Below, piece by piece: positions 1 through 48,758 of a stretch of DNA of 48,758 bases (the first letter of the stretch is position 1; each line of letters opens with the position of its first letter). Source of the DNA: Bdellovibrionota bacterium (lineage in GTDB: Bacteria > Bdellovibrionota_G > JALEGL01 > DATDPG01); assembly GCA_035292885.1 (NCBI GenBank), contig DATDPG010000041.1, forward strand, positions 1 to 48,758, written 5' to 3'. Under the pieces are notes generated by a model. It had not been told where the DNA came from, searched no databases, and saw nothing but the letters and a program-made list of their open reading frames with translations. A program made the position numbers and the translations under genes.

Positions 1-1148
1 ACCTTGAGATCCATTTTTGCATTTTGTCTCCCAGAAACATTTTCGGATCGAGAAAGGCGGCGAGCCGCAAGATACCCTGCGGTGACCAGGATGATTCCAA
101 TGAAAGCCATTGGAGCCCGCCAGCGCGCCGTCCACCGTTTGGGCGAAGGACCCGGAGCCGTTTCCGACATCCCTTCCGGTTCGGTGAGAAGTTCTTCGTC
201 CCAGAGCAAGGTTTCGGTCTCGTGAGAGCGAATTCCCAACACACGTTGGACGTGCGTCGAAAGTTGCGCCGCCAATTGAGGATGAACTTCCGCAGGCACG
301 ATGGGTTCGAGGGCCTTCAAAAACTCTGTTGCCGTCTGGAATCGCTCATTTCGATTCACTCTGAGACTTCGGATTACCGTATCTCTCAACAGCTGGGCCT
401 TGTCCTCCCGGAAATTGAGGGCTTCGAAGAAATCTTCAAGCAGCAACAGGTCGAGGAACTCCTCTCGCGTGGTGGTTTCTGTGATGAAGCGCTGCGACAG
501 GAGATAAAGCAGAAGCGCGCCAAGGGAAAAAAGATCGGATCTCCGGTCGATGACCCCGCCTTTAAGCTGTTCCGGAGAGACAAAAAACGAATCTCCTTTT
601 GGCAAATTCGCCGAACCCAACGAGGGAGCATCCAGGAAAACGCGCGAGAGCCCATAGTCCGTCACCTTGATTTTTCCGTCCATCGTTACAAGGACATTCG
701 ATGGCTTGATCCCCTGGTGCAAAATCGGTGTGTGCTCGCCCTCAACATCGACCCAGCCGTGGGCATACGTTAGTGTCGCTAAGACTTCCTGGACAATGTA
801 AACCGAAAGTTGCGCCATCAGCTTGTCCGAATGTTCGACCTGCCGCCGAAGAAGGTGACTGAAATCGACCCCGATGACGTACTCCGTGGCTGTGAAATAC
901 GACCCCTCCACTTCGCCAAAATCATGGAGACGGGCGATATTCGGATGCTGGAGATTTCTCGCGAGTCGGGCGCGGCGAATGAAATTGTGAACCAGATCGC
1001 TCTGTTTCGGTACTTTCGCCCGGAATCTTTTGACGACCAGATTTCGTTCGCGTGCGGGACCGAGCCGTTTGGCCTCAAAGAGCTCGGCACGTTCCCCGGA
1101 CGCAATCTTCCGAACCAACAAATAAAAGCCAAACCGGATCGGTTCCAC
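1..1148 (-). CDS. Ser/Thr protein kinase-like protein, probable pseudokinase (C-terminus cut by window edge)
   Basis: Translating the minus strand from a GTG at 1148 gives about 382 residues that run off the window at base 1; an in-frame TAG lies a few codons upstream and no ATG lies between. The kinase fold is clear: a glycine-rich-like segment (ASGERAELF, about 16-24), the VVK lysine (about 40), the bacterial HPNI segment (about 68-71), KPSN (148-151), DYG in place of DFG (164-166) and SPEQ in place of APE (191-194). However, the HRD motif reads HQG (144-146), so the catalytic Asp is missing, and the alpha-C Glu position (REAR in relatives) reads RRAR. A hydrophobic segment at about 347-363 near the C-terminus looks like one membrane anchor with the kinase domain in the cytoplasm. 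Family membership is confident; loss of activity is inferred from the missing residues. It lies 61 bases downstream of the GGQ protein gene, so the two may be cotranscribed. Confidence 0.8.
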   Translation of the reverse strand, partial: MEPIRFGFYLLVRKIASGERAELFEAKRLGPARERNLVVKRFRAKVPKQSDLVHNFIRRARLARNLQHPNIARLHDFGEVEGSYFTATEYVIGVDFSHLLRRQVEHSDKLMAQLSVYIVQEVLATLTYAHGWVDVEGEHTPILHQGIKPSNVLVTMDGKIKVTDYGLSRVFLDAPSLGSANLPKGDSFFVSPEQLKGGVIDRRSDLFSLGALLLYLLSQRFITETTTREEFLDLLLLEDFFEALNFREDKAQLLRDTVIRSLRVNRNERFQTATEFLKALEPIVPAEVHPQLAAQLSTHVQRVLGIRSHETETLLWDEELLTEPEGMSETAPGPSPKRWTARWRAPMAFIGIILVTAGYLAARRLSRSENVSGRQNAKMDLK

Positions 1149-1209
1149 GGCGGCGATTATGTCCGGAATCGAATCCTAACGCCAAAAGCAGGCGGCGGAT
1201 CTCTCTGAA

Positions 1210-1656
1210 TCAATCGTCATCCTGACCCGGCCGAATTTTTCGGCGATCGGACTTCTTCGTCGTCCGTTTCTTTTTCGACCGCAAGCGCGTTTCGCGAGAT
1301 GCCCGCGACGGCTTGGTACCGATCCTCGGCACGGGTTTACGCATCCGGGCTTTAAGCTTTTCCTGAAGCCGTTTGAGTGCCGCCTGAAGATTTAGGTCTT
1401 GGGAGCGACGTTCCGTGGCCAGAACGACGATTCCCGTCGGAAGATGCGTGATGCGAATTCCAGTTTCTCTGCGGTTTCGGTGTTGCCCGCCGGGGCCGGA
1501 GCGGCGAAGTCTCTCAACGATGAGATCTCTTTCGTAGATTTGAACCACGCTCCAAATATGAACATTTTCATCGTAAAAACAAGGGGTTGGAGAACAATGC
1601 GGAGAAGAATGTGGAATAATCTCTTGAAATCCAGTGAGCTTGTTGCTAGTTACCAT
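1210..1656 (-). CDS. release-factor-like GGQ-domain protein (ribosome rescue type)
   Basis: The reading frame gives 148 residues with an RF-1 type peptidyl-hydrolase core: SGPGGQHRNRRETGIRITHLPTG in the middle, then a helix ending QEKLKARMRK. The codon-recognition domains of RF1/RF2 are absent. The C-terminus is a very basic tail (SKKKRTTKKSDRRK). This layout, a GGQ domain plus basic tail, is that of stop-codon-independent rescue factors. The text around GGQ (THLPTGIVV, ERRSQDLN) looks closer to the MTRFR/C12orf65 and RF1/2 cores than to ArfB. It probably releases nascent peptide from stalled ribosomes. The ATG at 1656 directly abuts the regulatory palindrome and about 40 residues precede the conserved core, so the true start may be further inside. 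It is divergent from the suf regulator. Confidence 0.75.
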   Translation of the reverse strand: MVTSNKLTGFQEIIPHSSPHCSPTPCFYDENVHIWSVVQIYERDLIVERLRRSGPGGQHRNRRETGIRITHLPTGIVVLATERRSQDLNLQAALKRLQEKLKARMRKPVPRIGTKPSRASRETRLRSKKKRTTKKSDRRKIRPGQDDD

Positions 1657-1684
1657 TAAACAGGACTAAACTAGTACTGTTTAA
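1643..1684 (+). promoter_or_regulatory. suf promoter with IscR/SufR-like 29-bp palindromic operator
   Basis: Bases 1656-1684 form a 29-bp imperfect palindrome. The outer arms TTAAACAG/CTGTTTAA are perfect and the inner arms ACTA/TAGT flank AAC. The core GACTAAACTAGTA closely resembles the published type 1 IscR site core (GACTRWWWYAGTC). The palindrome fills the space between the divergent ATG at 1686 (+) and the possible ATG at 1656 (-). A weak promoter TTGCTA (1643) - 18 - TAAACT (1667) would place the -10 inside it. The likely binder is the Rrf2 protein encoded immediately downstream, giving Fe-S-dependent autoregulation. Confidence 0.7.
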
Positions 1685-1685
1685 T

Positions 1686-2126
1686 ATGGTCCGCTTAAGT
1701 CGATTAACCGATTACGGAATTGTTTTGATGACGCACTTTGCCGGTCATACCGAACGTCTAACGCACACCGCTCGCGACCTGGCGGCGGAGACCCATATTC
1801 CTCTGCCCACCGTGAGCAAACTGTTGAAACTGCTCGCACGCCAGGGCCTGTTGCTCTCGCATCGGGGCATGCGCGGCGGCTATAGCCTCGCGAAAAAGCC
1901 CGAGGAGATCTCCGTGGCCCATATCGTGGGCGCTTTGGACGGTCCTGTCGGATTGACCGATTGTACGGTCCATCCGGGAAAATGCGGCCAGGAAGAGACC
2001 TGCCCTTCCCGCAGCCATCTTCAATTGATCAGCAGTGTGGTGCACGGCGCTCTCGACCAAATCGTCCTTTCGACAATGACCCGGCCCGCCGCAAAACCGA
2101 TTCCGCTGGGGATGTGGAACCGATAG
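1686..2126 (+). CDS. Rrf2-family SUF system regulator
   Basis: The 146-residue protein starts MVRLSRLTDYGIVLMTH, typical of the SUF-associated Rrf2 subfamily. A winged helix follows, with recognition-helix text IPLPTVSKLLKLLARQGLL and wing RGMRGGYSLAK. Three cysteines (DCTVHPGKCGQEETCP, about 92-107) lie where IscR-type regulators bind a [2Fe-2S] cluster. It is first in the suf operon, 18 bases before sufB, and its ATG begins one base after the palindromic operator. There is no Shine-Dalgarno sequence, so the message may be leaderless or nearly so. It probably represses the operon when Fe-S supply is adequate. The family call is strong; cluster binding is inferred from the cysteines. Confidence 0.92.
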   Translation: MVRLSRLTDYGIVLMTHFAGHTERLTHTARDLAAETHIPLPTVSKLLKLLARQGLLLSHRGMRGGYSLAKKPEEISVAHIVGALDGPVGLTDCTVHPGKCGQEETCPSRSHLQLISSVVHGALDQIVLSTMTRPAAKPIPLGMWNR

Positions 2127-2144
2127 TTCCGAGGAGAGAAGTGA

Positions 2145-3599
2145 ATGCCCGACGATTCAAACACGCAGACGCTCGAAAATCTCGCCAACCGGGAATACAA
2201 GTACGGTTTCGTCTCCGCGATTGAATCGGAAGCTTTCCCGAAAGGGTTGAGCGAAGAGATCATCCGCGCGATCTCCGCGAAAAAGAACGAACCGGAATTC
2301 ATGCTCGATTGGCGCCTTCGTGCTTACCGCCACTGGCTGACGATGAAGGAGCCGAATTGGGCCAACGTTCACTACCCGGCCATCAACTATCAGGACATCA
2401 TTTACTATTCGGCTCCGAAATCGAAAAAGGAAGGCCCCAAAAGCCTCGATGAGGTCGATCCCGAGCTTCTGGCCATTTACGACAAACTCGGAGTTCCGCT
2501 CAAAGAGCGGGAGGCGCTCGCCGGCATCGCCGTCGACGCCGTTTTCGACAGTGTTTCCGTGGCCACGACCTTTAAAGAACAGCTTAACAAGCTTGGAATC
2601 ATTTTTTGCGCATTCTCCGAAGCGGTTCAAAACCACCCCGATCTCGTTCAAAGATATCTCGGCTCGGTCGTGCCTTACACGGATAACTTTTTCGCCACCC
2701 TTAATTCGGCGGTCTTTTCCGACGGCTCGTTTTGCTACGTTCCCAAAGGGGTCCGTTGCCCGATGGAATTGTCGACGTATTTTCGAATCAATGCGGCCAA
2801 CACCGGGCAATTCGAACGAACTCTGATCGTGGCGGAGGAAGGGGCGTACGTGAGTTACCTCGAAGGCTGTACGGCGCCGATGCGGGATGAAAATCAATTG
2901 CACGCGGCCGTGGTTGAATTGGTGGCCCTCGATAACGCCCAGATCAAGTATTCGACGGTGCAGAACTGGTATCCGGGAGACAAGAACGGAAAGGGCGGCA
3001 TTTTCAATTTTGTGACCAAGCGTGGAAAGTGCGTCGGCATAAACTCGAAAATTTCGTGGACCCAGGTGGAGACCGGCTCGGCCATCACCTGGAAATACCC
3101 GAGCTGCATTCTGCAAGGCGACAACTCGGTCGGCGAATTCTATTCCGTCGCTTTGACGAACAACTACCAACAGGCCGACACCGGAACGAAGATGATTCAT
3201 ATCGGAAAAAACACACGAAGCACGATCATCTCGAAAGGTATCTCCGCCGGACACGGCCAGAATTCCTATCGCGGCCTCGTGAAAATTCTCAAGGGCGCTT
3301 CGAACGCGCGCAACTATTCGCAATGCGACTCGCTTCTCATGGGCGACAAGTGCGGCGCGCACACGTTTCCGTACGTGGAAGTGAGCAACAGCTCTTCTCG
3401 GATGGAACATGAAGCGACGACGTCCAAAATCGGCGACGACCAGCTCTTTTATTGCCGCCAACGGGGGATGTCGGAAGAGGATGCCGTGACGATGATTGTG
3501 AATGGGTTCTGCAAAGAAGTGTTTCGCGAGTTGCCGATGGAGTTCGCCGTGGAAGCGCAGAAATTGCTCGGAGTGAGCCTGGAAGGAGCCGTAGGATAA
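2145..3599 (+). CDS. sufB: Fe-S cluster assembly scaffold protein SufB
   Basis: This 484-residue protein matches SufB along its whole length, including the [20 protein letters not shown] segment, the [11 protein letters not shown] segment, YLEGCTAP, and the C-terminal beta-helix core with [22 protein letters not shown] and [17 protein letters not shown]. SufB forms the SufBC2D scaffold on which sulfide and iron are assembled into clusters in the cytoplasm. The start at 2145 has a strong ribosome site (GAGGAG) just upstream. The stop overlaps the sufC start by one base (TAATG), so translation is probably coupled. The length is normal for the family and no key segment appears to be missing. Confidence 0.97.
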
Positions 3600-4372
3600 T
3601 GCTGGAGATCAAGAATTTACACGCGCAGGTGGAAGGGAAAAAGATCCTCAAAGGGATCAATCTGACGATTTTACCGGGGGAAGTTCACGCCATCATGGGC
3701 CCGAACGCCTCGGGCAAAAGTACGCTCGCCAACGTTCTGGCCGGCCGGGAAACGTTCGAGGTCACGGCCGGTGAAGTCATATACTTAGGCAGGAACCTCC
3801 TCGCCATGTCTCCCGAAGATCGAGCGCGGGAAGGCGTATTCCTCGCGTTTCAATATCCCGTGGAGATCCCCGGCGTGAACAATCTTTATTTCCTAAAAGC
3901 GGCCGTCAACGCCGTCCGCAAGCATCGAGGCCAGCCGGAACTCGACGCCATGGATTTTCTCACTCTGGCAAAAGAGAAAATGAAGTTCGTGGAACTCGAC
4001 GAGAGTCTTCTCAACCGGCCCGTGAACGAGGGGTTCTCCGGAGGAGAAAAGAAACGGAACGAGATTTTTCACATGGCCGTGTTGGACCCGAAATTCGCGA
4101 TCCTTGACGAAACCGATTCGGGACTGGATATCGATGCGCTTCGCGTCGTGGCGAACGGAGTGAACAGGCTTCGCAATCCCCAGCGGGGCATTCTTTTGGT
4201 GACGCACTATCAGCGGCTGCTCAACTACATTGTCCCCGATAAAGTGCACGTTCTCGTGGACGGGCAGATCGTCCTGTCGGGAGATAAGAGTTTGGCGCTC
4301 GAGCTCGAAAAAAAGGGTTACGGCTGGATCGTCCAGGAAAATCACGGCAAGCCGGAACGGATGTCGGCATAA
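3599..4372 (+). CDS. sufC: SUF system ATPase SufC
   Basis: This 257-residue ABC-type ATPase has Walker A GPNASGKST (about 33-41), a Q-loop in AFQYPVEIPGV, the SufC signature FSGGEKKRNEI, Walker B AILDETDSGLD and the switch His in LVTHYQR. Its cytoplasmic role is to power conformational change of the SufB-SufD pair during cluster assembly; it has no membrane partner. The start is taken at 3599 because [13 protein letters not shown] is the canonical N-terminus and it overlaps the sufB stop. The sufD gene begins two bases after its stop. Confidence 0.97.
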   Translation: MLEIKNLHAQVEGKKILKGINLTILPGEVHAIMGPNASGKSTLANVLAGRETFEVTAGEVIYLGRNLLAMSPEDRAREGVFLAFQYPVEIPGVNNLYFLKAAVNAVRKHRGQPELDAMDFLTLAKEKMKFVELDESLLNRPVNEGFSGGEKKRNEIFHMAVLDPKFAILDETDSGLDIDALRVVANGVNRLRNPQRGILLVTHYQRLLNYIVPDKVHVLVDGQIVLSGDKSLALELEKKGYGWIVQENHGKPERMSA

Positions 4373-4374
4373 CG

Positions 4375-5691
4375 ATGACCATGGAACGCGACCATTATCG
4401 GGCTGAATTCGAATCCCAGGCGTTCGCGCCCGGACCGGCGTGGTTGAAGCCGATCCGGCGAAAAGCCATGGACCGTTTTCTCGACCTCGGCTTTCCCACA
4501 ACGCGAGATGAAGAATGGAAATACACCAATGTCGCCCCGATCGCCCGCCTCCCCTTTCGATACGCGGCGAATGGTTCGAACCAAGTAACGAAAGATGTTC
4601 TTTTTCACTTTACGTTCGGCGATGCGGTGCCGAACCAGCTGGTGTTCATCAACGGCCGCCTCTCGAAGCAATGGTCGAAGCTCGGAAACCTGCCCTCGGG
4701 CGTGCAAGCGACATCCCTTTCCGAAACATGGGAGAGCGAGCGCAAGGTTCTGGAAGACCACTTTCAGGATTCCGCCGGAACCGACGCGTTTTATGATCTC
4801 AATACTTCCTTCTTTGAGGATGCGGCTTTGGTCGTACTTCCGAAGGGAACCGTCTTGAGCGAACCGATTCATCTTATGTTCGTGTCGGCGCCGGGCCAAA
4901 ATGAGACGGTCTCCTACCCTCGAATTTTCTTGTGCCTGGAAGAAGGATCCAAAGCGACGGTGATTGAGAGTTACTTTGGCCTGGATCATCAGATCTATTT
5001 CACAAACAGTGTTACCGAGAGTTTTCTGGAAAACGGAGCCGCTCTCGACCATTACAAGATTCAACGGGAGAGCGAGACGGCGTATCACGTCTCGAGTCAC
5101 CGGGTTCGGCAGGAACGGAACAGCCTCTTCTCCTCGCATTCGATTTCCTTGGGGGCGGCTATTACGCGAAATGACATTACGTCGGTTCTTGCGGCGGAAG
5201 GGGCCGATTGCACGCTGAACGGTCTCTATATGGTATCGGGGAAGCAATTGGTCGATAACCACACGACGATCGACCACGCCAAACCGCATGGGACGAGCCG
5301 GGAATTGTACAAAGGGATCCTGGACGAAGAGGCGCGCGGCGTTTTCAACGGCAAGATTTTGGTCCGAAAGGACGCCCAAAAAACCAACGCTCAACAGACC
5401 AATCGAAATTTACTTTTGTCCGAGCATGCGTTGGTCGACACCAAACCCCAGCTTGAAATTCACGCCGACGATGTAAAATGCGCTCACGGCGCCACGATCG
5501 GCCAGCTGGACGAAGAAGCGCTTTACTATCTTCGTGCCCGGGGAGTCGGCTTGGAAGCGGCCCGAAATCTTTTGACCTACGCCTTTGGAAATGAATTGGT
5601 TCACGATATCCCCGTGGCGCCGGTGAGGGTCAACCTCGAGTGCCTTCTCGCCTCCCGCTTCGCCCAAACGCATCACAAATCCGCGGCATGA
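4375..5691 (+). CDS. sufD: Fe-S cluster assembly protein SufD
   Basis: This 438-residue paralogue of SufB contains the SufD N-terminal segment (FPTTRDEEWKYTNVAPI), a central beta-helix, and the conserved C-terminal part HGTSRELYKGILDEEARGVFNGKILV, followed by QTNRNLLLSEHA, KPQLEIHADDVKCAHGATIGQLDEEALYYLRARG. The conserved Cys and His of CAHGA are present. It pairs with SufB in the SufBC2D complex and is needed for iron acquisition. It lies two bases after sufC and overlaps sufS by four bases (ATGA), in keeping with a single coupled operon. Confidence 0.96.
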   Translation: MTMERDHYRAEFESQAFAPGPAWLKPIRRKAMDRFLDLGFPTTRDEEWKYTNVAPIARLPFRYAANGSNQVTKDVLFHFTFGDAVPNQLVFINGRLSKQWSKLGNLPSGVQATSLSETWESERKVLEDHFQDSAGTDAFYDLNTSFFEDAALVVLPKGTVLSEPIHLMFVSAPGQNETVSYPRIFLCLEEGSKATVIESYFGLDHQIYFTNSVTESFLENGAALDHYKIQRESETAYHVSSHRVRQERNSLFSSHSISLGAAITRNDITSVLAAEGADCTLNGLYMVSGKQLVDNHTTIDHAKPHGTSRELYKGILDEEARGVFNGKILVRKDAQKTNAQQTNRNLLLSEHALVDTKPQLEIHADDVKCAHGATIGQLDEEALYYLRARGVGLEAARNLLTYAFGNELVHDIPVAPVRVNLECLLASRFAQTHHKSAA

Positions 5692-6962
5692 GATCAGCTC
5701 CACAAATGAGTTCGGTTATCTCCAAAACAGGTATCGGGCGCGCGCTGGATGTGGAACGAATTCGGCGCGATTTTCCGATTCTCCATCAAAAAGTCAGGGG
5801 AAAACCGCTGGTTTATTTGGACAGCGCCGCCAGCGCCCAAAAACCGCAGGTCGTCATCGATGCCGAAACGAACTTTTACGAAACCTATTATTCGAATATT
5901 CATCGCGGCCTTCACACACTGAGTGAAAAGGCCACCAAGGCTTACGAAGACACCCGCGCGACGTGCCAACGGTTTCTGAATGTAGCGGACGAAAGGCAAA
6001 TCGTTTTTGTCCGAAGTACGACGGAAGGTATCAACCTTGTAGCGCAAACCTTCGGGCGACAGCGGATTCAAGCCGGAGACGAAGTGTTGATCACGGCGAT
6101 GGAACATCATTCCAACATCGTTCCGTGGCAGATGCTCTGCGAGGAAAAGAAAGCCCATTTGAAAATCGCGCCGATCAACGATGACGGCGAGATTCTCTTG
6201 GACGAATTCGTAAAGCTCCTGTGTCCACGAACCAAAATCGTTTCCATCGTGCATGTTTCCAACACGCTCGGCACGATTAATCCCGTCAGAGAGATGATCC
6301 AAGCGGCACATCGAAAAGGGATTCCCGTCCTCGTCGACGGCGCTCAGGCGGTCCCTCACCTTGCCGTCGACGTCCGGGATCTCGATTGCGATTTTTATGT
6401 TTTTTCCGGTCATAAACTTTTCGGCCCGACCGGTTCGGGCGTCCTTTATGGAAAGACCGAACATTTGGAAGCCATGCCGCCGTATCAAGGCGGAGGCGAC
6501 ATGATCCTTTCCGTCTCGTTCGAAAAAACCATTTACAAAGTCCCGCCCGGGAAGTTCGAAGCCGGCACGCCGAACATTGCCGGCGTGATCGGATTGGGAG
6601 CCGCAATCGATTATGTAGCGCAAATTGGGTACGAAGCGATCGGGGCCCATGAACGCGAACTTCTTCAGTACGCCGTCAAACGGCTTTCCGGCATTCGCGA
6701 GTTGCGGCTCATCGGAACGGCCAAGGAGAAAAGCGGAATACTCTCGTTCGTTTTGAAAGGAATTCATCCGCACGACATCGGCACCATTCTGGATCAGGAA
6801 GGGGTCGCCATTCGCGCCGGACATCATTGCACGGAACCGCTGATGAAACGCTTTCAAGTGCCGGCCACGGCGCGCGCATCGCTTTCCATCTACAACACAA
6901 AAGCGGACATTGATGCGTTGGTGGCGGCGGTTCAAAAAACCATTGAGGTTTTCGGCGCATGA
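5688..6962 (+). CDS. sufS: cysteine desulfurase SufS
   Basis: This PLP-dependent class V aminotransferase-fold enzyme takes sulfur from cysteine as a persulfide. Seen directly: VYLDSAASAQKPQ, the HHSNIVPWQ segment, DGAQAVPHLAVDV, the PLP-lysine motif FSGHKLFGPTG, and the active-site Cys loop RAGHHCTEPLM. The GHHC form is that of group II (SufS) desulfurases. The start at 5688 is chosen because it overlaps the sufD stop (ATGA); an ATG at 5706 is a possible alternative and would remove six residues. Its sulfur acceptor is probably SufU, encoded next; no sufE is present in the window. Confidence 0.95.
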   Translation: MRSAPQMSSVISKTGIGRALDVERIRRDFPILHQKVRGKPLVYLDSAASAQKPQVVIDAETNFYETYYSNIHRGLHTLSEKATKAYEDTRATCQRFLNVADERQIVFVRSTTEGINLVAQTFGRQRIQAGDEVLITAMEHHSNIVPWQMLCEEKKAHLKIAPINDDGEILLDEFVKLLCPRTKIVSIVHVSNTLGTINPVREMIQAAHRKGIPVLVDGAQAVPHLAVDVRDLDCDFYVFSGHKLFGPTGSGVLYGKTEHLEAMPPYQGGGDMILSVSFEKTIYKVPPGKFEAGTPNIAGVIGLGAAIDYVAQIGYEAIGAHERELLQYAVKRLSGIRELRLIGTAKEKSGILSFVLKGIHPHDIGTILDQEGVAIRAGHHCTEPLMKRFQVPATARASLSIYNTKADIDALVAAVQKTIEVFGA

Positions 6963-7411
6963 CGGACGCGCGCGATCTGTATCAGGAAGTCATCCTGGAT
7001 CATTACAAGCGTCCCCGGAATTTCGGCCCCTTGCCGGACGCCGATCACAAAGCCAACGGCCATAATCCATTGTGCGGGGACCGAGTCACGATTTATTTAT
7101 CTTTGAAAGGCGACACGCTGCGGGAGGTTCATTTTGAAGGGAGCGGATGCGCGATTTCCACCGCTTCCGCTTCCATCATGACCGAAGCGCTCAAGGGAAA
7201 GACCCAAAAGGAAGCGGAGAAGCTTTTTGATACGTTTCACAATCTCGTCACAGGTAAACCGGCGGAATCGTCCAATCTTGGGAAACTCGCGGCGTTCTCC
7301 GGCGTAAGTGAATATCCCGCGCGGGTGAAATGCGCCAGCCTCGCGTGGCATACACTGAAAGCGGCTCTCGAAAACAAGAACGCAACCGTCACAACCGAAA
7401 AAGAGATTTGA
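6959..7411 (+). CDS. sufU: SufU-type sulfur-relay / scaffold protein
   Basis: This 150-residue NifU/IscU-like protein begins with MTDARDLYQEVILDHYKRPRNFG, typical of SufU. The three ligand cysteines are visible in NPLCGD, GSGCAIS and VKCASLAWHT, and the Asp after the first Cys is kept. In organisms with SufU, the protein takes the persulfide from SufS with the help of a bound zinc and passes it to SufBCD. It overlaps sufS by four bases and is the last suf gene. The segment after it to 7483 holds no clear terminator. Confidence 0.95.
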   Translation: MTDARDLYQEVILDHYKRPRNFGPLPDADHKANGHNPLCGDRVTIYLSLKGDTLREVHFEGSGCAISTASASIMTEALKGKTQKEAEKLFDTFHNLVTGKPAESSNLGKLAAFSGVSEYPARVKCASLAWHTLKAALENKNATVTTEKEI

Positions 7412-7483
7412 ACCCACTCTGCCGATCGCTCGATAGCGCCCCATTTTACTTCCGTTTGGCCTTCTGCGAACCTATGAACCTTC

Positions 7484-9292
7484 ATGGCCGAAAGGGGAGA
7501 TAAGATCCCGCATCTTAATTACGGCGCCATTGGGAACGGCCGCGTACTCGCTTTGGTCTCCCCGGAAGCGAGTATCGACTGGCTCTGCCTGCCGCGATTT
7601 GACAGTCCATCGATCTTTGCCCGCCTATTGGATCAAGACAAAGGCGGCTCCTTCAAGATCGAAAGCGCGGGGGAAGCAAAAAGCTCGCGAACCGATTACA
7701 TCCAAAATACCAACGTACTTCGCACGCGGATCGAATGTGCGGACGGGAGTTTCGACGTCATCGATTTTTGTCCTCGTGTGAATCGGGGCTTGACGATGGA
7801 GGTTCCACTCGAGCTCCATCGTCTTGTCGTACCGCGAGAAGGAAGTCCTCCACTCCGAGTCCATTTCGACCCTCGGCCCGATTACGCCAGATCCCCGTTT
7901 GAAGTGATTCCGGGCCAGGGGGTGATCGAGCTCCGTAACGGATCGGCTCGCTTTTATCTGCATACCAATGCGCCGGTCACTTATGTGCGGAATCGCCAAC
8001 CGTTTCAGCTTTCAGAACCGACCTATTTCGTTCTCGCGTATGGCGCCCCCAGTAGCATCAACTCGTCGGCCGCAGTTCAACAGCTGCTCGATCTCACAAT
8101 CGCCACTTGGCGGACCTGGGTGAAGACCTGCGCGTTACCCTCATTTGCCGCCGAAACAGTCTTGCGCTCCGCCCTCTGCCTCAAACTGCACATTTTTGAA
8201 GATACGGGTGCCATCATTGCAGCCGCCACGACAAGCATTCCCGAAGCTTTGGGAACGGAGAGGACGTGGGACTATCGCTATTGTTGGCTTCGTGACGCGG
8301 CTTTTGTCGTGGAGGCACTCCGGCGTTTGAGCCATCTCGCAGAAGGAGAAGCCTTTGTAAGATTCCTTCTGGAGGTTGCGCAAGAGGGTCCGCTCCAACC
8401 GGTGTACGGGATCGGAGGGGAAAAAGTCTTGCCCGAAGAACGGCTGGATCACCTGCACGGCTTTGCGGGTTGCAAACCGGTTCGGATCGGCAATGCAGCC
8501 TACCTTCAGAAGCAACACGATCTGATGGGAGAAATTATTCTCTGTCTTGAAACACTCATGACCGACGAGCGCATTGTGCATGAAAAGACCGACAGGCTGA
8601 TGCGGCTGGTGGAAAGGTTGGTGGAGGAATCGATTAAGCTTGCACCCTTGAAAGATACGGGCCCTTGGGAATTTCGAACCTTGGAGCAGGATCATACGTT
8701 TTCCAAAGTCATGTGTTGGGTTGCGGCTCATCGAGGAGCGGAGCTCGCGGCGCGGTTTGGAAACCCGGCTACGGTCGAGCGATGGTCATCGTGGGCCAAG
8801 GCCTTTGGAGAGGAGATTCTTCGGCGGGGATACAACCCGCGGCTTGGCTTTTTCACACAGATCTTGGACGGAGAAAATCCCGATGCATCGAATCTCCTCC
8901 TCCCGACATTGGGGATCATCGATCCGCGCGATCCACGTTTCCAGTCGACCGTCGAAGCATACGAACGCCTACTTGTCCGGAACGGCTGGATGCTTCGTTA
9001 CAAGAACCGGGACGATTTCGGCGAAACCACGAGTGCTTTCTCGATCTGTTCCTTTTGGTGGGCGGAAGCTTTGGCGCTGGCCGGCCATCTCGACCGGGCA
9101 GTGGAACTTTTCCAACGTCTCGTTACGTACGCCAATCCGCTCGGCCTTTTCTCGGAGGATGTTGATCCGACGACGGGTAAACTGCTGGGAAATTTTCCGC
9201 AGGCCTATACTCACGTCGGTCTGATCCATGCTGCCATTACGATCGGTGAGCTTCTCGAAGCTAGAGACGCAAAGTTCCGTGCCTGGACTTAA
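7484..9292 (+). CDS. glycoside hydrolase family 15 protein (glucoamylase/trehalase-like)
   Basis: This 602-residue protein has the bacterial GH15 layout. An N-terminal beta domain starts LNYGAIGNGRVLALVSPEASIDWLCLPRFDSP, and an alpha/alpha barrel carries RTWDYRYCWLRDAAF, WEFRTLEQDHTFSKVMCWVA and FGETTSAFSICSFWWAEAL. Near the end, GLFSEDVDPTTGKLLGNFPQ contains the likely catalytic base Glu558. No signal peptide is seen, so it is probably cytoplasmic. Relatives hydrolyse alpha-glucans, dextrin or trehalose; the exact substrate cannot be told from sequence. It converges on the trehalose synthase/phosphatase gene with one base between the stops, which favours a role in trehalose or glucan turnover. 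Confidence 0.9.
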   Translation: MAERGDKIPHLNYGAIGNGRVLALVSPEASIDWLCLPRFDSPSIFARLLDQDKGGSFKIESAGEAKSSRTDYIQNTNVLRTRIECADGSFDVIDFCPRVNRGLTMEVPLELHRLVVPREGSPPLRVHFDPRPDYARSPFEVIPGQGVIELRNGSARFYLHTNAPVTYVRNRQPFQLSEPTYFVLAYGAPSSINSSAAVQQLLDLTIATWRTWVKTCALPSFAAETVLRSALCLKLHIFEDTGAIIAAATTSIPEALGTERTWDYRYCWLRDAAFVVEALRRLSHLAEGEAFVRFLLEVAQEGPLQPVYGIGGEKVLPEERLDHLHGFAGCKPVRIGNAAYLQKQHDLMGEIILCLETLMTDERIVHEKTDRLMRLVERLVEESIKLAPLKDTGPWEFRTLEQDHTFSKVMCWVAAHRGAELAARFGNPATVERWSSWAKAFGEEILRRGYNPRLGFFTQILDGENPDASNLLLPTLGIIDPRDPRFQSTVEAYERLLVRNGWMLRYKNRDDFGETTSAFSICSFWWAEALALAGHLDRAVELFQRLVTYANPLGLFSEDVDPTTGKLLGNFPQAYTHVGLIHAAITIGELLEARDAKFRAWT

Positions 9293-9293
9293 A

Positions 9294-11480
9294 TTACGTG
9301 AGTTGAGAAAGTTCATTCAAGATCTCGAGCACCTCGTCCGAACGTCTCAAATTAAAACGGGCGCGGGTTGGAGCAACGCCGACACGGCAAGTCCACGTGG
9401 TTGGGGGTAAGGCCTCGAACATCTCCTCATCCGATTGATCATCTCCCATCGCGAGGACGAAAGAAGACGTGGTGTCCACCTCTTCCCAGATGTGGCGAAT
9501 GAGCAAACCCTTGTTGATGCCCACCGGCCGAACCTCGACCACTTTATTGGCCTGCATTACGGTCACCGGAAGATTGGTTAATGTCTCTTCCAAATGAATC
9601 TTAAGTTCCAAGGCCTGCCATTCGCCGAATTTTTCGTTCACGGCCCGGTAATGCCAGGCCAAACCCGTTTTCTTTTCCTCCACAAATGAGCCCGGGATGC
9701 GGTCCGCGTGGTCTTTTAAGATTTTTGCGACCTGTTCCTTCCATTCGGTTACGAGGGAAGTGAGCGTTTTCCACTCGCCGGATCCCATCTTCCTCAAAAA
9801 CATTCCATGTTCCGCGGCCAGACCGGTTTGGGATTGGCCAAACCATTTGTCGAGGTCCTCGGTGGTTCGGCCACTGATGACATAAACCAGATTCTTGGGA
9901 TTCCCCGACAGACGGCCGAGAATGGCGAGAAGCTCTTTGGGCGGCTTGGCATCCTTGGGGTCCATGGCGAATGGGACCAGCGTTCCATCGTAGTCGAGAA
10001 GAATGAACCGTTTCGCCGCCCGTACGTAATCGATCTTCAAATTGAGAAAGTGCGCCCGTAGATCCTCGGTTTCAGAGATGATCGAAATGACCTTAGTCCG
10101 CAGATCACCGAGGAATCGTGTCGCCCATCCCTTGGCACTAAACGTTTTTGCGTACTGGTAATTTTCGGCCGCCCGTTTCGCCCGCTCCGGCTCCTCCATG
10201 GCGAGTGCCTGATGAATCGCGTTGGCCACACCTTGCGTCTCCCAAGGATTAATGAGCAGCGCGCCCGACAGGGAACGTGCGGCACCCGCAAACTCGCTTA
10301 GGACTAGAACACCGTGACGCTTCCTCTGACATACAGAGTATTCGAGACATACCAAATTCATACCGTCCCGAATCGAAGTTACGAGCAAAACGTCGGCTCG
10401 TTCATACAGTGCGCAGAGTTCCTCGAAAGAGAAATCGCGGACAAAGTACTGGATCGGCGTATATCCCGGTGCGCCGAACCTGCCGTTGATTCGGCCGACC
10501 AATTGATCGAGTTCATCCTTCTGGCGTTGGTACTCGCGAACGTCCGTGCGCGACGGAACAGCCACTTGGAGTAATACGACCTTTCCCTTCCATTCCGGAT
10601 GTAATTCCAGAAATCGTTCAAATCCTCTCAGTTTGTGGGGTAGCCCCTTGCTGTAGTCCGACCGGTCCACGCCCAGCACCAATTTCACGCTGGAATATCG
10701 TTCGTTGAGTTCCGTGCGCAAGGGGCTCTCCCTTTTTCGATCGATTTCCTTGCCGAAGATCTTCGGATCAATGCCGATGGGATAAGTTCCGTAAAGAATT
10801 TTTCGGTCTCCGTAGCGCAGTTCCGTCGGATGGATTTCCAGTCCTAAAATCCGCGAACATGTGACGGCGAAGTAACGAGCGTAGTCGTGGGTTTGAAAAC
10901 CAATCAGGTCGCTTCCCAAAACCCCTTCCAGAAGCTCCCGCCTCACCGGAAGCAGGCGATAGAGTTCGGACGAAGGAAAAGGAATATGAAGAAAAAAGCC
11001 GATTCGCAACTTTGGGCGCGCTTCGCGAAGAAGCTTGGGAAGCAATAGGAGGTGATAGTCGTGAACCCACACCAAGGTGTCGTCCTTGCATGCGTCGAGG
11101 ACGACCGCGGCGAACTTCTCGTTTCCTTTCTTGTATTCATCCCAGAAAGGGAGAGAGAAATCGACTCGCTCCGGAAAATAGTGGAAGAGAGGCCAGAGGA
11201 CCGAATTTGAAAATCCATTATAAAACTTTTCCACTTCTTCGTTGGAAAGAAAAACCGGCTGGTAAGCGGAGGAACGATTGAACATTTCTCTCACCGACGG
11301 CTGTTCGTTTTCCGGAACGGCGGCTCCGGCCCAACCGATCCAAAGGAACTTCATCTCTTGCTTCAAAGGGTCCAAGGCCGAAACAAGTCCGCCCGAGCTC
11401 GGCGAAGACATCCAATCGGATTCGCGTTTCTCCAAATGGATCGGAAGCCGGTTCGATACGATGATGAGTTTGGGGTCCAT
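9294..11480 (-). CDS. bifunctional trehalose-6-phosphate synthase/phosphatase (OtsA-OtsB fusion)
   Basis: One 728-residue chain joins a GT20 synthase to a HAD phosphatase. The synthase half (about 1-480) has LIIVSNRLPI, WIGWAG, VHDYHLLLLP, GFFLHIPFPSSE, YPIGIDP, GVDRSDYSKG and SIRDGMNLVCLEY. The phosphatase half (from about 500) has LLDYDGTLVPF (nucleophile Asp), VISGR and GDDQSDEEMF. It would make trehalose-6-phosphate from UDP-glucose and glucose-6-phosphate and then dephosphorylate it to trehalose. All catalytic motifs of both halves appear intact. The ATG at 11480 is preferred over a GTG at 11489. It is the last gene of a minus-strand cluster starting near 14024. Confidence 0.93.
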   Translation of the reverse strand: MDPKLIIVSNRLPIHLEKRESDWMSSPSSGGLVSALDPLKQEMKFLWIGWAGAAVPENEQPSVREMFNRSSAYQPVFLSNEEVEKFYNGFSNSVLWPLFHYFPERVDFSLPFWDEYKKGNEKFAAVVLDACKDDTLVWVHDYHLLLLPKLLREARPKLRIGFFLHIPFPSSELYRLLPVRRELLEGVLGSDLIGFQTHDYARYFAVTCSRILGLEIHPTELRYGDRKILYGTYPIGIDPKIFGKEIDRKRESPLRTELNERYSSVKLVLGVDRSDYSKGLPHKLRGFERFLELHPEWKGKVVLLQVAVPSRTDVREYQRQKDELDQLVGRINGRFGAPGYTPIQYFVRDFSFEELCALYERADVLLVTSIRDGMNLVCLEYSVCQRKRHGVLVLSEFAGAARSLSGALLINPWETQGVANAIHQALAMEEPERAKRAAENYQYAKTFSAKGWATRFLGDLRTKVISIISETEDLRAHFLNLKIDYVRAAKRFILLDYDGTLVPFAMDPKDAKPPKELLAILGRLSGNPKNLVYVISGRTTEDLDKWFGQSQTGLAAEHGMFLRKMGSGEWKTLTSLVTEWKEQVAKILKDHADRIPGSFVEEKKTGLAWHYRAVNEKFGEWQALELKIHLEETLTNLPVTVMQANKVVEVRPVGINKGLLIRHIWEEVDTTSSFVLAMGDDQSDEEMFEALPPTTWTCRVGVAPTRARFNLRRSDEVLEILNELSQLT

Positions 11481-11505
11481 CCCGCTCACGTCCCGGAAGT
11501 CGTCT

Positions 11506-12117
11506 TTAGAATCCTAGAGCGAGGCGCGCGGACTCGGACATTTTCTCCGGCGTCCAGGGGGGGTCGAACACGAGATCGATCTTGGCCTCTTTGACCCCGG
11601 GTACCGCCTTGGTTTTCATCTGCACTTCTGAAGGCAGCTGTTCCGCGGCGGGGCAATTCGGCGCCGTCAGTGTCATCCGCACGGTCACTTGATTGTCCGA
11701 ACCGATAACGACGTCGTAAATCAGGCCGAGGTCGTAAATATTGACCATGGGGATTTCAGGATCGAAAACCGTTTTGATGGCGTCCAAAATATTCGCCTTC
11801 AGTTCTTCGGGCGTGCTCGGAGGAATCGGACTGTTCGGATTGAGAACGGAAAATCCGGTCTTCCCCGCCTCTTCTTTCCAATCGACCGTGGCCCCGTTCA
11901 GGCATTTCGCACTCTCCGGATCGATGCGGGTGACGAATCCCCCATCCCGAATCAGGGCATCGTTGGGTTTCTCGGCATCGTAATCTTCCAACGAGAAATT
12001 GTACGTAAAACCAGCCCCACTGGGGTGGGCAATAATCCTCAACGCCGCACCCGGTTTGTTGTTCGCGGCCATGAACGCCGTGACTTTGGCTCTCGCTTTT
12101 TCCGTGAATGTGATCAT
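11506..12117 (-). CDS. fusion of a cysteine-less HesB/IscA-like domain and a SufT (MIP18/DUF59) domain
   Basis: Start MITFTEKARAKV at 12117 gives 203 residues. Residues 1 to about 95 follow the A-type carrier fold (FTEKARAKV, ALRII, GFTYNFSLED, GATVDWKEEAGKTGFSVLNPN). None of the three cluster-binding cysteines is kept: the first site reads PSGAGF and the C-terminal CGC is absent. From about 103 the chain is a SufT domain: VFDPEIPMVNIYDLGLIYDV, LTAPNCPAAEQLP, VFDPPWTPEKMSE. SufT proteins aid Fe-S maturation. The layout parallels NfuA, where a degenerate A-type domain is joined to Nfu. It sits 7 bases after the outer-membrane protein gene and about 25 before the trehalose gene, away from the suf operon. 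Confidence 0.85.
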   Translation of the reverse strand: MITFTEKARAKVTAFMAANNKPGAALRIIAHPSGAGFTYNFSLEDYDAEKPNDALIRDGGFVTRIDPESAKCLNGATVDWKEEAGKTGFSVLNPNSPIPPSTPEELKANILDAIKTVFDPEIPMVNIYDLGLIYDVVIGSDNQVTVRMTLTAPNCPAAEQLPSEVQMKTKAVPGVKEAKIDLVFDPPWTPEKMSESARLALGF

Positions 12118-12124
12118 CAACGTC

Positions 12125-12985
12125 CTACAGGACATAGTTGAGCCCAAAACCCATGCGCCAGTCAAATCGCTTGTCGGAGGTCACGGGCATTTCGCCCCGG
12201 AGCTGGAGCCACAGTTGCCTCGTAATTCCAAGATAAAGCTCCGGTAAGACTGACAAATACGTCGTGCCGCGCTCCTCGGCTTCCAAAACCGTCTGGCCCT
12301 GAAGGGCGAAAGCTGCCGACAGCCGATCAAAAAATGGCACCACCGTTCCGGCCCTATATACGAACTCATTCCCAGAATGCGGATCCAGCACCGAACCGTG
12401 CAGGAGATGAGAGGATTCCGGTGCCGTCGGGCCAGCGGAACGACTGCCGTCGTCTCCGCTGAAAGAGATACGCCAACCGCTTTGCACGTAATGCATCGTT
12501 TGGCCGGTCATGACGTGAACCGCGGCATAAGGCAACCATTCATAATGTCCTGCCCCCAAATGAGCGTCCTCGTCGCCCGTGGGAAACTCGATTTGAGAAC
12601 CGACGAGGATCTTGCTCTGGTTCTGATTCCAACGAAAAGGGAGGAACGTGGTCTCCATGGCGATATCGGAAAGACCGAACGTGGATTCATTGTTCTCCGT
12701 TACCATTCCAAAGGGGATCACCAGAGAGCTTCGAAACCAAGGGGTCAAGACCGCCTCGCCGCGGACGTGCGAGGACCAATAATCGATCTTGTCCCGGTCC
12801 TCGGCAACCGATCCGTAGACGGTCGAAGCGTCCAAAAGGCCGTGCACCTCTTCGTTGCGGCTCGCCTCATGCCCATCGATCGGGCAGCCGTTCAGGCCGC
12901 ATGTAGCCCAAGCTGAATCCGATATCGCTGGAATCGCCAGGGACAATAAAATCCCCGCTCGGAAAGATCGTCTTAGTCCATTCAT
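12125..12985 (-). CDS. putative outer-membrane beta-barrel protein
   Basis: With the start at 12985 the protein is 286 residues. It begins MNGLRRSFRAGILLSLAIP with a likely signal peptide cleaved after ...SAWA, followed by TCGLNGCPIDGHEAS. The rest is rich in alternating polar/aromatic strands typical of a barrel and ends in a strand (RMGFGLNYVL). The text SLVIPFGM, IEFPTGDEDAHLGAGHYEWLPYAA and RGEMPVTSD recalls transporter-like barrels of unknown substrate. I cannot name the family with certainty. The two Cys just after the signal sequence could form a disulfide. It lies 64 bases after the TPR-like gene, probably in the same operon. Confidence 0.6.
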   Translation of the reverse strand: MNGLRRSFRAGILLSLAIPAISDSAWATCGLNGCPIDGHEASRNEEVHGLLDASTVYGSVAEDRDKIDYWSSHVRGEAVLTPWFRSSLVIPFGMVTENNESTFGLSDIAMETTFLPFRWNQNQSKILVGSQIEFPTGDEDAHLGAGHYEWLPYAAVHVMTGQTMHYVQSGWRISFSGDDGSRSAGPTAPESSHLLHGSVLDPHSGNEFVYRAGTVVPFFDRLSAAFALQGQTVLEAEERGTTYLSVLPELYLGITRQLWLQLRGEMPVTSDKRFDWRMGFGLNYVL

Positions 12986-13049
12986 AATAAAAAACGGGCG
13001 CACCTTACCAAAATAGGGCCAACTGTAAAGACAGGGCCCGAATCGCCAC

Positions 13050-14024
13050 TCAATCCGTTTTCGGCTTCCTTTCCTCGTCGGTGGCGGCGTCATCATCGTC
13101 AAATTTTGCGCGTGCTAAATCTTCAAACTGCTCCCGGCGATAGCCGCAAGCCTGCTCGTAGTGGTCTGTCAGGCGTTTCATGTTTTGTTTATCGAGGTCA
13201 TCGAGTCCATATCGGGAGGGCAGACTTTCCCCGGTCGTGAGAAGTTCCAGCCCTTCCTGCACCTTGGCCGGTTTCTTCTTATCGATCCCGTAACATATGG
13301 TTGTGGCGGCCAACTCCAGAATGCCGGCCGGTTCCTTGGCCACTATTCCCACGACACCCTCCTTCGCCCATCGGTAGGCCCGTTCCTTATTCCCTCGGAT
13401 CCCGGCGAAAAAACGAAACCAGAATGAATCCGGAAGAATTCGGTGAAGCGCCCCGCGAAAAACCGCGGCGTACTGCCTCGTGGTGTACCCGTCCGGATGA
13501 TGGAAGTCCGACGGAAGCTCCATCGCCTTTTCCCACGCCAAATCCATCGGCTTTGCGATGCGAAGACTCTTGAGCTTCGCTCCCCACGTGGACGCCTGCA
13601 TGGAGTAACAGGCTCCCTTCACGAGGTAACATTCGGGGTTCTTGGGGGCCAGCCGAACGCACTCATCCGCATGCCGATGACAATCGCCGGCCAGTTCCAA
13701 TTTACGCCTCGTGTATTGGTTGCGTGTTTCCGGCGTTTCCAAAAGGTAGAGTTCTTCCTTGCGCCAAAACGCGCATCGCCCCCTTGCCCAGTGCAGGTAA
13801 GGTTCGTTCGAACCGATCTGCTCCAATCGATCCAAAACGCTTTCGACTCGATCGATATGATCGGGAACGGAAAACGCATAAAACCAATGTTCGGCTTCCT
13901 CCACCAAGGCGGAAGTCGAAGCGACGTCCTGTCCGTATGCGCAACAGCTGCTCCACGACCAGATCGTCATCGCGGGTACCAGGACTCGGGCACTTCCGTT
14001 CATCCATTTAAATATCGGGCGCAT
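13050..14024 (-). CDS. hypothetical secreted protein, TPR-like helical
   Basis: From MRPIFKWMNGSARVLVP the product is 324 residues (a second ATG at 14003 would also leave a signal sequence). A hydrophobic N-terminus ending around CCAYGQDVAS suggests export. The mature part is helical, with repeat-like pieces (EAEHWFYAFSVPDHIDR, HADECVRLAPKNPECYLVKGACYSM, RAYRWAKEGVVGIVAKEPAGILELAATTICYGI) that fit degenerate TPR units. The C-terminus is acidic then charged (DDDDAATDEERKPKTD). The function is unknown; TRAP-TatT-like or other TPR families are possible. It starts a minus-strand run ahead of the barrel protein and is divergent from the TrpR-like gene. Confidence 0.6.
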   Translation of the reverse strand: MRPIFKWMNGSARVLVPAMTIWSWSSCCAYGQDVASTSALVEEAEHWFYAFSVPDHIDRVESVLDRLEQIGSNEPYLHWARGRCAFWRKEELYLLETPETRNQYTRRKLELAGDCHRHADECVRLAPKNPECYLVKGACYSMQASTWGAKLKSLRIAKPMDLAWEKAMELPSDFHHPDGYTTRQYAAVFRGALHRILPDSFWFRFFAGIRGNKERAYRWAKEGVVGIVAKEPAGILELAATTICYGIDKKKPAKVQEGLELLTTGESLPSRYGLDDLDKQNMKRLTDHYEQACGYRREQFEDLARAKFDDDDAATDEERKPKTD

Positions 14025-14043
14025 TCGGTCTCGCAACAATCCC

Positions 14044-14072
14044 TTGACATTGTACCGATACAGCGATACAAA
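14044..14072 (+). promoter_or_regulatory. promoter of the TrpR-like gene with internal inverted-repeat operator
   Basis: TTGACA (14044-14049), a 17-base spacer, then TACAAA (14067-14072). The spacer and -10 hold an inverted repeat TTGTACCG-N6-CGATACAA (14050-14071, one mismatch pair). The same repeat core, GTAyCG-N6-CGrTAC, occurs at the identical position in the promoter at 14450. The predicted leader to the ATG at 14091 is only about a dozen bases and lacks a ribosome site. Confidence 0.7.
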
Positions 14073-14090
14073 ACCCCGCCACAATCGAAT

Positions 14091-14435
14091 ATGCACGCGG
14101 AAATCATAACCCCAAAAACCAGAAGCCATAAAGGCACTTATCCCTTGAAATCGTATGTAAAACAACTGAGAAGGATCTTCACCTGTCCGAAATCACCGGA
14201 GGAAATGGAGGACTTTATCGAAGATTTTATGTCCCCTTCGGAGGTCCGGCAGTTCGTGGAACGATGGCTTATCGCAGAGCTGCTTCTGAGAGGCCAGAGC
14301 CAGAGGAAGGTAAAGCAGAATCTGGGGGTCAGCATCTCTAAGGTTTCCCGGTGCGCCAACGTCGTCAATTATGGAAACGGCGCGTTCCGGCGGACGTTTC
14401 TTCGCCTCCACCCTAAAACGACTCCAACAACATAA
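14091..14435 (+). CDS. TrpR/YerC-family transcriptional regulator
   Basis: This 114-residue protein has its conserved part at about 20-105: SPEEMEDFIEDFMSPSEVRQF, then WLIAELLLRGQSQRKVKQNLGVSISKVSR and NVVNYGNGAFRR. The helix-turn-helix text matches TrpR ([22 protein letters not shown]) and the trailing NYGNGA matches the YerC/YecD branch of the family. Whether it binds tryptophan or another ligand cannot be told. Two matching operators, one in its own promoter and one in front of the next gene, suggest autoregulation and control of the exporter. The ATG at 14091 is chosen because the TrpR-like segment begins soon after it and the promoter ends just before it. Confidence 0.85.
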   Translation: MHAEIITPKTRSHKGTYPLKSYVKQLRRIFTCPKSPEEMEDFIEDFMSPSEVRQFVERWLIAELLLRGQSQRKVKQNLGVSISKVSRCANVVNYGNGAFRRTFLRLHPKTTPTT

Positions 14436-14449
14436 ACCGAAGTTTTTCG

Positions 14450-14506
14450 TTGACAGTGTATCGCCGTACCGATACGTACGTATATAGCGTATGGTTGTAC
14501 CAGTAC
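14450..14506 (+). promoter_or_regulatory. promoter of the LysO-like gene with matching operator
   Basis: TTGACA (14450-14455), a 17-base spacer, then TACGTA (14473-14478). A perfect inverted repeat GTATCG-CCGTAC-CGATAC spans 14458-14475, in the same register as the repeat in the promoter at 14044. Further palindromes follow: ATACGTACGTAT (14472-14483) and GTACCAGTAC (14497-14506), possible extra half-sites. The -10 is weak, so the exact promoter is less sure than the repeat. Confidence 0.65.
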
Positions 14507-14540
14507 GTTTTTCCGGGTAGGCGAAAAACGGAGGTGCACG

Positions 14541-15491
14541 ATGCTCGAGGTCCTTCTCTCTCTCCTCGGAGGGGTCCTTCACGGAGCAATTCTGGCTGCG
14601 TTCCGCTGCGAGAAATCGCTTCGCCGGTTCGACCGGCTTCTTCTGCCGAGCCTCTTCATCTTCCTTTTTTTTATCGGGTACTCCGTCGGTTGTGATGCGA
14701 AGGTGATCGCCAAATTTGGAGCGCTCGGATTTAACGCCACGATCCTCGCCCTCAGCGGAATCTTGGGAAGCCTTGCCACCGCTCCCTTGGCCAAGCGAAT
14801 CGTTCTCAGCAACAAACGCCTCTCTCACATGATTTCCGAACGGAGGATCTCACGGAAAACGGAGGCTCCTTTCGCCGGTCTCCGGTCCTCGGCATCGATC
14901 ATGATTTCTTTCATCGTCGGTCTCGCACTGGGCGCCAGGATTCCCTTCGGCGCGAGTTCATGCACGATCAGCGCCCTCACCGTATGGTCTCTTTATCTTC
15001 TGATGTGGGTGGCGGGCGTCACCACCGGAGGCGATCGGAACGCGATGAGAACGCTGAAAACCACGCATCCACTCACCCTCGTCGTTCCTCTTTTGATCAT
15101 GGTAGGGACCCTGGCCGGTACGGGAATCGTCGCGCATGTCCTCCCTAATGTCTCCCCAAGCCAGGCCATGGGCGTGGGCGCGGGAATGGGCTACTACAGC
15201 CTTTCCTGCGCCCTCATCACGAACAAGGTCGGTCCCATGTTGGGAGTCACGGCCTTGTTGGTGAATCTCATACGGGAAGTGGTGACGATCGGCTTCGCTC
15301 CGATCATCGTTCGTTTTTTCGGCCCCTTTGGTTTGCTGGCCGTCGGGGCTACGACTACCGCCACGTCTTCCCTGGCCTCGGTCAGTATTTGCGCAGGACG
15401 AATCTATGTTTTTCTAGCCGTAATAAACGGGCTCGTTCTGACCGTGGCTGTTCCGTTCCTCATTACGATGATCCTTCAGGTGGGCGGATAA
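14541..15491 (+). CDS. LysO-family (DUF340) membrane exporter
   Basis: This 316-residue polytopic inner-membrane protein resembles the lysine exporter LysO (YbjE). It has an N-terminal DUF340-like half (LLLPSLFIFLFFIGYSVGCDAKV), a charged cytoplasmic loop (KRLSHMISERRISRKTEAPF), and a second half with the family segment VGAGMGYYSLSCALITN followed by ALLVNLIREVVTIGFAPI. Members export lysine or related cationic amino acids; with a TrpR-like controller a different amino acid is possible. A strong ribosome site (GGAGGT) lies five bases before the ATG. It is followed by the OPT transporter gene after about 90 bases. Confidence 0.82.
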   Translation: MLEVLLSLLGGVLHGAILAAFRCEKSLRRFDRLLLPSLFIFLFFIGYSVGCDAKVIAKFGALGFNATILALSGILGSLATAPLAKRIVLSNKRLSHMISERRISRKTEAPFAGLRSSASIMISFIVGLALGARIPFGASSCTISALTVWSLYLLMWVAGVTTGGDRNAMRTLKTTHPLTLVVPLLIMVGTLAGTGIVAHVLPNVSPSQAMGVGAGMGYYSLSCALITNKVGPMLGVTALLVNLIREVVTIGFAPIIVRFFGPFGLLAVGATTTATSSLASVSICAGRIYVFLAVINGLVLTVAVPFLITMILQVGG

Positions 15492-15583
15492 CATCTTCCG
15501 GGATCATGATGCCCCTCAAGTTCTTATAAAGCTCCGCACGTAGAAATCGACAGTCCGAAAAAAGATACGTAGTTTTGTGTTTC

Positions 15584-17347
15584 ATGACATCGAAAGGGTC
15601 TTCTCCGTCTCCACAAGACAACAGGTCCAAAAAACCTCCGGATCTTCGGGAATTCACGCCTCGTTCGGTGATCGTCGGAATTCTGGTGGCGGTCCTCATG
15701 GGAACATCCTATCCCTACGTCGTCTTGAAGCTCGGTTTTGGGCCGAATATTTCCGTCGTTTCGGCGTTTTTTGGGTTCTTGGCGCTTGGGTTTGTCTTCA
15801 AAGATTACAACCGCTGGGAGAACAATATCGTTCAAACGGCTGGCACTTCCGCGGGACAACTGGCGTTCATGTGCGTCCTTCTCGCTGCATTCGACATGTT
15901 GCGCGCCAGCAAAACAGTGCATTTCGATATGGAATTGACGTGGCTTCAGTCGTTCCTCTGGCTCATGACCGCCGGCCTGCTGGGTGTGTTTTTATCCGTC
16001 CCGATGCGGCGCCATTTTGTCGTGGACGAAAATCTTCCCTATCCGGACGGCACGGCTGCCGGCACGACGCTCATCGTCTTGGACCAACGCGGGTCCACGG
16101 CCAAGCGAACCACGCAAGCGATGTTGTTCGGTTTGGCGGCTTCCGCCTTCCTCATGTTGATGACGGAGGACGCGTATGTATTGAATTGGTTCCCGTCCGT
16201 TCTTCCCCTCGGGACCGTCCTGATGCAGACGATGGGGGTCGGTGTGAATTGGAGCTTACTATCCGTCGGTTCCGGAATGCTGGTGGGACTTCGAATTGAC
16301 GTCAGCATGTTGATTGGAGGCACGCTTTCATGGGTGATCGCACCCTATCTCCTTTCCCGCTATGGATTGCTGCCGGAGGTCAAGCGAAACAACGTTCTTT
16401 TTTGGGTCATGTGGCCCGCAACGGGGATGTTGGTCGCGGGCGGAATTACGGCGCTCTTTTTGCGTTGGAACATTCTGGTTCGTACGTTCAAGAATCTTTC
16501 GTCTCCGACGGTCGCAGGGCACGAATTCCCCCTGCGCTGGGTTTGGACCGGTGCAACCCTCTCGGCCATTGCCTTGGTGATCGTGCAAAAGGTTTTTCTC
16601 GGCCTCGAGGTGTGGGCAACGGTGGTTGCCATACTTCTTTCGGTCCCGCTCATGCTTGTTTGTCTTCGAGTGCTCGGCGAAACGAACTGGGCGCCCATCA
16701 GCGCGCTCTCGAACATGATGCAGGGGATCTTCGGCGTTCTTGCACCGGGGCACATCCAGGCCAATATGCTCGCCAGCGGAACCACGGGAACGATCGCCGC
16801 CGGATCCGAGGCTTTGATGCAGGACTATAAAGCCGGCGAACTGATCGGTTCGACCCCCAGATACTTGACGTACATGCAGATCATCGGCACGCCGATCGGC
16901 GCCGCCGCCGTTTCCTTCATATATCCGATTCTCCGAAACACGTACGGGATCGTCGGAGAACATGCCGGCCTCACCTCGCCGATTTCCCGAAAGTGGGCCG
17001 GCTTTGCGGAAATCCTCTCGCGAGGTTTTGAGGCGCTGCCGCCCGGCTCGCTCGTCGCCTTGGCGATCGGGATCGGTTTGGGAATCCTTCTGCCGATTCT
17101 CGAAGGCCGTTTCGACAAGAATTGGGTTCCGTCGCCCACAGGCCTCGGAATCGGAATGTTGGTCCCATTTTCCGTCATTTTCATGATGTTCGTCGGCGGA
17201 TTTCTGGATATCCTATGGAAAAAAGCCGCGCCAAAAGCGCACGGGGTGTTATCCACACCGCTTGCATCTGGTTTGATCGCAGGGGAAGCCATTGTCGCCG
17301 TGGTAGTTCCACTACTGGTGCTTTTGGGGATCGTCCATGCGTCATAG
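15584..17347 (+). CDS. OPT-family oligopeptide/metal-chelate transporter
   Basis: The 587-residue polytopic membrane protein starts with a short charged tail, then LREFTPRSVIVGILVAVLMGTSYPYVVLKLGFGPNIS, the hallmark of the bacterial OPT family. Other features are NNIVQTAGTSAGQLAF, PYPDGTAAGTTLIVLD, APISALSNMMQGIFGVLAPGHIQANMLASG and QDYKAGELIGSTPR. About a dozen or more membrane helices can be read. OPT proteins take up small peptides or metal chelates by proton symport. The ATG at 15584 is used; a TTG three codons upstream is possible. It may share the TrpR-like promoter with the exporter upstream. Confidence 0.9.
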   Translation: MTSKGSSPSPQDNRSKKPPDLREFTPRSVIVGILVAVLMGTSYPYVVLKLGFGPNISVVSAFFGFLALGFVFKDYNRWENNIVQTAGTSAGQLAFMCVLLAAFDMLRASKTVHFDMELTWLQSFLWLMTAGLLGVFLSVPMRRHFVVDENLPYPDGTAAGTTLIVLDQRGSTAKRTTQAMLFGLAASAFLMLMTEDAYVLNWFPSVLPLGTVLMQTMGVGVNWSLLSVGSGMLVGLRIDVSMLIGGTLSWVIAPYLLSRYGLLPEVKRNNVLFWVMWPATGMLVAGGITALFLRWNILVRTFKNLSSPTVAGHEFPLRWVWTGATLSAIALVIVQKVFLGLEVWATVVAILLSVPLMLVCLRVLGETNWAPISALSNMMQGIFGVLAPGHIQANMLASGTTGTIAAGSEALMQDYKAGELIGSTPRYLTYMQIIGTPIGAAAVSFIYPILRNTYGIVGEHAGLTSPISRKWAGFAEILSRGFEALPPGSLVALAIGIGLGILLPILEGRFDKNWVPSPTGLGIGMLVPFSVIFMMFVGGFLDILWKKAAPKAHGVLSTPLASGLIAGEAIVAVVVPLLVLLGIVHAS

Positions 17348-17369
17348 GTAATTTTACGAGGAGGCTTGA

Positions 17370-17909
17370 ATGAATCAATTTCGAATTCTATTTCTTTCTC
17401 TGGTACTTATCGCACTTCCCACGGCGTCGCTCGCGTATATCGGCGCCGGAATCGGCGTCGTGGATGAGGACCACTTCGGCTATGCCCTGGTGTTTGGAGC
17501 GCAGCTCCCCCTCAACTTCGGTCTCGACTTCCAGGTCGTCAGTTTCGCCGATACCGGAACGCCCGATAATTATTGGGTCCAGGGAAACGCGGATCTTTCG
17601 TACGATTTCAATTCGTACTGGAAGAAAGTCAGTGAGACCATCGAGCTCCACCCCTATGTAAAGGGAGGATTCACGTACGGCGCATCGTTGTTGGACAGCA
17701 GCGGTATCGATATTCAGGCGAGCCACGGCCCGGGATTTAATTTCGGCGGCGGTGTGGATTGGAAAATTCTTGGTTTCATCACCGTCGGTGTCGATTTCAC
17801 GGAAACGATCGCACATCTCGACGGAATATCGGTCGCCGGTATCACGCTTCCCGACAAAACAGCCAAGGTTTTCACTGTTCTCGGCCTCGTAAAATTTTTC
17901 GCTTACTAA
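17370..17909 (+). CDS. small outer-membrane beta-barrel protein
   Basis: This 179-residue protein has a clean signal peptide (MNQFRILFLSLVLIALPTASLA, cut before YIG). The mature part consists of amphipathic strands (LNFGLDFQVVSFAD, VDWKILGFITVGVDFTE, AKVFTVLGLVKFFAY) ending in aromatic Tyr, as outer-membrane barrels do. Eight short strands are plausible (an OmpW/OmpA-like small barrel), but the family is not certain. A strong ribosome site (GAGGAGG) lies just before the ATG. It follows the OPT gene by 22 bases and is probably in its operon. Its stop overlaps the stop of the convergent DUF167 gene. Confidence 0.65.
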   Translation: MNQFRILFLSLVLIALPTASLAYIGAGIGVVDEDHFGYALVFGAQLPLNFGLDFQVVSFADTGTPDNYWVQGNADLSYDFNSYWKKVSETIELHPYVKGGFTYGASLLDSSGIDIQASHGPGFNFGGGVDWKILGFITVGVDFTETIAHLDGISVAGITLPDKTAKVFTVLGLVKFFAY

Positions 17910-18211
17910 GGACCCGTGACAGCGGCCTTGAACTCCGGCATGAGGGCTTGGGACGTCATGCCGGGAACGAAGAGTGTTTTGTTTTTATTTTTCGCGCCTG
18001 CGACAATTCGAATGAACGTCTTCGGAACGTGAAATCGATCGGCCAGAATTTCAATCAATCTCCTGTTCGCGGCTCCCTGGACGGGACGCGTGTTCAGACG
18101 AACCTGGAGGATTCCGTTTTTCATCCCCGCAATCTCCTCCCGCTTGGCTCTTGGCTGCACACGAACGGGAATATAGACTCCACCGTCCGCCTCTCGGATC
18201 TGCGATGTCAC
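17906..18211 (-). CDS. DUF167 (YggU-family) protein
   Basis: The 101-residue protein carries the DUF167 pattern: VYIPVRVQPRAKREEI, LQVRLNTRPVQGAANRRLIEILADRF and KTFIRIVAGAKNKNKTLFV. The family is small, cytoplasmic, widely conserved and of unknown function. The start used is the GTG at 18211. A GTG-initiated ORF just upstream on the same strand may be cotranscribed. The stop codon overlaps that of the converging barrel-protein gene by a few bases. Confidence 0.88.
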   Translation of the reverse strand: MTSQIREADGGVYIPVRVQPRAKREEIAGMKNGILQVRLNTRPVQGAANRRLIEILADRFHVPKTFIRIVAGAKNKNKTLFVPGMTSQALMPEFKAAVTGP

Positions 18212-18232
18212 AATCGCGAACCGGGTTGGGGC

Positions 18233-18397
18233 TCAGGATTCTGTGTGGCCATTTGAAGCGGCATTCTGCACAACGGATCTTTCCAATCCTCGGGGATATT
18301 CGAGCCGCCTCGCGCCACGAATGTGCTCTGCAGAATCTTCTTCAAAACATTCGTAATGTCCGAGCGATATTTTAAGGACGGCCGCAAGCTGTATCAC
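18233..18397 (-). CDS. possible small protein of unknown function
   Basis: A GTG at 18397 is preceded at good spacing by AAGGAG and opens a 54-residue frame beginning V-IQLAAVLKISLGHYECFEEDS. It resembles nothing I know. A second minus-strand frame over the same DNA (ending FVARGGSNIPEDWKDP...) also looks protein-like but has no clear start, so a frameshifted or decayed gene is possible. Support is the ribosome site and the position just upstream of the DUF167 gene; it remains doubtful. Confidence 0.3.
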   Translation of the reverse strand: MIQLAAVLKISLGHYECFEEDSAEHIRGARRLEYPRGLERSVVQNAASNGHTES

Positions 18398-18492
18398 GTT
18401 TATCTCCTTCGGACGCCTGCGGCAAATGCTCGCGATCTATACCGGCGTGCCGCCTGCCGTAACCGGAGGTGTGTTCGCCCTGTGGCTGTCCA

Positions 18493-19533
18493 CTAATGAC
18501 GATGGCGATGGTGGATGTCGGGTAGATGGGGATGGGAATGAGTCAGCGGCTGATGAACATGAAAGTGTTCATGCGGCTCGGGTCCTTCCGTTCCATCATG
18601 CTCATGTTGATGATGTTCATCACGAACATGGCGATGACTGTGACCCGCGGATTCGTGCGTGTGCCCATGTTCGTGGCGTTCTCGATAAAGTGCCCAGACA
18701 CCCGCAGCCATCAAAAGGGAGGCCATCCATTGATACGTCGCCGGATGATCTCCCAGAAGGAGAACGGAAAGAACCATTCCCATGAAAGGGCCGCTCGCAA
18801 AGTAGGTACTTGTACGCGCTGAGCCGATGATCCTCAGAGCTTGCACAAAAAGCACGAGACTCAGGCCAAAACTTACGGCTCCAATTCCCAGGACTCCCGC
18901 CAGGCGCCAGCCTAAGGCTGCAGTTCCACCGAACATCCATCCGAGTGTCGTGTTGAATATTCCGGCGCCCAAACCTTTGACGCCGGCAAGCACAATCGGT
19001 GGAAGATCTTCAATATCTCGCGTGAGATTGTTGTCGATCCCCCAGAACAGGCAGGCGCTCAAAATCCAAAGAGCCGCGAGGGAAACCCGTGAGGAGCTGA
19101 ATTGAACACTGACGATCACGGCTCCCGCCACAACCAGAGCTTTTCCAATCCAGACTCGCCGACCGACATGTTCATGAAATACGAGCCACGCTATGAATGT
19201 GGTGGCGACGGTTTCAAGGTTCAACAGTGCGGACACTTCAAAAGCAGAACCGTAGGAGATCCCCATCGTGAGACATACGGGAGCTACGATACCTCCCGAA
19301 ATAATGGCTCCGATCAACCGCTTCTGCTGTCGTGGGTTGAGATTTTTCAGTGGAGCCAGTATGGGTTTTCGCAAAGCGAATCCGAGTCCCAGCAATCCAA
19401 TGCCCGATCCGATGTAGAGGAGGCCCGCCATCAGGAGCGGAGGTACTTCGCCGATCATTATTTTGATTAGGACCGGCGAAATTCCAAAAAGCGCCGCGGA
19501 AAGAAGCGCTAGGAACGGGCCACGATTCATCAT
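18493..19533 (-). CDS. EamA/DMT-family transporter with His-rich C-terminal tail
   Basis: This 346-residue protein has two EamA repeats of about five helices each: GPFLALLSAALFGISPVLIKI at the start, and ALWILSACLFWGIDNNLTR opening the second half. The last 60-odd residues are an extramembrane tail with 22 His among Glu, Asp and Pro (HEHGHTHESAGHSHRH and so on), a likely metal-binding segment. DMT proteins move small metabolites; the tail suggests a divalent-metal link such as Zn, Ni, Co or Cu, which is inference. It lies 151 bases after the small periplasmic protein gene at the far end of the cus-like operon and could have its own promoter: TATACT is visible on the minus strand near its start. 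Confidence 0.88.
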   Translation of the reverse strand: MMNRGPFLALLSAALFGISPVLIKIMIGEVPPLLMAGLLYIGSGIGLLGLGFALRKPILAPLKNLNPRQQKRLIGAIISGGIVAPVCLTMGISYGSAFEVSALLNLETVATTFIAWLVFHEHVGRRVWIGKALVVAGAVIVSVQFSSSRVSLAALWILSACLFWGIDNNLTRDIEDLPPIVLAGVKGLGAGIFNTTLGWMFGGTAALGWRLAGVLGIGAVSFGLSLVLFVQALRIIGSARTSTYFASGPFMGMVLSVLLLGDHPATYQWMASLLMAAGVWALYRERHEHGHTHESAGHSHRHVRDEHHQHEHDGTEGPEPHEHFHVHQPLTHSHPHLPDIHHRHRH

Positions 19534-19684
19534 GATGGCAGTATAATTACTTCAGAATGACTAGAATATGAACGGTCTCACCTGCGGGACGATTAGCTTG
19601 CGCTCAATTCGCCCGCTTTTTCCGTGGCCTGCGCTGCGAGAGCTAAAAAACCGGGAATCCGACGCCGGTCCGAACACGTGTCGC

Positions 19685-19975
19685 CTATTTGTCCGGAGGA
19701 AGCTGAACTTTTACGGCTGTTGGAGATTCTCCTTCGTTATAGTAAACCACAGCACGGGCACCGACTTTCACGTCGGATAAAGTCGCGGGCTTGGAGTCCT
19801 TGACGAAATGGGTCTCTTTGGCAAGTTGAGCGGAGAAGAGTTTTCCCTCCGTCGTTTTCAATTCAACATGCGCGGAATCGATGGCTGTAACGCTCCCCAT
19901 AACATGATGTTTTGCTTCATGCGCATAGGCGCCGGATACGAGCATGAATGACAACAGAAGGATTGCTTTATACAT
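19685..19975 (-). CDS. small periplasmic protein, OB-fold-like (possible metal-efflux accessory)
   Basis: This 96-residue protein has a signal peptide (MYKAILLLSFMLVSGAYA) followed by HEAKHHVMG. The mature part (GSVTAIDSAHVELKTTEGK, THFVKDSKPATLSDVKVGARAVVYY) reads as a small beta-barrel like DUF5666 or CusF-type domains. The HEAKHH at the mature N-terminus could bind metal. It has a strong ribosome site (AAGGAGAG) and lies 12 bases after the cytochrome gene in the cus-like operon. It may be a periplasmic metal carrier comparable to CusF, but the CusF metal ligands are not evident. Confidence 0.7.
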   Translation of the reverse strand: MYKAILLLSFMLVSGAYAHEAKHHVMGSVTAIDSAHVELKTTEGKLFSAQLAKETHFVKDSKPATLSDVKVGARAVVYYNEGESPTAVKVQLPPDK

Positions 19976-19987
19976 CTTTCTCTCCTT

Positions 19988-20599
19988 TCAATGTTGATGT
20001 TTGCGTGTTTCGGGAGCCTTCTTTCCCTCTCCCAAAAATTTTAAGATCTCTTCGTTCTCTTTGAACTCCTCAAAGCTTTTTGGATTCAGGTTTTCCATCT
20101 CCTCCGTCTCTTCCTGAGAAAGATTCGGGAGATGCCGGATGAAATGAACGAGATGCCACGATTGGACGTCCGATTCGGGAGTGTCGTCTCCCCACGCCGG
20201 CATTCCGGTCAGGCGAATTCCATTCTTGATCGTGTAGAACAGTTCGCCGTCCGAAAGGGACTGAGTGGGAGACTTTCGCATGTCCGGCGCCTTGGGATAC
20301 ATATTTCGTCCCATCTCGGTCCCACCACCTCCATCGTTGGCATGACACGAGGCGCAGTGATCCGCGAAGTGAGCCATTCCGGACTTTACGACTTCGGGTG
20401 TCGCGGGGACCGGATTTTTCATCTCTCTTGCTGCGCGCGGCACGGCCCAACGGCGAAACTGTCTGGCCATGAATTTCTCGATCTTTGTCGGCTGATCTTT
20501 CGCGCTGAACCCGTAAACTACGATGTGCACGAAGGCCGCCGAACCACCCAAGACCATCAAAATAAGAACGGCCAACCCTATTTTCGTCCGGAGTTTCAT
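19988..20599 (-). CDS. membrane-anchored or periplasmic c-type cytochrome
   Basis: This 203-residue protein has an N-terminal hydrophobic segment (KIGLAVLILMVLGGSAAFVHIVVYG) that may be an uncleaved anchor. A single cytochrome c domain follows with heme motif CASCH (82-86) and a likely distal ligand Met133 in RLTGMPAWG, then HLVHFIRHLPNLS. The C-terminus is charged and ends in HQH. It would carry electrons in the periplasm. It overlaps the cusA-like gene by four bases, so it is translated with the efflux pump. A cytochrome in this position is unusual and may serve copper or redox detoxification. Confidence 0.88.
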   Translation of the reverse strand: MKLRTKIGLAVLILMVLGGSAAFVHIVVYGFSAKDQPTKIEKFMARQFRRWAVPRAAREMKNPVPATPEVVKSGMAHFADHCASCHANDGGGGTEMGRNMYPKAPDMRKSPTQSLSDGELFYTIKNGIRLTGMPAWGDDTPESDVQSWHLVHFIRHLPNLSQEETEEMENLNPKSFEEFKENEEILKFLGEGKKAPETRKHQH

Positions 20600-23500
20600 T
20601 TACTAGGCGGCGGGAGGGGGACCACCGTTCCCTCGCGCATCTCGAACTTCCATTTCCAAATCGAGTACAAAACAGGGTAGACCAGAAGCTCCAGTGTGAA
20701 AGAGGTAAAGAGTCCGCCGACCATGGGTGCGGCGATCCGTTTCATCATGTCGGCCCCCGTGCCGATCGACCACATGATCGGCAAGAGCCCCATAAACGCC
20801 GCCATGACCGTCATCATCTTGGGCCGGATTCTCCGGACGGCGCCGTGGAGGATCGAATCCTCCAAATCCTTGTATGTTCGCATCTCCCCTTTCCGCACTT
20901 TTTCCTCGTACGCGAGATCCAGAAACAGCAACATGAAGACCCCGGTCTCGGCATCCAGCCCCATGAGGGCAATCATCCCGACCCACGCGGCGATCGAAAG
21001 GTTGTAGCCGAGAAGATACATGAGCCAAATGGCGCCGATGAGGGAGAAGGGAACGGCCAGCATCACGATGCCGGCCTTCACCATCGACTTCGTGTTCATA
21101 AAGAGAAGAAGGGCAATCAGAAAAATGGTCAGCGGCAGAACGACTTTAAGCCGCTCGCGCACACGCGCCATGTTTTCGTACTGGCCGCTCCATACGAGGT
21201 AATACCCCTTGGGCAGCTCGAGCTTTTTCTTGACGGCAGCTTTCGCTTCATTGACATAGCCGCCGATGTCCCGCCCGGTCATATCGACATATACATACCC
21301 CGCAAGTTGGCCGTTCTCGTTACGGATCATGGCGGGGCCTTCCATCATCTTGATGTCCGCGATCTGAGCGAGAGGGATTTGCGCCCCCGAAGGCGTGGGG
21401 ACGAGGACCCGTTTCAATCGCGGAATGCTGTCCCGGAATTCCCGGGCGTAGCGGACGTTGACGGAATAGCGTTCGCGTCCTTCCACGGTGGTCGTGATGT
21501 TTTCACCCCCGATCGCCGACATGATGATCGTTTGCGCGTCCTCCACGGCCAGGCCGTAACGGGCCAATTCGTCCCGGTTCAAGACGAAATCGAGGTAATA
21601 GCCTCCGGCCGTCCGCTCGGCGAGGATGTTCCGCGTCCCTGAAACTTCCCGGAGAATCCCCTCCAGATCTTCGCCGATCTTCTGGATGACTTTGAGATCC
21701 GCCCCCAGGACTTTGATTCCGATCGGCGTTCGCACGCCGGTCGAAAGCATGTCGATCCGGTTCTTGATCGGCATCGTCCAAATATTGGGAATCCCGGGAA
21801 GCTTGAGCTTGGCGTCCATCTCGTTCTGAAGTTCCTCGAACGTAATGTGGTCGGGCGTGATCCGGGAAAAAACGGATTGGAGAAAACCGGGCATCCACGA
21901 ATACCAGCGCTTTACCTTCCGCCATTCAGCCGGCGGTTTTAAAATGACCGTCGTTTCGACCATCGAGAACGGCGCGGGATCGGTCGGCGAGTTGAATCGC
22001 CCCGATTTTCCGAACACCCGCTCCACTTCGGGAAAGGTCCGGAGGATTCGATCCTGAATTTGGAGAATCCGTTGAGCTTCGGTCACCGACATTCCGGGGA
22101 GCGCCGTCGGCATATAAAGGAAGGCCCCTTCGTTGAGCGGAGGCATGAACTCCGAGCCGAGTTTCAAATAGACGGGAACCGTGGACGCCATCAGGAGCCC
22201 CGTGATGACCAACGTCTTCCATCGGTGTTCCAAAACCCATCGGCAAACCGGTTCGTAGACTTTGAACAGAATCCGGCTGATCGGGTGTTTTTCCTCCGGG
22301 TAATACCGGCCCACGGTCACGGTATTGACGATCCACGAAAGCCAGCGCGGCTTCCAATGAACGTAATCCATTCTCGTGAACATCATCCGCATCGCGGGAT
22401 CGAGTGTGATCGCAAGAAGCGCGGCGATCGCCATCGCGAGATTCTTCGACCAGGCGAGCGGTTTGAACAAACGCCCTTCCTGATCGATCAGCGTGAATAC
22501 GGGCACGAACGCCACGGCGATCACCAGAAGGGAGAAGAAGACGGACGGGCCCACCTCCTTGAGAGCCTGGAGACGAATGAGATGAAAATCCCCCTTGCGA
22601 CCTCCGGCAATCCACTGTTCGAGGCGCTTGTACGCGTTTTCGACCTCCACGATCGCCCCATCCACGAGAACACCGATGGAGATCGCGATCCCGGCCAAAG
22701 ACATAATGTTGCTCGTCAGTCCCATCAAGTAGAGCGGAATGAACGCCAACAATACGGACACGGGTATGGTGACGATCGGAATGATCGCGGAAGGGACATG
22801 CCACAAGAAAAGCAGGATCACGAGGCTGACGATGATCATCTCCTCCTTGAGGGAATGAATCAGCGTTTCGATGGAATGCCGGATCAATTCCGATCGATCG
22901 TACGTCGTGACGATCTCGACCCCTTCCGGCAACGTGGGTTTGAGTTCTTCGAGTTTGGCTTTCACGCGGTTGATGATGGTCAAGGCGTTTTCGCCATGGC
23001 GCATGACGATGACTCCGCCGACCGTATCGCCGATGCCGTCGAGATCCGCCACGCCACGGCGAATATCGGGACCCAGCGCCACATTCGCCACGTGCTTGAG
23101 CAAGATCGGCGTGCCTGAAGCGTGGTCCACGGCGACGACGATCTTGTCGATGTCTTCCACCGATTTCGCGTACCCGCGCCCCCGCACCATATATTCCGTG
23201 CCGGCGAACTCCAGAAGGCGCCCGCCCACCTCCTGGTTTCCTTTGCGGACGGAATCGATGACCTGTGTGAGAGGAATATTGTAGGCAAGGAGCAAATTCG
23301 GATCGACGTTGACCTGATATTGCTTAACAAAGCCGCCGATGGCGGCCACCTCCGATACGCCGGGAACGGCCTGCAGATGGTACCGAAGGTACCAATCTTG
23401 AAGTGTTCGCAGTTGCGCGAGGTTGTTCTTCCCCGATCGGTCCACCAAGGCATATTGGTAAACCCAGCCAACGCTGGTGGCGTCCGGGCCGATTTCCGTT

Positions 23501-23874
23501 TTCACTCCCTCGGGAAGGGTAGGAAGGATCTTGCTTAAATATTCAACAACGCGGGAACGGGCCCAATAAATGTCGGTCCCATCCTGGAAAATGACATAGA
23601 CGTAGGAGTAACCGAAATCGGAAAAGCCCCGAATCGCCTTGATCTTAGGGGCGCCGAGAAGCGCGGCGACGATGGGATACGTGACCTGATCTTCCAAAAT
23701 GTCGGGGGAGCGGTCCCAACGAGAATAGACAATGACCTGGGTATCGGAGAGATCGGGGATCGCATCGAGCGGAATGTTTTTGACGCACCAAAGCGCTCCG
23801 AGCATCGCCGCGATCACGAAAATCATGACGAGCGCTCTGTTCTTCGCGGAAAATTCGATGATCTTCTCAACCAT
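20596..23874 (-). CDS. cusA: heavy-metal RND efflux pump, CusA/CzcA family (Cu/Ag type)
   Basis: The 1092-residue inner-membrane pump has the HME-RND signature NIPLDAIPDLSDTQVIVYSRWD, two large periplasmic loops and twelve helices. It also has VVYPI-type porter text (QVTYPIVAALLGAPKIKAIRGFSDFGYSYVYVIFQDGTD) and GRFNSPTDPAPFSMVETTVILKP. The segment NRIDMLSTGVRTPIGIKVLG keeps the IDMLSTG Met used for Cu/Ag transport in CusA. Charged residues of the proton relay lie in VLVDGAIVEVENAYKR. With the adaptor and outer-membrane factor upstream it would extrude Cu(I)/Ag(I) from the periplasm. It starts 11 bases after the cusB-like gene. Cu/Ag specificity is inferred from motif and context. Confidence 0.95.
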   Translation of the reverse strand: MVEKIIEFSAKNRALVMIFVIAAMLGALWCVKNIPLDAIPDLSDTQVIVYSRWDRSPDILEDQVTYPIVAALLGAPKIKAIRGFSDFGYSYVYVIFQDGTDIYWARSRVVEYLSKILPTLPEGVKTEIGPDATSVGWVYQYALVDRSGKNNLAQLRTLQDWYLRYHLQAVPGVSEVAAIGGFVKQYQVNVDPNLLLAYNIPLTQVIDSVRKGNQEVGGRLLEFAGTEYMVRGRGYAKSVEDIDKIVVAVDHASGTPILLKHVANVALGPDIRRGVADLDGIGDTVGGVIVMRHGENALTIINRVKAKLEELKPTLPEGVEIVTTYDRSELIRHSIETLIHSLKEEMIIVSLVILLFLWHVPSAIIPIVTIPVSVLLAFIPLYLMGLTSNIMSLAGIAISIGVLVDGAIVEVENAYKRLEQWIAGGRKGDFHLIRLQALKEVGPSVFFSLLVIAVAFVPVFTLIDQEGRLFKPLAWSKNLAMAIAALLAITLDPAMRMMFTRMDYVHWKPRWLSWIVNTVTVGRYYPEEKHPISRILFKVYEPVCRWVLEHRWKTLVITGLLMASTVPVYLKLGSEFMPPLNEGAFLYMPTALPGMSVTEAQRILQIQDRILRTFPEVERVFGKSGRFNSPTDPAPFSMVETTVILKPPAEWRKVKRWYSWMPGFLQSVFSRITPDHITFEELQNEMDAKLKLPGIPNIWTMPIKNRIDMLSTGVRTPIGIKVLGADLKVIQKIGEDLEGILREVSGTRNILAERTAGGYYLDFVLNRDELARYGLAVEDAQTIIMSAIGGENITTTVEGRERYSVNVRYAREFRDSIPRLKRVLVPTPSGAQIPLAQIADIKMMEGPAMIRNENGQLAGYVYVDMTGRDIGGYVNEAKAAVKKKLELPKGYYLVWSGQYENMARVRERLKVVLPLTIFLIALLLFMNTKSMVKAGIVMLAVPFSLIGAIWLMYLLGYNLSIAAWVGMIALMGLDAETGVFMLLFLDLAYEEKVRKGEMRTYKDLEDSILHGAVRRIRPKMMTVMAAFMGLLPIMWSIGTGADMMKRIAAPMVGGLFTSFTLELLVYPVLYSIWKWKFEMREGTVVPLPPPSK

Positions 23875-23885
23875 GATCGCGTCCT

Positions 23886-25136
23886 TTAGTGTCCGGCATG
23901 TGGGGAGGTGGCCGGAGGGGTGGCTGACGGGCTTTTCTTCAAAAACGCATTGAGCGCTGCTTTGAAACGGGATTCGGAGTCAATGAGGAAGTTCGCGGAG
24001 GTCACCACCTCCTCCCCTTCCGAAAGGCCGTTCATGACTTCGTAATACCCGACCGCTTCGCGGCCCAGGACGACCGGTCTCGGCTCAAACTCTCCCTCCC
24101 CCTTTTTCACGAAGACGATCTGGGTCTCCCCGGTGCTGAGAATCGAGCTGTCGGAAACCGCCACGACGTTCCCCAGCGGGATTCGGATTTTGATGTGAAC
24201 GAAGGTCTCGGGCCGGAGACGCTCGTCCGGTGTTTTGATTTCGGCGCGCACCTTCACCGTCCGGGTCATGGCGTTCAAGACCGGATCGATCGCCCTAATA
24301 CTCCCCCGAAACGTGCGACCCGGAATTGAGGGACTCGTGACAACGACCTCTTGCCCGGAACGAAGGAGGTCGACTTCGTACTCATAAACTTGCGCGTAGA
24401 CCCAGACCGTTTTCCCGGGCAACAAGAGATTGAGCGATTCCGAAGCACCGCCGGCAATCTGGCGGATCTGTGAATCCGAAAGACCCAGGAGGCGGAGCTT
24501 GAGCGCCGCGGCCTTGATGAGGTTCTCCGCCTCCTCGCGGGCCGTGGGCCAGGGGCTATTCTTGATTCGCTCCTTGGCCGCCACCGCCTCGCGGTATTCG
24601 GCCATCGCGTTGTACAGTTCCGGATCGAACGCCACACGGCCCACGGTGCGAATTTCCAAATCGAGCGGCCGCCGCGTCACCGTTTCGGTCGTGACACCGA
24701 TCAACTGCTGTCGCTCCGTCGGAATAGTCACCGCCGCGTGCCCTCCGACCGACCCGCCTCCTCCCGTTGCTTCATCCTCGTACACGGGAATGAAATCCAT
24801 CCCCATCTCGTCTTTGGATGGCGTGGGAGAGGTCACATCGAGGCGCATCGGGTGGCGGTAGAAAAGGATTTTCCGCTCCCCTGGTTCCAGTTGAGATTGC
24901 ACGGGCGCTTGAGAGGGAGGAGCGATCTCGTCGACCGCCTGGAGCGGCATCTGGCAGATGGGGCAATTGCCCGGCGTATCCGAAACAATTCCGGGATGCA
25001 TCGAGCACTGATAACGCTTTTTGATTTGGGCGGTTGCCGCGGTTTCTCGGCTTAGCCTCCATGCCCACCACGTAACCGTTCCGGCCACGAAAAGGACAAG
25101 CAAACCACCCGCCGCAATCACGACTCGCTTTTTCAA
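23886..25136 (-). CDS. cusB: RND periplasmic adaptor, CusB family, with heavy-metal-binding domain
   Basis: The 416-residue membrane-fusion protein has an N-terminal anchor (VVIAAGGLLVLFVAGTVTWWAW). Next is a heavy-metal-binding YHS-like domain with paired Cys and Met/His ligands (YQCSMHPGIVSDTPGNCPICQMPL, about 42-65), then the CusB segment RKILFYRHPMRLDVTSPTPSKDEMGMDFIPVY. Lipoyl/barrel-sandwich, hairpin and beta-barrel domains follow, and the protein ends SPATSPHAGH. It bridges the pump and the outer-membrane channel and can pass metal to the pump. It overlaps the outer-membrane factor gene by four bases (ATGA). No other assignment seems likely. Confidence 0.94.
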   Translation of the reverse strand: MKKRVVIAAGGLLVLFVAGTVTWWAWRLSRETAATAQIKKRYQCSMHPGIVSDTPGNCPICQMPLQAVDEIAPPSQAPVQSQLEPGERKILFYRHPMRLDVTSPTPSKDEMGMDFIPVYEDEATGGGGSVGGHAAVTIPTERQQLIGVTTETVTRRPLDLEIRTVGRVAFDPELYNAMAEYREAVAAKERIKNSPWPTAREEAENLIKAAALKLRLLGLSDSQIRQIAGGASESLNLLLPGKTVWVYAQVYEYEVDLLRSGQEVVVTSPSIPGRTFRGSIRAIDPVLNAMTRTVKVRAEIKTPDERLRPETFVHIKIRIPLGNVVAVSDSSILSTGETQIVFVKKGEGEFEPRPVVLGREAVGYYEVMNGLSEGEEVVTSANFLIDSESRFKAALNAFLKKSPSATPPATSPHAGH

Positions 25137-26515
25137 GGCCGGCCTCCTGTAAATTCGTCCGAATCAACTCCCAGGACCCGCTCCAGATGCGCCGTGCCCC
25201 GGCCGTATTCGGCGAGGTAACGGTAGTATTCCAGCCGGAAATCGATGAGTGTCCGGTCCGAGTCGAGAAGGTTCAAAAAATCCACTCGATCCGACTGATA
25301 CGCGGCTTCGGCCACGCGGAGAGACTGCTCCGCTTGAGGCAAAAGGGTGGTCAGATAGAGTTCGACGAGTCTTCTCGCCGTATCCACATGCACGAAAAAC
25401 TCCTGAATCTCCGATCGGGTTGCGGCCTGCGCGCCGCGCAGCATCTCCGCCGCCCGCTGCCGTTCGCTCTGTGCCGAGCTCACCTGCGACTTTTGCCGCC
25501 AAAACCAGAGGGGGACATTCAACTTAAAAAGAACGGAGGAATCATTTTGCGCCTGGAGGGATCCCCCGTAATCCCGCCATCCGTATTCGATCTGAAGGTC
25601 CGGCAAAAACTCGCTCTTCATGGCGCCGACCTCAGCTTGCATTTTTTCCAACTCTCGTTGGGCGCCGCGGATTTCGGGTCGCTCCTTGAGCGCGATCGAT
25701 TCCATCTCCGCATAGGTCTTGTTCAGGGGGAGAACCCGGGGCTCTTCCAGTGGACCGAACGGATCATTCGGCTTTCGGTCGAGAAGCGCGTTGAGCCTGG
25801 CTTGAACGGTTTGAAGTTCCTGCTCGAGAGTCACGACCATGTTGTTGGCCTTCGATAGCTCCACCTGCGCGCGCAAGACATCGGACTGGGAGGTCTTTCC
25901 GACGCCGTAGCGACTGGCGGCAATCCGCGTGAACTTACGAAGGATCTCGACGTTCTCCTTCGAGATCTGCACCGACCGATCCGCGAACATGAGCGCGTAG
26001 TACGACTCCTTCACTCGGGCAAACACGTCCCGTTCCGCGGTTCGATACGCCGCCTCTTCTCTTTGAGCCGCAAAAGACGCGGCTCGTCCTTTGTAAACAA
26101 GCTTCGAGGGAAAAGGAATTGTCTGCCCGACGCGGTACCAGGTCTCCATGGCCGAGCCGAAGTCAAACGTATTTTGGTTGATCCCCTCGTATTCGACGCC
26201 GAACTCAAGATCGGGAATCGACCGCGCCACGGAGATTTGGGCGCGCGCGCTCTCCCATCGCTTTTGGGCCGCCGCGATCTCCGGATTTCGCTGCTTCGCG
26301 ATTTCAAGGACGTCGCGAAGAGCGGCCGGCGGCGGGGCGTCCGCGTTCGCGTCGGCAGATGGCCCTAGGGAAAGCATCGGAACCCCCACCCACACAAACA
26401 GAGACAAAAGTGCTCCCTTCATCCGCTTGCGTTTCGAGGAATGCCTGAAGGGACGCGGCTGTTTTCTCTGTTGGATGAAGATCACCACTCCTGCCAGCAC
26501 TAGCGCGGTGTCCAT
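25133..26515 (-). CDS. TolC-family outer-membrane factor (CusC-like)
   Basis: The 460-residue reading frame has the TolC fold: two tandem helical hairpin repeats (EIAKQRNPEIAAAQKRWESARAQISVARSIPDLEFGVEYEG near the start, and AALRGAQAATRSEIQEFFVHVDTARRLVELY in the second half). A normal signal sequence begins at an internal ATG at 26422 (MKGALLSLFVWVGVPMLSL...ANA). However, the ATG at 26515 has the stronger ribosome site (GGGAGG) and would add 31 residues with their own hydrophobic run and basic stretch (FRHSSKRKR). It is the first gene of the minus-strand efflux operon. It forms the outer-membrane channel of the pump. No lipobox Cys is evident. Confidence 0.88.
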   Translation of the reverse strand: MDTALVLAGVVIFIQQRKQPRPFRHSSKRKRMKGALLSLFVWVGVPMLSLGPSADANADAPPPAALRDVLEIAKQRNPEIAAAQKRWESARAQISVARSIPDLEFGVEYEGINQNTFDFGSAMETWYRVGQTIPFPSKLVYKGRAASFAAQREEAAYRTAERDVFARVKESYYALMFADRSVQISKENVEILRKFTRIAASRYGVGKTSQSDVLRAQVELSKANNMVVTLEQELQTVQARLNALLDRKPNDPFGPLEEPRVLPLNKTYAEMESIALKERPEIRGAQRELEKMQAEVGAMKSEFLPDLQIEYGWRDYGGSLQAQNDSSVLFKLNVPLWFWRQKSQVSSAQSERQRAAEMLRGAQAATRSEIQEFFVHVDTARRLVELYLTTLLPQAEQSLRVAEAAYQSDRVDFLNLLDSDRTLIDFRLEYYRYLAEYGRGTAHLERVLGVDSDEFTGGRP

Positions 26516-26582
26516 GGCAACCTCCCGATATCGTTCATTTGCCGCATCACCGTAAATCCTTGTTGGGCCATCTAAAAGGAAT

Positions 26583-26637
26583 TACGTTGCAAATCCCCCG
26601 TTTGTGACACTGTCACAAAATCCGGTCGGGCGACGTA
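26583..26637. promoter_or_regulatory. divergent ECF-type promoters sharing a palindromic -35
   Basis: The sequence TTTGTGACACTGTCACAAA (26601-26619) is a perfect palindrome around one central base. On the plus strand TGTCACA (26611-26617) is followed by 16 bases and CGTA (26634-26637). On the minus strand TGTCACA (26609 to 26603) is followed by 16 bases and CGTA (26586 to 26583). TGTCACA-N16-CGTC is a known motif for some ECF sigma groups. The plus promoter ends 7 bases before the sigma gene ATG; the minus one leaves a leader of about 60 bases before the cusC-like ORF. Confidence 0.75.
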
Positions 26638-26644
26638 TTCCTTT

Positions 26645-27205
26645 ATGAAGAGAATTGAAGCAACAGAATGCAAGCCTGAGGAGGCGCAAGCCGACGAGGA
26701 ACTGATGTCCGCGTATCAAAAAGGACAGGAGGAAGCATTTCGGATTCTTTACGACCGCTACTCCGGCCGAGTCTATGGCTACCTCCGCGTCAAACTGAGA
26801 AACCGTGACGTGGTGGATGACGCGTTCCAGACCGTTTTCTTGAAACTCCATCGGTTTCGAAGCAGGTATCTCGCAACGCTTCCCTTCGCCCCGTGGCTGT
26901 TCACGATCTGTCGGAACGTCATGTCGGATATCGGTCGTAGCCGGGCTCGCACCCGAGAGGACGTGGATGCGGTGGCGATCGAAAAGGCGACGGCCAACGA
27001 ACTTGTCCCGCCAGCCGGGCTGCCCGACCTTTCGGCACTCGCTCCGGATCGGCAAATGGCTCTCAAGCTCCGGTTTGGGGAGGATCTTTCCTATGAAGAG
27101 ATCGCCGAGCGGCTTGAGACCTCTCCGGCGAATGTCCGGCAACTCGTGAGCCGCGCCGTCCGGCAGCTTAAGAAAGTCTTGAAATCTGGGGAGGAAAAAC
27201 CATGA
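26645..27205 (+). CDS. ECF-type RNA polymerase sigma factor
   Basis: This 186-residue protein is a compact group-4 sigma factor. The region 2 text is EEAFRILYDRYSGRVYGYLRVKLRNRDVVDDAFQTVFLKLHRF (about 28-70) with TICRNVMSDIGR. Region 4 has ALAPDRQMALKLRFGEDLSYEEIAERLETSPANVRQLVSRAVRQLKK (about 128-175). It has no extra C-terminal domain. The next gene overlaps it by four bases and encodes a membrane protein that is probably its anti-sigma factor. A TGTCACA-N16-CGTA promoter lies right before its start, so it likely activates itself and the divergent efflux operon. The start lacks a ribosome site, so the message could be leaderless. Confidence 0.93.
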   Translation: MKRIEATECKPEEAQADEELMSAYQKGQEEAFRILYDRYSGRVYGYLRVKLRNRDVVDDAFQTVFLKLHRFRSRYLATLPFAPWLFTICRNVMSDIGRSRARTREDVDAVAIEKATANELVPPAGLPDLSALAPDRQMALKLRFGEDLSYEEIAERLETSPANVRQLVSRAVRQLKKVLKSGEEKP

Positions 27206-27750
27206 CCGGTCTTTCATCCACAGAAAAATGGTTCAAGGAGTTCCAGGAATTCATGACAGCGGAATCGATGGACCCGCCGAGGGGGCTCACGGAAAGCCTT
27301 TTAGTAAAAGTGCGGGCCGATTTAAATCCGCCGGCCTGGAAGGTCTTCTTCAAGTTGGGCGGGATTCATACGATCGTCGGCTCGTTGACGCTCCTCATCT
27401 GCCCTCAGTTCGGACTTGGCCCGAGCCTGGGCCTTATGAAATACCTGATGAAATTGGGACCGCACGCCTGCATGTTCGGATGCGGAATCCTGTTCCTCGG
27501 CGCCTCCGCTCTCGTCGCAAGCCTCGTGTTGAGACTGGAGGAGATCCGCGTGCTTCGGAAAACGGTTCTTCTCCAATTCGCCCTTCTCGGACTTGCCTCG
27601 ATCGGCGTGTTTCTCTGTCTGGGCGCTGACGTAATTTTGGACTTGGGACTGGTCTGGATCTTGGGATCCATCCTCGGGGGGATCGCGACCCTTGAGTTGG
27701 GATGGCTGATTCGTTCGGGATTCCGCAAGGTGGATTCGTATGGCTTTTAG
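27202..27750 (+). CDS. putative membrane anti-sigma factor with cysteine motif
   Basis: This 182-residue protein begins with a soluble segment of about 50 residues (LSSTEKWFKEFQEFMTAESMD, TESLLVKVRADLNP) and continues with about four hydrophobic segments. The first two enclose CPQFGLGP and HACMFGCG, a His and three Cys near a membrane face. This resembles the build of NrsF-type anti-sigma factors that sense metals through Cys, though I see no clear homology. The four-base overlap with the sigma gene strongly suggests joint function. The soluble N-terminus would hold the sigma factor until the periplasmic or membrane Cys/His site senses metal. The function is inferred. Confidence 0.65.
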   Translation: MTGLSSTEKWFKEFQEFMTAESMDPPRGLTESLLVKVRADLNPPAWKVFFKLGGIHTIVGSLTLLICPQFGLGPSLGLMKYLMKLGPHACMFGCGILFLGASALVASLVLRLEEIRVLRKTVLLQFALLGLASIGVFLCLGADVILDLGLVWILGSILGGIATLELGWLIRSGFRKVDSYGF

Positions 27751-27820
27751 GAAAGTCCTGATCCCGGTCATGGTACGGAGACCATACTGCGCGCAATAAA
27801 TACAAAAAGGAGATGCTGAC

Positions 27821-28285
27821 ATGAATCTATTTAAACTTGTTTCGATGGGTTGGCTGGCGTTCGCGGTAAGTCCATTCCTCGGAGGCTGTTCGGGTCATGA
27901 CGAAATGGGAACGATGGGCCAGCTGTCCTCTCAGATGCAGACGCGGGAGAGCGCTTACCACGATGCCGTAGCAAGTCTTTCCGACGCGGACCAGGTCCGC
28001 GAGGAGACGAATCAATACGCGACGGACATGAACGATATGCTGTCCCAAATGGAGAGTACCTGCTCGGAGAAGATGACGGAGCATAACGGCATGATGGGAA
28101 ACACCGACGTCTCTCAACTTTGCGGCATGCAGGATGACATGATGATGGCGGTCAGCGACCACCAGGAACGAATCAACGGGATGACCGACGTCGCCACCAT
28201 GAAGGCGGAGTGTGGCGAACACTATCAAACGATGCAGGGAATGCTGGACACGATGGACTCGATGATGTCCGGCGACATGATGTGA
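27821..28285 (+). CDS. Met-rich lipoprotein, possible copper-binding
   Basis: This 154-residue protein has a lipoprotein signal (MNLFKLVSMGWLAFAVSPFLGGC), with Cys23 in a lipobox-like LGGC followed by SGHDEMGTMG. There are 24 Met in total, many in clusters (GMMG, DDMMMAV, MSGDMM at the end), plus His and three further Cys. The body is helical, probably a bundle. Methionine clusters of this kind bind Cu(I) or Ag(I) in periplasmic proteins. A strong ribosome site (AAGGAG) precedes the ATG. It lies 70 bases after the putative anti-sigma gene and may belong to its transcript. The family is not recognised. Confidence 0.7.
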   Translation: MNLFKLVSMGWLAFAVSPFLGGCSGHDEMGTMGQLSSQMQTRESAYHDAVASLSDADQVREETNQYATDMNDMLSQMESTCSEKMTEHNGMMGNTDVSQLCGMQDDMMMAVSDHQERINGMTDVATMKAECGEHYQTMQGMLDTMDSMMSGDMM

Positions 28286-28294
28286 AGGAACGTG

Positions 28295-28657
28295 ATGCCA
28301 AAGGAAGAACTCTCAAAACCGGGCCATCCTCGGACAGAAGGTGGATTGAGCAAGCAAAAACTCCTCGCTCAATTCAGCGACATTGTAACGCGCTGTCCGT
28401 TTGGCCCGGCATTTTTTCTCACGAGCCTGGGAGGCCTTGTCCGGGACCGGTGTCCGGATCCCTCCGAACACCTTTCCATCGTTGAACTCCGGCTGCATAG
28501 CGGTGAGGTCCTCGATCTCTGCCATGTGATCGGCATAAGCCCTCAATGGGAAGCGCTGGCGGTCAGAGAAAAGCATGAAACAACGCACGGACGGCGCGCC
28601 ATGCGCACCGATGAAGCGGCCCTGTGGGCCGTGGCTTGTCACCAGCCTAAGAGCTGA
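28295..28657 (+). CDS. hypothetical protein
   Basis: A 120-residue product starts at the ATG at 28295 (MPKEELSKPGHP), with AAGGAA upstream; a GTG one codon earlier is also possible. It has a single hydrophobic stretch (FGPAFFLTSLGGLV) and otherwise soluble text (VELRLHSGEVLDLCHVIGI, AALWAVACHQPKS). I recognise no domain. It follows the Met-rich lipoprotein gene by nine bases and is probably in the same transcript. It ends 28 bases before the stop of the Fur-family gene on the other strand. Confidence 0.5.
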   Translation: MPKEELSKPGHPRTEGGLSKQKLLAQFSDIVTRCPFGPAFFLTSLGGLVRDRCPDPSEHLSIVELRLHSGEVLDLCHVIGISPQWEALAVREKHETTHGRRAMRTDEAALWAVACHQPKS

Positions 28658-28685
28658 CGATCGAGATCGGGACTGAAAAAACGAT

Positions 28686-29267
28686 TCATCTGTTGTCGAT
28701 TCCTAAGGAAGAACGTTGCGTTGAATCGATCTCGGTTCCTGATTTGACCTTGGATGATTTCCGCCCGCGTTTCTTTAGAAGTTCGCATTTCGCGTACATT
28801 ACGTGGCGATGGCCGACCTCGGAGAATTTGAGTCGCTTGAGGATGGTCTCTTGGTGCACTTCGATACTGTCGTCATGAAATTCAATGATGTGATGGCAGT
28901 CGACGCAGACGATGTGGTCGTGGTGGTAAACGGTGGCTAACTCATAAAGGATCTGGCCTTTTTCGTTCGTAAGGCTCTCCCGCAGAATACCTGCGGCTAC
29001 AAAAATCGGGAGGTTCCGGTAAACGGTCGCCGGGCCGACCGACGGATTTTTAGCCTGGACCTTTTTGGAAAGCTCTAAGGCGGTGAAGTGGCGGTCCATG
29101 GCCAGGATGACATTGAGGATCATCTCCCGGGCCGAGCTTCGGTTTAACTGATGGGTCACCTCGTAGTCGGAAAGACGCGTGGAGTAACGGTCGGCTCGCG
29201 AAGTGCCATGCTGCGCCTCTGACCGATCGATCGTCCGGCCGCAGGGCAATGTCTTCTTTATTTCCAC
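28686..29267 (-). CDS. Fur-family metal-responsive regulator
   Basis: The 193-residue protein has an N-terminal winged helix (FTALELSKKVQAKNPSVGPATVYRNLPIFVAAGIL) and a C-terminal Fur domain. Ligands are visible in YHHDHIVCVDCHHIIEFHDDSIEVHQ (the HHDH site and one CxxC) and in EVGHRH. The second CxxC pair of many Fur proteins is missing (YAKCELL). The tail is basic (KKRGRKSSKVK). It could be Fur, Zur or PerR-like; the subtype is not certain. It starts from a GTG at 29267 and diverges from a small operon carrying a Fur-box-like repeat, which it probably controls along with itself. Confidence 0.9.
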   Translation of the reverse strand: MEIKKTLPCGRTIDRSEAQHGTSRADRYSTRLSDYEVTHQLNRSSAREMILNVILAMDRHFTALELSKKVQAKNPSVGPATVYRNLPIFVAAGILRESLTNEKGQILYELATVYHHDHIVCVDCHHIIEFHDDSIEVHQETILKRLKFSEVGHRHVMYAKCELLKKRGRKSSKVKSGTEIDSTQRSSLGIDNR

Positions 29268-29313
29268 GAAACCCTGTTTATCCCGTCCGCGGATCCTTTT
29301 CCAGAACGAACGC

Positions 29314-29350
29314 TTGACACCGGACTGAATTGAAATTAAGAATCATTCTT
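29314..29350 (+). promoter_or_regulatory. promoter overlapped by a Fur-box-like palindrome
   Basis: TTGACA (29314-29319), a 17-base spacer, and a -10 at TAAGAA (29337). A perfect palindrome AAGAAT-C-ATTCTT (29338-29350) covers the -10. The 7-1-7 form TAAGAAT-C-ATTCTTG resembles the Fur family consensus TGATAAT-N-ATTATCA. The regulator encoded just upstream on the opposite strand is the natural candidate to bind here and shut off the operon from 29382. Confidence 0.65.
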
Positions 29351-29381
29351 GTTTTATGGATCCGGTAACGAAAGCACGTTA

Positions 29382-29579
29382 ATGGACAACGCGGAACATC
29401 GCCTCTCTTGGAGCGTGGGAGTCTGCTCCGGTGGTTGCGTTCACCTCACGTTCGGCTGCACCGTGGTTCATTTGTCGAGGGAGACCTTCTTGGAAATCGC
29501 CGCAAGAATGTCCGACGTCCGGGCCTTCTTGCTTCAGGATGAAAACGTCGAGCGAAAGGAGCCCGCCCATGTTCACTAA
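29382..29579 (+). CDS. small cysteine-containing hypothetical protein
   Basis: A 65-residue protein starts at ATG 29382 (MDNAEHRLSWSVGVC). The middle holds VCSGGCVHLTFGC, a tight group of three Cys that could bind metal, followed by TVVHLSRETFLEIAARM. It has no signal peptide and is probably cytoplasmic. It is the first gene after the Fur-box promoter. Its last codons overlap the next small ORF, which suggests coupled translation. The family and function are unknown. Confidence 0.55.
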   Translation: MDNAEHRLSWSVGVCSGGCVHLTFGCTVVHLSRETFLEIAARMSDVRAFLLQDENVERKEPAHVH

Positions 29580-29727
29580 GGATTCGATCGCATCTGCCAA
29601 GGAAAATCTCCTCGGAGTTTTATTCGTGGGCTTCGCGATTTTGGCGGGACCGGGGAACGACGTGTACGCGGAGAGGGGCCCTTTCCATCTCCCTCTCAAG
29701 AAAACCGAACGAACTGGGTCGGAGTGA
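29569..29727 (+). CDS. small exported or membrane peptide
   Basis: This frame encodes 52 residues: a basic start (MFTKDSIASAKEN), one hydrophobic segment (LLGVLFVGFAILAGPG) and a short tail (ERGPFHLPLKKTE). It has a strong ribosome site (AAGGAG) seven bases upstream, and its stop sits directly before the next start. It looks like a signal-peptide-bearing small protein or a single-pass peptide. No family is known to me. The position between two operon genes and the ribosome site favour its reality. Confidence 0.5.
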   Translation: MFTKDSIASAKENLLGVLFVGFAILAGPGNDVYAERGPFHLPLKKTERTGSE

Positions 29728-29730
29728 TTG

Positions 29731-30735
29731 GTGCTCTCTCCAAAAAAATACCCGTTATTTCCTCAGAGATGGCTCGCAATTGGGGCGGTGCTTCTTGGAA
29801 TCGGTTTCCTGGCGGCTCCCGCCCGAGCCGGGAACTACGGCTATTTCGTAACCTACAATTCGGAAGTGGAGGCCGGCGAATTGGAACTCATGTTCATGAA
29901 CGATCTCACGCAGCCCTCCCGCTTTCGGAGGGAAGAGGGCTTCGGAGACTATCTCTCGCACATGGTCGAGCTGGAATATGAAGTGACCAGCCAGTTTGCG
30001 ACGGAATTCATGATCGAATGGTTTGAGGATCTGGATACCGGCGATCACGCCTTCACGGGATTCCGCTGGGAAAATCGCTATCGCCTCATCAAGAAACGAG
30101 TTCCCGCGAACCCGATGGTTTATGTTGAATACGAGGATCTCGATCCGGCGACTCGGTACAAGATGGAGGTATCGGGATGGGTACGGTCGCCCTACGAGGA
30201 AAATGGTGAGGAGCCCGACCGCGAGCGAATAATGGAGACCCGTTTGATTCTCTCGGAGGATGTCGGGCCGGTAAATGTTGCGTTCAATTGGATCAATGAA
30301 ACGGACGTCACCTCGGGAACAACGGCTTTCGGATATTCATCCGGTCTCTTCTGGATGGCGCACCAGGGCTACGACAAAGCTTCGACGAAGAAGGAGGATT
30401 CGCCGGATCGTGACGAATACCGGTGCCCTATGCACTCGGATGTCGTTCAAAACACACCGGGAAACTGCCCGAAATGCGGCATGGCGTTGAAACACGATTC
30501 GCATAGCGATGACGAAACGGAAAAAGATGGAGGCGTGGGGATCGGACTTGAACTTTATGGAGCGCTCGGGGACACGAAATCATTCGGATTGGCGGCCTCG
30601 CGACAGGAACATTATTTGGGGCCGATCCTGATGTACCACTTTGCCGACCATTGGATGTTTCACACGCAACTCGCGATCGGTTTGACGAAGGCGAGCGACA
30701 ACCTCGTCCGCCTGAATTTCGGATACCAATTTTGA
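29731..30735 (+). CDS. outer-membrane beta-barrel protein with an inserted heavy-metal-binding domain
   Basis: From the GTG at 29731, preceded by GGAG, the product is 334 residues. A signal peptide (WLAIGAVLLGIGFLAAPARA) leads to barrel strands (NYGYFVTYNSEVEAGELELMFMND, ELEYEVTSQFATEFMIEWFEDL) with a C-terminal strand ending in Phe (LVRLNFGYQF). Between strands, at about 225-260, lies a heavy-metal-binding domain: EYRCPMHSDVVQNTPGNCPKCGMALKH. This is the same domain type as in the CusB-like adaptor (YQCSMHPG...CPICQMPL). In relatives that domain belongs to adaptors or ATPases, so finding it in a barrel is unusual. A role in metal capture at the cell surface or periplasmic face is inferred. 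Confidence 0.75.
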   Translation: MLSPKKYPLFPQRWLAIGAVLLGIGFLAAPARAGNYGYFVTYNSEVEAGELELMFMNDLTQPSRFRREEGFGDYLSHMVELEYEVTSQFATEFMIEWFEDLDTGDHAFTGFRWENRYRLIKKRVPANPMVYVEYEDLDPATRYKMEVSGWVRSPYEENGEEPDRERIMETRLILSEDVGPVNVAFNWINETDVTSGTTAFGYSSGLFWMAHQGYDKASTKKEDSPDRDEYRCPMHSDVVQNTPGNCPKCGMALKHDSHSDDETEKDGGVGIGLELYGALGDTKSFGLAASRQEHYLGPILMYHFADHWMFHTQLAIGLTKASDNLVRLNFGYQF

Positions 30736-30749
30736 GGGAGGATCCCGTC

Positions 30750-31310
30750 ATGAGAGGCAGAACTAGAAACACTAGAACGGTGATCCGATGCGCAACCAGT
30801 TTCCTTTTCAGCGCGACTCTAATCGCTGCGCACGCCGACGACGCGAGTTTGAAGGAGACCTTGCAGGATCGTTTTAATCGGGCCAATAGCGAGAGGTCGG
30901 TATGTAACGGCGTCGACGGCGAGTACAAATTGGCTCAGAAAAAAGCGTGGTTTTGGGAGGTTCTTGAGCACACGCTACGGGTGGACACCGGAAGACGCGC
31001 AATCGACCTTCATTTGGATGGATTCTTGGTATCCGGATACTCCAAAGTGGACTTCGACCTCCTTACGGTGGCGGCGGGCGATAACGAAGGCAGGCGCCGC
31101 CCATTATGCTTGACGTGCACTGAAGAGCAGTCGGGGCGAAAATGCGCCGCCCAAGTCAGACTCATGATCGGGTGGTTGCAAGATATTCGCGGCAGCCTGC
31201 TTCCCGAAAGCGAAGAGGCCAAAACCGAAAGCGAGCGGGCCATCGACTGCGCCTTAGCGTGGCTTCAAAGTTTTCCAGAAGTAGGCGATTCTCGCGTCCG
31301 ATTCAATTAA
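30750..31310 (+). CDS. hypothetical secreted protein
   Basis: The ATG at 30750, preceded by GAGGGAGG, opens 186 residues. The N-terminus (MRGRTRNTRTVIRCATSFLFSATLIAAHA) is a likely signal peptide. The mature part is soluble and helical, with five Cys, including CLTCTEEQSGRKC, that could form disulfides or bind metal. I recognise no family. It lies 14 bases after the metal-domain barrel gene and ends 53 bases before a strong terminator, so it is the last gene of the Fur-box operon. Confidence 0.6.
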   Translation: MRGRTRNTRTVIRCATSFLFSATLIAAHADDASLKETLQDRFNRANSERSVCNGVDGEYKLAQKKAWFWEVLEHTLRVDTGRRAIDLHLDGFLVSGYSKVDFDLLTVAAGDNEGRRRPLCLTCTEEQSGRKCAAQVRLMIGWLQDIRGSLLPESEEAKTESERAIDCALAWLQSFPEVGDSRVRFN

Positions 31311-31363
31311 ACGAGCCAAGACCAAGGAAAGGAGGAAAGCCCTCGAACTGCTCGATAACAATA

Positions 31364-31394
31364 CCAAAAAGGCCCGACAAAAGTCGGGCCTTTT

Positions 31395-31397
<3 letters not shown>
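31364..31397. terminator. bidirectional intrinsic terminator
   Basis: A perfect stem with arms CCAAAAAGGCCCGAC and GTCGGGCCTTTTTGG encloses the loop AAAA. The GC core is flanked by A5 and T5, so it can terminate from either side. It closes the plus-strand metal operon and, on the minus strand, comes directly after the initiator tRNA; its outermost bases coincide with the tRNA 3' CCA. Confidence 0.92.
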
Positions 31398-31471
<74 letters not shown>

Positions 31472-31514
31472 TCAAGGGGCCAGATATATATAGATACGCC
31501 GATCTACCGTCAAA

Positions 31515-33227
31515 TCACCGATTGGCGAGCGCGACCGGTGTCCGGGCACCCGCTACGGGGGGTTCGGGGCAAGTTTTTGCCGCGTAGTTGCCGCACCGTT
31601 CAAGATAGGCCTTCAGGACCTGCATCGATACCGTCAGCGCTGGGTCCCCGACCGCCCCTCTCGGTTCCAACCGTACTCCAGGGGGCAATGAAGCGATCAG
31701 AGGCGCCATCGGATTCGGTTCGACGGTTCCGCCGAGAAATTCGCGCTGTTCTTGAATCAGAGGCCTGACCGGCGGAAGCGCGAACGGGTAATCGGCTTCC
31801 CGCATGGGTTGCACGGCAGCCCCGTGAAATACCATTAACTTCCGTTCCTCCAGAATCTGCTCCACATAAACGTCCCGCGACTCGATGTCTGGTTTGACAC
31901 CAACGGCTTGAGGCGAAACGCCCGACATCGTGTGGTACATGTATTCCGTAAGAACGAGATAACGATTCTTGAAAAGTGGATAGACGATAGCCATCGAACC
32001 CTTTCCCCACGTCGTCCTGCCCACGACGATTCCACGACCGTAATCTTTAAACGATTGAGCCACCAGCTCCGAAGCAGAGCCGGAAAAGTCATTGACCAGT
32101 ACCACGACCGGAACGTTTGTGATCACTCCTGGATTGTGGGCGAAGAGCGCCAAATTCCGCGGTGTCTTCCCCACACGGTTCCAAGGCGAAGCAACGATTC
32201 CCTGATCCACGAAGAGATCGACAACGTCACCTGCGACATCCACGCGACCCCCTGGATTAAAGCGAAGATCAAGGATGATTCCTTTTAGATACGGTCGCTT
32301 CACGATCTCGGCCTCCAATTGTTGGGCTGCGCCCAGACCGAACGATGTGAGATGAAGGTACAGTAGATTCCCAGGGAGATCCTGAGCAGAGACGAAACGG
32401 ACTTCGACGGGGCCTGGAGTCACGAAAGCCCGTATCGATCCTCCTCCCTTCTTGTTGATTTCGAGTTCAATCGACTGCCCGACATGGGTGGCAAAAATCC
32501 GTTTGACGTCCGTTATGCTGATTTCCCGGACCGGAGATCTACGGCCATCGACAATCACAGCGACAATTTCATCTCCCGCGCCGATCCCGGCCAGATGCGC
32601 CGGTGACCCGTCGGTAACGTTTGAAATGAACGTACCTCCGCTGTTCCGCTCGAATTCAACGCCGATGCCGATCGCTTTTCCGCTGACCATCTCGTCGAAT
32701 TCGTCTCCGGCTTGAGGGTGCACGACGTAAGAATGTGGATCCATTTCAGACAGCAGCGCATTCAGAAAGGCGTCCCATACCTCGACTGCGCTGACTTCCG
32801 AACCGAAGTTTTCGGCTAAGCGATGAAACGCCTGGCAATCGAATTGAAAACCATTATTTTCCAGAGTGACGATCGGGCCATCCCGGGAAAGATCGGCCAA
32901 AACCGTCTCAATGTCCTCGTCTTTCATGACTGGAAGGAAGAGGAACTGCTTTCTCATTGCCTTCTGCCACCTTGCCTCGATTTCCGCAAATGGCATGAAG
33001 TTACGGTAGTGGTGCGAAAAGATGTACGTAATGATTTTGTCCCCCTCGTCGCATGGATCGACTTCCCCATTTTCGTTTCTCTGGGTTTCGTTGGGAAGGC
33101 TCCCAGTCTGTGCAAATAGAAGTGCGGAATATCGCGAATAGTCCCCCGCCTCGACGTCTGCCGTCCCCAAGGCACACGCCATCGCACCGAGAAGGTAGAC
33201 CCTTCCCGGGCACAGCAAAACTTGCAT
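31515..33227 (-). CDS. S41-family carboxy-terminal processing protease (CtpA/Prc-like)
   Basis: This 570-residue exported protein has a short hydrophobic N-terminus (VYLLGAMACALG). A helical region is followed by a PDZ domain (about 185-270: SGKAIGIGVEFE, GSPAHLAGIGAGDEIVAV) and the S41 core. The catalytic Ser is about 384 in DFSGSASE and the Lys is 409 in TTWGKGSM, spaced 25 apart as in the family, after GIILDLRFNPGG. It probably trims periplasmic or lipoprotein substrates at their C-termini. The N-terminal region is longer than in simple CtpA. It stands alone, 43 bases upstream of the tRNA on the same strand and divergent from murJ. Confidence 0.92.
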   Translation of the reverse strand: MQVLLCPGRVYLLGAMACALGTADVEAGDYSRYSALLFAQTGSLPNETQRNENGEVDPCDEGDKIITYIFSHHYRNFMPFAEIEARWQKAMRKQFLFLPVMKDEDIETVLADLSRDGPIVTLENNGFQFDCQAFHRLAENFGSEVSAVEVWDAFLNALLSEMDPHSYVVHPQAGDEFDEMVSGKAIGIGVEFERNSGGTFISNVTDGSPAHLAGIGAGDEIVAVIVDGRRSPVREISITDVKRIFATHVGQSIELEINKKGGGSIRAFVTPGPVEVRFVSAQDLPGNLLYLHLTSFGLGAAQQLEAEIVKRPYLKGIILDLRFNPGGRVDVAGDVVDLFVDQGIVASPWNRVGKTPRNLALFAHNPGVITNVPVVVLVNDFSGSASELVAQSFKDYGRGIVVGRTTWGKGSMAIVYPLFKNRYLVLTEYMYHTMSGVSPQAVGVKPDIESRDVYVEQILEERKLMVFHGAAVQPMREADYPFALPPVRPLIQEQREFLGGTVEPNPMAPLIASLPPGVRLEPRGAVGDPALTVSMQVLKAYLERCGNYAAKTCPEPPVAGARTPVALANR

Positions 33228-33337
33228 GGATCCCCCCTTCTGAGAGCCTTGCGAGATTGACGCTATCGAAGTAACGCGATGATGTCAATAATTAATGCGA
33301 GCGCGTTATCGGGAGTATTGATAGTGTTCGTCTCGTT

Positions 33338-34936
33338 CTGACTGAACCTCCCCCCAAGATCAAACTCGGCCGCGCCGCGAGCACCGTAAGCCTCAGCATT
33401 TTTGCCAGCCGAATTTTTGGACTGATCCGCGATCAGCTCTTCGCCGCTCTGCTCGGCGCGGGCTTTTTTGCCGATTCGTTCATCGTCGCTTTTCGAATTC
33501 CCAACTTGTTGCGGGATCTGTTCGCCGAAGGGGCGCTCTCCAGCGCTTTCGTCCCCACGTTCACGGAATATGAAGTTCGTCGTTCCAAAGAGGAGGCTTG
33601 GGCACTGGCCAATCTCGTCATCGGTACGCTCCTTCTCATCGTGGGTTCGTTGACCGTTTTGGGGATGCTGTTCGCCCCACAGGTTGTCGCGGTCATCGCG
33701 CCGGGATTCGAAGGCATCGCCGGCAAATCCGATCTCACGATTCTTTTGACCCGCATTATGTTTCCGTTTCTTCCGCTGGTGGCGCTCTCCGCCCTCTTCA
33801 TGGGGATGCTCAACGTCCGCGGCGTATTCGCCCTCCCCGCTTTCGCGCCGGTTCTGTTTAATCTCGTTTCGATTGCTTTTGGTCTGGCGCTCTGGACGTA
33901 TGGAACCAGCGGCCGGTCCGCGGTCATCGGTTGGTCGGTAGGAACGTTGTGCGGTGGATTCGCTCAAGCCTTTGTGCAGCTTCCGAGGCTCCGCCGCCTA
34001 GGTTGGGAATTTCGACCCACGTTGCGCGCCTGGCGGGAGAGCGAGGGCCTCCGTCAAATCGGCCGCCTCATGCTTCCCGCCGTCATCGGTCTTTCGGCCA
34101 CGCAGATCAATATATTGGTGAACACGATCCTCGCTTCGTTATTGGAACAGGGGAGTCCATCCTGGCTCAATTACGCTTTCCGTTTGATGCAGCTTCCGAT
34201 CGGCGTGTTCGGCGTCGGCATCGGCATCGTCACTCTGCCGCTCGTCTCCCGCGACGCCGCGAACGATTCTCGAGAGGGGTTCGTGAACAACATCACCCGT
34301 TCGCTCAATCTCGTCCTTCTTCTCACACTTCCCTGCGCGGTCGGGCTCTGGGTGATGGGTATTCCGATCATCCGTCTGATTTACAAGCACGGGATCTTTC
34401 ATTCGGCCGATACGATCGCCACCGCCACGGCGCTAGCCTGTTACGCCGTCGGACTTCCGGCTTATGCGGCGGTCAAAGTCCTCGCGCCGGCGTTTTACGC
34501 TCTCAAAGACGCACGAATTCCGATGATCGCAAGCGTCTCCGCCGTTGGAGTTAACTTGATTTTTAACTTGCTGTCATATCAAACGCTTCGTCATGGCGGT
34601 CTGGCTCTCGGCACATCGCTGGCAGCGCTTACGAATCTATTTGTTCTGATCGTCACTTTTCAACGCCGCCATGCGCCTCTTCCGTTGGCGATGATCTTTC
34701 ATCGCCTTTGGCGGATTGTTTTGGCCACCGTGCTCATGGCGTTTGTGGCTCTTTACTTGTATCGAGCGCTGGACGGTAGATGGCCCGGCCTTCTTGGCCG
34801 TCTCGTCGACACGCTGGTTCCGATCTCCGTTGCGGGGTCGTTCTACTTCTTGATGTTGTTCTGGCTTCGCGTCCCGGAAATGCAGTTGGTAAAAGAAATA
34901 GGATTCCGGTTGATCAAAAATTTCGTCCGACGTTGA
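33338..34936 (+). CDS. murJ: lipid II flippase MurJ (non-standard start codon)
   Basis: The frame encodes the MurJ fold of about 14 helices: AASTVSLSIFASRIFGLIRDQLFAALLGAG, FRIPNLLRDLFAEGALSSAFVPTF, GSPSWLNYAFRLMQLPIGVFGVGI and later AYAAVKVLAPAFYALKDARIP. MurJ moves lipid II across the inner membrane for peptidoglycan synthesis. Homology begins before the first available TTG at 33506, and no ATG, GTG or TTG occurs in frame back to the TAA at 33293. The best start is a CTG at 33338, giving 532 residues beginning TEPPPKIKLGRA; ATT at 33317 is an alternative. A sequence error or rare start codon is possible; the protein identity is firm. Confidence 0.88.
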   Translation: MTEPPPKIKLGRAASTVSLSIFASRIFGLIRDQLFAALLGAGFFADSFIVAFRIPNLLRDLFAEGALSSAFVPTFTEYEVRRSKEEAWALANLVIGTLLLIVGSLTVLGMLFAPQVVAVIAPGFEGIAGKSDLTILLTRIMFPFLPLVALSALFMGMLNVRGVFALPAFAPVLFNLVSIAFGLALWTYGTSGRSAVIGWSVGTLCGGFAQAFVQLPRLRRLGWEFRPTLRAWRESEGLRQIGRLMLPAVIGLSATQINILVNTILASLLEQGSPSWLNYAFRLMQLPIGVFGVGIGIVTLPLVSRDAANDSREGFVNNITRSLNLVLLLTLPCAVGLWVMGIPIIRLIYKHGIFHSADTIATATALACYAVGLPAYAAVKVLAPAFYALKDARIPMIASVSAVGVNLIFNLLSYQTLRHGGLALGTSLAALTNLFVLIVTFQRRHAPLPLAMIFHRLWRIVLATVLMAFVALYLYRALDGRWPGLLGRLVDTLVPISVAGSFYFLMLFWLRVPEMQLVKEIGFRLIKNFVRR

Positions 34937-34950
34937 AAACCGTTCGGGCG

Positions 34951-35340
34951 TTACGCATACGGCGGCCGTTTGAAAGGTTCATTCAGGAATCGAATGTTCG
35001 AAAAACGCTTCCCCACGCGCTCGAAAATAGCTCCCAACAGTTCGTCCTTCATGAGGGAAAGATGCTGCGCCCACGCGGCGTTTTCCACGGAGATGACGAG
35101 CGTGCTCCCGCGAATAAGCTTCGGAAAAGTTCGCTCATAAAGTTCGTACCCTACGACGGCTTCCCACGCCCTTTGGATGCGATAGAGGTCGACTAATGTA
35201 GCCCCTCGTTTTCCAAGGAGGTTCCCGCCTGCCAGGACGCTCCCTATCGCGATGGGTGCTTTAAGTGGGGGGCGCCGCACAAACTCTGTAGTTATCCGAC
35301 CCGCCGCACCTTGACAAAGAACTGTGCTGAATCGTATCAT
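34951..35340 (-). CDS. DUF721 / DciA-like protein
   Basis: The 129-residue protein carries the DUF721 pattern: RIQRAWEAVVGYELYERTFP, LVISVENAAWAQHLSLMKDELL and IFERVGKRFSNIRFLN. Proteins of this group include DciA, which helps load the replicative helicase in bacteria that lack DnaC. The N-terminal 35 residues are less conserved, so the start may lie further in. It converges on murJ and diverges from the FHA-GGDEF gene. Confidence 0.8.
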   Translation of the reverse strand: MIRFSTVLCQGAAGRITTEFVRRPPLKAPIAIGSVLAGGNLLGKRGATLVDLYRIQRAWEAVVGYELYERTFPKLIRGSTLVISVENAAWAQHLSLMKDELLGAIFERVGKRFSNIRFLNEPFKRPPYA

Positions 35341-35412
35341 TAACAGCGTAACCTACGAAAAATACAGCGGTTTTCCCTTCTCCAACCGCCGTAGAGGATC
35401 CTTCGGAGCTTC

Positions 35413-36483
35413 ATGATTAATTGCGCCATGTGCGGTCTCAAGCTGGACGATACGGATCTCACGCGCCATTACCTCAAAGATCCGCGGCTCGTTCAGTTCA
35501 TCCAGCAAACCCACCAGACCTGGACACCGGACCAGGGAGCCTGTTCCCGCTGCCTTGAGAATTTCGCCCGCGAGCTGAGCACGCCGAGCGCCGCCCGCGA
35601 AGAGATCACCGACGAGCAAACGGTGATCACCGCCGCGGAGGAGTTCATCCGAGACGTGCCGGAGGAAGGAGGCGCTTCGCTCATCACGATTCACGGCGTG
35701 GACCTGGGAAAGAAATTCGATCTTCCCGACGGCGACATGATCATCGGGAGGGGCGATTCATCCCACGTACGCGTAAATGAAGAGAATGTCTCCCGCCAAC
35801 ATGCCAAACTGTTCAAACAGGGAACCGAAGTCATCATCGAAGATCTTCATTCCACCAACGGCACGTTCGTAAACACAAAGAAAATCACGTCTCACCCCTT
35901 AAAAGATGGAGATCTTATCTTGGTCGGCAACACGATCCTGAAATTCGTCTCCGGCTCTCATGTGGAAAGCCAATACCACGAGGAGATTTATCGTCTGGCG
36001 ACGATCGACGGTCTGACCCGGATCTTCAACAAGAACTTCTTCCTGGACAAAGTGACGCATGAGTTCGGACGCTCCAAGCGATACCGCCGTGAACTCACGC
36101 TCATTCTTTTCGACTTCGATCATTTTAAGAAGATCAACGACACCTATGGCCACCCGTGCGGCGATTTCGTCCTTCAAAAAACAGGCTCGATCATCATGAA
36201 GAACATGCGAAAAGAAGATGTCTGCGGCCGCTACGGCGGGGAAGAGTTCGGAATTCTGCTGCCCGAAACATCGCTTCAGAGCGCTTTGCGACTCGCCGAC
36301 AAGATTCGAAAGCTGGTGGAAGGAACCGTCTTTGATTTCGCCGGCGCGACGCTCAAGTCGACGATCAGCGTCGGCGTCGCTTCGTTAACCCAGGACGTTC
36401 GCACGAGCGAGCAATTCATCGCCCGAGCCGACGAAGCTCTTTATCGGGCCAAACGCGATGGACGCAATTGCGTCCGTTCGTAA
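35413..36483 (+). CDS. FHA-GGDEF diguanylate cyclase with N-terminal Cys motif
   Basis: This 356-residue cytoplasmic protein has three parts. An N-terminal zinc-finger-like segment has two CxxC pairs (4/7 and 44/47). An FHA domain spans about 88-180 (MIIGRGDSSHVRV, NVSRQHAKLF, LHSTNGTFVN). The GGDEF domain runs from about 190 with the active site GGEEF (275-279) and an intact product-inhibition site RKED (266-269) five residues before it. It should make cyclic di-GMP, with the FHA domain reading a phosphothreonine partner. This architecture is like DgcB of Bdellovibrio and is found in deltaproteobacteria. GGAG precedes the ATG. No response-regulator domain is present. Confidence 0.92.
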   Translation: MINCAMCGLKLDDTDLTRHYLKDPRLVQFIQQTHQTWTPDQGACSRCLENFARELSTPSAAREEITDEQTVITAAEEFIRDVPEEGGASLITIHGVDLGKKFDLPDGDMIIGRGDSSHVRVNEENVSRQHAKLFKQGTEVIIEDLHSTNGTFVNTKKITSHPLKDGDLILVGNTILKFVSGSHVESQYHEEIYRLATIDGLTRIFNKNFFLDKVTHEFGRSKRYRRELTLILFDFDHFKKINDTYGHPCGDFVLQKTGSIIMKNMRKEDVCGRYGGEEFGILLPETSLQSALRLADKIRKLVEGTVFDFAGATLKSTISVGVASLTQDVRTSEQFIARADEALYRAKRDGRNCVRS

Positions 36484-36539
36484 CTCCGAACTTAAATTCC
36501 CACCTACGTCTAAGCTTTCACAATGTTGGGCTAAATGCC

Positions 36540-36569
36540 CTGACTAGTTGATTTTTTCGCACTTATAAG
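36540..36569 (+). promoter_or_regulatory. weak promoter upstream of mutL
   Basis: CTGACT (36540-36545), an 18-base spacer and TATAAG (36564-36569) lie about 15 bases before the mutL ATG. The match is only partial, so this is a suggestion. The preceding intergenic bases (36484-36539) also hold a short GGGC/GCCC repeat with no T-run directly after it. Confidence 0.3.
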
Positions 36570-36584
36570 ATAGCGGTTTTGAAG

Positions 36585-38363
36585 ATGGAAGTACGTCCCT
36601 TGCCGCCCCCCGTGCGTCGCCCGATTCGCGTCTTGCCGGAATCGATCGTCCTTAAAATCGCGGCCGGCGAAGTCATTGAACGACCCGCCTCCATCGTCAA
36701 GGAACTGGTGGAAAACTCGATCGACGCCGGCGCCCAGCGCATCGAAATTCGGATCGGCGACGGCGGCCGAAAACTGATTTCCGTGACCGACGACGGGATC
36801 GGCATGGCACCGGACGAAGCTCGCCTCGCGTTAAAGCGTCATGCCACGTCGAAACTCGAAACCGCGGAAGATTTGGATCGAATTCAAACGCTCGGGTTTC
36901 GAGGAGAAGCCCTGGCCAGCATCGCCGCAGTTTCGCACCTGGATCTTCTCACGCGCACGGAAACGGAACCCGCCGGGACGCGGATCCATTGTGAGGGCGG
37001 AGAAATCCGCTCCGCAGAGCCGATCGGAACGCCGCCGGGCACCACCGTGGCGGTTTCCAATCTCTTTTACAATGTCCCGGCGCGGAAAAAGTTTTTGCGT
37101 TCCGTGGCCACGGAGTTGGGGCACATCGACGACATCGTTCGCCGAATCGCCCTCTCCCATCTGGACCACACCCTTTTGCTCGAAAGCAACGGCGAAATTC
37201 TTTTGAATCTCCCCGCTGCGGAAGATCTCTTCCAAAGAATTCGCCAGCTTTACGGCACCGACGTAAGCCGCCAATTGTATGACTTTGAAGGTTCCGACGG
37301 ATCGTCCAGGGCCTACGGGTGGATTTCCGGCTCCAGGCTGATGTTCTCGCGGCCGACGGAGGTGGCGCTTTACGTCAATCACCGTCCGGTCCGCGACCGT
37401 CTCCTTCAAGCCGCCGTCATGGAGGGCTTCCGGACCGCAGTGATGGAGAGACGATATCCGCTCGCCGTAGTCATGCTCGAGATCCCGGCCGATCGCGTAG
37501 ACGTGAACGTACATCCGACCAAAGCCGAAGTCCGTTTCGTCGATCCTCAGGCTTGTTATCGCTTGATATCGACGGCGATCGCGCAGGCGCTTCGGAAGAG
37601 GACATTGCCCTCGCATTCCGATCTACCGCTCGCAGCGCTCGACCGCCAGACACCTCCGTCCCCAGGCTTCGAACGTTCTTCTATGCCCGGATCGATCGGC
37701 ACGCCCGCCGAGCTTCCATGGGTATCGATGGCGAAAACGCCCCCCGCATCTTACGCCGGAGAGATAAAAGAAACGCAGGGTTATTTTGAGCGCTTCGATT
37801 ATTTGGGATCGCTCGATCACACGTACCTGGTTTGCCGCGCGGTGGATTCTTTGTTCGTCATTGATCAACACGCAGCGCACGAACGGATCCTCTTCGAAAA
37901 TCTTCAGACCGGCGCAAACGTCGGGCGCATCGACGTTCAAAATCTTCTCATGCCGATCACGCTCGAGATATCCCAGGAACGGGCCGCGGCTCTCGACCAA
38001 CTGCTTCCATTTTTGGTGAAGATTGGATTTGCGATTGAACCGTTCGGAGAGCGAACGTTCGTCGTCAAGAGCGTACCGGCGGTCTTGGGACAACACGATC
38101 CACGCCCGCTGCTCTTTGATCTCATGGACGACCGAAGCGCGTTCGAAGGAGAGGCGGCGTGGCAGGATCGTGTGGATGACGTGTTCAGCCGGATCGCCTG
38201 TCATAGCGCGGTTCGCGCTCACGATCCGTTGACCGCTGACGAAATACGCTCCCTTCTGCATCAGATGGATCAGATCGGCGTTTCCACTCATTGTCCGCAC
38301 GGCCGGCCGACGTTCCTAAAATTCGGCCTGAACGATCTCGAACGACTTTTCGGACGAAAATGA
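36585..38363 (+). CDS. mutL: DNA mismatch repair protein MutL (endonuclease type)
   Basis: The 592-residue protein has an N-terminal GHKL ATPase: KIAAGEVIERPASIVKELVENSIDAGA, DDGIGM, RHATSKL and TLGFRGEALASIAAVS. The linker is poorly conserved. The C-terminal domain holds the endonuclease motif DQHAAHERILFE, with CPHGRP near the end. The motif marks it as a nicking MutL, as in bacteria without MutH. The ATG at 36585 is used; a TTG two codons upstream is possible. It overlaps miaA by four bases, and accA follows in the same way. Confidence 0.96.
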   Translation: MEVRPLPPPVRRPIRVLPESIVLKIAAGEVIERPASIVKELVENSIDAGAQRIEIRIGDGGRKLISVTDDGIGMAPDEARLALKRHATSKLETAEDLDRIQTLGFRGEALASIAAVSHLDLLTRTETEPAGTRIHCEGGEIRSAEPIGTPPGTTVAVSNLFYNVPARKKFLRSVATELGHIDDIVRRIALSHLDHTLLLESNGEILLNLPAAEDLFQRIRQLYGTDVSRQLYDFEGSDGSSRAYGWISGSRLMFSRPTEVALYVNHRPVRDRLLQAAVMEGFRTAVMERRYPLAVVMLEIPADRVDVNVHPTKAEVRFVDPQACYRLISTAIAQALRKRTLPSHSDLPLAALDRQTPPSPGFERSSMPGSIGTPAELPWVSMAKTPPASYAGEIKETQGYFERFDYLGSLDHTYLVCRAVDSLFVIDQHAAHERILFENLQTGANVGRIDVQNLLMPITLEISQERAAALDQLLPFLVKIGFAIEPFGERTFVVKSVPAVLGQHDPRPLLFDLMDDRSAFEGEAAWQDRVDDVFSRIACHSAVRAHDPLTADEIRSLLHQMDQIGVSTHCPHGRPTFLKFGLNDLERLFGRK

Positions 38364-39247
38364 AATCTCCCGTCTTCGTCCTCACCGGTCCCACCGGCGT
38401 CGGAAAGACTCTCGTGGCTCTCGAACTCGCCGAGCATTTTAGTTTTGAAATCATCGGCGCCGACAGCCTTCAGATTTTTCGCCATCTCGATGTCGGCACC
38501 GCCAAGCCTTCCGTGGAACTCCGGAAAAACATTCCGCACCACCTGATCGACGCCCTCGATCCCGATGAGGAAGCCAACGCGTTTTGGTATGCTCGCGAAG
38601 CCCAAGCACTCGTGAGAGAGATTCACGCGCGCAAGAAATTCCCGCTCGTCGTGGGCGGAGCGGGATTTTATCTTCGCGCTCTCGAACACCCGCCCGTCGC
38701 GCCTCCTCATCACACGATTGAAATCGAATCGCTCGCGGAAGCTCATGCTCGAATTCAACTTGAAGATCCCGAAAGTGCGGCTCGCATCCATCCCAACGAT
38801 CGATACCGCATTTCGCGGGCCATCTCGCTCTTAACGGCCGGCCAAAAGCCAAGTGAGATTTGGAAAGAGACTTTGGAGCAGGAATCTCCGTTCGATTTTG
38901 TCTGGCTGGGAATTCAAATGGATCGACCTCTGCTCTACGAGGCGATCAACACGAGGCTCGACGAAATGTTTGCGTCGGGGTTACTCGATGAAACCGATCG
39001 CGTTCGAAGAACCTACCCCAAAGCCCTTCCGCGCCTTCAAAAGGCGATCGGCTATCGCCAGGCGTTAGGCATCTTAACCAATGAGATACCTTTGGCCCGA
39101 GGCATTGAAGTTGCCAAACAGGCCAGTCGAAACTACGCTAAACGGCAGCTCACCTGGCTCCGCCGGGACCCAAGAATCCAGTGGGTTCCGCGCGGCGGGG
39201 CGGTAACAAAAATGATCGAATCCATTCAACGGGCTTTGCCAGCATGA
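38360..39247 (+). CDS. miaA: tRNA dimethylallyltransferase MiaA
   Basis: The 295-residue enzyme begins [25 protein letters not shown] with the P-loop. The conserved [40 protein letters not shown], and [14 protein letters not shown] near the end are all present. It adds a dimethylallyl group to A37 of tRNAs that read UNN codons. The start overlaps the mutL stop (ATGA), and its own stop overlaps the accA start in the same way. The pairing of mutL and miaA is common in bacteria. Confidence 0.96.
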
Positions 39248-40224
39248 AACTCTTCCTCGATTTCGAAAAGCCGATCGTCGAGCTGGAGCGAAAAATTTCC
39301 GAGCTTCAGGAATTTTCCAAAGAGGAAAACGTCGATATCATGGAAGAGGTCCGCAAGCTTCAGAAGAAAACCAAAAAACTCGTAGACGATATTTTTTCGA
39401 AACTGACTCCGTGGCAGCGCACACAGCTCTCGCGGCACGCGGAGCGTCCCTACATGCTCGATTACGTCGATGCCCTCTTTACGGACTTCACGGAGTTGTT
39501 CGGCGACCGAAATTACGCCGACGACCCCTCTATTATTGGCGGCGTCGCCCGTTTCAACGGGGAGTCGGTGATGGTCATCGGCCACCAGAAAGGGCGCTCT
39601 ACAAAAGAGAAAATCCGAAGGAATTTCGGGATGCCGCGCCCCGAAGGTTACCGGAAAGCGCTGCGCCTGATGAGCATGGCGGAGCGCTTTCGAATCCCGA
39701 TCGTCACGTTTATCGATACGCCGGGAGCGTACCCCGGAATCGGCGCGGAAGAACGGGGACAAGCGGAAGCCATTGCGAAGAATATTCTCGTCATGTCGGT
39801 TCTTAAGGTCCCGATTATTTCCATCGTGATCGGTGAAGGCGGTTCCGGCGGAGCGCTAGCCATAGGCGTCGCCGACCGGATTTTGATGCTGGAATACTCC
39901 ATTTATTCGGTGATCTCGCCGGAATCGTGCGCCGCGATCTTGTGGCGCGATTCCGCGAAGGCCGAGCTGGCCGCGAAGGCACTTCGGTTGACGGCCCCGG
40001 AAATGCTTACGCTTGGGATCGCCGACGAACTTCTCCCCGAGCCTGAAGGGGGCGCGCACCGAAACTTTCAAGGGGCCGCCGGCGAACTTCGCGCCGCATT
40101 GGCGCGCCATCTGGACCAGCTCAAGAAACTTTCCCCTGAGGAACTGGTTCAGGAGCGCTATAAGAAATTCCGAAAGATGGGTTCTTTTTCCAACGGATCG
40201 GCGGGAGCACCTATATACGCTTGA
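39244..40224 (+). CDS. accA: acetyl-CoA carboxylase carboxyltransferase subunit alpha
   Basis: The 326-residue protein matches AccA: an N-terminal [18 protein letters not shown], then DVALF-type [96 protein letters not shown] and CAAILWRD. With AccD it transfers carboxyl from carboxybiotin to acetyl-CoA in fatty acid synthesis. It starts with the four-base overlap on miaA and converges on the aminotransferase gene, whose stop lies next to it. Confidence 0.96.
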
Positions 40225-40225
40225 T

Positions 40226-41602
40226 TTAAGGGGCCGGGATTACGTTCCCGTGAGCTGAGGATTCTCGGGTGACGTCCATCGGATGATCCTTGGCGAACTT
40301 TTTAATCCGCGACTCGAAGAGCTTGTAATCCTCCTTTCCAATGAGGGACACGCACGCGCGCACCGCTTCCTTGCGGCTGCTGCATGCAATCGTGAGCGCC
40401 GTGGCGGAAATCCCATAATATAAGAGCCCGCCCACCAACTCGGCTCCGGTCATTCCGGGGTAGGCAAACGTGAAGAAGAACCCGTCGGCCAGCGGCTCCC
40501 CCACATCCTCGGCGTAAACGAGATGAAAACCATTCGACAGAAAAATACTCTTGAGTACTTTTGCGCGCTCGGAATACTCCGAAACATTCTGGATAAAATT
40601 GAATTCGCCTTTGTTGGCCTTGGCCAAAAATCCAGCCAGTCCGTATTGCGGCGTGTGCGCCACGCCGGTCGTCGTGCAATAAAGGCCACTCATCACATAG
40701 GCGTCAAAAAACCTCGTTTCTCCGAACCACGTTTCAAGCCCGGGAAATTCCCGCTTAACGAGTGAAGGCGAAAGGTAGGCCAACGCTACCCGTTGGCCCG
40801 CGTAACTGAAGATCTTTGAACCGGAGAGGAGAAACACATAATTCGGCGTGTGCCGGGCGACGGTCGGCGGATAAGGCGGTTGTCGGGGCACGGAATAATC
40901 CTTTCGCATATCCATGCCGAAATAGGCCTGATCTTCGATGGCTATGACGTCGTATTTAGTGCAGATCTCCCCTAACCTTTGAAGCTCGTTTTCCGTGAGA
41001 ATGACCCAGGTCGGATTGTTGGGCGTGGAATAGATCACCGCCGCTACGTCGCCCTTGGCACAGATGGCTTCCGCTCGATCGAGCCATTGGGTGCGGTCAT
41101 AGAGATCGACCGAAGCCTCCTTGAGTCCGAGAAATCTCCGCTGCATTCGATGCACCGAAAAACAGGGATCTATATAGAGGATACGATCCCGTTTCGGATC
41201 GCAGCGCCCGGCCACGGCTTGAGCCAAAAACCCACCCTGCATGGACCCTGTGGTTGGAATCACGCAATCGGCCGGAATGTCGATATCCAGGAAATTCTTG
41301 AAGAACTTCGCCCCTTCCTCTTTGAGAATCGGAAGGCCCGCGATCGGCGCATACATTCCGGGAACCTTGGAACGCCGGAGCGCCCCGATCTCACTTTCCG
41401 GGCCGATCGGAATCGGATCGAAGCCGGGGATCCCGAATTCCATCCGGAGATAGCGGCAGGAAAGCCGTTTCTCGATCTCGCTGACGGCGGCGACCATCTG
41501 GCGGATCGAGGCGCGCTCGAAATCGATCCGATGGTCCTGGATGACCGTGTCGACGACGTCGCGGCGGAACGGAACGTCGAGTTCTTTGGACCCCTTGGCC
41601 AT
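40226..41602 (-). CDS. PLP-dependent aminotransferase (class I/II)
   Basis: This 458-residue protein is of fold type I. Seen: YAPIAGLPILKEEGAKFFKNFL, TTGSMQGGFLA, AAVIYSTPNNPTWVILTENEL, IAIEDQAYFGMDMR and the PLP-lysine segment LLSGSKIFSYAGQRVALAY. The substrate cannot be told; the sequence lies somewhat apart from the common aspartate and aromatic groups. The ATG at 41602 (MAKGSKEL) is chosen because upstream text is not conserved-looking. It diverges from the sensor kinase gene across 59 bases that include the run CTATATATATG. Confidence 0.85.
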   Translation of the reverse strand: MAKGSKELDVPFRRDVVDTVIQDHRIDFERASIRQMVAAVSEIEKRLSCRYLRMEFGIPGFDPIPIGPESEIGALRRSKVPGMYAPIAGLPILKEEGAKFFKNFLDIDIPADCVIPTTGSMQGGFLAQAVAGRCDPKRDRILYIDPCFSVHRMQRRFLGLKEASVDLYDRTQWLDRAEAICAKGDVAAVIYSTPNNPTWVILTENELQRLGEICTKYDVIAIEDQAYFGMDMRKDYSVPRQPPYPPTVARHTPNYVFLLSGSKIFSYAGQRVALAYLSPSLVKREFPGLETWFGETRFFDAYVMSGLYCTTTGVAHTPQYGLAGFLAKANKGEFNFIQNVSEYSERAKVLKSIFLSNGFHLVYAEDVGEPLADGFFFTFAYPGMTGAELVGGLLYYGISATALTIACSSRKEAVRACVSLIGKEDYKLFESRIKKFAKDHPMDVTRESSAHGNVIPAP

Positions 41603-41661
41603 GCGGCTTAATGCGCTATATATATGTCGAAATCCAACGTCACAAACATTAATCTCTACGC

Positions 41662-43179
41662 ATGAGGCTTTCCGTCCGAACAAGGATCCTGGGAACGTAC
41701 GTGGTTCTTGTCGGTCTTTTCTTGGTGGTCCTCTTCACCGGATTTCACCGGCTGGAACGGATCGGCCTACGCCTGAACGTGATTCGAGAAGGCTACCTCC
41801 CCATCATTAAGATGGTGAACACGTTTTTTAATTTCTATCACATCGACGAGACGTTCGACGTTCAAAAATTGGTGGCCAACCGGCAAAACCGCCTCTTTCT
41901 TGAAGCGGTGAGCGTTCACAACCCCCGCCTTTTGGAAAACGGTCTGCGCCGGGGTCTTGAGGACGCCCGAAAGGCATTTGTCACATATCCGATCGGGGAT
42001 GAACAGCGATGGTTCGGCCGTATCGCGACACTTATTGATGAAGTGGTCGATCAGCACACCCACTACACCGAAATGGTCCGAGGCATCATCGGCCAAGTCG
42101 AATCGAACGACATCGAAGCCGCCCTGGCGCAAAACGAAGCGCTCGTGCGCCAAAAACGGCTTCTGCGCGCGCGAATCGATTTCCTTTCCCGCCGTTTGGA
42201 CGAACGAATCCAATCGGGAATCGAGGCGACCGTCCAGGAAGAGCGTCGTGCGGCGGTTTTGACATTGATTTTTTCCAGCGTCATTCTGGCCTGCACGCTC
42301 CTTATCGGCCTGGTCGCCATTCTCGCCTTTCGCCCGTTGCGATTGCTGAAAACGGCGGCGCGGGAAATCGCCGCCGGAGACCTCGGACAAAGAGTGCACA
42401 TCCAAACGAACGACGAAGTCGGCGACCTCGCGCACGAGTTCAATCGAATGGCGGACGCGATTCAACAACGAGACGAGACGCTAAGGAAACAGCAGGAGCA
42501 GTTAATTCAAAGTGAAAAAATGGCGGTCATCGGTCGCATGGCTTCCAAGATCAGCCACGAAGTCCGCAATCCTCTCAATGCTTTGGGCCTTAACGTCGAA
42601 ATGTTGGAGGACCGCGTTACGGAACCGGATGCCAAAGCACGCCTTCACGCGATGGCGTCGGAAATCGATCGCCTCAATCGGGTTGCCGAAAGTTACCTTA
42701 CGTTGGTTCGAAAACCGGAGCGAAGCGTCCAGCCGGTCGACCCGAAGGCGTTCCTCGAACATCTCGAAACGTTGGTCCGGCCGGAATGCGCGAAGCGAGG
42801 TATCCGGATGAGTCTCGATGTGAGCGATGCGCTTCCCCGGGTCCGAATGGATGGGAATCGTCTTCAACAAGCTCTTCTCAATTTGGTGCGCAACGCCATG
42901 GAGGCTGTCGGAGATAAAGGAGAGTTCGGCATACGAGCGCAGACGGAAAACGGCCATCTTTTGATTCAGGTCTGGGACAAGGGCCCCGGCATTCCCGCCC
43001 ATCAGCTTTCCAGAATCTTCGAACCTTTTTACACAACTAAAGACAAGGGCACCGGCTTGGGACTTTCCATCAGCAACGAAATCGTCCACGAACAGGGGGG
43101 AAGCATGGAATGCAAGAGTGAGCCCGGCCAAGGGGCTCTTTTTACGATTCGCCTCCCTATATCCACCCGTGACGTTTGA
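41662..43179 (+). CDS. membrane sensor histidine kinase (HAMP, HisKA, HATPase)
   Basis: The 505-residue protein has TM1 (LGTYVVLVGLFLVVLFTGF), a mostly helical periplasmic sensor of about 160 residues, and TM2 (LTLIFSSVILACTLLIGLVAILAF). A HAMP linker and a phosphoacceptor box SHEVRNPLNAL with His299 follow. Next are the N box (RLQQALLNLVRNAMEAV), DKGPGIP, and FEPFYTTKDKGTGLGLSISNEIV. It is an NtrB-like kinase whose signal is unknown. A likely partner is the sigma-54 regulator at 47928, but they are not adjacent. The folC start lies inside its last codons. Confidence 0.93.
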   Translation: MRLSVRTRILGTYVVLVGLFLVVLFTGFHRLERIGLRLNVIREGYLPIIKMVNTFFNFYHIDETFDVQKLVANRQNRLFLEAVSVHNPRLLENGLRRGLEDARKAFVTYPIGDEQRWFGRIATLIDEVVDQHTHYTEMVRGIIGQVESNDIEAALAQNEALVRQKRLLRARIDFLSRRLDERIQSGIEATVQEERRAAVLTLIFSSVILACTLLIGLVAILAFRPLRLLKTAAREIAAGDLGQRVHIQTNDEVGDLAHEFNRMADAIQQRDETLRKQQEQLIQSEKMAVIGRMASKISHEVRNPLNALGLNVEMLEDRVTEPDAKARLHAMASEIDRLNRVAESYLTLVRKPERSVQPVDPKAFLEHLETLVRPECAKRGIRMSLDVSDALPRVRMDGNRLQQALLNLVRNAMEAVGDKGEFGIRAQTENGHLLIQVWDKGPGIPAHQLSRIFEPFYTTKDKGTGLGLSISNEIVHEQGGSMECKSEPGQGALFTIRLPISTRDV

Positions 43180-44443
43180 AGAGACAGAAGCGTACCTCAT
43201 CGGTTTAGGCGAGCACCGAATACGGCTCGATCTGGAGCCGATGCGCCAGCTCCTCGCAATGTTCGGCCGCCCCGACCGAAAACTTACCTCCGTCATCGTC
43301 GGAGGCACGAACGGAAAAGGATCTACCTGCGCTTATCTCACGGCCATCGGGTTGGAGGCCGGATTGCGCGTCGGAACGTTCACCTCTCCACACCTGGAGT
43401 CGGTTACCGAACGCATCGCAATGAACGGCAACCCGATCGAGAAGAACTTTTTTGCTCAACTCGCCACGGACACAGAGCAACGTCTGCGCAATGCTGATTT
43501 TCCATCCGTGACGTATTTTGAGTTTCTGACTCTCCTTGCCGTCCGCGTATTTGTCGAACAAAGAACGGAACTGGCGATTTTCGAAGTTGGTTTGGGAGGT
43601 CGTCTTGATACGACCAACGCTCTTGAGCGGGCGGTTACGATTCTCACGCCGATAGCTTTGGATCACACGGAGATTCTCGGGTCAACGATTGAAAAGATCG
43701 CGGCGGAAAAGGGAGCGATCCTTCGCCAAGGCATCCCCGCCGTGACCGGTAAACAGCCTAAAAATGCTTTGGCCGTCCTGCGAGAATTCGCAAAGCAAGT
43801 GGACGCAAAACTCCAGATCGCGGATCTTGATTATTCCGTGGCCGGCACACCCGAAGACTTTCGATATGAAAACAACAACGAACGAATGGACCACCTGGCC
43901 GTTCGACTGCGCGGGGACCACCAGATGGACAACGCAGCCTGCGCTATTGCCGCCCTTCGAAACGTCTCGAACGGCCGATTTACCTTTTCGGACCGGGCGA
44001 TCCGTCAGGGACTTCTCAATGCATCCGCTCCTGCCCGATTGGAGCGATGGATTTCAAAGGAGGGTCAGGAGATCTGGCTCGATGTCGCTCACAATCCGGA
44101 CGCGGCCCGTACGATTGCACACTACTTTGAACTTCATTATCTTTCTCCGGTCGATATCGTCCTCGGAATGCTCAAAGACAAGGACTGGCGGAGCGTCGTC
44201 GATATTCTCACGCCGATCGCCGGTTCCTTCACGTTTTGCCGGCCCGCGTCTCCCCGGGCGTGGGATCTCACGGAAGTCCAAGAAGACGCCCCCACATCCA
44301 TCCCATGGTCCGTCCGCCGAGACCCTTTAGATGCCCTGTCGTTCGCGCTCGATCGCTCCGATCGTGTTCTTTGTACCGGCTCTTTTTATATATTGGGCGC
44401 AATTCGGGCGGAGCTGCCAAAACGCAATTTTGAGCCGAGCTGA
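43169..44443 (+). CDS. folC: folylpolyglutamate synthase / dihydrofolate synthase
   Basis: The 424-residue Mur-ligase-like enzyme has VIVGGTNGKGSTCAYLTAIGLEAGLRVGTFTSPHLES (ATP loop), EVGLGGRLDTTN, ALDHTEILG, EKGAILR and DVAHNPDAARTIAHYF. It adds glutamate to folates. The GTG at 43169 begins VTFEETEAYLIGLGEHRI and overlaps the kinase stop by 11 bases, so the two are probably cotranslated. It converges on gspD, with eight bases between the stops. The folate gene folP also lies in the window, on the other side of gspD. Confidence 0.94.
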   Translation: MTFEETEAYLIGLGEHRIRLDLEPMRQLLAMFGRPDRKLTSVIVGGTNGKGSTCAYLTAIGLEAGLRVGTFTSPHLESVTERIAMNGNPIEKNFFAQLATDTEQRLRNADFPSVTYFEFLTLLAVRVFVEQRTELAIFEVGLGGRLDTTNALERAVTILTPIALDHTEILGSTIEKIAAEKGAILRQGIPAVTGKQPKNALAVLREFAKQVDAKLQIADLDYSVAGTPEDFRYENNNERMDHLAVRLRGDHQMDNAACAIAALRNVSNGRFTFSDRAIRQGLLNASAPARLERWISKEGQEIWLDVAHNPDAARTIAHYFELHYLSPVDIVLGMLKDKDWRSVVDILTPIAGSFTFCRPASPRAWDLTEVQEDAPTSIPWSVRRDPLDALSFALDRSDRVLCTGSFYILGAIRAELPKRNFEPS

Positions 44444-44451
44444 TCTGCGAG

Positions 44452-46836
44452 TTAATACGAAGTGGATGAAGGCGGACGGACTTCGGCAAACGGATTGCCG
44501 GCGATCGAAACGGGCTCTTTTTTCCGGCGAGGTTTCGTGGTCGTGGAACTCGCATTGTTCGCGTCCGCTTGATCGACGGACGTCACTCGAGCCTTTGATC
44601 TGCGAGGCATTCTTCGGCTCAATACGTCCTCTTCCGAAGGCGTGGTCGCCGGTTGGCTCTCCTCGGGCTTGTCGTAGTCAAATCGTTTTTTCTCATGATT
44701 CAATTCCCGCCTTGAACTCGGAGGAGGCGGAGCCATGTTCAAGCCTTTGTCGAGATCGTAATCATAGAGCGCCTTGTTCTCACCGATCCCTTGCGTCTTG
44801 TTGAACCGGCGGCGTTCGTTGTTTTTCTTCACGGCTACGCGCGACAAATCCATCGGATCGTGAACCACGTGCGGTGTTAAGAAAATGATGAGGTTGACCT
44901 TTTCTTTGACCACCGAAGTGTTTCGGAACAGATATCCCAGAAGCGGAATGTCCCCCAACAGCGGAACCTTGCTGACCGCCTTTGAATCCTTGTCCTTGAT
45001 CAAACCTCCGATGACGATGGTTTGACTGTTTTGGGCCACAACCGTGGTTTTTGCGGCGCGTTCACTGGTGACCAGATCTTTAAACTGCGAATCGCTGGGT
45101 CGCGGTTCGACCTCCTCGATTTTCTGCTCGATCTCCAACGTCACTTCATCCCCTTCGTTAATCTGCGGCGTCACCGACAGTTGAATACCGACTTTTTTTC
45201 GGTCGAAGTTCGTCACCGGCTTCCCATCCGCGCCCGTGAAATTGCTGGTCATAAAAGGGACTTCGTTGCCGACCAGAATTTCCGCCTTCTTATTATCGCT
45301 GGTCAGAATATTCGGAGCCGATAAGATGTTCAGTGCCGTATTCGCTTGAAGGGCGCGAAAGAGCGCGCCGTTCATCGGAATCTTCACGTTCGTTCCCGGA
45401 ATCTTGAATTCCCGGGGACTGATGCCGCCCAAAACCAATCCGCTGGCCAAAGACCCGGCGGCGGTTGCGGCATCTCCCTGGTTTTTGATCCCGGATAAGG
45501 CAAGCGGGCTAAGTCCCAGATTCGACATTCCGAGTAGCGCCAAGTTATCGCTTGGTTTCGCCGTTCCATATCCCGAGACCCCCACGTCAACGTTCTTGCG
45601 TACGGAAACTTCCATGATCAGCGCTTCAACGAATACCTGCGGACGGCGCACGTCGAGTTGCTCGATGACCGGCAGCAAAGCTTCGTAATCACTCGGCGAA
45701 GCCGTGATCACCAAGGCGTTGGTCGAATTGTCGGCGGCGATCCGGACTTCATCCTCGAACATGCCCCCCTTCTTGACGATGGCGCTGGTCCCACTCGATG
45801 GTTCCGCGGGCTGTTCCTCGGTTTCCTCCGTCGTTGTCGGGGCGGTGCTCTCCCACGGCATCGGTTGTTTCTTCAACTGTTCTTTCTTCGCCGCGGCGGC
45901 ATCTTTTTTCTTTTTCTTCGCCGGCGTCGCGCCCGACAACAAGCCTTGCATGACGGACGCAAGTTCCTCCGCGTCCGCATGTTGCAGGTATTTCACATGA
46001 ATTCTTCCCCGATCGATGGCGATCTCCACCTGCCGGTCCAGCTCGGCCACGAGATCCAGGACACGGCCCAGACCCTCGCGCGTGGCCATGACAATGAGGG
46101 AGTTGGTCCGGTCGTCGGACATAATTCTTGAGATCTCGTCCCCGCGTTCCACGTCGCCCCGCCGGGTCCGGGCGCCCTTTCCCTTTTCTTTCTCGAAGAT
46201 GTTGAGGAGTTTTTCCGCGATGTCTCCAGCGCCGGCGTATTTAATCGGGATGACCTGAACGGATTGCTGAAATCCTTCTTTGTCGAGCTTTTGAATGATC
46301 TTCATCAGCCGGCGAATGTTGGAGGCCGAATCGGTCACGATCAAAGTGTTCGTGGGCCCGTACGCGACGATGCCGCCGGACCGGGAAACGAGATTGTTTA
46401 ACGCTTCGCGAATTTCATTCGCACTGATGAACTGAAGCGGAATAAGTTGTGTGACCAATTCATCGCCGTACGCTCCGGCTTGGTCCGTCACGGTCCGAAT
46501 GGCCCCCTCCTTCGCCGTTCGCCTCGGAACGATCTTCGTCACCTTGCCAACGTCGATGGCCGTTAAGTTCTTGACTTCCAATGCGGATAAAAAGGCTTGA
46601 TAGGCCTCTTCAATCGAAACCGGGGCCGGCGAAATAATCGTGATCTTCCCGCGAACTTTGTCGTCCAAAACAAAGTTCTTGCCGGTAATTTCACTGATCG
46701 ACTTCGCGATGTCCTGAATGTCGACATCGTGAAAGTCCAAAGAAACCAACCCTTCCCTCGGAATCCGGGCCTGAGCGAGAGCCAAGCTCGAAATCAAGAC
46801 CATAAACAGGGCGAAGCTAACGGCAAACTTATTCAT
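44452..46836 (-). CDS. gspD: type II secretion system secretin GspD
   Basis: The 794-residue outer-membrane secretin begins with a signal peptide (MNKFAVSFALFMVLISSLALAQA). N-domains follow (N0 at about 30-100, then N1-N3 with PLQFISANEIREALNNLVSRSGGIVAYGPTNTLIVTD). The secretin core has NILSAPNILTSDNKKAEILVGNEVPFMTS, VGIQLSVTPQIN and VVAQNSQTIVIGGLI. N3 carries a low-complexity KKKKKDAAAAKKEQ and Pro/Glu insert, and an extra C-terminal tail is rich in Pro, Ser and Lys. No other gsp gene is in the window. The start lacks a ribosome site and lies seven bases after a small ORF, so translation may be coupled. Confidence 0.93.
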   Translation of the reverse strand: MNKFAVSFALFMVLISSLALAQARIPREGLVSLDFHDVDIQDIAKSISEITGKNFVLDDKVRGKITIISPAPVSIEEAYQAFLSALEVKNLTAIDVGKVTKIVPRRTAKEGAIRTVTDQAGAYGDELVTQLIPLQFISANEIREALNNLVSRSGGIVAYGPTNTLIVTDSASNIRRLMKIIQKLDKEGFQQSVQVIPIKYAGAGDIAEKLLNIFEKEKGKGARTRRGDVERGDEISRIMSDDRTNSLIVMATREGLGRVLDLVAELDRQVEIAIDRGRIHVKYLQHADAEELASVMQGLLSGATPAKKKKKDAAAAKKEQLKKQPMPWESTAPTTTEETEEQPAEPSSGTSAIVKKGGMFEDEVRIAADNSTNALVITASPSDYEALLPVIEQLDVRRPQVFVEALIMEVSVRKNVDVGVSGYGTAKPSDNLALLGMSNLGLSPLALSGIKNQGDAATAAGSLASGLVLGGISPREFKIPGTNVKIPMNGALFRALQANTALNILSAPNILTSDNKKAEILVGNEVPFMTSNFTGADGKPVTNFDRKKVGIQLSVTPQINEGDEVTLEIEQKIEEVEPRPSDSQFKDLVTSERAAKTTVVAQNSQTIVIGGLIKDKDSKAVSKVPLLGDIPLLGYLFRNTSVVKEKVNLIIFLTPHVVHDPMDLSRVAVKKNNERRRFNKTQGIGENKALYDYDLDKGLNMAPPPPSSRRELNHEKKRFDYDKPEESQPATTPSEEDVLSRRMPRRSKARVTSVDQADANNASSTTTKPRRKKEPVSIAGNPFAEVRPPSSTSY

Positions 46837-46843
46837 GCAAGAG

Positions 46844-46969
46844 CTAATGGAGCAAGGACAATGCCGGAGCGATCGGGAGTAACTCATTGTAACTACGATG
46901 CTTTATCTGACGCCAGGCCTCTTTTGTCCTGCTGAAATACCGCCCATGGGACAGGACATTCCGAGCCAT
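46844..46969 (-). CDS. possible 41-residue leader ORF before gspD
   Basis: An ATG at 46969 has a very strong ribosome site (GGAGG, six bases upstream) and encodes 41 residues, MARNVLSHGRYFSRTKEAWR and on, ending ALSLLH. The product is basic and unlike any family I know. Its stop is seven bases before the gspD ATG, which itself lacks a ribosome site, so it could couple translation of gspD. The evidence is positional only. Confidence 0.4.
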   Translation of the reverse strand: MARNVLSHGRYFSRTKEAWRQIKHRSYNELLPIAPALSLLH

Positions 46970-47033
46970 GACCTTCCTCCCCGTGGATGTAAAGCACTGG
47001 CCTGGAACGCTTCGGCGAGCAAGAGTTTCGCTT

Positions 47034-47876
47034 TCACTCTTTGCTTCCCTGTATCGCCTCCACCATCCGTGCAACCCGAATGGTCGCGAGAACATCGTGT
47101 GTCCGAAGAATCGAGGCGCCCCTTTCGATCGCGAGCGCGCTCGCCGCAAGCCCCCCTTCCAATCGTTGATCGGATTCTACGTTCAAGATTTTCCCGATAA
47201 ATGATTTGCGCGAAACACCAACCAGAATCGGGTAACCCAACGACCGGAACTCGGTCAACCGCCGGACGATCTCGAGATTGTGACCCACGCTTTTTCCAAA
47301 ACCGATTCCGGGATCCAAGATCACATTCTCGGTTAAGCCGGTTTCCGCGAGACGGCCACGAAAAAATTCCAAGATATCTTCCACGACGTTCTTGTAGGCA
47401 TATTCCTTCTGCATGGTCTCGGGCGTACCGAACATGTGCATAAGAATCACCGGCGCCCTGAAATCCCGGACCACCTCCACCATTTTCGAATTTCGGAGCC
47501 CCTCGATGTCGTTTACGAACTGAATCAGTTCCGAGCCGAGCGCTCGCCTGGCAATTTCCGGTTTTCGCGAATCAAGGGAAATCGGAAGCGGGTAGTTGGA
47601 CTCCTTGAGCGATTCAAGAACCGGAAAGAGTCTGGACTCTTCTGTTTCTAAACTGATCCCGTCGGCGCCGGGCCGTGTGCTTTCGGCGCCGATGTCCAGA
47701 ATATCCGCTCCTTCTTCTTTTATCTTCCATGCGCGTTCGGCGGCCCCTCTCGGCTCAAAATACTTTCCGCCGTCCGAAAAGGAATCGGGCGTGACGTTAA
47801 GGACGCCCATAATCCGGCATCGGTCGAGCTTGAGCTCTCCCCCGCGCCATCGAAGAATATGCGGAGAGTTCGACAT
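47034..47876 (-). CDS. folP: dihydropteroate synthase
   Basis: The 280-residue enzyme has the FolP motifs GVLNVTPDSFSDGG, ILDIGAESTRPGAD, PISLDSRKPEIA, ILMHMFGTPETMQ, ILDPGIGFGKSVGHNLEI and ILVGVSRKSFIG, and ends with THDVLATIRVARMVEAI. It joins p-aminobenzoate to the pterin in folate synthesis in the cytoplasm. The ATG at 47876 (MSNSPHILRW) is taken; the frame stays open much further upstream only because it overlaps the opposite gene. It diverges from the response-regulator gene by 51 bases. Confidence 0.95.
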   Translation of the reverse strand: MSNSPHILRWRGGELKLDRCRIMGVLNVTPDSFSDGGKYFEPRGAAERAWKIKEEGADILDIGAESTRPGADGISLETEESRLFPVLESLKESNYPLPISLDSRKPEIARRALGSELIQFVNDIEGLRNSKMVEVVRDFRAPVILMHMFGTPETMQKEYAYKNVVEDILEFFRGRLAETGLTENVILDPGIGFGKSVGHNLEIVRRLTEFRSLGYPILVGVSRKSFIGKILNVESDQRLEGGLAASALAIERGASILRTHDVLATIRVARMVEAIQGSKE

Positions 47877-47927
47877 CGCGTTTCGTATACCTTTTCCCTC
47901 CGCGTCAATCCAGGGTAAGCTTGCGGC

Positions 47928-48758
47928 GTGGGGACTCTTCCGCAACACACGATCCTCCTCGTCGAGGACGATGATTCGAACCGTGAATCGGTAGCCAAGA
48001 TTCTGGAGGCCGAGAATTATCGCGTGATCGAGGCGGCGGATGGGCGGCAGGCTCTCGACCTTTTGCGAAAAGAAGAGGTCGATCTCATTCTGACCGATTT
48101 CAAAATGCCCGCGATGGACGGCATGGATCTTCTCAAGGCGGCCAAGGTCGTTAAGCCGCACGTGGACGTCGTCCTGATGACGGCATTCGGTACGATTGAA
48201 ATGGCGGTCGAAGCGATCAAGGAGGGGGCCTACGATTTCGTTCCCAAACCGTTCAAGCGGGCAACGCTTCTCCGGGTCCTCGAGAAAAATCTCGAGAAGC
48301 GCGCCCTGGTCCGGGAGAATCTCGCGCTTCGCGGTGAGCTGGAGAAATATTACGCGCAGCGAGTCATCATCGGCCAAAGCAGTGCTATCCGCCATGTTCT
48401 GGAAATGGTGGGCCAAGTCGCGCCGAGTTCGGCGACGGTCCTCCTTCAGGGAGAAAGCGGCACAGGGAAAGAAGTCGTGGCCCGGGCGATCCATCAACAG
48501 AGCAACCGGGCCCGCGAGTCTTTCGTTAAGATGAGTTGCGCGGCGATTCCCGAATCGCTGCTCGAAGCGGAGCTTTTCGGCTACGAGCGCGGGGCCTTTA
48601 CCGGCGCTATTTCGCGCAAGGAAGGGAGATTCGAGCTGGCCCACGGCGGCACTCTCTTCCTCGATGAAATCGGCGAAGTTTCTCCGGGCGTTCAGGTCAA
48701 GCTTCTGCGCGTCATTCAAGAAGGGGAATTTGAACGGTTGGGGAGCAACACGACGATC
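47928..48758 (+). CDS. NtrC-family sigma-54-dependent response regulator (C-terminus cut by window edge)
   Basis: A GTG at 47928, after an in-frame TAA, opens a frame that runs off the window. Residues 1 to about 120 are a receiver domain ([10 protein letters not shown], phosphoacceptor Asp57 in [20 protein letters not shown]). A linker leads to the AAA+ domain: [15 protein letters not shown], Walker A GESGTGKE, the sigma-54 contact loop GAFTGA and Walker [11 protein letters not shown]. The effector and DNA-binding parts lie beyond 48758. It activates sigma-54 promoters when phosphorylated. The sensor kinase at 41662 is a possible partner. Confidence 0.93.

Follow-up and report, generated by a model that had tools for sequence, protein, structure and literature searches.

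ECF sigma factors are usually cotranscribed with their anti-sigma factor (PMC3426412). In Caulobacter crescentus, the heavy-metal ECF factor sigma-F is controlled by NrsF, a polytopic membrane protein that acts as a cysteine-dependent negative regulator (PMC3511200). The promoter motif TGTCACA-N16-CGTC has been reported as specific to the ECF41 group (PMC3426412). The locus described here shares some features with these systems. It lies in a stretch of 48,758 nucleotides from a Bdellovibrionota bacterium, which was analysed as a whole and is called the window in the following. We conclude with good confidence that it contains the region controlling an autoregulated ECF sigma/membrane anti-sigma system for copper or silver stress. 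Its features are:

19988 to 20599, minus strand: cytochrome c protein (Cytochrome_CBB3), 4-base overlap with the end of cusA
20596 to 23874, minus strand: CusA-type RND pump (TIGR00914, 1036 bits, cut-off 701)
23886 to 25136, minus strand: CusB-like periplasmic adaptor with a heavy-metal-binding domain (HlyD_D23 and HMBD)
25133 to 26515, minus strand: CusC-like outer-membrane efflux protein (Pfam OEP, 2.4e-53), first gene under the minus-strand promoter
26583 to 26609, minus strand: putative promoter toward the cusCBA-like operon; -35 TGTCACA at 26609-26603, 16-base spacer, -10 CGTA at 26586-26583, exact match
26601 to 26619: 19-base perfect palindrome TTTGTGACACTGTCACAAA, arising where the two -35 elements abut, a single base apart
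26611 to 26637, plus strand: putative promoter toward the sigma gene; -35 TGTCACA at 26611-26617, 16-base spacer, -10 CGTA at 26634-26637, exact match
26645 to 27205, plus strand: ECF sigma factor of 186 aa (Pfam Sigma70_r2, 35-102, and r4_2, 129-175)
27202 to 27750, plus strand: membrane protein of 182 aa, its gene overlapping the sigma gene by 4 bp
27821 to 28285, plus strand: putative Met-rich lipoprotein of 154 aa (open reading frame downstream of the membrane-protein gene)

The original prediction was that TGTCACA-N16-CGTA is present on both strands with equal spacing and that the two -35 elements overlap inside a perfect palindrome. Both motif copies are exact and the palindrome is indeed perfect, but the -35 elements do not overlap: they abut, separated by the single base C26610. 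Their centres are 8 bp apart and the -10 elements 47 bases. The chance expectation of the motif in the window is 0.01, and none of 100 shuffles contained two copies. TTTGTGACACTGTCACAAA is also the only perfect inverted repeat of the window with 9-bp arms and a loop of 0-3 bases. In the 3.1-Mb assembly these are the only exact copies with the 16-base spacer; allowing spacers of 15-17 bases yields one further match, with 15 bases, on contig C189. With the longer motif TGTCACAAA-N14-CGTAWT, which is the consensus from related loci, the next best sites of the genome carry two mismatches, and this search gave no further convincing sites that would indicate a larger regulon in the source genome. 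By this strict motif the regulon there is the sigma/cus divergon alone.

The sigma factor consists of regions 2 and 4 only and, with its 186 residues, is an ECF (group 4) factor (regions 2 and 4, about 170-200 aa). According to Pfam it stops soon after region 4 and has no SnoaL-like C-terminal extension. It is 55-58% identical to that of the sister locus L034 (Bdellovibrionales bacterium HKST-UBA30), which groups with the window locus in the sigma tree with a support of 100/97.

The divergent operon starts with a cusC leader of about 60 bases containing a ribosome-binding-site-like GGGAGG, and probably ends with the cytochrome c gene. For the adaptor the CusB subfamily model is the best one, yet the score stays under its cut-off. 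M573, M623 and M672 are the established methionine ligands of E. coli CusA, and in an alignment to the CusA crystal structure all three positions are kept in the pump. Because this pump of the CusA/CzcA family keeps the Met triad, copper/silver is our best guess for its substrate. On the sigma side, the 154-aa lipoprotein has many methionines and a few cysteines; family models gave no confident family for it. It looks like a periplasmic copper-binding protein, and its distance of 70 bases and its strand suggest that the gene is possibly cotranscribed with the sigma operon. A gene for a FUR-family regulator (28686-29267, minus strand) and one for a 335-aa protein with the heavy-metal-binding domain PF19335 (29728-30735, plus strand) lie beside the system, which suggests a small metal-resistance island. 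Elsewhere in the window, a gene for a GH15 enzyme with a trehalase-like N-terminal domain (7484-9292) stands tail to tail with one for a fused trehalose-phosphate synthase/phosphatase (9294-11489).

The original prediction had missed the 182-aa membrane protein altogether, together with its wide distribution and the likely leaderless sigma mRNA discussed below. Pfam and NCBIfam yield no family for this protein, and a profile search of the PDB gave no solved relative. Its AlphaFold model (mean pLDDT 93.9) shows a soluble N-terminal stretch of about 43 residues with two short helices, followed by four long helices (45-66, 87-109, 122-139 and 146-179); a fold search of the model against solved structures returned nothing at E <= 0.001. 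Across 83 aligned family members F17, C67, Q69, C94 and W152 are invariant, C90 is found in 95% and M91 in 75%, and residue 56 is H or Q in 97%. By the positive-inside rule the N terminus is predicted to be cytoplasmic and the C67-C94 region periplasmic. A C67-C94 site facing the periplasm would suit a sensor of soft metals from which a sigma factor is set free, by analogy with NrsF of Caulobacter sigma-F (PMC3511200). Gene order, size, topology and conservation make the protein a candidate for an anti-sigma factor that senses Cu(I)/Ag(I).

The association with the sigma gene is widespread. A query with the membrane protein against one genome per species (GTDB 220) gave nine loci, the sister locus L034 among them, all nine with the sigma gene directly upstream. 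The motif is present in each of them in the stretch that separates the sigma gene from the divergent side, in several with one-base variants on one side. The protein is present in 196 of the 369 genomes of the Bdellovibrionota set and in three of the five genomes of the window's own small phylum; it is rare in the sampled Thermodesulfobacteriota (5/395) and was absent from all 53 genomes outside the window's phylum in a broad panel of relatives. Among 123 loci examined, which were drawn from the better-scoring part of the family and come in many cases from MAGs, the membrane-protein gene directly follows the sigma gene in 115.

Possibly, the promoters and their control by the sigma factor are genuine, the membrane protein serves as a metal transporter or chaperone instead, and the sigma factor is regulated by its level alone. 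This would agree with the fact that neither the sequence nor the fold of the protein matches known anti-sigma factors. However, the gene order in 115/123 loci speaks against it, as do the small size and the two-helix N-terminal stretch, which suit an anti-sigma layout, and the usual cotranscription of ECF factors with an anti-sigma protein (PMC3426412). We thus regard a transporter or chaperone as unlikely and prefer the anti-sigma factor.

The promoter rule was derived from the 115 loci with the sigma and membrane-protein genes side by side, where a motif call demanded an exact CGT. Of these loci, 89 carry GTCACA-N16-CGT on the sigma side and 73 carry it on the divergent side. A spacing of 15 bases was found in 10 and 9 loci, respectively; the remaining spacings from 8 to 27 bases mostly gave counts of 0-3, the exceptions being a single 8 and a single 4. 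Both sides have the consensus TGTCACAAA-N14-CGTAwT in common, and the -10 element reads CGTA in 94-95% of the N16 sites. In total, 82 loci have a recognisable pair, 19 a site on the sigma side alone, four on the divergent side alone, and ten have none. The ten motif-free loci (L054, L081, L096, L104, L107, L108, L120, L121, L133 and L136) are paralogous or distant sigma/membrane-protein loci, which may use another promoter sequence.

A search of related genomes for the paired motif had been proposed along with the original prediction. Its result is divided: the promoter pair is retained (82/115 loci), the palindrome is not, the -35 elements of the sister locus being 92 bases apart. By this comparison the conserved unit is the promoter pair rather than the palindrome. 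That the sigma factor drives itself and the cus-like operon stands as the best reading, with a promoter-like motif kept on both sides of orthologous sigma genes.

These data also bear on the possibility that a dimeric regulator, for example a CRP/FNR-like protein or a metal-sensing repressor, uses the palindrome as its operator and that the resemblance to promoters is incidental. The perfection of the 19-base palindrome and the nearby FUR-family gene are what such an operator would have in its favour. The CRP consensus is TGTGA-N6-TCACA, and TGTGA-N5-TCACA in the window is one base shorter. A dimer operator would preserve the dyad and not the link to a -10 element. In most relatives the opposite is found: the half-sites are 40-130 bases apart, each with CGTA at exactly 16 bases. 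We therefore reject the operator as very improbable. Still less probable is that only one promoter is real and the second a by-product of the symmetric -35, which the palindrome would supply automatically in the opposite orientation, because the -10 at 16 bases falls outside the palindrome and most relatives, including the sister locus, have separate, well-spaced promoters on both sides.

With two genuine promoters as the preferred reading, the distance between them becomes informative. In the 82 paired loci, the gap between the -35 elements is 0-1 bases in 12 (exactly 1 in ten of these) and 3-32 in 13; all others have gaps of 41-127. Loci with a gap of 0-1 are scattered over the sigma tree, which requires about nine gains or losses, at least seven of them forced by well-supported branches. 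Since the spacers between -35 and -10 vary freely among the compact loci, these are not one recently shared segment. The palindrome is thus a recurrent compact form. To regard it as the ancestral or universal form is unsupported in view of the roughly nine changes on the tree and the gap of 92 in the sister.

Gaps near multiples of 10.5 bp (1, 53, 75) are favoured, with a resultant at this period of 0.34 for about 51 loci after thinning at 60% identity and 0.28 for about 33 after thinning at 50%. Gaps of 53 and 75 are common to relatives, and sister pairs on the tree show no clustering of their gap differences at multiples of 10.5. The pattern hints at helical phasing, but common descent may account for it.

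Compact loci differ in a second respect. Transcription from ECF promoters normally starts about 7-8 bases past the -10 element. An ATG lies 7-8 bases past CGTA in 8 of the 12 compact loci versus 7 of the 89 others (Fisher p 1.2e-5, uncorrected for relatedness), and in the window the sigma ATG begins 7 bases after the -10. Because the ATG falls about where transcription would start, the sigma mRNA is probably leaderless in the compact loci, including the window.

Polymerase footprints are known well enough to judge the overlap of holoenzymes from promoter geometry. At a distance of 8 bp between the -35 centres, any two holoenzymes would overlap upstream of both promoters; hence their mutual exclusion is likely in the window, and unlikely at gaps of at least 50. 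Competition of the two promoters for polymerase would be confined to compact loci at most, where it is plausible from geometry alone. It is not a general property because the sister and most relatives have promoters 40-130 bases apart.

In 33 whole genomes the exact motif gave 61 matches, mostly at the sigma locus, compared with 5 for a reversed control pattern. The off-locus matches examined precede RND pumps, an OEP protein, a cupredoxin, a Haem_bd protein and a multicopper oxidase that carries an HMBD; a few precede genes without an obvious metal role. At the sigma locus itself, the first divergent genes encode OEP-type efflux proteins, heme-binding proteins (PF14376), small Cys-rich proteins, DUF6448 and other families. 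The coincidence of motif and metal genes in independent genomes is the strongest evidence for the function.

In some Bdellovibrionota the first divergent gene encodes an exported, metallothionein-like Cys-rich protein of 60-75 aa (L040, 5183-5407; L041, 5133-5360; L148, 404-586). In the Thermodesulfobacteriota loci L037, L038 and L039 it encodes a DUF6448-type protein. The position under this motif would link the uncharacterised DUF6448 family to metal stress. On contig C45 of the sister genome (G001), two further exact motifs point away from each other at a distance of 19 bases (L189, 1521-1593). This second pair adjoins a gene of the SLOG/'lysine decarboxylase' family, a possible second target.

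From these observations the following mechanism can be proposed. In the absence of metal, the sigma factor would be tethered to the inner membrane by the 182-aa membrane protein. It would be released once Cu(I)/Ag(I) in the periplasm occupies the conserved cysteines, which would lie where membrane helices 1 and 2 end on the outer side. The freed holoenzyme would then read TGTCACAAA-N14-CGTAWT on either strand, transcribing cusCBA in one direction and the sigma/anti-sigma operon in the other. In the window, the motif leaves hardly any room for a closer packing of the two promoters; two polymerases could probably not be bound there simultaneously, and the promoters would alternate. Speaking against this mechanism are the ten loci without a motif and the 23 with a one-sided site, the lack of an anti-sigma match for the membrane protein, the reported restriction of TGTCACA-N16-CGTC to ECF41 (PMC3426412), the strict regulon of a single divergon, and the choice of loci from the better-scoring part of the family, many of them from MAGs.

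A more far-reaching proposal, which we put forward tentatively and consider somewhat short of an even chance, is that of an undescribed copper/silver ECF class, found in roughly half of the Bdellovibrionota sampled, with a new four-helix anti-sigma factor (periplasmic C67/C90/C94), whose promoters have collapsed independently in several lineages, forcing autoregulation and the pump to compete for a single site of polymerase binding, with a leaderless sigma mRNA. If this were true, the compact palindrome and the leaderless message would limit runaway autoactivation. The compact palindrome offers a natural test case of a regulator whose gene and target could not have their promoters occupied at the same time, and relatives in which these promoters are separated by 50-100 bases provide the control. 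The promoter rule is precise enough for regulon finding from sequence. In addition, a membrane-protein family without a Pfam model comes to light, and lineages that include predatory bacteria gain a well-defined candidate regulator/target pair for metal stress. A literature search, which left most subscription journals outside, found no published account of this system or of a comparable regulator in these lineages.

How does the system relate to those already described? The resemblance to ECF41 that had been predicted, despite the lack of the SnoaL-like extension, is borne out: the -35 and the spacing are identical and the extension is absent. ECF41 factors have this C-terminal extension, COE gene neighbours and the -10 CGTC, in contrast to the membrane partner, metal genes and CGTA found here (PMC3426412). 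Missing extension and differing -10 place the window sigma outside ECF41. CorE and CorE2 of Myxococcus (ECF44, now ECF238) are likewise ECF factors controlling copper genes, but in CorE copper is sensed by a Cys-rich domain at the protein's own C terminus, and no anti-sigma factor is linked to it (PMC3107203). The window sigma does not belong to this group: its 186 aa include no C-terminal domain, and a membrane partner gene accompanies it in 115/123 loci. Acinetobacter SigAb/AabAB is similar in that an autoregulated ECF factor, needed for copper resistance, has anti-sigma genes downstream; it differs in its promoter (GTCAAC/CGTT) and in having metal pumps as indirect targets (PMC12153292). 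The bidirectional sigma-70-type promoters of E. coli also have pseudo-symmetric DNA, divergent transcripts and polymerases competing for one site, yet they share -10 bases between the two directions (PMC12825309). The window promoters are not of this kind, as their -10 elements are separate, outer and 47 bases apart and the -35 elements abut centrally.

Sigma-F/NrsF differs in several ways. NrsF is a DUF1109 protein with six predicted membrane segments (PMC3511200), whereas the window protein has no Pfam match and four helices in the model and is no member of that family. The sigma-F promoter is GTAACC-N16-CGAA and the signal chromium/cadmium (PMC3511200), compared with TGTCACA-N16-CGTA and probably copper/silver here. 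In its design, however, the window system is like sigma-F/NrsF: a sigma gene is followed by a gene for a polytopic membrane protein, cysteines are conserved (and functionally required in NrsF), the regulon is small (metal-induced in Caulobacter), and one motif with a 16-base spacer stands before both the sigma gene and the target operons (PMC3511200).
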